From positions 1 to 47,553 of the forward strand of contig JAQWIW010000030.1 of the NCBI GenBank assembly GCA_029248665.1: 47,553 bases of DNA, in the 5' to 3' direction. Made by a program: the position numbers and the translations under genes. The DNA comes from Opitutia bacterium (GTDB taxonomy: Bacteria > Verrucomicrobiota > Verrucomicrobiia > Opitutales > Coraliomargaritaceae). A model generated the notes under the pieces. The model was not told the DNA's origin, made no database searches, and worked only from the letters and a program-made list of their open reading frames with translations. Positions within the stretch are counted from its first letter, which is position 1, and each line of letters begins with the position of its first letter. This document shows, in pieces, positions 1 through 47,553 of this stretch.

Positions 1-2
1 GT

Positions 3-962
3 GAAGGTTCAAAATTAGATGCTATAGCTGTTGAGGAAAATTGGATCTACCGCTTGCCTATGTGGGATTGGGTTGGCGGGCGTACTTCAGAACTTGCTAC
101 AGTCGGCTTATTGCCTGCTGCGCTTCAAGGAATCGTGGTTAGCGATTTACTTGATGGAGCAAAAGCGATGGATGCTGTGACACGAATCAAAGAAACTCGC
201 AAAAACCCAGCAGCCCTTTTGGCACTCTCTTGGTTTCAAGCCACTGATGGAAAAGGCCTTAAAGATATGGTTATTCTTCCATATAAAGACCGCCTTGTAC
301 TTTTTTCCAAATACTTACAACAGTTGATTATGGAATCGCTTGGTAAGGAAACAGATCTCGATGGTAAAGTGGTCAACCAAGGAATCGCTGTTTATGGCAA
401 TAAAGGATCTACCGACCAACATGCTTACGTCCAACAACTCAGAGAAGGAATACATAATTTCTTTGTCACCTTTGTTGAAGTATTAACGGATCGTGAGGGT
501 GACTCTATCACAGTGGATGAAGCTGGAAATTCAACTGGTGATTACTTACATGGCTTTTATTTAGGCACACGAGAAGCACTTGATGAAAAAGATCGAGAAA
601 CTCTTACAGTAACGATTAAAGAGGTTAATACTCAATCTATCGGTCAGTTGATCGCTTTATTTGAGCGAGCTGTCGGTCTCTATGCACATTTAATAAATAT
701 TAATGCCTACCACCAACCAGGGGTTGAAGCAGGAAAAAAAGCAGCTACGAATATACTCAAAATGAAAGAGACTGTCTGCGATTTACTTAAAAAAGAGAAA
801 CCTTCACCTCTTTCTGTTGAAGCCGTAGCAGAAAAAACTTCACTTCAAGGCAATGAGGAATTGATTTTTAAAATACTGTATCGCTTAGCTCATAATTCAT
901 CTTCTAATATTCATATCTCTTCAAATACCTGCTCAACAGAAGCAGAATTTTACTGCCAATAA
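3..962 (+). CDS. pgi: Glucose-6-phosphate isomerase, C-terminal part (5' end outside window)
   Basis: The enzyme interconverts glucose 6-phosphate and fructose 6-phosphate in the cytoplasm. The reading frame is open from base 3 through the left edge, so the start codon lies outside the window; the TTG at 54 is an internal codon, because the frame upstream of it already encodes GSK and family-like sequence. Visible family motifs are [20 protein letters not shown] near the left edge, the [15 protein letters not shown] segment carrying the catalytic His, and GVEAGKKAA near the C-terminus carrying the catalytic Lys. About 320 codons are present, followed by a TAA stop. The motifs resemble the long cyanobacterial/plant-like Pgi form. 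The three genes that follow are on the same strand with gaps of 15, 16 and 6 bases, suggesting one transcript. Identity is secure; the missing N-terminal length is unknown. Confidence 0.93.
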
Positions 963-977
963 AATAGCATTGCTTGT

Positions 978-1349
978 ATGAAAACATTAGTCGCAATTTT
1001 AATCTCATTACTGTTTATACAAGGTTACTTTTTAAATAATAACTCCAAAAAAAATACAGCTTTAATCAAGGAGCACGAAGACGCTGTATTAGCCATAAGC
1101 TATCACGAGAAGAAAAATTCTAAAATAATGAAGCTAATAGAATTTGCTGAAAATAAAAATGCAGACATGGATGCACAACTAAGGGAGCAAAAAATTGCCA
1201 ATTCTGAGCTTAAAACAAAAAATGATGCTCTCAGACATTCAATTAACCAGTTCGAACAAAAAATAAATTCACAAACGATTTTCATTCAGCAAAAAGATAG
1301 TGAAATATTAGTACTAAAGAATGAATTATTGAAATATATCTCAGAATAA
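978..1349 (+). CDS. Hypothetical single-pass membrane protein with coiled coil
   Basis: I do not recognise this 123-residue protein. An N-terminal hydrophobic segment (about residues 3-20) could be a membrane anchor or an uncleaved signal sequence. Residues 30-115 are rich in Lys, Glu, Gln and Asn with Leu/Ile at heptad-like spacing, which suggests a long coiled coil. There is no cysteine pair or catalytic motif. It starts with ATG 15 bases after pgi and stops 16 bases before a small lipoprotein, so it is probably co-transcribed with both. Similar anchor-plus-coiled-coil proteins take part in envelope organisation, but nothing in the sequence decides a role. Codon use and AT-richness match the neighbours. 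Confidence 0.7.
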   Translation: MKTLVAILISLLFIQGYFLNNNSKKNTALIKEHEDAVLAISYHEKKNSKIMKLIEFAENKNADMDAQLREQKIANSELKTKNDALRHSINQFEQKINSQTIFIQQKDSEILVLKNELLKYISE

Positions 1350-1365
1350 GATTAGTTAACTACCT

Positions 1366-1518
1366 ATGAAAACTCAATTACTCGGACTCATAACATTATG
1401 CACACTTCTTTTAACTATGCTTCTCTCGGGATGCATGTCTGCCAACCCTGATGATCAAACTGTGCCATGGGGTCGTCCTGCAGAATGGGAGCGAGACACA
1501 CCCTTTTATGGTGGATAA
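1366..1518 (+). CDS. Small lipoprotein, 50 residues
   Basis: A short ATG-to-TAA frame fits exactly between its neighbours (16 bases after the previous stop, 6 before rsmI). The N-terminus is a textbook lipoprotein signal: MKTQ, a leucine-rich core, then the lipobox LLSGC with Cys at residue 23. The mature part is only 28 residues, ending in a Trp/Pro-rich tail (VPWGRPAEWERDTPFYGG). That conserved-looking tail, the lipobox and the tight operon spacing argue for a real gene despite its size. It is predicted to be lipid-anchored at the inner or outer membrane. Function is unknown; the tail may be a short binding peptide. From memory, small lipoproteins with a PWxRPxxWE-like tail occur in related bacteria, but I could not check this. 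Confidence 0.72.
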   Translation: MKTQLLGLITLCTLLLTMLLSGCMSANPDDQTVPWGRPAEWERDTPFYGG

Positions 1519-1524
1519 TTCCTA

Positions 1525-2232
1525 ATGACAGTAAATATTTCAGGTGGTAGTTTAGCTATTGTCTCAGTTCCTATTGGTAACCTTGGTGATATTTCCGTAA
1601 GAGCTAAAGAAACCTTAGCTACTGCTGATTTAATCGCCTGTGAAGATACCAGAGTCACGGGCAAACTACTGGATAAGCTCAATATCAAAAAGCGTGGAAC
1701 TTTCATTTCCTATCGAGAAGAAAATGAAAAAATACTCTCCGAACAATTAGTCTCTGAGATACAATCGGGTAAAATAATTGCATTAGTTTCAGATGCAGGT
1801 ACACCTGCGATTTCCGACCCAGGCTTTCGTCTCATCAGTGCTTGCCGAAAAGCCAATGTTCAAATTGATGCATTGCCAGGAGCTTGTGCTATAATTAATG
1901 CCCTTGCTCTTTCTGGCTTACCCACTGACTCCTTTTTGTACCAAGGATTTCTACCTCCGAAAACTTCAGCACGGCAGAAATTTTTTAAAAATAATTCTGA
2001 GGCACCTTATACCATCATTATTTATGAGTCCTGCCATCGCATTGAAAAATGCATTAGCGATATTGTCTGCACACTGGGTAGTGATCGCGTCATATCGGTT
2101 TGTCGAGAGATGACAAAACTACACGAAACAGTGTTTACGGGCACTGCTGAATTTGTTTTAGAGCAACTTTCCAAAACAAGTAAAAAAGGCGAGTTTGTTG
2201 TACTTATTGCTAAGCGAAAATTCACCTTATAA
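1525..2232 (+). CDS. rsmI: 16S rRNA (cytidine1402-2'-O)-methyltransferase RsmI
   Basis: RsmI methylates the ribose of C1402 in the decoding centre of 16S rRNA, using S-adenosylmethionine. The tetrapyrrole-methylase-type fold is clear: VPIGNLGDISVRAKETL near the N-terminus, ACEDTRVTGKLL, the SAM-loop motif SDAGTPAISDPGFRLI, and PGACAIINALALSGL. The protein has 235 residues against roughly 280-290 in typical RsmI, and ends right after GEFVVLIAKRK, the last strand of the methyltransferase domain, so the small C-terminal helical domain is absent. The ATG start sits 6 bases after the small lipoprotein. Convergent with rnd, with a 34-base gap and no obvious terminator hairpin. Confidence 0.93.
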   Translation: MTVNISGGSLAIVSVPIGNLGDISVRAKETLATADLIACEDTRVTGKLLDKLNIKKRGTFISYREENEKILSEQLVSEIQSGKIIALVSDAGTPAISDPGFRLISACRKANVQIDALPGACAIINALALSGLPTDSFLYQGFLPPKTSARQKFFKNNSEAPYTIIIYESCHRIEKCISDIVCTLGSDRVISVCREMTKLHETVFTGTAEFVLEQLSKTSKKGEFVVLIAKRKFTL

Positions 2233-2266
2233 AGTGATTACATAGTCGGTAGAACCAACTCAGCTT

Positions 2267-3439
2267 TTATTCTTCGTAGAATGAAGGGATTTTACTCTTA
2301 GTATCCACCCGAATGATGCCTTCACCCTTCAGCAATTTTGATAAATGTTCTCCACAAAATTCATTTCGCCAATCTTGACTTAAAGGATGATCTTCTAAAC
2401 TCGCCTCATTTTGCGAATTAGCATATACAAAGCTTGTAATTTTTGCTCGGTTTGCAATTAAGCTAGAATCAATTTTTGTATTCAAGGACAATCCTTTGAT
2501 AAAGGCCAAAGCAAGGTCGACCTGAGCTTCTAAAGCATCTTCTTTTTCAAAATTAGAAAATCCATTCTCAAGAGGAGCTATTTTTTCATGCAAACCTCGA
2601 TCAATTGCTTCCCACAAACTTCCACTAAATTTTCTCAAAAAACGTCTTCCTAAATTCATCGTTTTCAACTCCTCCATGGATTTAGGAGGCGATTTCACAA
2701 GTTTAATTATCACTTCATCCGGCAAAACAAAAGTACGAGGTAGATTTTGTTTGCGAGCAGAAATCTCACGCCAAATGAAAATTGATCGCAATAATATTTT
2801 TTGCTTAAAATTCAGCGACCCACTATTTTTAACTTTAGGCGAAATTTCCAATGGATCTTTTTCTATATATAAAGCTTCGTTTTCATACATTTGCATCTCT
2901 TGAAGCACCCATTTTTTATAATTTAAGTCATCTGACTTTTTCAAAATAGCATTCATTAAGTCGACACCATAACAGACATCTTCTTTGGCGTATTCAATTT
3001 GACTCTCGCTTAAAGGTCGAGCCACCCAATCTGACTTTGTTTCAGATTTTTCAATACGAATTGAAAGCACCTTTTTTAATAATTCAGATAAGGATATTGT
3101 TGAACTCAATCCGATAAAGCCTGCAGAGCGTTGTGTATCAAAAATATTTCTAGGGAAAGCTTTAGAAATACGAGTCAATATGACCAAGTCTTGTACAGCA
3201 TCATGAAGTATTTTTGTTGTATTCGGATCAGAAAGCAATTCACCTAAAGCAGAAAAATCTTTAATCGTAACCCCGTCGATCAAATCCACTGAGCCGTCTG
3301 GATACCCTACTTGGATCAATCCTAGTATTGGGTAATAAGTTTTTTCCCAGACAAATTCGGTGTCTAAAGCCACTGCTCCTGCGGATATTCCCTTTTTTAC
3401 AACACTGATTAAGCCCTCTTCCGTATTTATTATATTCAT
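2267..3439 (-). CDS. rnd: Ribonuclease D-like 3'-5' exonuclease
   Basis: RNase D is a DEDD-family exonuclease that trims tRNA precursors and other structured RNAs. The metal-binding residues are all present: DTE at residues 26-28 (ExoI), Asp84 in LHDAVQDL (ExoII), and Tyr150/Asp154 in YAKED (ExoIII, DEDDy type). An HRDC-like helical region covers about residues 205-290, followed by a divergent C-terminal region. Length (390) is near that of E. coli RNase D. The ATG start lies about 105 bases from the oppositely oriented tRNA-Asp gene. Specificity for tRNA cannot be told from other DEDDy exonucleases by reading alone, but the DEDDy plus HRDC layout fits RNase D best. Confidence 0.88.
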   Translation of the reverse strand: MNIINTEEGLISVVKKGISAGAVALDTEFVWEKTYYPILGLIQVGYPDGSVDLIDGVTIKDFSALGELLSDPNTTKILHDAVQDLVILTRISKAFPRNIFDTQRSAGFIGLSSTISLSELLKKVLSIRIEKSETKSDWVARPLSESQIEYAKEDVCYGVDLMNAILKKSDDLNYKKWVLQEMQMYENEALYIEKDPLEISPKVKNSGSLNFKQKILLRSIFIWREISARKQNLPRTFVLPDEVIIKLVKSPPKSMEELKTMNLGRRFLRKFSGSLWEAIDRGLHEKIAPLENGFSNFEKEDALEAQVDLALAFIKGLSLNTKIDSSLIANRAKITSFVYANSQNEASLEDHPLSQDWRNEFCGEHLSKLLKGEGIIRVDTKSKIPSFYEE

Positions 3440-3503
3440 TGGTCTTCGGTAACCTAGAGTATATATTAGATTTTAAACAGTATAAAAATAATAAAAACAT
3501 CTC

Positions 3504-3531
3504 TTGACTTCAAATCACGCCTTTCTACTGT
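3504..3531 (+). promoter_or_regulatory. Candidate sigma70-type promoter for tRNA-Asp
   Basis: TTGACT at 3504-3509 is a near-consensus -35 box. After a 16-base spacer comes TACTGT at 3526-3531, a weak -10 match. This would put transcription start a few bases upstream of the tRNA 5' end at 3545. The upstream 60 bases are strongly AT-rich, as in UP elements. The -10 is poor, so this is a candidate only. Confidence 0.35.
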
Positions 3532-3544
3532 TTCATCTTCCAAA

Positions 3545-3621
<77 letters not shown>

Positions 3622-3626
3622 CTTTG

Positions 3627-3662
3627 AAAAAGCCCGTAGTAGTAAAATACTATGGGTTTTTT
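3627..3662. terminator. Rho-independent terminator between tRNA-Asp and the phosphohexomutase gene
   Basis: An 11-pair stem (3631-3641 with 3648-3658, including G-U pairs) with a six-base loop GTAAAA is preceded by AAAA and followed by TTTT, with more T-rich sequence beyond. It lies just after the tRNA and ends 3 bases before the stop of the leftward gene at 3666. With A-runs on one side and T-runs on the other, it can serve both directions. Confidence 0.85.
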
Positions 3663-3665
3663 ATT

Positions 3666-5627
3666 TTATTCCGCACGCGTGTGGGCATCCGCCTCAATTA
3701 ATTCCATGAATTGCTTCATAGCTGAGCCAACTTCTGATTTAATTTTAGTCAATACATCCTCTTCTGATAAAGACTTTTGACCAAAAACATAAAATTTAAT
3801 CTTAGGCTCAGTTCCTGAACCACGCACAGCAAAGCTATATCCGTGACTGCATTCTAAAAAGAAGAAATCTTGTTTAGGAATCATTTCACCATCTTCATCA
3901 TAAATATCACTCACTCCAAAATCTTTGACTGCATTTACTTTGATTTCACCAAAGTCCTTTGGTGGATTTTCACGATAGGATTTTAAAATATTTGCAATTT
4001 TTTGAACTCCTACAGCACCTTCATAATAAATATTGATCATTTTTTCAGCAAAGAAACCATGCTTTAAATAAAGCCCATCTAAGGCCTCCATAACAGTAAG
4101 GTTTTCTGACTTATAATATGCTGCCATTTCAGCGAATAATATCGCAGCTGCATTTGCGTCTTTATCTCTGACCACGTCATGAGCGAGATAGCCGTAGCTT
4201 TCCTCACCTCCACAGACAAAATATGTTGCATAATCCATCATGATGTCTGCACGCACATCAGGATCGGTAATATCATAGTTGATTGCGATGCCTTCAGCAT
4301 CTTTATACTTAACCGACATCTCTGCTTCGTAATTGGCTAATTTTTTTCCAATCCATTTAAACCCAGTTAAAGTATTCACGACCTTAAGACCATGTGCCTT
4401 ACCAATCGCATCTTGCATCGGGGTGGTGACAAATGTTTTAATTAAAGCAGCATTTTCACTCCCTTCTTCGGGCAAAACTTTACGCTCTTTTAATGTTTTT
4501 ATACGGTAATCGGCCATTAATGATCCAATTTGGTTTCCTGAAAGCAATTTCATTAATCCGTCCCCCCCGTCTCGAACTGCCACACCCATCCGATCCGCAT
4601 CTGGATCGGTTGCAATCACTACATCGGCCCTTACAAATTCGGCTTTGTCTAAGGCCATCTTAAGAGCAGAGGCATTTTCCGGATTGGGCGAAACCACAGT
4701 TGGAAATGCAGAATCCATGACGTTTTGTTCCTCTACGCAATGAACTTCGATTCCCATTTCTTCAAGTAATGGAACTGAAATAACAGCACCTGTTCCATGA
4801 ATTGGAGAAAAGACAACTTTCAGACTATCTTCACCGCTTGAAGCTTCATCAGATAGTATTTCTTTTAATAGTGTTTTATAAGCATCGTCTGCTCTTTCAC
4901 CTAGGCTTATAACGCCCTTTAAGTGTTTTTCTAAGAATGGAATCGTAGTGGATAGATCCACAGCATTCACTGCATCAACAATACTTTTTGCATGTGGCTC
5001 CACTACTTGTGCACCGTCTTCAAAATAAACCTTAAAACCATTATCATGATAGGGGTTGTGGCTTGCCGTAATTACAGCTCCACAATGTGCTTTATAATGT
5101 CGAACCGAAAAACTTAATTGAGGGGTCGATCGAGCATCTTCAAAAATAATCGCTTGTCCGCCAAGCTGATTCCAAGTTGACGCACAAAGTTCACAAAAAT
5201 GACGGGAAAAGTAACGAACATCGTGAGCGATAACAAATCTCGGAATATCAATACTGCCTTTAGACTTCAGGTATTGTGATACATAATGATAAAGCCCAAT
5301 AGTCGCCTTAATAATGGTAAAGTCATTTAAGACATTGGTTCCTACAGCTGGCTTCAAGGGCGTTTTAGCTTCTCCCTCTTCTAATTCATAACTCGTAGAA
5401 ATTCTACCAATAGTTCGCCCACGCATTCCTCCAGTACCAAAAGCAAGATTACGATAAAATCGATCGTTCAATTCCTCCCAAGCATTTGTAGAAATCAATT
5501 CCTCAATCGAAGCTTTCACCCATTTGGGCATAAAATCGGATTCTAGCCACTGGCTGATATTCTCAGCTGAGCTTTCAAATAATTCGCCTTTTTCTTTGGC
5601 CACTAATAATGCATCTTTTAAACTCAT
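3666..5627 (-). CDS. Phosphoglucomutase/phosphomannomutase (PGM2-type alpha-D-phosphohexomutase)
   Basis: The enzyme moves phosphate between C1 and C6 of a hexose, linking glucose 6-phosphate to glucose 1-phosphate. All four family signatures are visible: GTGGMRG at residues 65-70, the phosphoserine loop TASHNPYHDNGFK with Ser189, the metal loop DPDADRMGVAV, the sugar loop GGEESYGYL, and the phosphate loop RGSGTEPKIKF near the C-terminus. At 653 residues it matches the long PGM2-like subgroup rather than the shorter AlgC-like or GlmM forms. It starts 4 bases after the stop of the UDP-sugar pyrophosphorylase gene, so the two are almost surely one operon making UDP-glucose or a related sugar nucleotide. 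Glucose versus mannose preference cannot be read from the sequence. Confidence 0.92.
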   Translation of the reverse strand: MSLKDALLVAKEKGELFESSAENISQWLESDFMPKWVKASIEELISTNAWEELNDRFYRNLAFGTGGMRGRTIGRISTSYELEEGEAKTPLKPAVGTNVLNDFTIIKATIGLYHYVSQYLKSKGSIDIPRFVIAHDVRYFSRHFCELCASTWNQLGGQAIIFEDARSTPQLSFSVRHYKAHCGAVITASHNPYHDNGFKVYFEDGAQVVEPHAKSIVDAVNAVDLSTTIPFLEKHLKGVISLGERADDAYKTLLKEILSDEASSGEDSLKVVFSPIHGTGAVISVPLLEEMGIEVHCVEEQNVMDSAFPTVVSPNPENASALKMALDKAEFVRADVVIATDPDADRMGVAVRDGGDGLMKLLSGNQIGSLMADYRIKTLKERKVLPEEGSENAALIKTFVTTPMQDAIGKAHGLKVVNTLTGFKWIGKKLANYEAEMSVKYKDAEGIAINYDITDPDVRADIMMDYATYFVCGGEESYGYLAHDVVRDKDANAAAILFAEMAAYYKSENLTVMEALDGLYLKHGFFAEKMINIYYEGAVGVQKIANILKSYRENPPKDFGEIKVNAVKDFGVSDIYDEDGEMIPKQDFFFLECSHGYSFAVRGSGTEPKIKFYVFGQKSLSEEDVLTKIKSEVGSAMKQFMELIEADAHTRAE

Positions 5628-5631
5628 TACT

Positions 5632-7077
5632 TTATTCTATAATTGTTCCTAGTTCTATGGTTGGTTTGTTTTTTAAATTATTCCATTGATTGATAAAATC
5701 TTCTTCGTCCATGGCAAAGCGATAATTAATTTCAAAAGAAAAATCTTTTGTTTTGTTCCCTTCAGGACTTATGTCCAATTCTACACCTGCCGCATTAAGC
5801 CAACGAATAGCCTGATTTAATTGATCCTTTTGACAAGATTTAGGTGAATCAATTCCATCAGCATTCTTCACTGGACTAAAATTATCATTTCTTAACCCTT
5901 CAATAATCACTGTATTGTTCGCTTTAGATAAAGCATCGAACACAAACATTTCAAATTTAACCCCGTTTAATTCCTTTGGTGATTCGTATTCGCCTGATCC
6001 ATTAATAAAAGGAATTTTCTTTACCGCTTTGTGGTAAGGAAGCTTGTCCGCACTTGAAGCACTTCCAACTCGCTCAATAAAATCACGATCAAATAAATGA
6101 ATTGCTACACTTCCAGAGCGAAAAACAATTTCACCATTTTCATCTAATAGTTCCTGCATCGCTTTGGGCATATCGCTATATTCTACGACAAGATTGTTGC
6201 CCTCATATTGACAAAATATACCTACTTTTTCCAAAGGGTAGGCTTTAGGTATCATTTTACTGGATAATTCAGATTGATTCAAAACATGAAAGCCAATGAA
6301 GGCGGGATCAATACAAGAAACTAATGGGTTATCCACTTGGAAATAACTCAGGACATCAATGCCTTCTTTGCGCATTTTTTCGGTAGCTCCACTGTCAACA
6401 AGTGCTCTCAAAGAACCCCCATGTCCATTTGGCGTCATGACTACTTTGCCTTTTTCTTCTAAGAGAATTTTGCCATTGAGATCCACTGCAGGGAATAAAG
6501 CTTGCGAAAAGAAAAATAGTGATTCTTTAGGCATACCAAAATAGTTATTGGCTTCAAAAGCCTCTATCGTCGTTTTGTGATTGATTGCACTCGTCATAAT
6601 AAACCAAGGAATCGCAACACCGTAGCGCTCACTAGCTCGAGTGATTTTATTCGCAAACACTTCAAATAGAGATTTTTGACTCAAAGGTGTTACAACAAAA
6701 GTTCCTTTCGGTCCATCATAGCCAAGACGAGTTCCCTGCCCTCCAGCCACAGTAAAAGCTGCGACACGACCCTCTTTAATAACACTCTCACCCAAAGACT
6801 TTGCTTTTTCCCACAGAGCAGAATCACCTCCATTTTCAGGCAAAGAAATATAATCCGCCGGCTTTAAAGCATCCCAATTAAAGTCGGCTTCCTTTTCGTT
6901 ACCTAAAACAAGACGGTCTACTTGGGTCTTTAGCTCATTTAAATCAATTGATTGTACCTGCTCTAAAAAAGTCTTCTGTTCAGCTTCACTTAATTTTGAG
7001 TAAAAATTAAAAACATGTTCTTGCCCTAAATCACTCAGTTTTTCTTTAGTTTCATTTACTGTTTTTGATGCTACCAT
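5632..7077 (-). CDS. Eukaryotic-type UTP-sugar-1-phosphate uridylyltransferase (UDPGP family)
   Basis: This family makes UDP-glucose, UDP-GlcNAc or UDP-GalNAc from UTP and a sugar 1-phosphate. The nucleotide-binding loop VAGGQGTRLGYDGPKG is at residues 110-125, followed by TPNGHGG, the YFQVDNPLVSCIDPAF segment that binds sugar and metal, and KAYPLEKVG. Together these match the UDPGP fold (UGP/UAP1-like), which is standard in eukaryotes and seen in some bacteria, and not the bacterial GalU family. The 481-residue length fits. The stop is 4 bases from the start of the phosphohexomutase, so glucose 1-phosphate is a likely substrate, giving UDP-glucose. GlcNAc 1-phosphate is a real alternative, because the UAP1 branch shares these motifs. 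Confidence 0.88.
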   Translation of the reverse strand: MVASKTVNETKEKLSDLGQEHVFNFYSKLSEAEQKTFLEQVQSIDLNELKTQVDRLVLGNEKEADFNWDALKPADYISLPENGGDSALWEKAKSLGESVIKEGRVAAFTVAGGQGTRLGYDGPKGTFVVTPLSQKSLFEVFANKITRASERYGVAIPWFIMTSAINHKTTIEAFEANNYFGMPKESLFFFSQALFPAVDLNGKILLEEKGKVVMTPNGHGGSLRALVDSGATEKMRKEGIDVLSYFQVDNPLVSCIDPAFIGFHVLNQSELSSKMIPKAYPLEKVGIFCQYEGNNLVVEYSDMPKAMQELLDENGEIVFRSGSVAIHLFDRDFIERVGSASSADKLPYHKAVKKIPFINGSGEYESPKELNGVKFEMFVFDALSKANNTVIIEGLRNDNFSPVKNADGIDSPKSCQKDQLNQAIRWLNAAGVELDISPEGNKTKDFSFEINYRFAMDEEDFINQWNNLKNKPTIELGTIIE

Positions 7078-7143
7078 GGGATTCTTTGCTAGTATATTTT
7101 CTTAAAGAATCAAGGGATATATATAATAAGCAGTCAATTTCAT

Positions 7144-7452
7144 CTATTCGTCATTAAAGCGAAATAATAATTCGTCGGGGCGAGCATAGCCAAGGCGTTG
7201 CCTAGCCACCCTTTCAAGAAATTCATCGTCTTCAAGTAGACGTTTGAAATAGGCTTCTTTTCTTTTGAATTCATTCTCTGCTTCGAGAAGCCTCAACTCT
7301 AATCGACTCTCTCTTATCTGAAAATTTTTCAATTCATTATAGGTGCGAATGACGAGCCCAGAAAAAAAGATAATTAAAAGTACCAAGAGCAAGACAGGCA
7401 TGGTGAACCATAAACTAGTTCGATTCAGCAAGCGTGTTATCTTTTTTAGCAT
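7144..7452 (-). CDS. FtsB/DivIC-like septum formation initiator protein
   Basis: A 102-residue bitopic protein: a short cytoplasmic N-terminus, one transmembrane helix at about residues 14-35, then a periplasmic coiled coil (about 38-75) rich in Glu, Arg and Leu. It ends in the motif VARQRLGYARPDELLF, typical of the FtsB/DivIC family (R-x-x-LG-x-x-xP-E). These proteins bridge FtsL and FtsQ in the divisome. Position and length match. I do not give a firm gene symbol because FtsB and DivIC cannot be separated here. No ftsL or ftsQ is nearby; the neighbours are endonuclease III and the UDP-sugar pyrophosphorylase. Confidence 0.82.
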   Translation of the reverse strand: MLKKITRLLNRTSLWFTMPVLLLVLLIIFFSGLVIRTYNELKNFQIRESRLELRLLEAENEFKRKEAYFKRLLEDDEFLERVARQRLGYARPDELLFRFNDE

Positions 7453-7483
7453 AACTATAAATAAAACAATATCACCGTTGAAT

Positions 7484-7509
7484 GAAAAGCGAAAACGAAA
7501 AGCGAAAAA
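7484..7509. repeat. 13-base direct tandem repeat in the nth-ftsB gap
   Basis: Two near-perfect tandem copies of GAAAAGCGAAAAC lie at 7484-7496 and 7497-7509 (last base differs). Just beyond, at 7519-7532, is CCTAA-TCGC-TTAGG, which read on the minus strand is a 5-pair hairpin with a GCGA (GNRA-type) loop. The hairpin is too short, and its T-run too distant, for a clear terminator. This is the only noteworthy content of the 86-base gap. Confidence 0.6.
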
Positions 7510-7538
7510 TAGGAGGTTCCTAATCGCTTAGGTTCGCT

Positions 7539-8192
7539 CTATGATTTCTTTGTTTTTTTCGGGTGTTTTCTATTTGGATATAAGATGTGGCAGAGCTCAC
7601 AATCAAGCCCTTGGCAACCTCTTGCTGTACAAAATTCTCGACCATAGAAAATAATTTGTAGGTGTAATTGATTCCATCGATCTTGAGGGAAGAGGCGTTT
7701 TAAATCTCGCTCCGTTGTTTGAACATTTTTGCCCGAGGTCAGTCCCCAACGTTGGGCTAAACGATGGATATGCGTATCCACTGGGAAAGCGGGGACTCCA
7801 AAAGCTTGAGACATCACTACAGATGCAGTTTTATGCCCAACAGCAGGCAATTCTTCTAGAAGCTCTAATTTCTGAGGAACTTCTCCTTTATATTTTTCGA
7901 CCAAAATCTTTGATAAATTAAAAATTCCTTTTGATTTCATTGGAGCTAAGCCGCAAGGCCGAACAATATCGGCAATCACTTCTTGTGATAATTGACTCAT
8001 GTCGAAAGGATTATCCGCTTTAGCAAATAACTTAGGGGTAATCTGATTGACCCGTACATCCGTACATTGTGCGGATAATAAAACAGCGATTAGCAAAGTA
8101 TAAGGATCTTTATGATCTAGGGGAATCGGCGTTTCTGGGTATTTTTTGCCTAAATAATCATCAACAAAGACTGCCCGTTCTTTTTTTGTCAT
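7539..8192 (-). CDS. nth: Endonuclease III-type DNA glycosylase/AP lyase with atypical Cys cluster
   Basis: Nth excises oxidised pyrimidines and nicks abasic sites. The helix-hairpin-helix LPAVGHKTASVV contains the catalytic Lys121, and PVDTHIHRLAQRWGL contains the catalytic Asp139, both at expected positions. The usual C-terminal 4Fe-4S motif is C-X6-C-X2-C-X5-C. Here the cysteines are 188, 193, 198 and 201, i.e. C-X4-C-X4-C-X2-C, and there is none where the fourth ligand should be. The cluster may be lost or bound differently. Length (217) is normal. It starts 7 bases after the nadB stop, so it is probably co-transcribed with nadB and panC. Confidence 0.9.
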   Translation of the reverse strand: MTKKERAVFVDDYLGKKYPETPIPLDHKDPYTLLIAVLLSAQCTDVRVNQITPKLFAKADNPFDMSQLSQEVIADIVRPCGLAPMKSKGIFNLSKILVEKYKGEVPQKLELLEELPAVGHKTASVVMSQAFGVPAFPVDTHIHRLAQRWGLTSGKNVQTTERDLKRLFPQDRWNQLHLQIIFYGREFCTARGCQGLDCELCHILYPNRKHPKKTKKS

Positions 8193-8199
8193 AGTTATT

Positions 8200-9819
8200 T
8201 TAACTACTCAACTCATCCAGTTCGATTGAACTCGATTCAATTGACTTTAACTTATTCGGGTAATCCAAATTAAAATGCAATCCTCTGCTTTCTTTTCTTT
8301 TAAGCGCACATCCGACTACTAACTTTGCCGTAGTAATCATATTTCTAAGTTCTAGCAAAGAAACATCCACTTTGAAGTTCCAATAATATTCATTGATTTC
8401 AGATTCTAAATTGATCAAACGGCTCCAAGCTCTTTCTAATCGTTTATTTGTTCGCACAATACTGACATAATCCCACATCGTTCGTTGTAATTCATCTCTA
8501 TTGTGTGTGAGTACAACCCGCTCGTCAGAAATTTCTAAATCACCATCAATCCACTTAATTGATTCCAAAGAAAAAGAATCGGTTTCTTTTAAATATTGCT
8601 CCAAAGAATCGGCTCCACGATTCGCCATCACAACCGCCTCCAACAATGAATTACTGGCTAAGCGATTTGCTCCGTGTAGGCCGGTGCAGGCAACTTCTCC
8701 ACACGCATACAATCCAGGAATTCGCGTTTCACCATTTAAATTTGTCTTCACTCCGCCACAGAGATAATGTGCCGCTGGCACAATCGGAATCCATTCTTTT
8801 TCAATTTTTATCCCTCGGCTTTTACAATAATCATAGATACTGGGAAATCTTCTTTGCAAAGTTTCCATTCCCAAAGAGGTGGCATCCAGCCATAAATGTT
8901 CCGCACCTGAACGCTTCATCTCTGTATCGATTGACCGAGCCACTACATCTCTTGGAGCCAAATCCTTCCGCTCATCGTAATTTTCCATGAAGGCTTCTCC
9001 TTCCAAATTCCGAAGAATTCCTCCTTCTCCCCTCAAGGCTTCTGTAATCAAAAAGCGTTCATGCTTTTGTGAATAAAATGCGGTTGGATGAAATTGAATA
9101 AATTCCATATTTTGAATTTCAGCACCTGCTCGATAGGCCATAGCGATACCGTCACCTGTAGCAATTAAAGGGTTTGTGGTGAATTGATAAATCTGCCCCA
9201 TTCCACCTGTAGCCAATAAGACTGCCTTGGCCTCAAAAGTTTCCACCCGATTATCATTTACATCCATTACAAATAAGCCGATGGCTCGATTAGTTTCTGA
9301 AATATCCTGATTATTTTGCCTCAACTTATCTACCGTGATTAATTCTAACGCGAAATAATGCTCTAGTGTTTCAATTAACGGATTAATTTCTACCGCATGC
9401 AGTAAAGCTTTTTCAATGGCCTTCCCTGTCATATCCTTCACATGGAGAATTCTTCTTTTAGAATGCCCTCCCTCTTTTCCTAATGAAATACGCCCATCTT
9501 CTAATAACGAGAAATTCACCCCTTTTGCAATCAGTGCATTAATTCCCTTTGGCCCATCTCTCAATATTTCTTCAACAACAGGTCGATCACAGAGTCCGTC
9601 GCCAGCCTTTAAAGTATCTTCAACATGAATATCAATTTCATCAGAATTTGATGTAACTGCAGCAATTCCACCTTGTGCGTAATTTGTATTCGATTCAGCG
9701 GAATTTTTTTTTGTGATGATTCCAACCGTATGACCTTTATCGGCAAGTCGTAAAGCCACACTTAATCCAGCAATACCACTACCGACTACGATCACATCAT
9801 ATTTTTTTTGAAGCCCCAT
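8200..9819 (-). CDS. nadB: L-aspartate oxidase NadB
   Basis: NadB oxidises L-aspartate to iminoaspartate, the first step of de novo NAD synthesis, using FAD. The dinucleotide-binding motif GSGIAG is at residues 12-17. Further signatures are NTNYAQGGIAAV, HVKDMTGKAI, ATGGMGQIYQFTTNP, EFIQFHPTAFY, EALRGEGGILRN, and the C-terminal FAD-binding CTGLHGANRLASNSLLEAVV. The succinate dehydrogenase/fumarate reductase flavoprotein family shares this layout, but the soluble 539-residue form and absence of an iron-sulfur partner favour NadB. It follows panC by 11 bases. NadA and NadC, which would use its product, are not in the window. Confidence 0.94.
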   Translation of the reverse strand: MGLQKKYDVIVVGSGIAGLSVALRLADKGHTVGIITKKNSAESNTNYAQGGIAAVTSNSDEIDIHVEDTLKAGDGLCDRPVVEEILRDGPKGINALIAKGVNFSLLEDGRISLGKEGGHSKRRILHVKDMTGKAIEKALLHAVEINPLIETLEHYFALELITVDKLRQNNQDISETNRAIGLFVMDVNDNRVETFEAKAVLLATGGMGQIYQFTTNPLIATGDGIAMAYRAGAEIQNMEFIQFHPTAFYSQKHERFLITEALRGEGGILRNLEGEAFMENYDERKDLAPRDVVARSIDTEMKRSGAEHLWLDATSLGMETLQRRFPSIYDYCKSRGIKIEKEWIPIVPAAHYLCGGVKTNLNGETRIPGLYACGEVACTGLHGANRLASNSLLEAVVMANRGADSLEQYLKETDSFSLESIKWIDGDLEISDERVVLTHNRDELQRTMWDYVSIVRTNKRLERAWSRLINLESEINEYYWNFKVDVSLLELRNMITTAKLVVGCALKRKESRGLHFNLDYPNKLKSIESSSIELDELSS

Positions 9820-9830
9820 TAACTTATTGT

Positions 9831-10673
9831 TTAAAATACAATATTATCAATCAAGCGTACATCATCAACCCAAACAGCTACACAAGCTATCGTTTGATTT
9901 TGTAATACTGTTTTAGCCGCTTGCATCGTTTCTCTATCCACTACTTGAACATAGATGATACGGATACGCCGTTTTTGCGAAAGCATGTGAATGATTTCTG
10001 CTATAATTCGATCTGTACTTTTAATACCGCTGTCCACCAAATCTTTCGCCTTAGTGAGTGCTTTTGAAATAGAGAGCGCATCTTCCCTTTGTAACTTTGT
10101 GAGATATTGATTTCTTGAACTTAAAGCCAAGCCATCAGGTTCTCTTATTGTTTCTCCTATTTTTATCTCGGTAGGAATATTTAAATCACGAACTATTTTT
10201 TTAATAACCGCACATTGCTGCGCATCCTTTTGTCCAAAAAAAGAAAAATCCGGACGCACTAAATTAAATAATTTCAAACAAACAGTAGTGACCCCCTTGA
10301 AATGACTGGGTCTAGATATGCCACACATAACTTCACTCACGGTTTCTTCATTTAAATAAGTAGAAAAATCTTTAGGAAACATCGCTTCAGCTGAAGGGTG
10401 AAAGATGATATCCACTCCATTATCCTCACATTTTTTCAGATCCTCTTTCCAAGTCCTTGGGTATTCCGCGAAATCTTCACTAGGACCAAATTGCTTAGGA
10501 TTCACAAAAATAGTAACAATCACCTTATCTGATTTTTCTTTTGCCTGCTTAATCAAGGAGATATGACCATCGTGCAAATTGCCCATAGTCGGGACCAATC
10601 CAATCAAATGACCCCCGAAGCGTAATTGCATAGCAACAGTTTGCATTTCTTCGATGGATTCAATAACTTGCAT
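9831..10673 (-). CDS. panC: Pantothenate synthetase PanC
   Basis: PanC joins pantoate and beta-alanine with ATP to give pantothenate, the precursor of coenzyme A and of the ACP prosthetic group. Motifs: VPTMGNLHDGHISLI (HIGH-type nucleotide loop), FVNPKQFGPSEDFAEYPRT, FFGQKDAQQ, and REPDGLALSSRNQYL, which carries the KMSKS-equivalent. At 280 residues it is of standard length. It is the first gene of the leftward panC-nadB-nth group. PanB and PanD are not nearby. The start ATG is divergent from the dapL-type aminotransferase, with an 85-base AT-rich gap. Confidence 0.95.
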   Translation of the reverse strand: MQVIESIEEMQTVAMQLRFGGHLIGLVPTMGNLHDGHISLIKQAKEKSDKVIVTIFVNPKQFGPSEDFAEYPRTWKEDLKKCEDNGVDIIFHPSAEAMFPKDFSTYLNEETVSEVMCGISRPSHFKGVTTVCLKLFNLVRPDFSFFGQKDAQQCAVIKKIVRDLNIPTEIKIGETIREPDGLALSSRNQYLTKLQREDALSISKALTKAKDLVDSGIKSTDRIIAEIIHMLSQKRRIRIIYVQVVDRETMQAAKTVLQNQTIACVAVWVDDVRLIDNIVF

Positions 10674-10758
10674 ATTTTATTCGATTATTCTTTACGAGAG
10701 TAAGAAATTCACAAACAAAATAATTAACTAATTTTAAACACTATTTAAAATACTGACT

Positions 10759-12003
10759 ATGAGCGATCCATATATTCAAGAACTTTTTGCAGAACGCATT
10801 GGCGGAAATCAATACGGAAAATCCACGGCGATTTATAAATTTGAAAAAATAAAACGTGCTAAAAAGGCGGCTATCGAAAACAAACCAGATCTTCCTTTAA
10901 TCGACATGGGTGTTGGTGAACCCGATGCAATGGCCTTCCCTATTGTTATTGATGCCCTTACAGAAGCGGCAAACTTGCAAGAAAACAGAGGCTATGCAGA
11001 CAATGGGGGTGACGATTTCAAAAAAGCCGCGGCAGAATATATGAGCGAAGTATTCAAGGTTGATTCCATCGACCCGGATACAGAAATAATTCACTCGATC
11101 GGTTCAAAAACTGCACTGACAATGTTTCCTGCCTGCTTTATAAATCCTGGAGATTATGTACTCATGACAACTCCTGGCTACCCTGTTTTAGGAACACACG
11201 CTCAATATTATGGAGGTCATGTTTATAACTTAGCGCTCGAGGCAGAGAATAACTTTCTACCTGACCTGGACTCTATTCCTGAAAACATTCTTAAGAAAGC
11301 AAAGATTCTTGTTATAAATTATCCCAATAATCCAACAGGTGCTTCTGCAACATTGGAATTCTTTGAAAAGGCAGTGGCATTCGCCAAAGCAAACGAATTG
11401 ATCATCCTACAAGATGCTGCCTATGCATCCCTTATCTTTGAAGGCGATCCTTTATCCATATTCCAAGTCGAAGGAGCAAAAGATGTAGCAGTAGAATTAC
11501 ATTCTTTATCCAAAAGCTTCAACATGACTGGATGGCGTATTGGCTTTGTTGTAGGCAACCCTCTTCTTGTAAAAGCTTATGGTGATATGAAGGATAATTC
11601 AGATTCCGGACAATTCTTAGCAATTCAATCCGCTGCTGCAGTAGCTTTAAAGAATCCAATCATCACTCAAACCATAGCAAATAAATATTCTCGTAGAATG
11701 GATCATTTGGTGAAAGCCTTAAAAGGCAATGGATTCTCAGTGAAAAAACCTAAGGGTAGCTTTTTCCTTTATGTAAAATCACCAAAATCTGCGGAGATAA
11801 ATGGAGAAGTTTTCGATTTTGAAACTGGAGAAGATTTCTCTCAATGGTTAATTACTAATGAATTAATTAGCACCGTACCTTGGGATGATTGTGGACATTT
11901 TGTCCGTTTTTCAGTCACATTCCTCGCACCTTCAGAAAGCGAAGAAACTTCCATTATTGAAGAAATTAATAGCCGACTTTCTAAGTATACATTTAGTTTT
12001 TAA
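10759..12003 (+). CDS. dapL: LL-diaminopimelate aminotransferase-like PLP enzyme
   Basis: DapL converts tetrahydrodipicolinate directly to LL-diaminopimelate for lysine and peptidoglycan synthesis. This 414-residue protein is a fold-type I aminotransferase: PLP-binding Lys252 in SLSKSFNMTGWR, Asp219 in LQDAAYASL, and the YPNNPTG substrate loop near 189-195. The N-terminal YKFEKIKRAKKAA and IDMGVGEPD resemble DapL rather than aspartate aminotransferase. DapL is the known route in Chlamydiae and several PVC lineages, which fits the inferred taxonomy. Exact substrate is an inference; another class I/II aminotransferase is possible. It is flanked by the oppositely oriented panC and dprA, so it is monocistronic. 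Confidence 0.75.
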   Translation: MSDPYIQELFAERIGGNQYGKSTAIYKFEKIKRAKKAAIENKPDLPLIDMGVGEPDAMAFPIVIDALTEAANLQENRGYADNGGDDFKKAAAEYMSEVFKVDSIDPDTEIIHSIGSKTALTMFPACFINPGDYVLMTTPGYPVLGTHAQYYGGHVYNLALEAENNFLPDLDSIPENILKKAKILVINYPNNPTGASATLEFFEKAVAFAKANELIILQDAAYASLIFEGDPLSIFQVEGAKDVAVELHSLSKSFNMTGWRIGFVVGNPLLVKAYGDMKDNSDSGQFLAIQSAAAVALKNPIITQTIANKYSRRMDHLVKALKGNGFSVKKPKGSFFLYVKSPKSAEINGEVFDFETGEDFSQWLITNELISTVPWDDCGHFVRFSVTFLAPSESEETSIIEEINSRLSKYTFSF

Positions 12004-12036
12004 ATGCTCTGTGTACTTCAGAATGTCTGATTCGAA

Positions 12037-13170
12037 TTAAACTTCGTATTTTCCATCCATGCCTTTAGTCAGGCAATGTTTGAGTTCGAGCTGAATCATC
12101 AATGCATTTACTGCGCTAATATTTTCATTAATTGCCTCAGCTACTTGGTTAATGCTTAGTCGCTCTCCTCCTTGGAGTACATCGATTATCTGCCTTTCCG
12201 AGTCATTCAAAATCTCATAATTAATTGTCTGCTTAGGGCGTTCAAACTGTGCGATTGATTGAATCTCTTTGCTATGCTGTGTCTCTTCTAGAAATTCGTG
12301 TATAGAGGTAAACATAGTTGCACCTTCCTTAATCAGTTTAAGGCATCCCAAGCTATGTGCTTGATCAAGGCGTCCTGGCACCGCAAAAACTTCACGGCCA
12401 TACTCAGTGGCAAAATTAGCGGTTATCATACTACCTCCTCGAATCCCGCTCTCTACAATCACCACATTCGAAGAAAGCCCGGCTACAATTCTATTTCGCA
12501 TAGGAAAACTTTGCTTGTCGGCAGTTCGCCCTAAGGGAAATTCGCTAATGACACAGCCGTCTTTCATTAAAGCTTGGTATAGTTCAAAGTGTTCAGGAGG
12601 ATAAATAATATCAATGCCATTACCCAAAACCGCTATCGACTTTCCGCCTAAATCGATAGCTCCCATGTGTGCTTCATAGTCAATTCCTCGTGCTAGTCCG
12701 CTTACGATACAGAATCCAAGTTTTGCTAATTCTCTGGCAATAGACCTTGCTTGTTTTCGGCCATACAATGATGCCATGCGCGTGCCTACGATTGACACAC
12801 AGGGTTGGGTTATTTCTTTCATACCGCCCAAATGATAATAGCCTATTGGAGGATCATAAATTTCCTTTAATAGCTCAGGATATAGAGGGTTATTGAGCGA
12901 AATAAAATTTAACTTACGTGTTTCAATCGATGATAATTCTTTATCTAAATCAAAATATTTTCGCCAATTGAGTATTTTATCTAAGGTCTGCTTGCCCACA
13001 CCTTTAACAGAAAGTAGCTCTGATTCAGTCACATTAAAAACAGACACTGCCTTTCCTTGAAAACGTTTTAAGAATCTTCGGCATAAAATAGACCCCACCA
13101 TAGGCAAGGCATTCAATACCATGAGAGCTTGCTCGTTGGTTAAACTAGAATTATCTCGGACCTCCGCCAT
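12037..13170 (-). CDS. dprA: DNA processing protein DprA
   Basis: DprA loads RecA on single-stranded DNA during natural transformation. The Rossmann-like core is clear: GTRMASLYGRKQARSIAREL, FCIVSGLARGIDYEAHMGAI, SIAVLGNGIDIIYPPEH, EFPLGRTADKQSFPMRNRIV and SVVIVESGIRGGSMITANF in shortened form. N-terminal residues about 1-80 form a helix-hairpin-helix-like region (VKGVGKQTLDKILNW), and about 315-377 a winged-helix domain. The full 377-residue layout is intact, so transformation capacity is possible, but dprA is also widely kept in non-competent bacteria. It ends 33 bases from the convergent aminotransferase gene. Confidence 0.93.
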   Translation of the reverse strand: MAEVRDNSSLTNEQALMVLNALPMVGSILCRRFLKRFQGKAVSVFNVTESELLSVKGVGKQTLDKILNWRKYFDLDKELSSIETRKLNFISLNNPLYPELLKEIYDPPIGYYHLGGMKEITQPCVSIVGTRMASLYGRKQARSIARELAKLGFCIVSGLARGIDYEAHMGAIDLGGKSIAVLGNGIDIIYPPEHFELYQALMKDGCVISEFPLGRTADKQSFPMRNRIVAGLSSNVVIVESGIRGGSMITANFATEYGREVFAVPGRLDQAHSLGCLKLIKEGATMFTSIHEFLEETQHSKEIQSIAQFERPKQTINYEILNDSERQIIDVLQGGERLSINQVAEAINENISAVNALMIQLELKHCLTKGMDGKYEV

Positions 13171-13240
13171 ATTATTGAATTATCGTTCAACAATTCAATA
13201 ATTTAATAACTATTTTTAGATAGGCAAACCTATTCAATCC

Positions 13241-14848
13241 TCAGCGTATGACTTGAGGCAAATAATCCAAAACTTCGGTCGTACGGACCATAATTTGGCC
13301 ACGATTTCTCGCAAGATATTCACCAGCGTTTCCATGTATCAGGACTCCCAGAGCAGACGCAAAAGCAGCATCACTATAGCCTTGGGCTAATTGAGCTCCA
13401 ATGATACCCGCTAAAATATCTCCGCTACCACCTCTTGAAAAAACAGGGCCGCCACGAGTATTAAAGTAGATTTTTTCTCCATCACAAATACGAGTCATCG
13501 CTCCTTTAAGGACTACTGTGGCCCCTATGTTTTTCATCATTTTGATCAAATCTTTTGAATTGAATGAAAAATTGGCTAACTTAGTCATTCTTAAGAATTC
13601 ACCTAAGTGTGGTGTTAAGACAATCTGCTTAGCACCATGTTTCCCCTTATGAAGCGTTTCTAAAACTCTTGGGACTAAGGCATCTGCATCCAAGAGAATT
13701 GGAACATTTGTTTTTTGTAAAATCTCTTGAATGACCATTTCAGTGTCACGTGATTGACCTAATCCTGGACCTGCTATGATCGCTGTTGCATGATAGGCGT
13801 GGCTTAAAATTATATCCGATGCCTGTGCACTAATCGTTCCAAAGTTAGTTTCGGGCAAAGCAATCCACATAGCTTCTGGAACTTGTGCCGACAAAGATCG
13901 AACAATAGAACCTGGAGCAAATGCGGTAACTAAACCTGCACCTGATTGAATGGCTGCTTTTACAGACATTAATAAAGCTCCAGGCATTAAGGCCGATCCA
14001 GCGACAATAAATAAATGCCCAAAAACACGCTTCTCAGCATTCGCAGGACGAAGCTTTTTAAGAACATCTAAGCAATTATTATCAAGGTAATATTGATCAC
14101 ATTCATAATCTTTTTCATTAACGTCTTCCATAAGACCTATGTCTATATAACGCAGGCGTGATATAGTAGAATGTTTCTTAAAAACTGCCTGTTTGGGAAT
14201 ACCCGCTAGATAACAAAAATCCGACCTGAAATATAATTCATCCTCTACTAATAATTCCGAGAGCCCTGATGGGATATCAATAGACAGTCGTACCTTAATA
14301 TTTTCGCTTTTATTGATTAACGATACCAATTGGCTAATTTCCTCTTTAAGTGGTGGCTTAAATCCTAAGCCTAACAAACCATCGATACAAATATCGATGC
14401 CTCCCATTTCCCCAAATTCATTTTGAATTAGCACGTCTAAGGAGCTCTGGCTTGACTTTTTTGACCATTCATGAACTGAAACTCTTTCCTCAACTTCATT
14501 CAAGGCCTTCTCAGTGAGTGGGTGTAATTCATCTCTGCTGCCAACCAAAAGAACCACTACCTTAGCTCTTGGCATTGTCCGCATGATATGATCCGCCACC
14601 AATAAACTGTCACCGCCATTTTTACCCTTACCACAAAGCACTAGCAAAGTAAGATTTTCTCGGACCGGCTTTAATTCTTGAAAATCCTTTAACACTTCTA
14701 TGGATGTTTTATAGCCAACTTGCTTCATTGCGGACCACTCATCGTCTGTTGAGCGTAAGCATTTTTTCTCAAGATCAACTGCCTGAGCATTATTTAAAAT
14801 GGGAGAAACTCCTTTTCCTATTAATGAACTAATGTTTTTTATTATCAT
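13241..14848 (-). CDS. nnr: Bifunctional NAD(P)H-hydrate epimerase / ADP-dependent dehydratase
   Basis: This enzyme repairs hydrated NADH and NADPH. The N-terminal epimerase (YjeF_N) domain, about residues 1-235, has LCGKGKNGGDSLLVADHI and IDGLLGLGF. The C-terminal ADP-dependent dehydratase (ribokinase-like) domain, about 270-530, has VAGSALMPGALLMS, GPGLGQ, LLDADAL, LTPHLGEFLRM, VLKGAMTRI and the nucleotide motif SRGGSGDILAGIIGAQLAQG. The length (535) matches fused Nnr proteins. Its stop is 70 bases from the dprA start and its start is 9 bases from the pdxJ stop. Confidence 0.92.
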   Translation of the reverse strand: MIIKNISSLIGKGVSPILNNAQAVDLEKKCLRSTDDEWSAMKQVGYKTSIEVLKDFQELKPVRENLTLLVLCGKGKNGGDSLLVADHIMRTMPRAKVVVLLVGSRDELHPLTEKALNEVEERVSVHEWSKKSSQSSLDVLIQNEFGEMGGIDICIDGLLGLGFKPPLKEEISQLVSLINKSENIKVRLSIDIPSGLSELLVEDELYFRSDFCYLAGIPKQAVFKKHSTISRLRYIDIGLMEDVNEKDYECDQYYLDNNCLDVLKKLRPANAEKRVFGHLFIVAGSALMPGALLMSVKAAIQSGAGLVTAFAPGSIVRSLSAQVPEAMWIALPETNFGTISAQASDIILSHAYHATAIIAGPGLGQSRDTEMVIQEILQKTNVPILLDADALVPRVLETLHKGKHGAKQIVLTPHLGEFLRMTKLANFSFNSKDLIKMMKNIGATVVLKGAMTRICDGEKIYFNTRGGPVFSRGGSGDILAGIIGAQLAQGYSDAAFASALGVLIHGNAGEYLARNRGQIMVRTTEVLDYLPQVIR

Positions 14849-14857
14849 TATAGCTGG

Positions 14858-15604
14858 TTAACGCATTAGCGATAACATGTTCTTTACTGCGGTATCCACA
14901 CCCAGAAATAATGATTGGCTGACGATTGAATGCCCTATGTTTAATTCATTCAAGTATGGTAATTGTCTCACTTGCTTTATATTTTCGTAATTAATTCCAT
15001 GCCCTGCATTTACAACTAGGCCTAAGCTGTGGGCAAGTTCTGTGCCCAACTTAAGAGCATCCCACTCTTTTTGATAATCACCTAAGGCATACTGATTAGA
15101 AAATGCCCCTGTATGCAATTCGATCCAAGGTGCTCCTAAATCTGCGGCCGCTTTGATTTGATTTACATCCGGATCAATAAATAAACTGCTTGCCACACCC
15201 ACCGCTTTCATTGCCTTAACCACTTCAGATACTCGCTCATAATTCTTAATTAAATCCAAGCCTCCTTCCGTTGTGACTTCTTCTCGTTTTTCTGGAACCA
15301 AACACACTGAATCAGGCAAGAGCTTGAGAGCATATTCAGTCATTTCTTCCGTACAGGCCATTTCTAGATTCAGTCTAGTTTTCATTGATGCCTTTACTTT
15401 TTCTATATCACAGGATTGAACATGACGCTTATCCTCACGAAGATGCATAGTAATTCCATCAGCCCCAGCAGACTCACTGAGAAGTGCAAATTGCAAGACA
15501 CTAGGCTCTGCTAAAATAAACTCTGGGTCGTCTTTATAGCGAGCTTGTCTTAAGGTTGCACAATGGTCGACATTAACACCCAATAATATAGAATTCTTAG
15601 ACAT
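14858..15604 (-). CDS. pdxJ: Pyridoxine 5'-phosphate synthase PdxJ
   Basis: PdxJ condenses 1-deoxyxylulose 5-phosphate with 3-amino-2-oxopropyl phosphate to make pyridoxine 5'-phosphate, the DXP-dependent vitamin B6 route. Signature sequences are VNVDHCATLRQARY near the N-terminus, DGITMHLREDKRHVQ, NLEMACTEEM, CLVPEKREEVTTEGGLDL, NAGHGINYENI and ELNIGHSIVSQSLF. The length (248) is typical. It lies between recJ (14-base gap) and nnr (9-base gap) in a tight leftward string. PdxA is not in the window. Confidence 0.95.
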   Translation of the reverse strand: MSKNSILLGVNVDHCATLRQARYKDDPEFILAEPSVLQFALLSESAGADGITMHLREDKRHVQSCDIEKVKASMKTRLNLEMACTEEMTEYALKLLPDSVCLVPEKREEVTTEGGLDLIKNYERVSEVVKAMKAVGVASSLFIDPDVNQIKAAADLGAPWIELHTGAFSNQYALGDYQKEWDALKLGTELAHSLGLVVNAGHGINYENIKQVRQLPYLNELNIGHSIVSQSLFLGVDTAVKNMLSLMR

Positions 15605-15618
15605 AAATTAAAATATAT

Positions 15619-17343
15619 TTAAAAGATGGATTTTTTCCAATCAACAAGAATAACTCGAGAAGTTTTTTTATTATTCCAAGTGTTCCACTCTAAACGTACC
15701 GCTAAATCCAACGGCTGATTAGCTTCAGGCATATTTTCAAAATTCCAAGCGATCCCCTCAATCCACTTTTCAGGCTGCCCTTCTTTAATTAATGAAAATT
15801 TCTTATGTACATTGGCAAAAGTCGTCGCCTCATTTCTAAGCATCACTCTCTTCAATCCTAGGATTGGCTCAGGGTTCATTTGTCCATAAGGCTCCAATAA
15901 AGAAAGATCATCCAGTAATTCATCCCCCAGATCTTCAAATTTTACCCAGCAAGCAATATCCAATTCAGGTTCTGGAATCCCTTGTGGATAGATACGAGCC
16001 ATTGCCTCATTAAAAGCATCAGAAAATGCCTTTAATTTTTCTTCAGCTAAGCTTACCCCCACCGCCATTGGATGACCTCCCCAATGTTTTAAAGATGACT
16101 CGCACTCTGTTAATAGTTTCACTAAATCAACTCCACCGACGCTTCGGCCTGATCCTTTAACCGTATTTCCTTCATTTCCTAAAATAATACACGGGCGATT
16201 TAATTTCCGACTGATACGACTGGCTACGATCCCCACGACCCCAGGATGCCATTCTTCATTATGCAAAATAAAAGCCGATTGATCTGGAGAAAGGTCGCTT
16301 ATCATTAACTCTGCTTCCTCAACCATCTTTCGCTGTATCGTTTGGCGTTCGTTATTGATATCTCCCAATTCTTTGGCTGATTTTCGCGCGAATGCTGGTT
16401 TATCGGTAAGCAATAATTTCACTGGAATAGAAGCATCGGAAAGTCTACCTGAAGCATTAATCCTTGGGGCTAATCGAAACGAAATATCCGCACTACTCAA
16501 TGTTTCCAAATTTGCGACTTTACTCTCTTTTAAAAGCGCTAAAAGCCCCAAGCGTTTATTGTTTCTCAAATGACGTAATGCATACCAAGCAAGTATTCGA
16601 TTTTCTCCATTCAAAGGAACTAAATCGGCAATCGTTCCCATCCCTGCCAGGTCAATGATTTGACTCAATTTTATTTCATCTGCAATCGAGTCTTTCAATT
16701 GTCTTCGATATTTGATCAAGCCATGTAAAAATTTAAACACTAGGCCTGCTGCTGAAAGCTCTGTCCAAGCCTTATCCCCATCCTCAAGATCATTCACATG
16801 AGGATTTATTAAAATACAATTTTTTGAACGCTCAGTGGTTAACTTATGATGATCAATTATGATAACAAAAATCCCAAGGCTTTTTAAGTAATCAATTGAT
16901 TCTTTAGAATTTGTACCACAGTCCACTACAATCATCAAATCTGGTCGGCTGCCATTGAGTCCACGATCAATTGCTTCACGAGTCAATCCATAGCCTTCAG
17001 ACAAACGAAGAGGCACGCAGTAATTCGGATCGAGTCCATATAATCGAAGAATGCTGATCATTTGGACGATAGAAGAAATCCCATCGACATCATAATCACC
17101 AAAAATAAAAATCGAGGCTTTCTTATCGATGGACTCACTTAGGTATTCAACTCCTTCCTTTAAATAACTAACATCAAAAGGGTCAGATAAATTCTTCAAG
17201 GAGGGTTTTAAAAAAGCTTCTGCTTGATTCTTATTATCGATTCCTCTTTGCACTAATAGCTTCGATAATACTTTAGAAATGCCGAATTCTTCAGCTAAGG
17301 AATCAACCCAAGCAGAAGAGCTTTCATGAACCTTCCAAAGCAT
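15619..17343 (-). CDS. recJ: Single-stranded-DNA-specific exonuclease RecJ
   Basis: RecJ is a 5'-3' single-strand exonuclease used in recombination and repair. The DHH phosphoesterase motifs are present: FGDYDVDGISS (Asp83, Asp85, Asp87), VVDCGTNS, the DHH triplet at residues 164-166, and LAPRINASGRL. The DHHA1 domain follows, with GVVGIVASRISRKLNRPCI and GGHPMAVGVSL, then an OB-fold-like C-terminal region. The length is 574, close to E. coli RecJ. The first ATG at 17343 is used. The gene lies downstream of secDF with a 93-base gap that contains a short ATAGA-type repeat. Confidence 0.94.
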   Translation of the reverse strand: MLWKVHESSSAWVDSLAEEFGISKVLSKLLVQRGIDNKNQAEAFLKPSLKNLSDPFDVSYLKEGVEYLSESIDKKASIFIFGDYDVDGISSIVQMISILRLYGLDPNYCVPLRLSEGYGLTREAIDRGLNGSRPDLMIVVDCGTNSKESIDYLKSLGIFVIIIDHHKLTTERSKNCILINPHVNDLEDGDKAWTELSAAGLVFKFLHGLIKYRRQLKDSIADEIKLSQIIDLAGMGTIADLVPLNGENRILAWYALRHLRNNKRLGLLALLKESKVANLETLSSADISFRLAPRINASGRLSDASIPVKLLLTDKPAFARKSAKELGDINNERQTIQRKMVEEAELMISDLSPDQSAFILHNEEWHPGVVGIVASRISRKLNRPCIILGNEGNTVKGSGRSVGGVDLVKLLTECESSLKHWGGHPMAVGVSLAEEKLKAFSDAFNEAMARIYPQGIPEPELDIACWVKFEDLGDELLDDLSLLEPYGQMNPEPILGLKRVMLRNEATTFANVHKKFSLIKEGQPEKWIEGIAWNFENMPEANQPLDLAVRLEWNTWNNKKTSRVILVDWKKSIF

Positions 17344-17368
17344 ATAAAAAAATCATTGTGAACATGGA

Positions 17369-17389
17369 AATAGAATAGAATAGAATAGA
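17369..17389. repeat. Pentanucleotide microsatellite (TAGAA)n
   Basis: Just over four tandem copies of a 5-base unit (TAGAA) lie in the 93-base gap between secDF and recJ, about 26 bases upstream of the recJ start. It is the longest simple-sequence repeat I noticed in the window. Such a tract can vary by slippage and would alter spacing in the recJ 5' leader, but this is speculation. Confidence 0.8.
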
Positions 17390-17436
17390 CCCGAGAGATC
17401 AATCAATGGCTAAATCGAAAATAGCCCTAGAGGTAA

Positions 17437-19977
17437 TTAACTTTCCTTTTCTTCCCAATCATAAGAACTAGGCTTATGCTCAGTCGCTTCGACCAATCTT
17501 CTGTCACCTCTATGCCAATAATAGAAAATAGGACTAGCAATAAAGATAGAAGAAAAAGTTCCTGTGATGATACCCACGATAAAGACGAAAGAAAAGTCAG
17601 TAATAATACCCGCACCAAAGATATATAAAGAAACGGCCGCAAGCAAAGTCGTGATACTGGTTAAAATAGAACGAGCAAATACACTATTAATCGCTAAATT
17701 AATAATCGCCTTCAGATTCATTCCTGGGTTCATTTCCAACTCTTCACGAATACGGTCAAAGACAACAATGGTATCATTGATAGAATAACCAACAATCATC
17801 AAGATTGCGGCAAGCATTGGAGCAGTGAATTGTCCGCTGACAAACAAGTCTAACGAACCAAGAAGCACAAATAAACCAATCGTCATTAAAACATCATGTA
17901 TCGTTGCAACCACAGCACCCACTCCGTATCCAATCTCAAAACGGAAAGCAACATAAAGCAAAATTCCAACTAAGGCACAGAGAACGGAGATTAATGCATT
18001 CATCTGAATTCCTTGAGAAACAGATGCTCCAATTTGGTTTACGCCTACTTCAGAAAAATTTGCTTCAGGAAAAGCATTTTGTAAAATACTGAGAGCCTCA
18101 CGACTCTGACCAAAGCGTGTTTGTATTTTCAATATTTCTTTATCTTCACCAATAAGCTTTTGATACACTAATTTCACTTCCCCTACTGAATCTAAATTTT
18201 CCGTGCTCAACAATTTATCAGTCGAAACCTTCTCAGCATAAGCGATGGTCATTTCATCACCACCGGTGAAATCAATACCCAAAATAGAATCTTTTTCTGT
18301 GACGACACTAGAAATTCCCACAAGTACAATTATCCATGATAAAAGAAATGCCGGTTTTCTAAACTTAAAGAAATCAATTTTCTGCCTCGGCAATAGATTA
18401 AGCCCTAGCAGTTGTTTCACTTTCATTTTGTTCACGAGTAAATCGGCTAAAGTTCGTGTGACAAATAGTGCACAAAATACAGAAGCAACGATACCGATAG
18501 CCATTGTTAACCCAAAACCTTTGACTGGACCTGTGCCTAGCCAGAAAAGAATAAAGGCAGTGATCAAAGTTGTCACATTGGCATCTAAAATAGTCGAGAT
18601 CACTTTATTAAATCCATTGGTCAAACTCGACTCTGGAGATTTTCCAAGCAAGCGCTCTTCTCTTATACGCTCCAAGATTAAAATATTTGCATCCACTCCC
18701 ATTCCCAGAGTTAAGACAAGTGCGGCCACTCCTGGTAAAGTTAAGGTAGCACCTAAGCTGGCTAAAATACCTAATACTAAAATGACATTTATGACAGCTG
18801 ATAGGACAGCAATTATACCACCAAAGAAGTAATATAACACCATAAAGCCAATCACCAACATACCACCCAATTGAACAGCTTTAATCGAACTATCTCTAGT
18901 GTCTTTCGCCATGGTAGGTCCAACCTCAAACATCTCATCTACAACTAATTCAACAGACAAAGGGTTATTCAATACATTGGCTAAATCAATGGCTTCTCTT
19001 TGAGAAAAGCTTCCAGAGATTTGAGCATTTTTCGACAAGGCCTCATTGATAATTGGCGCAGAGTAAAGTTTGCCATCTAGGACAATAGCCAATGGCTTAT
19101 CCACTAATTTCTCAGTCACTACTCGAAAGCGCTTCGCACCTTCATCAGTCATTTCTAAATTAATTTGAAACCCTCCAGTTTGAGTTTGTGAAGCAAAGGC
19201 CGTCTTAATAATATCACCTGTAGCCTCAGGAATCTTCTTAACAAATCGTGAAAGCTCATACACTTCTCCTGAACGACGGTCTTCAATCACTTCATTAAGC
19301 ACTTCATAACCTACCGGATAATTCTCTTCGGAGGTAGTCTCTGGAATCAGTGTGGGATGAACTTGTTTAAATTCAAGGCGTGCTGGCTTTTTTAAAGCAT
19401 CAATCACTTCTGGATTATCTTTAGTCGAAAGTCCCGCGATTTGAATTTCAATCGCATCATCGCCTACAGGACGGATGATTGGCTCCGCTACACCCATGCC
19501 ATCTAAACGTCCACCCATGATTTCAATGGCGTCTTTTAATTGCTCGGTCTGCTCAGTGCGGCTGATTCCCTGATTTGAACTTTCATCCAATTTTAAAGTG
19601 AAACCCACGCCACCTTTTAAATCGAGTCCTAATCGTAAATTACTCTGAGCCTCACTTAATAAATACTTCAGCAAAATCGAATTTCGCTTATTTTGATTAG
19701 GAATATCTTTTAAGTTAATTTCTGGAAAAAATTCAGCGTAGTTTATTCCTTGCTCACGGCCCAAATCTCTCAGAGCAATAAAGAGCGTTGGTGAGTCCCC
19801 TAAATTAACTCGTTCGTTTGCTTCTTCTAGCAATGTATTGAATTCATCTAAATTCTGCGTGGCTTGGCTTTCTATATAGCTATTAAATGGGATATCCTGT
19901 AAGGGGGATATGCTCGCGTAACACCAAAGCAACAAAGCGATGATAAAAGAAAATTTCCAAAATAATTTACTAGTCAT
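17437..19977 (-). CDS. secDF: Fused protein-export membrane protein SecDF
   Basis: SecD and SecF help drive late export through SecYEG using the proton gradient. Here they form one 846-residue chain, expected to have 12 membrane helices. The SecD half shows an N-terminal helix, LRLGLDLKGGVGFTLKL, a large periplasmic region with FQINLEMTDEGAKRF, and the signature GMGVDANILILERIREE. The SecF half begins near residue 530 with LGIDFTGGDEM and contains SINDTIVVFDRIREE. The fusion is intact with no frameshift. yajC lies 18 bases upstream on the same strand, as in many bacteria where yajC-secDF forms an operon. Fused SecDF is known from several phyla, including PVC members. Confidence 0.96.
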   Translation of the reverse strand: MTSKLFWKFSFIIALLLWCYASISPLQDIPFNSYIESQATQNLDEFNTLLEEANERVNLGDSPTLFIALRDLGREQGINYAEFFPEINLKDIPNQNKRNSILLKYLLSEAQSNLRLGLDLKGGVGFTLKLDESSNQGISRTEQTEQLKDAIEIMGGRLDGMGVAEPIIRPVGDDAIEIQIAGLSTKDNPEVIDALKKPARLEFKQVHPTLIPETTSEENYPVGYEVLNEVIEDRRSGEVYELSRFVKKIPEATGDIIKTAFASQTQTGGFQINLEMTDEGAKRFRVVTEKLVDKPLAIVLDGKLYSAPIINEALSKNAQISGSFSQREAIDLANVLNNPLSVELVVDEMFEVGPTMAKDTRDSSIKAVQLGGMLVIGFMVLYYFFGGIIAVLSAVINVILVLGILASLGATLTLPGVAALVLTLGMGVDANILILERIREERLLGKSPESSLTNGFNKVISTILDANVTTLITAFILFWLGTGPVKGFGLTMAIGIVASVFCALFVTRTLADLLVNKMKVKQLLGLNLLPRQKIDFFKFRKPAFLLSWIIVLVGISSVVTEKDSILGIDFTGGDEMTIAYAEKVSTDKLLSTENLDSVGEVKLVYQKLIGEDKEILKIQTRFGQSREALSILQNAFPEANFSEVGVNQIGASVSQGIQMNALISVLCALVGILLYVAFRFEIGYGVGAVVATIHDVLMTIGLFVLLGSLDLFVSGQFTAPMLAAILMIVGYSINDTIVVFDRIREELEMNPGMNLKAIINLAINSVFARSILTSITTLLAAVSLYIFGAGIITDFSFVFIVGIITGTFSSIFIASPIFYYWHRGDRRLVEATEHKPSSYDWEEKES

Positions 19978-19995
19978 TGTATTTCTTAATAAAAT

Positions 19996-20292
19996 TTACT
20001 CGCTCTCTATTTTCTTAGAGACGAAATTTTTTGCTAATTCAATCTTTGTATTATCTGCAATACGAACCACTAAACGATCCTCTTTCACATTTGTCACAGT
20101 CGCAAAGATACCACCGCTTGTAACTACCTCATCGCCTGTCTTCAATTCGGATAACATTGCCTCATGTTGTTTTTGACGTTTTCTTTGAGGTCCAATAATC
20201 AAAAACCACATCCCTAAAAACAATAAAATAAGTGGTAAAAATTGTGCGAAAATATCAGTAGAACCAGTTGCTTGAGCAATCAAATATGTCAT
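19996..20292 (-). CDS. yajC: Preprotein translocase subunit YajC
   Basis: YajC is a small bitopic partner of SecDF. The 98-residue protein has one transmembrane helix (about residues 16-33) with the family motif FLGMWFLIIGPQRKRQKQHE, followed by LKTGDEVVTSGGIFATVTNV, the typical YajC soluble region. It is the first gene of the leftward yajC-secDF-recJ-pdxJ-nnr-dprA string. Divergent menA starts 139 bases away, and the shared AT-rich gap should hold both promoters, though I could not pick convincing boxes. Confidence 0.94.
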   Translation of the reverse strand: MTYLIAQATGSTDIFAQFLPLILLFLGMWFLIIGPQRKRQKQHEAMLSELKTGDEVVTSGGIFATVTNVKEDRLVVRIADNTKIELAKNFVSKKIESE

Positions 20293-20431
20293 ATTAAAAG
20301 AAAAGATAAAATTATGTTAAAAATTGTTAAGGGATATACCAAGTCAATTGGCTTAAAAATGGCAAGCTTTCACTCAAACCAAGAAAAAAATCTTTTCAAC
20401 TTCAAAGTATTTCCTCAGAACACATTTTATT

Positions 20432-21310
20432 ATGGATCATTTTAAATATTGGATAGAAGCCGCTCGCTTAAAAACCCTACCCGCTTCTCTTACACCCGTA
20501 TTTATTGCGTCCGCATTAGCTTACTATTACAATGGATTTCAACTCTTAGTATTTCTTTATTGCTTAGCCTTTGCTGTACTCAGTCAAATTGGAAGCAATT
20601 TCGCTAATGATTATCTCGACAGTAAAAAAGGGGCTGACACCAAAGAGCGAACAGGTCCAAGGCGATTGGTCTCAAGCGGCATACTCTCAGAGAAAGCGAT
20701 GCGAATCGCCTCTATTCTTGTCCTCGCTAGTGCATTTTTAATCGGGCTGAATTTAATCGAATATGGTGGCTATGGCTTACTCATCGTTGGCATTACCAGT
20801 CTCTTTTTCGCTTGGTGTTATACCGGTGGCCCTTATCCACTAGCCTATAATGCTCTCGGAGACATTTTCGTAGTACTCTTTTTTGGTTTAATTGCCGTAT
20901 GCATCACCTTCTACGTTCATACTTTAGGACTTAATTGGCTTATCCTACTGAATGCCCTAGCCTGTGGATTATTCACTAATAACTTGTTAGTGATTAATAA
21001 TATAAGAGATTTTGAGGAAGATATGGTAAGCGGGAAACGAACGACAATAGTTCTTTTTGGTAAATCTTTCGGTAGAAACCTCATAGCTATATCATGCCTT
21101 TTCGCTGCTTCTACTCCTATAATCAATGCCTTAGCCACGCACTCATTTTTCCCACTACTTGGAATCATTCCCGCTTGTATTTGTTGGATGCAAATAAAAA
21201 ATATTTTAAGCGAGGAATCCAAAGAAAGCCTGTACAAGCTTCTGAAAAATACAGGTTTGAATGTTTTTCTTTATGGTATTTTAGTGAGTTTAGGATTTCT
21301 CCTAAATTAA
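20432..21310 (+). CDS. menA: 1,4-dihydroxy-2-naphthoate polyprenyltransferase MenA
   Basis: MenA attaches the polyprenyl tail to dihydroxynaphthoate to make demethylmenaquinone, in the inner membrane. The 292-residue protein is highly hydrophobic with about eight or nine helices. It has the UbiA-family first aspartate motif NDYLDSKKGAD (Asp60, Asp63, Asp69) and a second motif NNIRDFEEDMVSGKRT near residues 188-204. The N-terminal WIEAARLKTLPASLTPV is characteristic of MenA rather than UbiA. A downstream nucleotidyltransferase starts after 4 bases, so the two are likely translated together. No other men genes are in the window. The alternative is another UbiA-family prenyltransferase. Confidence 0.88.
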   Translation: MDHFKYWIEAARLKTLPASLTPVFIASALAYYYNGFQLLVFLYCLAFAVLSQIGSNFANDYLDSKKGADTKERTGPRRLVSSGILSEKAMRIASILVLASAFLIGLNLIEYGGYGLLIVGITSLFFAWCYTGGPYPLAYNALGDIFVVLFFGLIAVCITFYVHTLGLNWLILLNALACGLFTNNLLVINNIRDFEEDMVSGKRTTIVLFGKSFGRNLIAISCLFAASTPIINALATHSFFPLLGIIPACICWMQIKNILSEESKESLYKLLKNTGLNVFLYGILVSLGFLLN

Positions 21311-21314
21311 ACAT

Positions 21315-22223
21315 ATGGAAACAACACTTTTAGTACTCGCAGCTGGAATGGGCAGTCGATACGGCGGACTCAAACAAATTGATGCGATTAGCGATGATGG
21401 AAAAGCCATATTGGATTATTCAATAGATGATGCGATACGAGCAGGATTTACTTCGATTGTTTTTGTTATACGAAAAGATTTTGCTGAAGAATTTGATGCA
21501 AAGATTGGTGCCCGCTATAAGTCAAAACTTTTAATTCAATACGCTCACCAATCAATCGGAGATCTTCCTGAGCCTTATTCCTGCCCAGAAAGCCGAAGCA
21601 AACCTTGGGGAACCGCTCAAGCGATTTGGGCTGCACGTGATTTAATTCATACCCCATTTGCCGTCATTAACGCTGATGACTTTTACGGGCGAAACGCCTT
21701 TAAGCAAATGCAGAAATTTTGCGAAACTATGCCTAAAGAACAAAGCCAACCCTTGTTTGCCGGCTTAGCCACATACGAACTCAACCATACTCTATCTGAA
21801 AATGGCACCGTAAATCGCGGAGTTTGCACACTTAATGAAGCCCAACAGCTAGTGAAAATTGAAGAACATACAGAGATTCAAGTTCTTGAAGCTCAGAGCA
21901 TAGTGGGGAAAAATGCTTCTCAACAGGTCACAGAGCTTTCTCCCTATACTCCTGTATCTATGAATTTTTGGGCCTTCTCTCCAAATATTTTTATCTTTAT
22001 TGAAAAATATTTTGCTGAATTTCTAGAAGCTCATATCGATGATCCTAAATCAGAATGTTATCTACCTGATGCGATAGATGCATTAATTCAGTCTCATACA
22101 TTAAACTGTAAAACTATTGAGACCCACAGCCAATGGCTTGGAATTACTTACCCCCAAGATAAAGTAGAAGTAAAAAAAGCTTTAGCAGAAATTACCCAAA
22201 AATGCCCCTATTTTGAAGATTGA
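21315..22223 (+). CDS. NTP-transferase family nucleotidyltransferase, substrate unknown
   Basis: The protein (302 residues) has the sugar-nucleotidyltransferase fold: LAAGMGSRYGGLKQ near the N-terminus is the G-x-G-x-R-x-G-x-x-K loop, and VINADDFYGRNAF has the metal-binding Asp. KPWGTAQAIWAARD matches the base-recognition region. It is therefore likely to make an NDP-sugar or NDP-alcohol. It lacks the lengths and C-terminal beta-helix of GlmU, GlgC or ManC. It follows menA by 4 bases, a pairing that does not suggest a substrate. Its last 16 bases overlap the end of the convergent PDZ-protein gene. No partner sugar-modifying enzyme is adjacent. Confidence 0.85.
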   Translation: METTLLVLAAGMGSRYGGLKQIDAISDDGKAILDYSIDDAIRAGFTSIVFVIRKDFAEEFDAKIGARYKSKLLIQYAHQSIGDLPEPYSCPESRSKPWGTAQAIWAARDLIHTPFAVINADDFYGRNAFKQMQKFCETMPKEQSQPLFAGLATYELNHTLSENGTVNRGVCTLNEAQQLVKIEEHTEIQVLEAQSIVGKNASQQVTELSPYTPVSMNFWAFSPNIFIFIEKYFAEFLEAHIDDPKSECYLPDAIDALIQSHTLNCKTIETHSQWLGITYPQDKVEVKKALAEITQKCPYFED

Positions 22224-23230
22224 GAGTCGATATTAGCCGACGGTCTCTCCGTTGCTTTAATAGTAAATTCCATCACTTTACCATCTCGAAGAATCTTTAT
22301 TGGTGATAGTTGATTAATATAGGTTTTAAAAGTAGCACTCGGCAAATCTGAGATGTGGGCGATGGAAACCTCACACAATGATACAATATTATCTCCAACC
22401 TCTAATCCTGCAAGTTCAGCAGGCCCTGATTCATTAATCTTTGAAATATACACATTATTTTTATTTTGATCTGAAATATTTTCCCTCACCTCCAAACCAA
22501 TCCATCCTCTAAGCGATTTACCGCTAACCATTAAATCTTCTTTCACTCGAGCCAAAGCACTGACTGGCAAACAATAAGAGCCATTCATATCCGGAATAGA
22601 GGCAATAGTCATGCCAATTAATCGCCCGTTAAGATCAAAAACTGGCGAACCTCCCTGACCTGACCCTATCGTGATTGATGTTCTATAATAGGCGGTCGGG
22701 AAAATACTATCCCCCAATTTCTTATCCACTCCACTAAGAATCCCAAATATAGGGCTGACATCGAAATCTAAAGGACAAGCTAAAGAAAAAACAAACGACC
22801 CTAAGGCAATATTCTGTTTTTCAAAAGTTAATGGAACAACACCAAAAGCTTTAGGCTTATTTATCAAACGCAATAATGAAATATTAGTGACTGGATCATG
22901 CCCTATTGCCTCTGCTGGATATACCGTATTTTGGTATTCAATCCCTATTTTATAAGCACCTAATGCCCGACTCGCATTCACTAAGACATGCCCTTCTTTA
23001 CTGACAAAAAAGCCAGTGCCTATTCGCAAATTGATTTGAGATGGCTTATCTTCAGTTTCTTGCTGGCGGAAAGCAGCCTTCACTCGAACAATAGCCGACT
23101 CGTATTCATCATAAATACGATACAAATCTTCTTGGAGCGACTGGCTCGCCGCATAAACAGTATTAGACGTTAGTAAAAAGCTAAACGCTGAAAAACAAAA
23201 TAGTGATACTGAAGCGAATTTTATGCGCAT
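22208..23230 (-). CDS. HtrA-like trypsin-fold/PDZ protein lacking the catalytic triad (pseudoprotease)
   Basis: A 340-residue exported protein with a signal peptide (residues 1-27, ending VYA), an HtrA-type chymotrypsin-fold domain (about 45-235) and one PDZ domain (about 240-328). Aligned by eye with HtrA, the His of the TNNHVV motif is Ser87 (VNASRAL), the Asp of the DLAVL motif is Asn116 (TNISLLRL), and the Ser of GNSGGPL is Gly193 (GQGGSPVF). All three catalytic residues are missing, so it should not cut peptides. I chose ATG at 23230; a longer frame from TTG at 23269 would add a repeat-encoded stretch before a good signal peptide. Third gene of the sigma operon, 28 bases after the membrane protein. 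It may act as a peptide-binding sensor in the periplasm. Confidence 0.85.
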   Translation of the reverse strand: MRIKFASVSLFCFSAFSFLLTSNTVYAASQSLQEDLYRIYDEYESAIVRVKAAFRQQETEDKPSQINLRIGTGFFVSKEGHVLVNASRALGAYKIGIEYQNTVYPAEAIGHDPVTNISLLRLINKPKAFGVVPLTFEKQNIALGSFVFSLACPLDFDVSPIFGILSGVDKKLGDSIFPTAYYRTSITIGSGQGGSPVFDLNGRLIGMTIASIPDMNGSYCLPVSALARVKEDLMVSGKSLRGWIGLEVRENISDQNKNNVYISKINESGPAELAGLEVGDNIVSLCEVSIAHISDLPSATFKTYINQLSPIKILRDGKVMEFTIKATERPSANIDSQSSK

Positions 23231-23242
23231 TAATCCAAAAAA

Positions 23243-23270
23243 CAAATTAGAAAGCAAATTAGAAAGCAAA
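23243..23270. repeat. 12-base tandem repeat at the membrane protein/PDZ protein junction
   Basis: The unit CAAATTAGAAAG occurs 2.4 times in tandem. It covers the stop codon of the membrane-protein gene (ending 23259) and the leader of the PDZ-protein gene. It produces the LLSNLLSN stretch of the longer TTG-started frame, which is one reason to prefer the later ATG. Confidence 0.85.
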
Positions 23271-23789
23271 GCTCGCTAACTGAGTATATTGATTTGAGAT
23301 TCTTAATGAATCTGATGATGCATAAACTGGAGCATCTGAATAATCGACGGTATCACCAATCGCTACAGATATAGCATCTGCTTCAAAATCATAGGCTTCA
23401 GATGCACCTTTTATTGAAATAATTTCAACCGCATAATCCTTTTCTAGGGCGTCGTTTCCAACAACTGCATAATCCACTAATTCTTCGGCACTTAATAATG
23501 CTTCATTTGGAAAGGCCAGCTCAGAAAGAAAAGCATTACGCTCAGAACCCAGATTAAGATACAATGCCATCCCCAGCATAAATATCAATCCGCAGGCCAT
23601 AGAAGCAGAAAGCACGTACTTATTCACCAAACTTGCAATGTTGTAATACCAAGGTTCTTGCCTAATAAAGGTCTGTAATGCCCGTGCTTGCAACTTGCTA
23701 TCAAATTTTTCCCAGAATAAATCATCTGGTTGCTCTGCCTTTTTCAATTTCAGCAGATCTTCTAAACTAGGGTGTTTTTTATTGTCCAT
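23259..23789 (-). CDS. Putative anti-sigma or sigma-linked single-pass membrane protein
   Basis: A 176-residue protein: an acidic/basic N-terminal cytoplasmic part with QPDDLFWEKFDSKLQARAL, one transmembrane helix at about residues 59-79, and an acidic periplasmic C-terminal part rich in Asp, Ala and Ser. It lies 21 bases downstream of an ECF sigma factor and upstream of an HtrA-like PDZ protein, which is where anti-sigma factors usually sit. I see no zinc anti-sigma motif (HxxxCxxC), so it would be an RseA-like or unclassified type. Function is inferred from topology and position only. Its last codons fall in a 12-base tandem repeat. Confidence 0.65.
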   Translation of the reverse strand: MDNKKHPSLEDLLKLKKAEQPDDLFWEKFDSKLQARALQTFIRQEPWYYNIASLVNKYVLSASMACGLIFMLGMALYLNLGSERNAFLSELAFPNEALLSAEELVDYAVVGNDALEKDYAVEIISIKGASEAYDFEADAISVAIGDTVDYSDAPVYASSDSLRISNQYTQLASFAF

Positions 23790-23810
23790 ACTAATTTAAA
23801 TATAAGTGAA

Positions 23811-24458
23811 TTAGCTAATATAGTCTTGTAAAAATGATTGTAGCATCTTTTTCGCGTAGTGTAAACGAGACCGTACCGTTCCCTCACTAGTCTTCATTAT
23901 GTCTGCAATTGATTTATGATTCATACCTTCAACTTCGTGTAAAATAACAACAAGTCTATGTTTAGGAGACAATTTTTGCAGTGCTTCGTTCAATTTTTCT
24001 TGGAGTTCTGTTAAAAGAGCCCCTTTTTCCGTCTTTGTTTTTGCCGTAAAATACTCTAAAATCTCACTACTTACCAACGTTTCATCAATTGTTTCATAGT
24101 TTATGAAACGTTGCTTTTTCGCTTTCTTAATAAAAGTAATGCTTGAATTGACCGCTATTCGGTAAATCCAGGTGTAAAATGAAGCCTGCCCCCTGAATCG
24201 ATTTATCGACTGAAACGCCTTAATAAAGACTTCTTGAGTAATATCTGTAGCATCTTCACGATTGCCTGTCATGTTATAAATAATAGAAAATAAAGACTGG
24301 CGGTATTTTTGGACTAATTGATTGAAAGCCGATACCTCTCCATTCTGCACACGCTGAACGATGGCCCAATCTAAATCACGATTAGACACAATCGCATTGC
24401 CAACACTTTTTTTCGCATCTGAAATAAACTCATTGGCAATAGTTTTGCTTATTTTCAT
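23811..24458 (-). CDS. ECF sigma factor, RpoE-like
   Basis: A 215-residue sigma70-family protein with only regions 2 and 4. Region 2 (about 45-110) has DATDITQEVFIKAFQSINRF and ASFYTWIYRIAVNSS. Region 4 (about 155-208) has LSPKHRLVVILHEVEGMNHK followed by the helix-turn-helix IADIMKTSEGTVRSRLHYAK. The layout is that of RpoE/SigW-type factors that answer envelope or oxidative stress. A 30-residue N-terminal extension of low similarity precedes region 2. It is the first gene of a three-gene leftward operon with the membrane protein and the PDZ pseudoprotease, and it diverges from the ketoacyl-synthase cassette. Autoregulation is likely for this class, but no clear ECF promoter was found. Confidence 0.93.
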   Translation of the reverse strand: MKISKTIANEFISDAKKSVGNAIVSNRDLDWAIVQRVQNGEVSAFNQLVQKYRQSLFSIIYNMTGNREDATDITQEVFIKAFQSINRFRGQASFYTWIYRIAVNSSITFIKKAKKQRFINYETIDETLVSSEILEYFTAKTKTEKGALLTELQEKLNEALQKLSPKHRLVVILHEVEGMNHKSIADIMKTSEGTVRSRLHYAKKMLQSFLQDYIS

Positions 24459-24487
24459 GTTTTTTAGTAAAAATAAATTTAAAAAAA

Positions 24488-24517
24488 TTGCAAAAGAAAA
24501 GATTTAGCCAATATACA
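24488..24517 (+). promoter_or_regulatory. Candidate promoter for the ketoacyl synthase cassette
   Basis: TTGCAA (24488-24493) and TATACA (24512-24517) are separated by 18 bases in the divergent gap between the sigma factor and the ketoacyl synthase. Each box matches the sigma70 consensus at four of six positions. The predicted start would leave a leader of roughly 65 bases. In such AT-rich sequence this could be chance. Confidence 0.25.
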
Positions 24518-24591
24518 ATTAATTTGATCAATAAAATTAAACCTACTTTATTAAATATTAAATTAAATCAGCTGGACACATTGTTCTTAAA

Positions 24592-25827
24592 ATGAATCGC
24601 CCTAGAATAGTTATTACCGGAGTCGGACTGACTTCACCTAATGGAAACTCCATATCGGAATTTCGAGATAATTTATTACGTGGAGTCGCAAACATTCAAG
24701 AAATTGATATGCGCTATATGGGCAAAGTACCTGCTGGCGTATGTGACTTTGAAGCGACGAAATATCAATCTAGAAAAGAATTAAGAGTAGGCACTCGAGC
24801 GGGAAGTATCGCTATTTATTGTGCAAGCGAAGCTATTACAAATAGCCAAATCAACTTTCCAAATTACGACAAAGATCGAATTGGTGTCTATATAGGAACA
24901 ACCGAGCACGGAAATGTTGAAACGGAAAATGAGATTTATAACATCTCAAAATTTGATTACGACACACGTTATTGGACACATCACCACAACCCACGCACTG
25001 TAGCGAATAACCCAGCAGGTGAAGTTACCATCAATTTAGGCATCACTGGCCCCCACTATACGATAGGAGCGGCATGTGCCGCAGGCAATGCAGGGCTGAT
25101 ACAAGCGGTGCAAATGCTTCAACTCAATGAAGTCGATTTTGCGGTCGCTGGAGGCGTGAGTGAAAGCATCCAAACATTTGGGATCTTTGCCGGGTTCAAA
25201 AGCCAAGGTGCTTTAGCTAAACATGACGATCCAAATCAAGCCAGTCGCCCTTTTGATGTTTCTCGTAATGGAATTGTTGTGTCTGAAGGTGGTTGCATCT
25301 TCACTCTAGAACGCCTTGATGATGCGCTCGACAGAGGAGCAACTATTATTGCAGAGATTATTGGCTACTGTATGAATTCTGATGCAAGTGATTACGTGCT
25401 TCCGAACCCTCAAAGACAGGCTGAATGCATGAGAAAAGCGGTGAAATCATCTGGATTAGCCCTGAGCGACATTGATTTAATCAGCACACACGCAACATCG
25501 ACTCCACAAGGCGACATCCAAGAATGCAAAGCGATTCGAGAGGTTTTTCAAAACTGCCCCTCGACTTATATCAATAACTCTAAAGGCTTTATTGGTCATG
25601 CCATGGGAGCAGCAGGCGCACTTGAACTTGCCGGCAACTTACCTTCTTTCCAAGATAACACCATACACCCTACAATTAATATCGATACGCTCGATGAAGA
25701 ATGTGCTTTAAACAATCTTGTCATAAATCAACCACTCAAAGTTGACTCAATGAAAATTATCCTTAACAACTCATTTGGAATGCTAGGAATTAATTCTGCT
25801 CTAGTATTGAAAAAATATGACGATTAG
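24592..25827 (+). CDS. Beta-ketoacyl-ACP synthase, FabF-type (KAS II-like)
   Basis: Condensing enzyme that would extend an acyl chain with malonyl-ACP. The catalytic triad is intact: Cys162 in GAACAAGNAG, His300 in STHATSTPQGD and His336 in GFIGHAMGAAGAL, with Lys331 in NNSKGF. N-terminal RIVITGVGLTSPNG and C-terminal NNSFGMLGINSALVL are typical. At 411 residues it matches FabF length. It is followed after 20 bases by an ACP gene and then a flavoprotein desaturase-like gene, not by the usual fabD/fabG/acpP set, so a specialised role is more likely than housekeeping fatty acid synthesis. Active-site details do not reveal chain length. Confidence 0.93.
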   Translation: MNRPRIVITGVGLTSPNGNSISEFRDNLLRGVANIQEIDMRYMGKVPAGVCDFEATKYQSRKELRVGTRAGSIAIYCASEAITNSQINFPNYDKDRIGVYIGTTEHGNVETENEIYNISKFDYDTRYWTHHHNPRTVANNPAGEVTINLGITGPHYTIGAACAAGNAGLIQAVQMLQLNEVDFAVAGGVSESIQTFGIFAGFKSQGALAKHDDPNQASRPFDVSRNGIVVSEGGCIFTLERLDDALDRGATIIAEIIGYCMNSDASDYVLPNPQRQAECMRKAVKSSGLALSDIDLISTHATSTPQGDIQECKAIREVFQNCPSTYINNSKGFIGHAMGAAGALELAGNLPSFQDNTIHPTINIDTLDEECALNNLVINQPLKVDSMKIILNNSFGMLGINSALVLKKYDD

Positions 25828-25847
25828 TCATTTTAACAGAAAATTTT

Positions 25848-26096
25848 ATGACTGAAGAACAAGTAAAACAAATAGTAATAGACATTATCAACGAAATTGC
25901 TCCTGATGAGGATACCTCAAATTTAAAATCCGAAGTGAACCTTCGAGATCAAATGGATTTAGATTCCATGGACTTCCTTGATATTGTGATGGAACTAAGA
26001 AAACAGCATGGCATCGAGGTTCCAGAAGAAGATTATCCTAAACTTGCTTCATTAGGCAGTTGTGCGGACTACTTAACTCCAAAATTTAATTCCTAA
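25848..26096 (+). CDS. Acyl carrier protein of the ketoacyl synthase cassette
   Basis: An 82-residue, acidic four-helix protein. The phosphopantetheine attachment Ser40 sits in MDLDSMDFLDIVMEL, where the common DSL is DSM. The C-terminal half (HGIEVPEEDYPKLASLGSC) matches a specialised ACP type found in secondary lipid or polyketide-like clusters rather than the housekeeping AcpP. Located between a FabF-type synthase and a phytoene-desaturase-like flavoprotein, it probably carries the growing or modified chain for both. A second, different ACP lies at 36098-36328. Confidence 0.92.
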   Translation: MTEEQVKQIVIDIINEIAPDEDTSNLKSEVNLRDQMDLDSMDFLDIVMELRKQHGIEVPEEDYPKLASLGSCADYLTPKFNS

Positions 26097-26113
26097 GTCC
26101 GTCCATTAGGCTC

Positions 26114-27586
26114 GTGACTAACTCACCAGATAATACAGTTTCTTCCAGAGACTCAAAATTAAATGGGAAACATTTTGACTGTGTCATTATTGGCGCAGGC
26201 ATGGCAGGTCTTGCTTCAGGGATACGTCTCGCACTTGCCGGCAAAGAATCAATTATTTTAGAACGGCATAATGCTTCCGGAGGACTTAACTCATTCTACA
26301 GCATTGATGGGCATAAATATGATGTTGGCTTGCATGCACTGACCAATTATGTCCCTAAAGGAACAAAAGGTAGCCCTCTGACTAAACTTTTAAGGCAACT
26401 GCGAATTCCTTATGATGCATTAGATCTATCTCCTCAAATTCAATCAAAAATCCATTTCCCAGATTGCCATCTGAATTTCAATAACGATTTCAGCTATTTA
26501 GAATCACAGGTTGCTGCCCAATTTCCCAATGATATCGATGGTTTCCGTCGTCTAGTTGAAACTGTTAAAAATTACGATGCCTTCAGCCTAGAAGCACACC
26601 CCATTTCGACTCGAGAAAGCCTAAAGCAATATTTTAAAAATCCATTACTCGAATCAATGCTACTATGTCCAACCATGTACTACGGGAGTTCTACTGAAAA
26701 TGATATGGATTTTTCTCAATTTGTAATCATGTTTCGCTCTCTATTTCTGGAAGGATTTGCTCGTCCCTTAAACGGGGTTCGAACCATCATTAAAGCCTTG
26801 CAAGATAAATACCGAAGCCTTGGCGGCACACGCAAAATGCGCTGCGGTGTAACAAAAATTTTCTGCGATAAAAATCGTGCACAAAAACTCTTACTGTATG
26901 ACGGTTCAGAAATCACTGCAAATACAATTATTTCAACTGCAGGTTACGCCGAAACCTTGCGTATGTGCGATACGCACGAAAATAAAGAAACTGAAAGCAA
27001 TATAGGTAAACTCACTTTCACAGAAACCATCACCCTATTTAAAGAGCAGCCCAAAGACCTTGGCTGGAATGATACCATTATATTTTTTAACGATGGAGCC
27101 GAATTTAAATACGAAGCACCTCGCAACGAATTAGTTGATCCACGAAGTGGTGTGATTTGCCTTCCTAATAATTACGCTTACCCAAATGACGAAAATTTAG
27201 AATATGGTATTTTGCGTGTCACCGCTCTCGCTCACACCCAAAAATGGTTCAGCTTAGATGAAGCATCCTATCAGAAGCAAAAACAAGATTGGTATGATAT
27301 TTTACAACAAACCGCTTTAAATATTTTGCCGAGCCTGAAGGAGTCGCAAACACAATTTGCTTCTCGGACAGTTGCCAAAGATATGTTCACTCCTAGAACG
27401 GTTCATAAGTTTACCGGCCACATCAATGGCGCTATTTATGGCTGTCCTAATAAAATCAAAGACGGGCGTACCCATATCGATAATTTATTCATTGCTGGAA
27501 CAGATCAAGGATTTTTGGGAATCATCGGAGCTATGCTCAGTGGCATCTCCATGACAAATCTACATTGCCTACAAAGCAAACCATAG
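26114..27586 (+). CDS. FAD-dependent phytoene desaturase/retinol saturase-like oxidoreductase
   Basis: A 490-residue flavoprotein of the CrtI/amine-oxidase group. After a 22-residue lead comes the FAD motif DCVIIGAGMAGLASGIRLAL with ERHNASGGLNSFY, and the C-terminal HINGAIYGC and LFIAGTDQGFLGIIGAMLSG contribute to FAD binding. The nearest known functions are carotenoid desaturation, isomerisation or double-bond saturation. No phytoene synthase is present, and the gene follows a FabF-type synthase and an ACP by 17 bases, so the substrate may be an acyl-ACP or polyene instead. Start is GTG at 26114. Convergent with the HIT gene, with one base between the stops. Confidence 0.85.
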   Translation: MTNSPDNTVSSRDSKLNGKHFDCVIIGAGMAGLASGIRLALAGKESIILERHNASGGLNSFYSIDGHKYDVGLHALTNYVPKGTKGSPLTKLLRQLRIPYDALDLSPQIQSKIHFPDCHLNFNNDFSYLESQVAAQFPNDIDGFRRLVETVKNYDAFSLEAHPISTRESLKQYFKNPLLESMLLCPTMYYGSSTENDMDFSQFVIMFRSLFLEGFARPLNGVRTIIKALQDKYRSLGGTRKMRCGVTKIFCDKNRAQKLLLYDGSEITANTIISTAGYAETLRMCDTHENKETESNIGKLTFTETITLFKEQPKDLGWNDTIIFFNDGAEFKYEAPRNELVDPRSGVICLPNNYAYPNDENLEYGILRVTALAHTQKWFSLDEASYQKQKQDWYDILQQTALNILPSLKESQTQFASRTVAKDMFTPRTVHKFTGHINGAIYGCPNKIKDGRTHIDNLFIAGTDQGFLGIIGAMLSGISMTNLHCLQSKP

Positions 27587-27587
27587 A

Positions 27588-27926
27588 TCAGCCAGGTGGC
27601 CACTTCAGCTTTCGCCCACCCAATAAATGGACATGCAAATGAGGGACTGTTTCTCCGCCATCCTCGCCGTTGTTGATTACCAGACGAAACCCTTTCTCTA
27701 AATTGAGTTGTTCGGAAATTTTTCCTGCAACTTGCAGCAAATGCCCCAGAATTTCTGGCTTAAAAGAAGCCGATTCAGCAATTCGAGGAATCAATACCTT
27801 GGGAATAACTAAAATATGAACGGGTGCTTGTGGATCAATATCATGTATAGCAATACAATCGGCATCTTCATATTCAATTTGTGCTGTTATTTCTCGATCT
27901 ATGATTTTTTCAAATAATGTTTTCAC
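27588..27926 (-). CDS. HIT family protein (HinT-like)
   Basis: A 112-residue histidine-triad protein. The signature PHLHVHLLGGRKLKWPPG near the C-terminus supplies His96, His98 and His100. The N-terminal FEKIIDREI and IHDIDPQAPVHILVIPK are typical of HinT/PKCI-type purine nucleoside phosphoramidases. The start is GTG at 27926. It hydrolyses AMP-amine or acyl-AMP-type nucleotides in the characterised relatives; the in vivo substrate is unclear. It is the last gene of the leftward kdsB-to-HIT series. Confidence 0.93.
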   Translation of the reverse strand: MKTLFEKIIDREITAQIEYEDADCIAIHDIDPQAPVHILVIPKVLIPRIAESASFKPEILGHLLQVAGKISEQLNLEKGFRLVINNGEDGGETVPHLHVHLLGGRKLKWPPG

Positions 27927-27930
27927 ACTC

Positions 27931-28407
27931 TTAAATAATTAATAAATTTAACATTTGCTGTGAAGGAGTTCGAGAAACTACATAACTTTCAATCCATTCT
28001 TTAGTATCCTTAAATTGCTGATTATGTCGCTTTGTCCAATTCACATTGTTGCCTAATATCGACTCTCTAAGACCCGTTATCAAAAATAATGCACAAGAGT
28101 AGCCTGAACAGTGCAAAAGCTTTTCATTAATTGATTTTCGAAGCCAAAGGAATTCAGGAATTTCCTCATTTGGAATGTGCCAATGCTCTATCCCAATCAG
28201 GCGATCTTCAGATTGTCCAAAGTATAATTTCAATAAACGTTCAATCCCAATTAGCAGAACATCTTCCGAATCCTTATCGTTTCGTTCATTTTCAAAAAAA
28301 AGCATCGCTTTTCTCGCATGTTCGACGACTTCAGCATCTACAGAACCCACCTGTGCAAGCATCTCATTAATTGTTTTTAACTGATAAACTGTATTAAATT
28401 GAACCAT
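27931..28407 (-). CDS. Hypothetical protein between nrdR and HIT
   Basis: I do not recognise this protein. I chose ATG at 28407 (158 residues), which starts 4 bases after the nrdR stop. A longer frame from 28446 would overlap nrdR by 35 bases and adds a Ser-rich stretch; it is possible but less likely. No signal peptide, membrane helix or cysteine cluster is seen. The protein looks helical and soluble, with LLIGIERLLKLYFGQSEDRL and SYVVSRTPSQQMLNLLII as distinctive parts. It ends 4 bases before the HIT start. It could have a role in nucleotide or DNA metabolism because of nrdR and HIT, but that is guilt by association. Confidence 0.65.
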   Translation of the reverse strand: MVQFNTVYQLKTINEMLAQVGSVDAEVVEHARKAMLFFENERNDKDSEDVLLIGIERLLKLYFGQSEDRLIGIEHWHIPNEEIPEFLWLRKSINEKLLHCSGYSCALFLITGLRESILGNNVNWTKRHNQQFKDTKEWIESYVVSRTPSQQMLNLLII

Positions 28408-28411
28408 ACAG

Positions 28412-28858
28412 CTACTTAAGCTCGCTGATCTCCTTAGCGAATTCATTTATATCGCGAAAATCTTTATAAACAGAGGCATATCGCACATAGGCAATTTTAT
28501 CTAATGTTTTCAAGCGCTCCATGATAAAATCACCAATCACTTTTGCTGGAATTTCTTGGTCATACTCTTTATTTAACTCTGCCGTCACCTCAGAGATCAA
28601 AATCTCAATTTGCAGTCGTTCAATCGGTCGTTTTTCAACCGCTTTTTTCAATCCATTAATTAATTTATTTCGATCAAAGTCTTCTCTACGTCCATCACGC
28701 TTCACGATTTGTAGCTCCGAACGCATAATTTCTTCAATGGTACTGAATCGAAAATCACAATCTAGGCATTGGCGACGACGACGAATCGACACTTCGTTTT
28801 TATTCAGGCGAGAATCAACGACCTTGTTGTTTAATGATCTGCATTTTGGGCATAACAT
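28412..28858 (-). CDS. nrdR: Transcriptional repressor NrdR
   Basis: NrdR represses ribonucleotide reductase genes and senses ATP/dATP. The zinc ribbon is at the N-terminus: CPKC then [11 protein letters not shown], with VVDSR and RRRR between. The ATP-cone follows from about residue 49: [19 protein letters not shown], then [13 protein letters not shown] and [20 protein letters not shown]. The length (148) is standard. NrdR boxes upstream of nrd genes would be its targets; no nrd gene is in this window. It lies between trpG (37-base gap) and the unknown protein (4-base gap). Confidence 0.96.
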
Positions 28859-28895
28859 AATTTTGCACTATGAGACTAAGTTTAGAATTAAAAAA

Positions 28896-29459
28896 TTACA
28901 ACTTAAGAAAATTCTTTAACAAAGAAATTCCTTTTTCGGTAGCGATGGATTCAGGATGAAACTGAACACCCCAAATCGGCATTGTTTCGTGGGCAAAACC
29001 CATAATTTCACCTTCTTTGGTTTCGGCGGTTACCTTCAAACACGATGGTAATGTGCCCCTATCAACAATTAATGAATGATATCGGGTACATTCTAAAGGA
29101 TTTGGTAAGCCTTCAAAGAGATCTGTATTTTGATGAAAAACTGGGGAGGTCTTACCATGCATCAAGCGATCTGCACGCACAACATCGCCACCAAAATACT
29201 GCCCTATCGATTGATGCCCAAGACAAACTCCTAAAATGGGTACTTTTCCAGCAAATGCCTCAATCATTGCCAAACTTTCACCTGCTTCATTTGGAGAGCA
29301 AGGGCCAGGAGAAATCATTAAACGATCGGGCTTCAAGGCAAGTGCTTCTTCTACTGAAATCTTATCATTTCTGAATACCGATTGCTCTACGCCCAATTCG
29401 CCAAAATATTGAACGAGATTATAAGTAAACGAATCGTAATTATCTATAACTAAAAGCAT
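28896..29459 (-). CDS. trpG: Anthranilate/aminodeoxychorismate synthase glutamine amidotransferase subunit
   Basis: A 187-residue class I glutamine amidotransferase that gives ammonia to anthranilate synthase (TrpE) or aminodeoxychorismate synthase (PabB). The catalytic Cys79 is in [16 protein letters not shown], and His167/Glu169 in [27 protein letters not shown] is the N-terminal signature. Sequence does not split TrpG from PabA; many bacteria use one protein for both. It starts 10 bases after trpB, which favours a role in tryptophan synthesis. No trpE or pabB is present in the window. Confidence 0.92.
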
Positions 29460-29469
29460 ATCAAAAAAC

Positions 29470-30687
29470 TCAAATTCCTCCTAAAACCTTGGCCACTTCT
29501 TGTACATCTTTATCGCCACGTCCACTTAAATTGCAGACCAACAGGGCATCGCTTGGCAACTCACTAGCTCGTTTTATCGCATAAGCAATCCCATGTGAGG
29601 TTTCTAAAGCTGGCACTATTCCTTCAATTCTGCACAATAATTGAAAGGCATCCAAAGCTTCTTCATCGGTCGCATAACCAAAGTTAATGCGGTCCAATTT
29701 TTTATAATACGCATGCTCTGGTCCCACAGCTGCATAGTCCAGTCCCGCTGAAACTGAATGTGTTGAATCAATTTGCCCATCTTCCGTTTGAAGAATCAAT
29801 GTCTTTGCACCTTGAAGAATTCCCAAACGACCTCCAGAAAATCGAGCAGCGTGATCGCCACTCTTTAAAGAACGTCCTCCCGCTTCCACTCCAGTTAAGC
29901 TAACCTCTTTGTCTTTTAAAAATGAAAAGAAGAGCCCAATTGCATTTGAGCCTCCTCCGACACAGGCACAAATTTCATCGGGCAGACGCCCCTCTTTTTC
30001 TAAAATCTGCCTACGAGTTTCTTCCCCAATCACTCTGTGAAAATCTCGTACGATCATAGGAAAAGGATGCGAACCCAAGGCTGAACCAATAATATAATGC
30101 GTATGCCTAACATTCGTCACCCAGTCACGCATCGCTTCATTCACCGCCTCTTTCAGTGTTTTTTGTCCGGCAGAGACTCCACGCACTTCAGCACCGCATA
30201 AACGCATACGAAATACATTCAACGATTGCCTCCTCATGTCCTCTTCTCCCATGTAAATAACGCACTCTAACCCTAACTTTGCACAAATAGCAGCTGTAGC
30301 AATACCATGTTGACCTGCCCCTGTTTCTGCAATGATTCGCTTCTTGCCCATTCGCTTGGCTAACAAAGCCTGCCCTATAGCGTTATTGATTTTGTGCGCA
30401 CCCGTGTGCAATAAATCCTCACGCTTTAAATATATCTTAGCTCCTTTACAGTGATTGGTCAGCCTTTCCGCAAAATATAAATTAGTCGGGCGGCCCGCAA
30501 ATTCTTTCAAATATTCATTTAATACTCTGTTAAATTCGGGATCTTCCTGTGCTTCCTTATAAGCCTGCGTCAATTCATATAATGGAGTCATCAATGTCTC
30601 GGGGACATACATACCGCCAAATTCTCCAAAATGACCACTGGCATCTGGCATATCCTTCGGTTCAAAATCTCTCTCCTGTTGATTCAT
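29470..30687 (-). CDS. trpB: Tryptophan synthase beta chain TrpB
   Basis: TrpB joins indole and serine to make tryptophan using PLP. The PLP Lys99 is in [13 protein letters not shown], and the phosphate-binding loop is VGGGSNAIG. Further motifs: [42 protein letters not shown] and [10 protein letters not shown]. The 405-residue length and the [12 protein letters not shown] start are those of TrpB1. The expected partner TrpA is not adjacent. The gene is followed by trpG with a 10-base gap, and preceded by kdsB, whose stop is 51 bases upstream. Confidence 0.96.
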
Positions 30688-30738
30688 TAAATAATTGGTG
30701 TGTTCTCTTTAATAAAAGGCGTGGAATTTATTGATTTG

Positions 30739-31494
30739 TCAACTAGCGAGATATGCTTTGAAGCTTTCAATATCTTCGATGGTGTCGATGCCGATTGTTT
30801 CTTCATTCGATATCCCTACGTATATTGAGTGCCCATTCTCAAGAATCCTTAATTGCTCAAGGCTTTCCAAGGATTCCAGATTCCCTCTAGGCATCCGAAC
30901 AATAGACTTCAAGAATTCAGCGCTGTATCCATAAAGACCGATGTGCTTATAACAGTTATTATTTAAAAGCCAATCGGTTGAAACTTCTCCTTTCAAATCC
31001 CTAGCATAGGGGATCGGTGAACGAGAAAAATACAAAGCATTTCCTTCTAAACTACGAACTACTTTTACGTCATTGGGATTATAAAAATCTTCAACTTGGA
31101 CAAATGGAGACGCTAAAGTAGTCATCTGATGTCCTTCTTTAAAGCTATCTGCAAGCATTTGGATCTGCGAACCAAGAATTAATGGCTCATCCCCCTGAAC
31201 ATTTATTACCCATTCAGCCTCTATTGCTTCATTTGCTTCAGCGATACGATCTGTGCCACTCGGATGATCCGCTCGAGTTAAGATTGAATCGAAGCCAAAA
31301 GATTTCAAACATTCTGATAATTCTGACGAATCCACGGCAAAAAACAGCGGAAAATCAGGCGCTTCACTTTTAATACGCTCAGCTGTCCAAATAATTAATG
31401 GCTTACCGTTGATTTCATAAAGTAGCTTCCTCTCTAAGCGAGAAGAATTTAACCGTGCAGGCACAATAATTGTAGGGAATTGACTCATCGTCAT
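30739..31494 (-). CDS. kdsB: CMP-Kdo synthetase KdsB
   Basis: KdsB activates Kdo with CTP to CMP-Kdo, the donor for the LPS inner core, in the cytoplasm. It shows IVPARLNSSRLERKLLYEI and VNVQGDEPLI, both typical of CMP-sugar synthetases, and RSPIPYARD, as in KdsB. The length is 251 residues. Presence of this gene implies an outer membrane with Kdo-containing LPS. Upstream the rhodanese gene is divergent, 22 bases away. A start at the third codon (MSQFPT) is equally possible. Confidence 0.94.
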   Translation of the reverse strand: MTMSQFPTIIVPARLNSSRLERKLLYEINGKPLIIWTAERIKSEAPDFPLFFAVDSSELSECLKSFGFDSILTRADHPSGTDRIAEANEAIEAEWVINVQGDEPLILGSQIQMLADSFKEGHQMTTLASPFVQVEDFYNPNDVKVVRSLEGNALYFSRSPIPYARDLKGEVSTDWLLNNNCYKHIGLYGYSAEFLKSIVRMPRGNLESLESLEQLRILENGHSIYVGISNEETIGIDTIEDIESFKAYLAS

Positions 31495-31516
31495 TTAATC
31501 GTATCTAATTAAAATT

Positions 31517-31837
31517 ATGGATATAGAAATTACTGTCATGCAAGCCGAAGAACTTCGAGAAAAAAATCCATCGATTCAATTTCTAGATGTTCGCGAGCCA
31601 GAAGAAGTTGAAATTGGGCACATCAAAGGCACTTTACACATACCTTTAAATCTCATTCCTCACAATTTAGAAAAGATTCCACAAGAAGAAGCCCTTATTG
31701 TTTATTGCCATCACGGAATGCGAAGCCTCAAGGCTGTTGAATATTTAAAGGCAAAGGGATTTGATAAAGCCATAAATCTTGCGGGAGGCATTCATGAATG
31801 GTCCACACAAATTGACCCGACAATACCTACCTATTAA
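31517..31837 (+). CDS. Single-domain rhodanese-like protein
   Basis: A 106-residue rhodanese homology domain. DVREPEEVEIGHIKGTLHIP is the first signature, and the active-site loop VYCHHGMRSLKA contains Cys64, which would carry a persulfide, and Arg69. LAGGIHEWSTQID is the C-terminal signature. There is no signal peptide, so it is cytoplasmic, like GlpE. It transfers sulfur between small thiols or proteins; the partner is unknown. It is alone between divergent kdsB and convergent FecR-like genes, with only one base between its stop and that of the latter. Confidence 0.92.
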   Translation: MDIEITVMQAEELREKNPSIQFLDVREPEEVEIGHIKGTLHIPLNLIPHNLEKIPQEEALIVYCHHGMRSLKAVEYLKAKGFDKAINLAGGIHEWSTQIDPTIPTY

Positions 31838-31838
31838 A

Positions 31839-32687
31839 TCAGTCCTCACTATTAAAATATGATTTCTTGTAAGGATTGAAAGGCTTTATCTCCTTTAACA
31901 CTGGAAAAAAATAATATTTTTTAAAGTTCTCATCTTCTTTCAACGATTCGTCTGATTGAGTTAAATCTACTAGCGGAGGATTTTCAAATTTAGGGAAAGC
32001 ATCTGGTTCAATGAAATTTACCCTCTCCTTATTAAAATTATCAAGCGCCCTTGTCTCTAATTCATCCATTAAAACCGTATTCACCTTAAATAAATCATCT
32101 TTTAAAATAATAGGCATCTTATTTCCATTACTTAAAGCGTGTAATACTCCATTTTGATCTGTGTATTCAAGCGAACCCTTATAACAATAAATCATCGCAT
32201 TTCTTCGAGTATCACCTTTGAAATCTTCTAACTTAATCGAAAAAATACCGCCAAGAGCAGTCACCTTGCCCAAAGGAGTTTCGACAATAATAGAAGATCC
32301 ATTATTTAATGTTTCTGCATTTATAAAAAGAAGTCCTTTATTAAAATAAAGTATGGTTCGGGTTAATTCATCAGATAAGCCAGCCCCTAGCCAACTATGA
32401 TCAAAGGCTTCAATAGAAATCTTACCCGGGCCTTCCCATTTGCCAAGAATGCCGGTACTTGCTCTAAAGAAAAAATTGGCTGAACTCGTAGCAGAAAATT
32501 CTGCTAGTTTAGAAAACTCTAAGGGAAAATCTCCATCTGGCATTTCAGAGGCTACCTCTCCATATTTTGCAAACTGAACTCCTGGGTCTATATGATCAAT
32601 TTGATACAAACCTCGGTGCCATTCAAAAGCATGTGCAACAGAGAAAAAACTTATAGGAAAAAACAATAATAAAAGAAATCGTAACAT
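31839..32687 (-). CDS. Exported protein with FecR-like domain
   Basis: A 282-residue protein with a clear signal peptide (residues 1-20, cleavage after VAHA). The middle region, about 115-205, has the beta-rich pattern of FecR domains: ILYFNKGLLFINAETLNNGS, then IVETPLGKVTALGGIFSIKL, and GSLEYTDQNGVLHALSNGNK. FecR domains occur in signal transducers and in exported proteins tied to glycan assembly. The C-terminal tail is charged and Pro/Lys/Tyr-rich, with no anchor. It follows the polymerase/TPR protein by 11 bases and likely shares its transcript, which suggests a role in envelope glycan export. Identification of the domain is by eye and moderate. Confidence 0.65.
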   Translation of the reverse strand: MLRFLLLLFFPISFFSVAHAFEWHRGLYQIDHIDPGVQFAKYGEVASEMPDGDFPLEFSKLAEFSATSSANFFFRASTGILGKWEGPGKISIEAFDHSWLGAGLSDELTRTILYFNKGLLFINAETLNNGSSIIVETPLGKVTALGGIFSIKLEDFKGDTRRNAMIYCYKGSLEYTDQNGVLHALSNGNKMPIILKDDLFKVNTVLMDELETRALDNFNKERVNFIEPDAFPKFENPPLVDLTQSDESLKEDENFKKYYFFPVLKEIKPFNPYKKSYFNSED

Positions 32688-32698
32688 AAATAATCTTT

Positions 32699-34657
32699 CT
32701 ATAGATTCAATTTTTGATTCATTGCCAATGCTTCAGGATTCGCAGGAGCAATAGCTAAAGCTTTTTCTATATATTTTCTAGCCTCCTCAAAGCGCTCTTT
32801 AAAGTGAATAAGATATGAAGCCATATAAAAATTAGTCTCAAAATTATTTGGCGCCAATTTGAGTGAACGAGTAAACGCATACTCTGCTTCTTTAAATTCC
32901 TCGACTAAAGTTAAGCTTATACCATGGCGCATCCATGCTTTCCAATAATTTTTCTTTCGATCTAAAACAAACTGAGAAGCCTCAAGCATTAAGTCTGGAT
33001 AATTTTCATAGCGTATAGAATTTTTATTATACAAGGTGTTTAAAATTTCGTGTTTCAATAACCAAGCATCTAAATTGTATTTATTTTCTTTAATCGAATC
33101 ATTTGCTACAATAAGTACTTCTATTAAATCTTGGTCATTGAAATTAGCAGGTGATTCCAAAATAGCCTGAAAATCCGCACCCGCGTTTTCGTAGTGTTCT
33201 TGAGCCATAAATACCTTATATCCATCAAAAGAAAATAAAGCACTCAACGCACATGCAAAACAAAGATAATAACGCGCATCTTTGCTATCTTTTCGAACAG
33301 CAAATATTTCAGTCCGAGCTACATTATTTTCAATAATCTCCGGTGACTTGGCATTTATTTTAAAATTTAAAACAGCTAGAATTACGGCAAAGAAACAAAT
33401 AAAAAACGGTAGAATAATAACTGAATGAAAAAGACTTACTAAAGCAAAAGTTATCACCATAGATAAAAATATCGAAAGCAAAAGTCGCTCCAAAGGAACA
33501 CGACGCCTACGATCAACAATTTCCCATTTAGGGATTGTTTTAAGATGTTTGTATTTTTCTTTAATTAAAGAAAGCAAAGGTTTTGCCATTAATAGAGATC
33601 CAATAATCCCGAATTCACACAATATTAATAAATAAAAATTGCTCGGGTTAGAAATAGTTAAGGGAAAGTTAAACGATTTGACTGTATTCAATTTCGCCTC
33701 AAAACCACCTAGCCCTACACCTAATATACAATTTTTGATAAACAAAAAGAAACTAGCTATCCATGCGGAAAAGAAATAGGAAGAGTCGCCAGTATTAAAT
33801 GCTGAATAAAAATAATCACTATATTCCTTAAAGGAAAAATGAAAGACCAGATACGTGATACAGACAAAAACAAGGGCGGTAAGCAGAAACTTAATTTGTG
33901 AGGCAATTTTATATAAAGCAAAATAGCCACTACAAATCAGCGCAAGGGATAACATCAAAAACCCTTGGAAATTATTGGCCATGACCAAGCCTAGGACTGT
34001 GAGCAAAAAAATAAAAAATAAAATGGCACGTTTTGCTTTTTCCCAATAACGAAAAAAGATAGCTGGCGCCAAACCGGCAATAATAATGCTGGTTATAAAT
34101 GCGTAGGAATTAGAATCAAAAAATAAACCTGAAATTACTTTTTCAATACCTAATTCACTCAAATTTTTCTCGTGAAAGAAATGACTATACCCAAAGTAAA
34201 GATGAAGCGCAAAAGGAAGTGATAATGCAATTAAAACAATATTTAACTGCTTAAGCTTATCGATATGATTTGCCATAATCCAGAAGACTATAAACGCTTC
34301 AAAAAAGTAAATTAAATAGATTTGCCCAAGCCATGGTACGGGTGAAAGAAAGTTTACGCTAAAAATTGCCCAAAAAAGAAAAGGCAAAAATTTTAAAGGG
34401 CTTGCGTTAAGAAAATAATCACCTTCCCGTCTCTTACTTCTACATCTTAAATAAACAAAAATGCCATGTAACAATATTAGGATCCCAAACAATGGAACCA
34501 ATAAGGCATGTTTTCCAAAATCCAAACCACCATTCAAGAAAAACATCAGCGACAAAGATCCTGCCAAAGTGAAAATGATAATTTTTTCCACTAATCCCGT
34601 AAGAGAATTTATTTTCTTAGAAATTAGGGATAATATCTGTTTTGGGATAGGAAACAT
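32699..34657 (-). CDS. Polytopic O-antigen ligase/polymerase-like protein with C-terminal TPRs
   Basis: A 652-residue membrane protein. Residues about 15-430 contain roughly 10-12 hydrophobic helices with a large extracytoplasmic loop, the layout of Wzy/WaaL-type O-antigen polymerases and ligases. Within it, CILGVGLGGFEAKLN resembles the short G-x-G-x-G-F motif that follows helices in WaaL-like proteins. The last part, about 500-652, is helical with tetratricopeptide repeats, clearest in ETNFYMASYLIHFKERFEEA. O-antigen-ligase domain plus TPR is a known arrangement. Its glycan substrate is unknown. Co-directional FecR-like gene follows. The divergent EpsI-like gene starts 98 bases away. Confidence 0.75.
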   Translation of the reverse strand: MFPIPKQILSLISKKINSLTGLVEKIIIFTLAGSLSLMFFLNGGLDFGKHALLVPLFGILILLHGIFVYLRCRSKRREGDYFLNASPLKFLPFLFWAIFSVNFLSPVPWLGQIYLIYFFEAFIVFWIMANHIDKLKQLNIVLIALSLPFALHLYFGYSHFFHEKNLSELGIEKVISGLFFDSNSYAFITSIIIAGLAPAIFFRYWEKAKRAILFFIFLLTVLGLVMANNFQGFLMLSLALICSGYFALYKIASQIKFLLTALVFVCITYLVFHFSFKEYSDYFYSAFNTGDSSYFFSAWIASFFLFIKNCILGVGLGGFEAKLNTVKSFNFPLTISNPSNFYLLILCEFGIIGSLLMAKPLLSLIKEKYKHLKTIPKWEIVDRRRRVPLERLLLSIFLSMVITFALVSLFHSVIILPFFICFFAVILAVLNFKINAKSPEIIENNVARTEIFAVRKDSKDARYYLCFACALSALFSFDGYKVFMAQEHYENAGADFQAILESPANFNDQDLIEVLIVANDSIKENKYNLDAWLLKHEILNTLYNKNSIRYENYPDLMLEASQFVLDRKKNYWKAWMRHGISLTLVEEFKEAEYAFTRSLKLAPNNFETNFYMASYLIHFKERFEEARKYIEKALAIAPANPEALAMNQKLNL

Positions 34658-34755
34658 TTTTTGTTAAAATAGAGTTGCTTGATAACTTTACAAAATTAGA
34701 GTAAAGAACAATAAAATAAACAAGTGATCTTTACCCATTCTCTATCCATTCATTC

Positions 34756-35460
34756 ATGAAAGTTTTTATTCTAACCATTGGATTCCTAACTTTTTTCTCT
34801 GTACTGGGATTGAAACTCTTTTTTGTATTTTCCCCCACTCCCCCCATCTCTTTATCGGAACCTATCTCAGAAATTTTGCCCAAAGAAATAGACGGCTGGT
34901 CTTACATTGATTTTGATCTAGCTACTTCGGCCGAGTCTAGCGATCGCATCGCTTCCTTCCTGAATTTTGACGATTCATTGTATCGTGTTTACAAAAAAGG
35001 AAAGATTCGTGTAGGGGTTTATGTTGCTTACTGGACTCCAGGAAAAGTTTCTTATCGCTGGGCTGGAGCACACACACCGGATACTTGTTGGGTGGTGAAC
35101 GGCTGGACACGCTTAGATCGTGAATACTCTATTCCTTTTCAAGTTAATGATATCAAACTAAAAAATGCTGAATTTGGTATCTACAAAAAAGATCGAGCAG
35201 TCGAAAATGTTTACTTTTGGCACTTAGTTGGAGGAGAACCTTTTGGATATGCCCAAAAAGAAATACCAAATATCTTTGGCGCACTGATTGATATCCAAAA
35301 ATATGGCCTGAATTTAAGACAAGAACAATTCTTTATTAGAATTTCTAGTAATGAAAATTTGGAATCGCTTAAAAGAACAGAAGGCTTTGATTTAATTATT
35401 AAAGAATTAAGCCGATTGAGTTTGCTCTCAAAAAATAATGCTCAGCAAAGAGTTCTCTAG
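34756..35460 (+). CDS. epsI: EpsI-like exosortase-associated protein
   Basis: A 234-residue protein with an N-terminal membrane segment (about 4-26) and a soluble extracytoplasmic part. The family hallmark is seen in YWTPGKVSYRWAGAHTPDTC followed by WVVNGW, with His106 and Cys111 as notable conserved residues. EpsI proteins go with exosortases and with extracellular polysaccharide clusters, often fused to or next to the exosortase. Here no exosortase lies within the window, but a polymerase/ligase and a sugar acyltransferase are adjacent. The exact biochemical function of EpsI is not settled. It is alone on its strand; the stop is one base from the convergent acyltransferase gene. Confidence 0.8.
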   Translation: MKVFILTIGFLTFFSVLGLKLFFVFSPTPPISLSEPISEILPKEIDGWSYIDFDLATSAESSDRIASFLNFDDSLYRVYKKGKIRVGVYVAYWTPGKVSYRWAGAHTPDTCWVVNGWTRLDREYSIPFQVNDIKLKNAEFGIYKKDRAVENVYFWHLVGGEPFGYAQKEIPNIFGALIDIQKYGLNLRQEQFFIRISSNENLESLKRTEGFDLIIKELSRLSLLSKNNAQQRVL

Positions 35461-35461
35461 A

Positions 35462-36094
35462 TTAAAAAATAGGCCTCGCAGGATTTCCAAAAACCGATGT
35501 TTTCAAAGTAACATCACGAATAACTACGGAACCTGCACCAATAATACTTGATGCCCCTACCTTTTTAGAAGGGATAATTCTAGCTCCACTACCCATAAAG
35601 ACTGACTCACCCACTTCAACAAATCCAGTTATATCACAATGGGCGCTCAGCGTGGACCAATCCCCAACTTTAGAATCATGCCCAAGCGTAGTTGATAAAT
35701 TAACCATGACAAAATCACCTACTTCAACGTCACAAGTAATAACGACATTCGGACAAATCACCGACCCTTTTCCGATTAAAGAACCTCTTCCTAATTTAAC
35801 TGATGGATGAATTAAACTAATGAATTTGCCCCCCTTGCTTACCAGTGATTGGCAAATCTCTTTCTTAACTTCAGGGCTTCCGATAGCACAGATTAAATAA
35901 TCATTTTCACCTGCCTGATAATCGGAAATTTTGCCGGCCACTTTTGCTTCAATTGAAAACCCATCTAGCGCTTGTAAGTTATCATCAAGAAAACCAGCGA
36001 ATGAATATTCCTCAATGAAGTCAAAGGTCTCCATCATCCAGTCAAACACTTCGCGACCAAAACCTCCTGCACCGACAATATAAATCTGCTTCAT
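35462..36094 (-). CDS. NeuD/PglD-like sugar O- or N-acyltransferase
   Basis: A 210-residue protein with an N-terminal Rossmann-like segment (IYIVGAGGFGREVFDWM) and a C-terminal left-handed beta-helix built from hexapeptide repeats (about 95-205, ending VGASSIIGAGSVVIRDV). This is the layout of NeuD/PglD/PerB acyltransferases that acetylate amino sugars or sialic acids for surface glycans. His107-region HPSVKLGRG and the C-terminal GNPARPIF are typical. The gene sits 3 bases after an ACP gene, which raises the possibility that the donor is an acyl-ACP rather than acetyl-CoA. Family identity is firm; donor and acceptor are inferred. Confidence 0.85.
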   Translation of the reverse strand: MKQIYIVGAGGFGREVFDWMMETFDFIEEYSFAGFLDDNLQALDGFSIEAKVAGKISDYQAGENDYLICAIGSPEVKKEICQSLVSKGGKFISLIHPSVKLGRGSLIGKGSVICPNVVITCDVEVGDFVMVNLSTTLGHDSKVGDWSTLSAHCDITGFVEVGESVFMGSGARIIPSKKVGASSIIGAGSVVIRDVTLKTSVFGNPARPIF

Positions 36095-36097
36095 AGC

Positions 36098-36328
36098 TTA
36101 TACTTTTGATTGCACTAGATCAAAAAGAGACTGAGCAGTTTCACAGGACTCTATCTCCGCTTTTTTAAGCAATACGCCATATTCCAAATCAATTGTATCT
36201 GTTAAAGTCAATATTGCTAAGGAATCCCACTCTTTTAATTCCTTAAAAACAGTCGTCTCTGATACGGTACCACTATCCAAACCCTCTAATGACTCTTCGA
36301 GCTGCTGTAAAAATATCTTAATTTGCAT
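36098..36328 (-). CDS. Acyl carrier protein of the KASIII/acyltransferase cassette
   Basis: A 76-residue ACP-like protein. The attachment Ser36 lies in ELKEWDSLAILTLTDTID, the WDSL variant common among ACPs in glycan and secondary-metabolite clusters. It differs clearly from the ACP at 25848-26096, which has DSM. It lies between the KASIII-like gene (54-base gap) and the NeuD-like acyltransferase (3-base gap), implying that the chain made by the synthase is passed on through this carrier. A phosphopantetheinyl transferase must come from elsewhere. Confidence 0.88.
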   Translation of the reverse strand: MQIKIFLQQLEESLEGLDSGTVSETTVFKELKEWDSLAILTLTDTIDLEYGVLLKKAEIESCETAQSLFDLVQSKV

Positions 36329-36382
36329 AGTACTTTAATAAAAGGGTTCTGCTTAAATACAAGCTGAGAATATTCAACCATC

Positions 36383-37471
36383 TTACGCTTCATAGACTCG
36401 CCATTCAAGACAATCTAATTCAGGCACCGTTAACAAACAACTTCCCCAAGATAAACCTACTCCAAAGCCAGAAAAAACCACCTGATGCGATGATTTATTC
36501 TTGCATTTCCCGCTTAATTGATCTGCTAACTCATAAGCCAATGCTCCAGGAATGGAAGCCGAGCTAACATTGCCAAAAGCTCCAAACGAGTCAACTGGAC
36601 AGCGATCAAGGCCAACCTTTAGGCGCTTACCAATATTATGGACCATATAACGATTAGCTTGATGCAAAAGAAAGTAATCGACGGTATCCTTTGATGCACC
36701 TGCATACTCTAGCAGAGCTTTAATTTCTTGAGGAATGACTTCTATCGAAAAATTAAAGACTTCCGAGCCATCCATAAATAAATTTTCTTTCGTACGAATG
36801 TTCCCATCATCATCCGTATACTCTTCAGCTGTCTCCTGAGATAAAGGCAAGCGCGCACCTCCTGCGGGAACGATTAAAGAATTAGAACCACGACCATCTG
36901 TCCCCAAACGGAACCAAGACACACCTGCACCTTCTCGCTTTTCAATCATTGTCGCACTTCCCGCATCTCCAAATAAAGATGCCGTTGCCCGATCCTTAGG
37001 ATGGACTAAACGACTGAGTGTATCTCCCGCCAAAAGCAAAACTCTTTGCGATGAACCATTTGCAATAATTGAATAAGCCAACCAAAGTGCATAAACAAAG
37101 CCTGAACAGCCCAGGCCAACATCTAATGCCGCACAGTCTGTATCGCACCCTAAACGACCATGTAATAGCGATGCGTTACTCGGTTGCGAATGATCAGGAG
37201 TTTGAGTGACAAATAAGACCCCATCAACATCACTTGATTTTATATTTAATTGACCTAAAAGCACTTGTGCGGCTTGTTCGCATAAATCCAAACTCGTGAT
37301 ATTGCTTGAAGCAATCCGTCTCTCATTCAAACCTAAAGTTTTTTTCAAACGCTCAATTTGCCGAATATTCCCCCCAAATAAATCCACATCTTCTTCGATA
37401 GAACGAACATTTGGTGGAACTACAGTTACCGAACCAGTCAAACTGATATCCAAAAATTGATTTGCAGGCAT
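36383..37471 (-). CDS. 3-oxoacyl-ACP synthase III-like (KASIII/FabH family) enzyme
   Basis: A 362-residue thiolase-fold condensing enzyme. The Cys-His-Asn triad is intact: Cys122 in DVGLGCSGFVYALW, His270 in FLLHQANRYMVHNI and Asn301 in GAFGNVSSASIPGAL. It is longer than FabH of E. coli (317). With its own ACP and a NeuD-like acyltransferase, it more likely makes or transfers a special acyl group for a surface glycan than starts bulk fatty acid synthesis. It could also be the main FabH; no other is in the window. It diverges from accB by 152 bases. Confidence 0.9.
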   Translation of the reverse strand: MPANQFLDISLTGSVTVVPPNVRSIEEDVDLFGGNIRQIERLKKTLGLNERRIASSNITSLDLCEQAAQVLLGQLNIKSSDVDGVLFVTQTPDHSQPSNASLLHGRLGCDTDCAALDVGLGCSGFVYALWLAYSIIANGSSQRVLLLAGDTLSRLVHPKDRATASLFGDAGSATMIEKREGAGVSWFRLGTDGRGSNSLIVPAGGARLPLSQETAEEYTDDDGNIRTKENLFMDGSEVFNFSIEVIPQEIKALLEYAGASKDTVDYFLLHQANRYMVHNIGKRLKVGLDRCPVDSFGAFGNVSSASIPGALAYELADQLSGKCKNKSSHQVVFSGFGVGLSWGSCLLTVPELDCLEWRVYEA

Positions 37472-37623
37472 ACCTCTAAGTTGACAGTTATCATTTTTAA
37501 AGTAAATGTTGTTTTAATTAAATAATTATACATTAATAAAAATAATTAAAAAACAAACTAAGACATTGCACCCGAAGAAAAAACTTTAAAGAATCAACTC
37601 TTTTAATTAACGAAAGGACTATT

Positions 37624-38085
37624 TTGGATCTCAAAACAATCAAACAAGTAATAGATTTAATGAAACGCTCCGAACTCTCTGAGTTCGAATTCGAAGAAGA
37701 TGGGTTTAAGTTACGTCTTAGCAGACAATCAAGTAACCCAGTGGCGCCGATTATGCAAAGTGTCGCACCCATCAATCCCGTAGCTACTGCTCCTGTGGCA
37801 TCTGCTAGCGCACCAGCAGCCAAAGAAGTAGCGGAAGACCCGAATGTCGGAATCATTAAATCTCCCATGGTCGGTACTTTTTATCGTGCCCCTTCACCGG
37901 ATAGTGCAAACTTTACTGATGTAGGCAACAAAGTAGATGCTGATTCTATCGTCTGTATCATTGAAGCGATGAAGGTGATGAATGAAATTCAAGCTGAAGT
38001 AAAAGGCACGATTACGGAAATCTTAGTGGTCGATGGTGATGCCATAGAATTTGGGCAGCCTTTGTTTAAATATAAAAAAGCTTAA
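37624..38085 (+). CDS. accB: Biotin carboxyl carrier protein AccB
   Basis: AccB carries the biotin of acetyl-CoA carboxylase, which makes malonyl-CoA. The biotinyl Lys117 is in [18 protein letters not shown], preceded by a Pro/Ala-rich linker (about 38-70) and the N-terminal helix [19 protein letters not shown] accept the TTG start at 37624: AAGGA lies at 37614-37618, five bases upstream, and the protein begins exactly as family members do. The length is 153 residues. accC follows after 9 bases. The upstream AT-rich gap separates it from a divergent KASIII-like gene. Confidence 0.94.
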
Positions 38086-38094
38086 TCGCATTCG

Positions 38095-39459
38095 ATGATT
38101 AAAAAAGTTCTTATCGCAAATCGAGGGGAGATTGCTCTCCGTATCGTTCGAGCCTGTAATGAATTGGGGATCAAGACCCTTGCCGTTTATTCAGAGGCTG
38201 ACGAACAATCCTTGCACGTTCAATTAGCGGATGAAGCTATTTGCATTGGCCCTGCCACAAGTAGTCAAAGTTACCTAAAATCTGATCGCATTATTGCTGC
38301 AGCTGAAATAGCGAATGTGGATGCAATTCACCCAGGCTACGGATTTTTAGCGGAAAATGCCGATTTCGCAGAACAATGCGCCGACTGTAAAATTAAATTT
38401 ATCGGCCCCTCGGCTGATGCCATAGTCAATTTTGGAGATAAAGCCAAAGCTAGAGGAATGGCAACTAAGGCCAAAGTGCCAGTAATCCCTGGCAGTGATG
38501 GCGTTGTTGATAATGAGAAAAAAGCTCTGACTGTTGCTAAAAAAATTGGCTTTCCTGTAATAATTAAAGCAGTGGCAGGTGGAGGCGGTAAAGGGATGCG
38601 TGTCGCTCATAACGCAGTCGCTTTTGCTAAAGAATATAATAGTGCTCGTAACGAAGCAGACAAGGCTTTTGGAAATGGAGCCGTTTACATTGAGAAATTT
38701 CTTGAAGCACCTAGACATATTGAAATCCAAGTCCTTGGCGACCAATACGGGAATGTAGTGCACTTAGGTGAACGTGATTGTTCTGTACAACGCCGACACC
38801 AAAAATTAATCGAAGAAGCACCATCACCTTTTATTTCAGAAGACACCCGTAAAAAAATGGGGCGTGATGCAGTCAAGTTGGCTAAGTCAGTTAAATATGA
38901 AGGAGCCGGTACAGTAGAATTTTTAGTCGATGATGAGCAAAATTACTACTTCATCGAAATGAATACTCGTATTCAAGTTGAGCACGGAGTTACGGAAGAG
39001 GTGACAGGTATTGACTTAGTTAAAGAACAACTACTCATCGCTAGTGGCGAAAAATTAAGTTACGAACAAAAAGATATTAAATTTATTCGCCATGCCATTG
39101 AGTGTCGAGTCTGTGCGGAAGATCCTTCACGAAACTTTGCGCCCTGCCCTGGCGAAATCTCTTTATACTATCCTCCTGGAGGCCATGGTGTGAGAATCGA
39201 CTCTCATGTTTACGGTGGTTACTCAATCCCTCCTCATTATGATAGTATGATTGCCAAAGTGATCACCTATGGACGCAATCGTGAACTTGCCCTAGATCGC
39301 ATGGACCGTGCTTTAAAAGAATACATCATCCGAGGAATCGCTACAAATATTTCATTTTCTCGCACCATCATTAAAGATCCAACATTTCGTTCGGGACAAG
39401 CAACGACTAAATATATTGAAGAATTTTTAAAACGAGCACCTAAGAATCTTTACACCTAA
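38095..39459 (+). CDS. accC: Biotin carboxylase AccC
   Basis: AccC carboxylates the biotin on AccB using ATP and bicarbonate. It is an ATP-grasp enzyme: [20 protein letters not shown] at the N-terminus, [15 protein letters not shown], the glycine loop [10 protein letters not shown], and [20 protein letters not shown]. Active-site Arg292, Gln294 and Glu296 in [11 protein letters not shown] align with E. coli, but residue 298, nearly always Pro, is Gly here. The 454-residue length is typical. AccA and AccD are not in the window. It lies 9 bases after accB and 25 before the Asp23 gene, so all are likely one operon. Confidence 0.95.
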
Positions 39460-39484
39460 GATTTAATGCTTTAAATTCCTCATT

Positions 39485-39916
39485 ATGAACAACGAAAATT
39501 CAGAAACAAACATCCCTCTCGTTTCCGAAGAGACAAATACCTTAGGCGACATCCAAATTAATTTCAATGTAGTCGCCAATATCGTTCGTATTGCCGCCCT
39601 TGAAGTCCCTGGCGTTGCTACAGTAGGCGGTGGATTGGTTGACGGTATTGCGGATATGTTTCCTCAGAAAAAATTTGATCGTGGTGTACGAGTAAAAGCT
39701 GATGAAGTTGGCGACTATATTATTGATATAAAAGTCATACTCAAATTTGGCGTTGAACTCGCTCATGTCGCGGAACAAGCCCAGCACAGAATTATTGAAC
39801 AAGTAGAGAAAATGACCAGCCGCTCAGTTTCTCGAGTCAACGTGATTGTTGATGGCGTAAAAACAACTGAGCAAAATCCAAATGATGAGTGGGATGAAAA
39901 CACTCACACCGATTAG
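39485..39916 (+). CDS. Asp23/Gls24 family protein (YqhY-like)
   Basis: A 143-residue protein of the Asp23/Gls24 (DUF322) family. The domain runs from about residue 20: [20 protein letters not shown], then [36 protein letters not shown] and [12 protein letters not shown]. Its place right after accB-accC is the same as that of yqhY in Bacillus subtilis, where the protein is linked to acetyl-CoA carboxylase activity. An AmaP-like membrane protein follows. The family is best known from Firmicutes envelope-stress contexts; here it is in a probable Gram-negative. Soluble, no signal. Confidence 0.9.
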
Positions 39917-39939
39917 TCCATTGATCTTTTCGCAATTGT

Positions 39940-39970
39940 TGCCAATGCAAATGCCAATGCAAATGCCAAT
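39940..39970. repeat. 12-base tandem repeat between Asp23 and AmaP-like genes
   Basis: The unit TGCCAATGCAAA repeats 2.6 times. It is followed directly by CAATTG-AA-CAATTG (39967-39980), a direct pair of palindromic hexamers, and another CAATTG lies just before the repeat at 39933-39938. All of this sits in the leader of the AmaP-like gene. The repeated palindromes could be a binding site or merely slippage products. Confidence 0.85.
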
Positions 39971-39996
39971 TGAACAATTGCTCTAGTACATGCCAT

Positions 39997-40473
39997 ATGA
40001 TGTCTTTGATAGATACACTGCTAAAGCTTTTAAATGAATTAGGTGTAACGCACCCATTTTTAGCTTATTTAATCTTGGGTATCACTACATTTATTATAGT
40101 TCTGGTTATTCTTAAGTGGTTTACTTCTCTTTTTAAAAGCCCTCGACTGATTGCCTACAAAACAGAAAAAGGCATGGTGCAGGTTAACCGAGGTGCTATT
40201 TCTGATTTAGTGCATTTTATCTGCAAACAAGATAGCCATATTTCTCAATTAAAAACAAAAATCATTCCTAAGCGAAAGTTACTAAATATACAAATTCGCT
40301 TACGAATTGAAAATGGTAGTCATTTAAAAAGCATTGAAGAATCCTTACAAAGCGAAATACGAGAATCCCTCCATCAAAGCCTCGGGATTGAGAATATTGG
40401 CTTTATTGATATTATAGCTACTGGAATCAAAGATACCAAAAAGATTCAACCCAGCCCGCAAAATATTGATTAG
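39997..40473 (+). CDS. AmaP-like Asp23-anchoring membrane protein
   Basis: A 158-residue protein with one transmembrane helix (about 21-41) after a short amphipathic lead, followed by a domain resembling Asp23/AmaP: NRGAISDLVHFICKQD, LLNIQIRLRIENGSH and SLQSEIRESLHQSLGIENIG. I prefer the double ATG at 39997/40000 over a TTG nine codons upstream, because the longer form begins within a tandem repeat. In Staphylococcus aureus, AmaP anchors Asp23 to the membrane; the gene here follows an Asp23 gene, so an analogous membrane-linked pair is likely. The assignment is by pattern and context. Confidence 0.7.
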   Translation: MMSLIDTLLKLLNELGVTHPFLAYLILGITTFIIVLVILKWFTSLFKSPRLIAYKTEKGMVQVNRGAISDLVHFICKQDSHISQLKTKIIPKRKLLNIQIRLRIENGSHLKSIEESLQSEIRESLHQSLGIENIGFIDIIATGIKDTKKIQPSPQNID

Positions 40474-40501
40474 ACAATCGCTGGATGGATAAAATCAGAA
40501 A

Positions 40502-40942
40502 ATGAAAAACCGGTTCGGACTATTTATCATTTTGAGTGTATTGCTTAGCGCTTGTTCTGATACATTTGTTCATCAAAAAAGCCTAAGTGAATTTGCAGAA
40601 CGCTTTGAAATAGCGAATGCCTCTGAGGATATGAATGCCATGCTCGAGCTGTATGCCTTAAATGGAATCAAAAAAAATGATCTATCGATTCTAAGAACTG
40701 CATTAAGTTTTGAAATCGGATTACCAATAAAAGCGATACACTTTCAAGAACTCACTGGTGCTCCCGAAGAATCTATAGCCTTTCAGCACCAAAATATTGA
40801 GTATGAGGCAAGTTTAGCTCCAAAATTACGCATGCTCGTTGAGTACGCAGTAGAGGGCCAGCTTACCTCTAAATTCTCCTTAGGAAAAAATACTCAAAAA
40901 GAGTGGAAGATCATCACTGCCATACCAAAAAATAAAAAATAA
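40502..40942 (+). CDS. Putative lipoprotein
   Basis: A 146-residue protein with a lipoprotein signal: MKNRFG, a hydrophobic core, and lipobox LLSAC with Cys18. The rest is soluble. ASEDMNAMLELYALNGIKKN, with the following residues, recalls the N-terminal helix of small NTF2-like folds, but this is a weak impression. It lies 28 bases after the AmaP-like gene, so it may be the last gene of the accBC-asp23 operon. Function is unknown. Confidence 0.72.
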   Translation: MKNRFGLFIILSVLLSACSDTFVHQKSLSEFAERFEIANASEDMNAMLELYALNGIKKNDLSILRTALSFEIGLPIKAIHFQELTGAPEESIAFQHQNIEYEASLAPKLRMLVEYAVEGQLTSKFSLGKNTQKEWKIITAIPKNKK

Positions 40943-40996
40943 AACAGTCCTATTCACCCAGTTGACAAAATAAGAATATTTTGCACAATTCAAAAT

Positions 40997-41332
40997 ATGA
41001 AAATTATTGCATACTTAAAACCAACCTGCGGATGGAGTATGGGCGTACGTGCCATAATGAAAAAGTATAATTTAAGCTATGAAGATAGAGATATCATTAA
41101 TCAAGCTGAACAGTATGCAGAAATGGTCGAAAAATCTGGACAAGCTTTATCGCCTTGCGTTGAAATTGAAGGTGTGATGCTTGCTGATGTCAGCGGCGAA
41201 GAAGTGGAAAATTATCTCCTTAGCAATGAGCTTGTTAAAACAAATAATGAACTCCCTGATGCCCCGATTGATGCTCCCTGTACAGATGAAGAACATGAAG
41301 CAATGCGAACCAAAACTATCCGATTTTTCTAA
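40997..41332 (+). CDS. Glutaredoxin-like protein with CGWS active site
   Basis: A 111-residue thioredoxin-fold protein. The active site KPTCGWSMGVR has a single redox Cys11 with Ser at the resolving position, as in monothiol-type glutaredoxins. The cis-Pro loop LSPCVEIEGVMLADVSGEEV carries a second Cys54 next to the Pro, which is unusual. A C-terminal extension of about 30 residues ends DAPCTDEEHEAMRTKTIRFF with a third Cys. It may act in glutathionylation, iron-sulfur delivery or peroxide responses. It has its own strong terminator before gltB, so it is likely expressed apart from it. Confidence 0.78.
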   Translation: MKIIAYLKPTCGWSMGVRAIMKKYNLSYEDRDIINQAEQYAEMVEKSGQALSPCVEIEGVMLADVSGEEVENYLLSNELVKTNNELPDAPIDAPCTDEEHEAMRTKTIRFF

Positions 41333-41355
41333 CTTAAACTCACATAGATCCCTTT

Positions 41356-41383
41356 AAACCGAGTCTATGCTCGGTTTTTTTAA
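41356..41383 (+). terminator. Rho-independent terminator after the glutaredoxin-like gene
   Basis: An 8-pair stem, AAACCGAG (41356-41363) with CTCGGTTT (41370-41377), closes a six-base loop TCTATG and is followed by a run of T residues. It starts 24 bases after the stop codon and cleanly separates this gene from gltBD. Confidence 0.92.
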
Positions 41384-41452
41384 CTTATTTTTTAATTTAT
41401 CGCTCATTTTCTCATAGACATTCATTTTCTTTAAATTAAATTTCAAAGTCTT

Positions 41453-41482
41453 TTGATTCTTAAGTATTTTTGATTATATAAA
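41453..41482 (+). promoter_or_regulatory. Candidate promoter for gltBD
   Basis: TTGATT at 41453-41458 and TATAAA at 41477-41482 are separated by 18 bases (or TATATA at 41475-41480 with 16). The predicted start would give a leader of about 35 bases before the gltB ATG. No Shine-Dalgarno sequence is seen close to that ATG; AAGGA at 41491 is too far. The rest of the 190-base gap holds only the terminator of the previous gene. Confidence 0.4.
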
Positions 41483-41524
41483 AGAATGAAAAGGAACTAA
41501 TACGCACATACATAATTCTTATCG

Positions 41525-44500
41525 ATGCCAAATAGATACATCAGCCCAAAAAAACAAGGACTATACGATCCACAATTTGAACATGAAAATTGCGGAATCG
41601 GCCTCATTGTTGATATGAAAGGACGCAAGTCCCATAGCATTATTCAAGATGCCTTAGCCATCTGCGTAAACTTAGATCATCGAGGTGGATGTGGTTGCGA
41701 TCCGATCACTGGTGATGGCGCAGGTCTGTTTATCCAATTGCCTCACACATTTTTCAAAAAAGTATGCCCCGTTGAATGTGGCTTTGAAGTTCCTGAAGAA
41801 GGTGATTACGGTGTAGGCTTTGTTTATTTATCACAAGACGAGGCAATTCGAAAAAACGAAGAAGACACGATTAACTCAATTATCGAAGAGGAAGGCATGA
41901 AGCTTCTAGGGTGGCGTGATGTCCCAGTAAGGAGCGAAATTCTTGGAAAAGCATCTTCCGAATGCGAACCTGTTATGCGTCAATTTTTCGTTCAGCGCGG
42001 TGAGTCAGTAGAACGTGGTCTCGCTTTTGAAAGAAAGCTCTACATTTTACGTCGCTTGAGCAGCTACAAATTGCGCTATGCTAAGAATGCTGATGACTCA
42101 GATTTTTACATCAGTTCTCTATCCAGCAGAACAATGACCTACAAGGGCATGCTTACCACAGGTCAATTAGAGCCTTACTTCCCTGATCTATCTGATGATG
42201 CGATGGAATCAGCTCTTGCACTCACACACTCAAGATTTTCCACCAATACATTTCCAAGTTGGCCAAGGGCTCAACCTTTCCGTTACCTATGCCACAACGG
42301 TGAAATCAATACAGTAAGAGGTAATGAAAACTGGCTCTACGCTCGCCAAATGCAACTTGCTGGTGATATCTTCGGTGAAGATTTGGAGAAGATTTTACCA
42401 ATTATCCGTGAAGACGGCTCCGACTCACAAAAATTTGATAATTGCTTAGAATTCCTAGTGCTATCTGGGCGTAGCCTTGCACAAGCCATGATGATGATGG
42501 TTCCAGAGCCATGGGAACGCCATAAAAACATGCCTGATTATAAGCGAGATTTCTACGAATATCATGCATGTTTAATGGAACCATGGGACGGACCTGCATC
42601 CATGGCGATTTCTGATGGGATTCAAGTCGGAGCAACTTTAGACAGAAACGGATTAAGACCTTCTCGCTATTATGTGACCTCAGATGACAAGGTAATATTA
42701 GCATCTGAAGTAGGTGTTGTTGGTAACATTGACCCTAAAACTGTGATTAAAAAAGGTCGTTTAGAGCCAGGCAGAATGTTCTTAATCGACATGGAACAAG
42801 GTCGCATTATTAATGACAGTGAATTAAAAGAAGCGATTGCCAAAGAAGAGCCCTATGGAGAATGGCTGAAAGAGAATCGCATCAACTTGGCTGATTTACC
42901 CGAAGTTGCCTCAGAATACGAAGACAACTATGAAGATATCGAAGACAGGCAGAAAGCCTTTGGATTCACTTTTGAAGATATCCGCTTTCTTGTTTCTCCA
43001 AGTGCGAAGACAGGCAAACAGCCCCTTGGATCTATGGGTAACGATGCCCCGCTAGCCGTACTTTCTGATCAACCACAGTTGATCTATAATTATTTCAAAC
43101 AGCTCTTTGCACAAGTGACCAATCCTCCGATTGATCCAATCCGCGAAGAATTAGTCACTGCAAGTATTTCTTTCTTAGGATCTGAAGGCGACTTAACAAA
43201 TCCTAATGCAAACTCTTGCAGAATGATAAGGCTTGAGTCTCCTTTAATTGATAATGCTCAATTAGCTCAAATCAAAGCAGTTAAAGAAAGTGGTTTCCAA
43301 GTGAGCACACTACCGATTACTTTTTCTGTATCTGATTCCAATGCAATCAATGAAGATTCACTCAAACTTGCACTCGATGACTTATTTGCATCTGCAGACA
43401 AAGCGATTGCAAATGGAGACAATTTGCTCGTTCTTTCTGATCGAGATGTTTCAGCAAACAAAGCACCGATCCCTACTCTGCTTGCAATATCTGGACTTCA
43501 TCATCACCTCATCCGCCAAGGAACACGTACAAAAGTTTCCTTGATTGTTGAATCCGCCGAACCTAGAGAAGTACACCACTATGCCTTATTGATTGGCTAC
43601 GGAGCAGATGTTATCAACCCTTACCTTGCACTCGAATCAGTTCGCTATGCAATTGCTAAGGGCGATCTAGATATGGATGCAGACAGTGCCTGCTACAATT
43701 TCCTCAAGGCAAATCTCAATGGCGTTATCAAGACGATGTCTAAAATGGGCATTTCTACCATTGCTTCTTACCGAGGTGCTCAGATCTTTGAAGCCATTGG
43801 ACTGAACCAAAATTTAATTGATACTTATTTCACTAAGACCGCTTCACGCGTTGAAGGAATTGGACTACCAGGTATTTCTCAAGATATTCGCACTCGCCAT
43901 CTTAAGGCTTACGCAGATAGAGATGACAATCGGAATGAGGCACTTGACCCTGGAGGTATTTACCAATGGCGTTCTGGTGGAGAGAAGCACTTGCTCAACC
44001 CGGTAACGATTCATAAATTACAAAAAGCGACACGCCTCGGAGATTTTGCGGTATTCAAAGAATACTCCGAAGTGATTAATAATCAGTCTAAAGATCTTTA
44101 TACCCTTCGCGGATTGATGGAATTTAAGTTTGATGAATCTAAAGCGATTCCAATTGAAGAAGTCGAACCGATTGAAGCGATTGTAAAACGATTTAAAACA
44201 GGGGCGATGTCTTATGGATCGATCTCAAAAGAAGCGCATGAAACACTCGCTATTGCCATGAATCGTATTGGCGGAAAATCCAATACAGGTGAAGGTGGAG
44301 AAGAAATTGAGCGTTTCACTCCAGACGAAAATGGCGATAGCCGCCGTTCTGCGATCAAGCAAGTCGCTTCAGGCCGTTTCGGTGTGACTAGTTATTATTT
44401 AGCCAATTCAGATGAGATCCAAATCAAAATTGTTCAAGGGGCTAAGCCAGGTGAAGGCGGTGAGCTACCTGGACATAAAGTCTTACCTCAAATTGCAAAA

Positions 44501-46141
44501 ACACGAGGCACCACTCCAGGTGTAGGATTGATCTCCCCTCCTCCTCATCACGATATTTATTCAATCGAAGATTTGGCTGAGCTGATTCATGATCTTAAAA
44601 ATTCAAACCATCACGCACGCATCAATGTTAAACTAGTATCTGAAGTAGGCGTAGGAACTATTGCTGCTGGTGTTGCCAAAGCAAAAGCGGATGTAATCTT
44701 GGTCTCTGGCTATGATGGCGGGACAGGCGCATCACCACGATCATCAATTCAGCATGCAGGAGCCCCATGGGAGCTTGGACTTGCTGAAACGAATCAAACA
44801 TTGCTTTTAAATGACCTTCGCTCACGTGTGGTTGTAGAAACGGACGGACAATTGAAAACGGGTCGTGATGTCGCTATCGCCTGTCTCTTAGGCGCTGAAG
44901 AATTTGGTTTCGCAACCGCACCACTAGTAACCCTCGGTTGCTTGATGATGCGTGTTTGCCACTTGAACACTTGCCCAGTTGGAGTCGCGACTCAAAACCC
45001 TGAATTGAGAAAGAAATTTATGGGTGGAGCCGATGCAGTGGTTCATTTCATGAATTATGTGGCTGAAGAAGTTCGTGAGATCATGGCTAAACTCGGATAC
45101 CGTTCAATTAATGAAATGGTCGGGAATGTCGACAAGCTCGAACTACGTAACGCGATTGACCATTGGAAAGCCAAAGGTCTCGACTACAGCAAGATTCTCT
45201 ATCGCCCAGAGGTTGGTCCAGAAGTAGGAACTTACTGCCAAATGAAACAAGATCATCTACTCGATAAATGTCTCGATGTGACTCAAATTTTAAATCTGGC
45301 CAAACCTGCACTTGAGAACGGAACACCAGTAGAAATCAACTTACCTGTGATTAATACCGATCGAGTTGTCGGCACAATGACTGGAGCTGAAGTGAGCCGT
45401 AAGCATGGCTTAGATGCTTTACCTGAAGACACTATTAAAATTAACCTTACTGGATCTGCAGGACAAAGTTTAGGTGCTTTTTGTCCTAAAGGAATGACCT
45501 TTACTGTAATTGGTGACACTAATGACTATTTAGGCAAAGGCCTATCTGGAGGCAAAATCATTGTTCGCCCAGATGACGCATCACCTTTTGTCGCTCACGA
45601 AAATATCATTACTGGAAATGTTTGCTTTTATGGTGCGACCAATGGAGAAGCCTTTATTGCCGGCATGGCAGGTGAACGCTTCTGTGTAAGAAATTCAGGA
45701 GTCAAAGCGGTCATTGAAGGCATTGGTGACCATGGATTAGAATACATGACTGGCGGCCTTGTGATTAACCTTGGTACAACAGGAAGAAATGTTGCCGCGG
45801 GTATGTCGGGTGGTGTTGCTTATTTCTATGACGAGAAAGACGAATTAGTTCGCCACTCGCTCAATCCAGCAATGGTCAATGTCTATCAATTAATTGAATG
45901 TGGTGATGAGGAAATTAGTTCCGTTAAATCACGCATTGAAAAACATGTAGCACTCACCGGTTCAAAACGTGGCCAATCGATACTCGATAATTGGGAATCT
46001 GCGTCGGCTAAATTCATGAAGATTATGCCACAGGATTATGAACGAGTTTTGGAAGCTCAAGAACGAGCCAAAGAACGTGGACTACAAGGAGATGATGCGA
46101 TTCTCGCAGCATTTGAAGAAAACGTTAAAGCCGGCCACTAG
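41525..46141 (+). CDS. gltB: Glutamate synthase, large (alpha) subunit GltB
   Basis: GltB makes glutamate from glutamine and 2-oxoglutarate. The 1538-residue chain has the class II glutaminase domain first: Cys23 in [12 protein letters not shown] becomes the N-terminal nucleophile after removal of a 22-residue propeptide, with [20 protein letters not shown] further on. The central and FMN-binding domains follow, with TGEGGEE and [12 protein letters not shown], then the 3Fe-4S cysteines in [20 protein letters not shown], and the GXGXG beta-helix C-terminal domain (GGVAYFYDE). The length equals that of bacterial NADPH-dependent GOGAT. gltD follows after 23 bases with a strong ribosome binding site. 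Confidence 0.97.
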
Positions 46142-46164
46142 AATTTTTTAAAGGAGATAATATT

Positions 46165-47553
46165 ATGGGAAAACCAACAGGATTTTTAGAAGTCAACCGA
46201 AAGACCATTCCAAATCGCACACCCAAAGAGCGATTGAAAGATTGGAACGAGATTCATAAGCATTTTGAAATCGAAAAGATTCAAGAGCAAGGCTCCCGTT
46301 GCATGGACTGCGGAACCCCTTATTGCCATACCGGTATTACTTTGAGCAATATGGCAAGTGGTTGCCCAATTAATAATTTAATCCCCGAATTCAATGACTT
46401 AGTCTATAAAGGTCGATGGGAAGAAGCTTATTTGCGACTCAGCAAAACAAATAATTTCCCAGAGTTCACGGGTCGAGTATGCCCAGCACCTTGTGAAGGC
46501 TCTTGTGTTCTTGGTATCATCGAGCCACCTGTAACCATTAAAAACATCGAATGTTCAATTATCGATAAGGCATGGGAATCAGGATGGGTCACTCCTAATA
46601 TTCCCAAGAATCGCACGGGCAAAAAAGTCGCTGTTGTTGGATCAGGGCCTGCTGGACTAGCCGCTGCCGATCAACTCAACAAAGCAGGTCACCTTGTAAC
46701 TGTTTACGAAAGAGCTGACCGCCCAGGTGGACTGCTCATGTACGGTATTCCAAATATGAAACTAGAAAAAGATACGGTAATGCGTCGTGTCCATTTGATG
46801 GAAGACGAAGGCATCACCTTCAAATGTAGTGTAGAAATTGGAAAAGATATTTCATCTAAAGACCTGCTTAATGATTTTGACTCAGTGATTCTTTGTTGCG
46901 GTGCGACTAAACCAAGAGATCTTCCTATTGATGGCAGAGAACTGAAAAATATTCGCTATGCTATGGAATTCCTCGGACCTAATACTAAAGAAATTTGGGA
47001 TATCAAAGAAGGAAAAGCCGAACAATTTTCTGAATTAGCCAAAGGCAAACACGTCGTCATTATAGGCGGCGGTGACACCGGCACTGATTGTGTCGGAACC
47101 TCACTCCGACATGGATTTGAGCAAGTCAGCCAATTAGAAATCATGCCAAAGCCTCCCGAAGAGAGAGCGGCAAACAATCCATGGCCTGAATGGCCAAAGG
47201 TCTACAAAATGGACTATGGCCAAGAAGAAGCTGCGGCCGTACAAGGTGAAGATCCTAGACAGTATCTTGTCAGCGCTAGCAAATTTGAAGGTGATAAAAA
47301 TGGTAATGTCACTGCGGTGCATGTACATAACATCGAATGGGTCAGTGAAAACGGACGATTCATGCCTAAGAAAGTTGAAGGCAGTGAACGTGTGCTTAAG
47401 GCCGATTTAGTTCTTTTAGCTATGGGCTTCCTTGGACCCGAGAATACCATTGTTGAAGAGCTTGGACTCGATCAAGACCCTCGTTCAAATATCAAAGCTG
47501 AATACGGAGAATTTAAAACCTCTGTGGATAAAGTATTTGCCGCAGGCGATGTT
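46165..47553 (+). CDS. gltD: Glutamate synthase, small (beta) subunit GltD, 3' end cut by window
   Basis: GltD passes electrons from NAD(P)H to GltB. ATG at 46165 has a good Shine-Dalgarno (AAAGGAG, 46150-46156) eight bases upstream. The N-terminal cysteine-rich region ([29 protein letters not shown]) binds 4Fe-4S clusters. The FAD-binding motif [34 protein letters not shown] and the NADPH-binding [20 protein letters not shown] follow. The frame stays open to base 47553 with 463 codons; the last visible segment, VFAAGDV, is the second FAD motif, so only about 25 residues should be missing. Operon with gltB. Confidence 0.97.

Follow-up and report, generated by a model that had tools for sequence, protein, structure and literature searches.

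A triad-less HtrA-like protein as the conserved third partner of a sigma/anti-sigma gene pair in Verrucomicrobiota

Sigma/anti-sigma switches, sensing by HtrA PDZ domains and HtrA pseudoproteases are each already known. The closest described systems are sigma-E/RseA/RseB/DegS/RseP of E. coli and AlgU/MucA/MucB/AlgW of Pseudomonas, which share with the locus considered here an RpoE-like ECF sigma factor, a single-pass anti-sigma factor, a periplasmic regulator in the operon, an HtrA PDZ domain, C-terminal aromatic peptides and an RseP encoded in the genome. Unlike these systems, the present locus has a triad-less HtrA fold and not RseB as the third protein, the candidate PDZ-type ligand is carried by the anti-sigma factor itself, and the only active HtrA is of the DegP type and lies outside the operon. 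The CnrH/CnrY/CnrX operon of Cupriavidus likewise encodes a sigma factor, a short anti-sigma factor in the membrane and a partner in the periplasm. That partner, CnrX, is an unrelated metal sensor. The system also differs in having neither a PDZ domain nor a tail ligand; the structure of CnrH-CnrY is mentioned in PMC7406223.

In the MucE-AlgW pair, a protein that does not belong to the outer membrane bears a C-terminal WVF, which the PDZ domain of an HtrA protein recognises in sigma control (PMC8545111). MucE activates a live protease, whereas here the anti-sigma factor carries the tail and the HtrA protein is dead. The magnetosome protein MamO is also similar in that an HtrA-derived protease domain is no longer catalytic and has been retained in a different role, but MamO retains His and Asp with Thr at the nucleophile position, binds metal, carries a transporter domain and is not tied to a sigma factor. 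In the literature covered, which is incomplete (for example, without the 2021 ECF reclassification), no triad-less HtrA was described as a fixed third partner of a sigma/anti-sigma pair, nor was a conserved PDZ ligand reported at the C-terminus of any anti-sigma factor; within the same coverage, no paper on envelope-stress signalling in the phylum Verrucomicrobia was found.

The window, i.e. the whole stretch of 47,553 nucleotides analysed (contig JAQWIW010000030.1, assembly GCA_029248665.1, Opitutia bacterium), contains the three genes head to tail on the minus strand in the order sigma factor, membrane protein, HtrA-like protein (Table 1). Both this order and the Pfam matches agree with the original prediction, which put the HtrA-like gene in third place, behind the genes for an ECF sigma factor and a protein that spans the membrane once. 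The sigma gene matches Sigma70_r2 (7.8e-19) and Sigma70_r4_2 (1.6e-14) and has regions 2 and 4 without region 3, as is the rule for ECF factors; its top NCBIfam matches are RpoE-like and fall under the equivalog cut-offs. The only shared candidate promoter element found upstream of the sigma gene resembles TTGCAAT and occurs mainly in loci of the own family. The element TTTGCAAT lies about 35-40 bases 5' of the sigma start (window ~24459-24510, minus strand) and is common to many own-family loci; it is a possible promoter element. The sequence TTGCAATT was found upstream of the sigma gene in 10 of 117 loci against 0.8 expected.

Table 1. Features of the sigma/anti-sigma/HtrA-like operon (positions in the window)
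Feature	Position	Strand	Basis or remark
ECF sigma factor, 215 aa	23811..24458	-	sigma-70 regions 2 and 4
Membrane-anchored anti-sigma factor, 176 aa, single TM	23259..23789	-	zf-HC2 in orthologues and common motif
Predicted transmembrane segment, ~aa 59-77	23559..23615	-	hydropathy peak here and in orthologues
Proposed PDZ ligand: C-terminal end of the anti-sigma factor, YTQLASFAF	23262..23288	-	conserved terminal F/Y
Triad-less HtrA-like protein, 340 aa, ATG at 23230	22208..23230	-	signal peptide, inactive trypsin-like domain and a single PDZ domain
Probable signal peptide, cleavage near VYA-AS	23153..23230	-	from reading the translation
Ser87 at the catalytic His position	22970..22972	-	alignment with DegP and 112 orthologues
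Asn116 at the catalytic Asp position	22883..22885	-	alignment
Gly193 at the catalytic Ser position	22652..22654	-	GQGGSP in place of GNSGGP
PDZ carboxylate-binding loop RGWIGLEV	22487..22510	-	same site as the R-G-Y/W-I/L-G-V loop of active HtrAs

The HtrA-like protein has the S1C arrangement of a trypsin-like domain followed by PDZ (Trypsin_2, 57 bits at a cut-off of 27.6; PDZ_2, 38.1 bits at a cut-off of 27) and lacks the His-Asp-Ser triad. Residues are counted from the ATG; an in-frame TTG at 23269 would lengthen the protein by 13 residues. Alignment to solved chains of the MucD/DegP type gives the same three replacements that had been read from the sequence earlier, and the intact His, Asp and Ser searched for elsewhere in the protein are not present. 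The fold, also predicted to be kept, is retained both in the Pfam domains and in the AlphaFold2 model (mean pLDDT 82.6), which matches DegP, DegQ and DegS with Z of 22-28 over about 290 residues; with DegP 8f0a_A, VIA-align gave Z 27.9 and rmsd 3.4 over 288 residues. The protein does not belong to DegS, scoring 71.6 bits with TIGR02038 against a cut-off of 423 and being devoid of the triad. RseB/MucB sequence domains were not detected in the third gene, its matches being only to the Trypsin_2 and PDZ families.

The membrane protein of the window has no Pfam or NCBIfam match, and Pfam likewise gave none in the A2 members. Three orthologues of the middle gene from other lineages of the class (L162, L164, L168), occupying the same gene position, have at their start a zf-HC2 domain that scores higher than the Pfam cut-off. 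Hx3Cx2C is the classical anti-sigma (zf-HC2) domain. In these orthologues it is followed by a motif of the form LLALKRYExPxxxYFxxFLxEFHxRL, and the protein of the window begins with the same motif: LLKLKKAEQPDDLFWEKFDSKL. One of the three zf-HC2 queries was approximate at its end, with the match lying before it, and another of the searches used the exact sequence. Because the orthologues carry zf-HC2 before the shared motif, the middle gene is identified by its sequence as an anti-sigma factor, which adds an identity to the single-pass membrane protein originally seen beside the sigma gene. The zf-HC2 domain that marks class I anti-sigma factors is found in these orthologues and absent in the window's protein, which is consistent with a zinc-free form. 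In the model of a relative's read-through product, residues 47-86 form one long helix that covers the transmembrane region.

Loci with the dead-HtrA protein family were read in 137 cases, and 112 of them contain all three genes in the same order; several of the exceptions are masked sequence or contig ends. The full trio ranges over more than 20 families of the own order. It extends to further orders of the class, whose genomes presumably belong to Verrucomicrobiota, and in one genome it lies beyond the class. Named relatives, drawn only from the own family, include Puniceicoccaceae and other Opitutales/Opitutia, among them Coraliomargarita sp. Of 57 relatives, 40 carry the HtrA-like gene together with the middle gene and 11 carry neither, the HtrA-like gene being scored as present only if it was well above the level of the genome's DegP. 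Five of the 57 have the HtrA-like gene without the middle gene; in four of these the upstream DNA is masked or missing, and the remaining one shows just a weak middle-gene match at another place. Giant open frames with an HtrA domain (G033, G037, G219) were considered as fusions and rejected, as they are runs of N in masked sequence. Long N runs directly upstream of the HtrA-like gene, giving such false giant frames, occur in L066, L068, L136, L159, L094 and L099, where they conceal the sigma and anti-sigma genes.

None of the 112 trio loci has His at the His position. The Asp position holds Asp in one locus and mostly Asn (84) or Gly (24) in the others; 82 of the 84 orthologues of the own order have Asn, while other orders mostly have Gly. 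Ser is kept at the Ser position in 16 of the 112 loci, every time without His and Asp. When 66 triad-less proteins and 21 active ones were placed in a tree calculated with the catalytic columns left out, the two groups were split with 100/100 support. The same context with a full triad was sought and not found, and the ordinary full-triad HtrAs of the phylum that were sampled have no adjoining sigma or anti-sigma gene. The dN/dS ratio of the HtrA-like gene against its three closest relatives is 0.08-0.10 (~0.09), that of the membrane-protein gene 0.13-0.16 against the same three, and that of the sigma gene ~0.04 against two of them. Selection on the dead HtrA gene is purifying. The fixed replacement residues, the single clade and the dN/dS of about 0.09 thus make it a kept pseudoprotease and not a decaying copy, and the recurrence of the same substitutions in the same trio across the class excludes chance. 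Of the earlier view that the triad was lost through selection for binding, the selected and stable character of the loss is borne out, and binding itself may be the function retained. Both the conservation of the substitutions in related genomes and the cohesion of the three genes had been named beforehand as checks of that view.

A further feature, absent from the original prediction, gives the proposed interaction between the anti-sigma factor and the dead HtrA a concrete form. The anti-sigma factor ends in Phe or Tyr in 103 of the 112 loci, with terminal aromatics found in 3/110 of the flanking HtrA-like genes and 1/112 of the sigma genes. Among 55 representatives with tails less than 25% identical, 49 are aromatic-ended (background 8%, P = 9e-47). 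In other orders, the conserved tail is longer, roughly YVLDxxPVSY[DE]xxxxF, with Phe at position 0 in 27 of 28 and a hydrophobic residue at position -2 in 26 of 28. Conservation is low in the periplasmic part of the anti-sigma factor, for which disorder is predicted (stalk pLDDT ~28). The PDZ domains of DegS and AlgW take large residues at positions 0 and -2 (YQF, WVF; PMC8545111), and the tail shows, as a sequence pattern, the DegS/AlgW-type ligand form hydrophobic-x-aromatic-COOH. The loop of the dead HtrA has the carboxylate-binding pattern [W/Y]-x-G-x in most loci, with W, Y or F at position 243 in most of the 112 and Gly245 in 107. This suggests that the anti-sigma tail is a ligand of the dead HtrA's PDZ domain. 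In family f7, a small lineage, the tails are non-aromatic (CER, SKI, MWN, ARK) and the loop aromatic is gone too; in 15 loci, an aromatic tail is found together with a non-aromatic position 243. Covariation of tail and loop gives a Fisher P of 0.005, a statistic that ignores phylogeny, and is not significant with phylogenetically independent pairs, which are few.

At the nucleotide level, a 12-base tandem duplication (TTTGCTTTCTAA twice, 23247-23270, minus strand) lies at the end of the anti-sigma gene in the window, repeating the end codons and the stop in frame as F-A-F-stop twice. Relatives of the genus have a partial second copy.

The genome encodes one RseP, one full-triad DegP and one BamA ending in FSFGTRY; LptD was sought in this genome and not found, and BamA was the sole outer-membrane protein used as an example. 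DegP (NHHVV, KTDIAVL, GNSGG) is the only other Trypsin_2 protein and is encoded elsewhere. It also has an aromatic end (YLVLRF), and the DegP and BamA genes lie close together (L071:4739-6235 and L071:21-2078). The complex with the periplasmic part of the membrane protein, proposed earlier as a check, was approached through a natural read-through in a relative (L074): its anti-sigma and HtrA genes were folded as one chain, with TAG read as Ser. In this fold (pLDDT 59, pTM 0.37), where the tail is not a free carboxylate, the tail was not confidently docked.

The resemblance of the inhibitor's tail to a ligand of the dead HtrA's PDZ domain suggests an envelope-stress switch that works by gripping and not by cutting. 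On balance, it is probable that the operon is a switch of this type, in which the anti-sigma tail is bound by the dead HtrA's PDZ domain, a contact that gates proteolysis of the anti-sigma factor. We infer the binding, the shielding, the competition by outer-membrane proteins and the direction of the effect as follows. The dead HtrA would stand in for the RseB of sigma-E signalling, its PDZ domain gripping the tail while the residues just before the tail may lie in the dead active-site groove. Held like an uncleavable substrate, the anti-sigma factor would be shielded from site-1 proteolysis. Unfolded outer-membrane proteins, aromatic-ended too, could compete for the PDZ domain and free the tail, after which the anti-sigma factor would be destroyed by DegP-type and RseP-type proteases and the sigma factor released. 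An envelope-stress circuit with a dead protease as the putative sensor of misfolded peptides had been proposed before; what now stands firmly is the fixed trio, the selected loss of the triad and the identity of the anti-sigma factor, while the circuit itself keeps its conditional form. The broader idea of an ancient class-wide Verrucomicrobial stress system, with a protease turned clamp, an outer-membrane-protein-like tail and unfolded outer-membrane proteins competing for the PDZ domain, is offered tentatively and is rather doubtful as a whole.

The same components could be arranged differently. If the dead HtrA were an adaptor, it would bind the tail and hand the anti-sigma factor over to an active protease under stress, for which the active DegP of the own genome could serve as the partner; there is a precedent in MamO, a catalytically dispensable HtrA homologue needed for MamE-dependent proteolysis (PMC4794232). 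RseB, the periplasmic regulator of the rpoE operon, is however a negative regulator (PMC8103513), and the adaptor role appears unlikely; the sequence itself favours neither shielding nor delivery by the dead HtrA. It is quite unlikely that the tail serves the active DegP as a degron or ligand, with the dead HtrA acting as a separate co-regulated periplasmic chaperone or binder. HtrA PDZ domains generally accept C-terminal aromatics as ligands and an active DegP is present, but genomes that lose the dead HtrA also lose the tailed anti-sigma factor, and the two are adjacent across the class, while DegP lies elsewhere.

Sensing of a small ligand or metal by the dead domain, as in MamO and with the PDZ domain having no signalling role, could be thought of from the invariance of His81 and His111 in the own family. 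Other orders keep the system, yet there His81 is mostly Thr and His111 often Ala, which makes this reading very improbable; a His pair conserved over the whole class was looked for and not found. The loss of all three catalytic residues might, finally, point to a decayed duplicate of an active HtrA. This is refuted by the low dN/dS, the conserved replacement residues, the single ancient clade and the synteny, and its probability is negligible.

The new elements here are the identity of the middle gene as an anti-sigma factor and its conserved PDZ-ligand-like C-terminus. A pseudoprotease has been fixed for a very long time at the centre of a sigma/anti-sigma switch in a major phylum. If the contact between tail and PDZ domain is true, the logic of DegS is reversed: the inhibitor would carry the peptide signal, and the HtrA protein would hold rather than cut.

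The genome of L204, from outside the class but of the same phylum, has all three genes; its HtrA is triad-less and its tail ends in NVDYSF. Family f16 (L143-L146, L149) has a diverged member in which the triad positions are occupied by F/Y, T and A/T; it falls within the triad-less clade and has no adjoining sigma or anti-sigma genes. Two strong matches to the dead-HtrA family are present in the genomes G400, G425, G442 and G480. The second copy in G442 has a full triad, and the copy read in G400 (L222) is a triad-less member of a trio with the tail NDPFRF.
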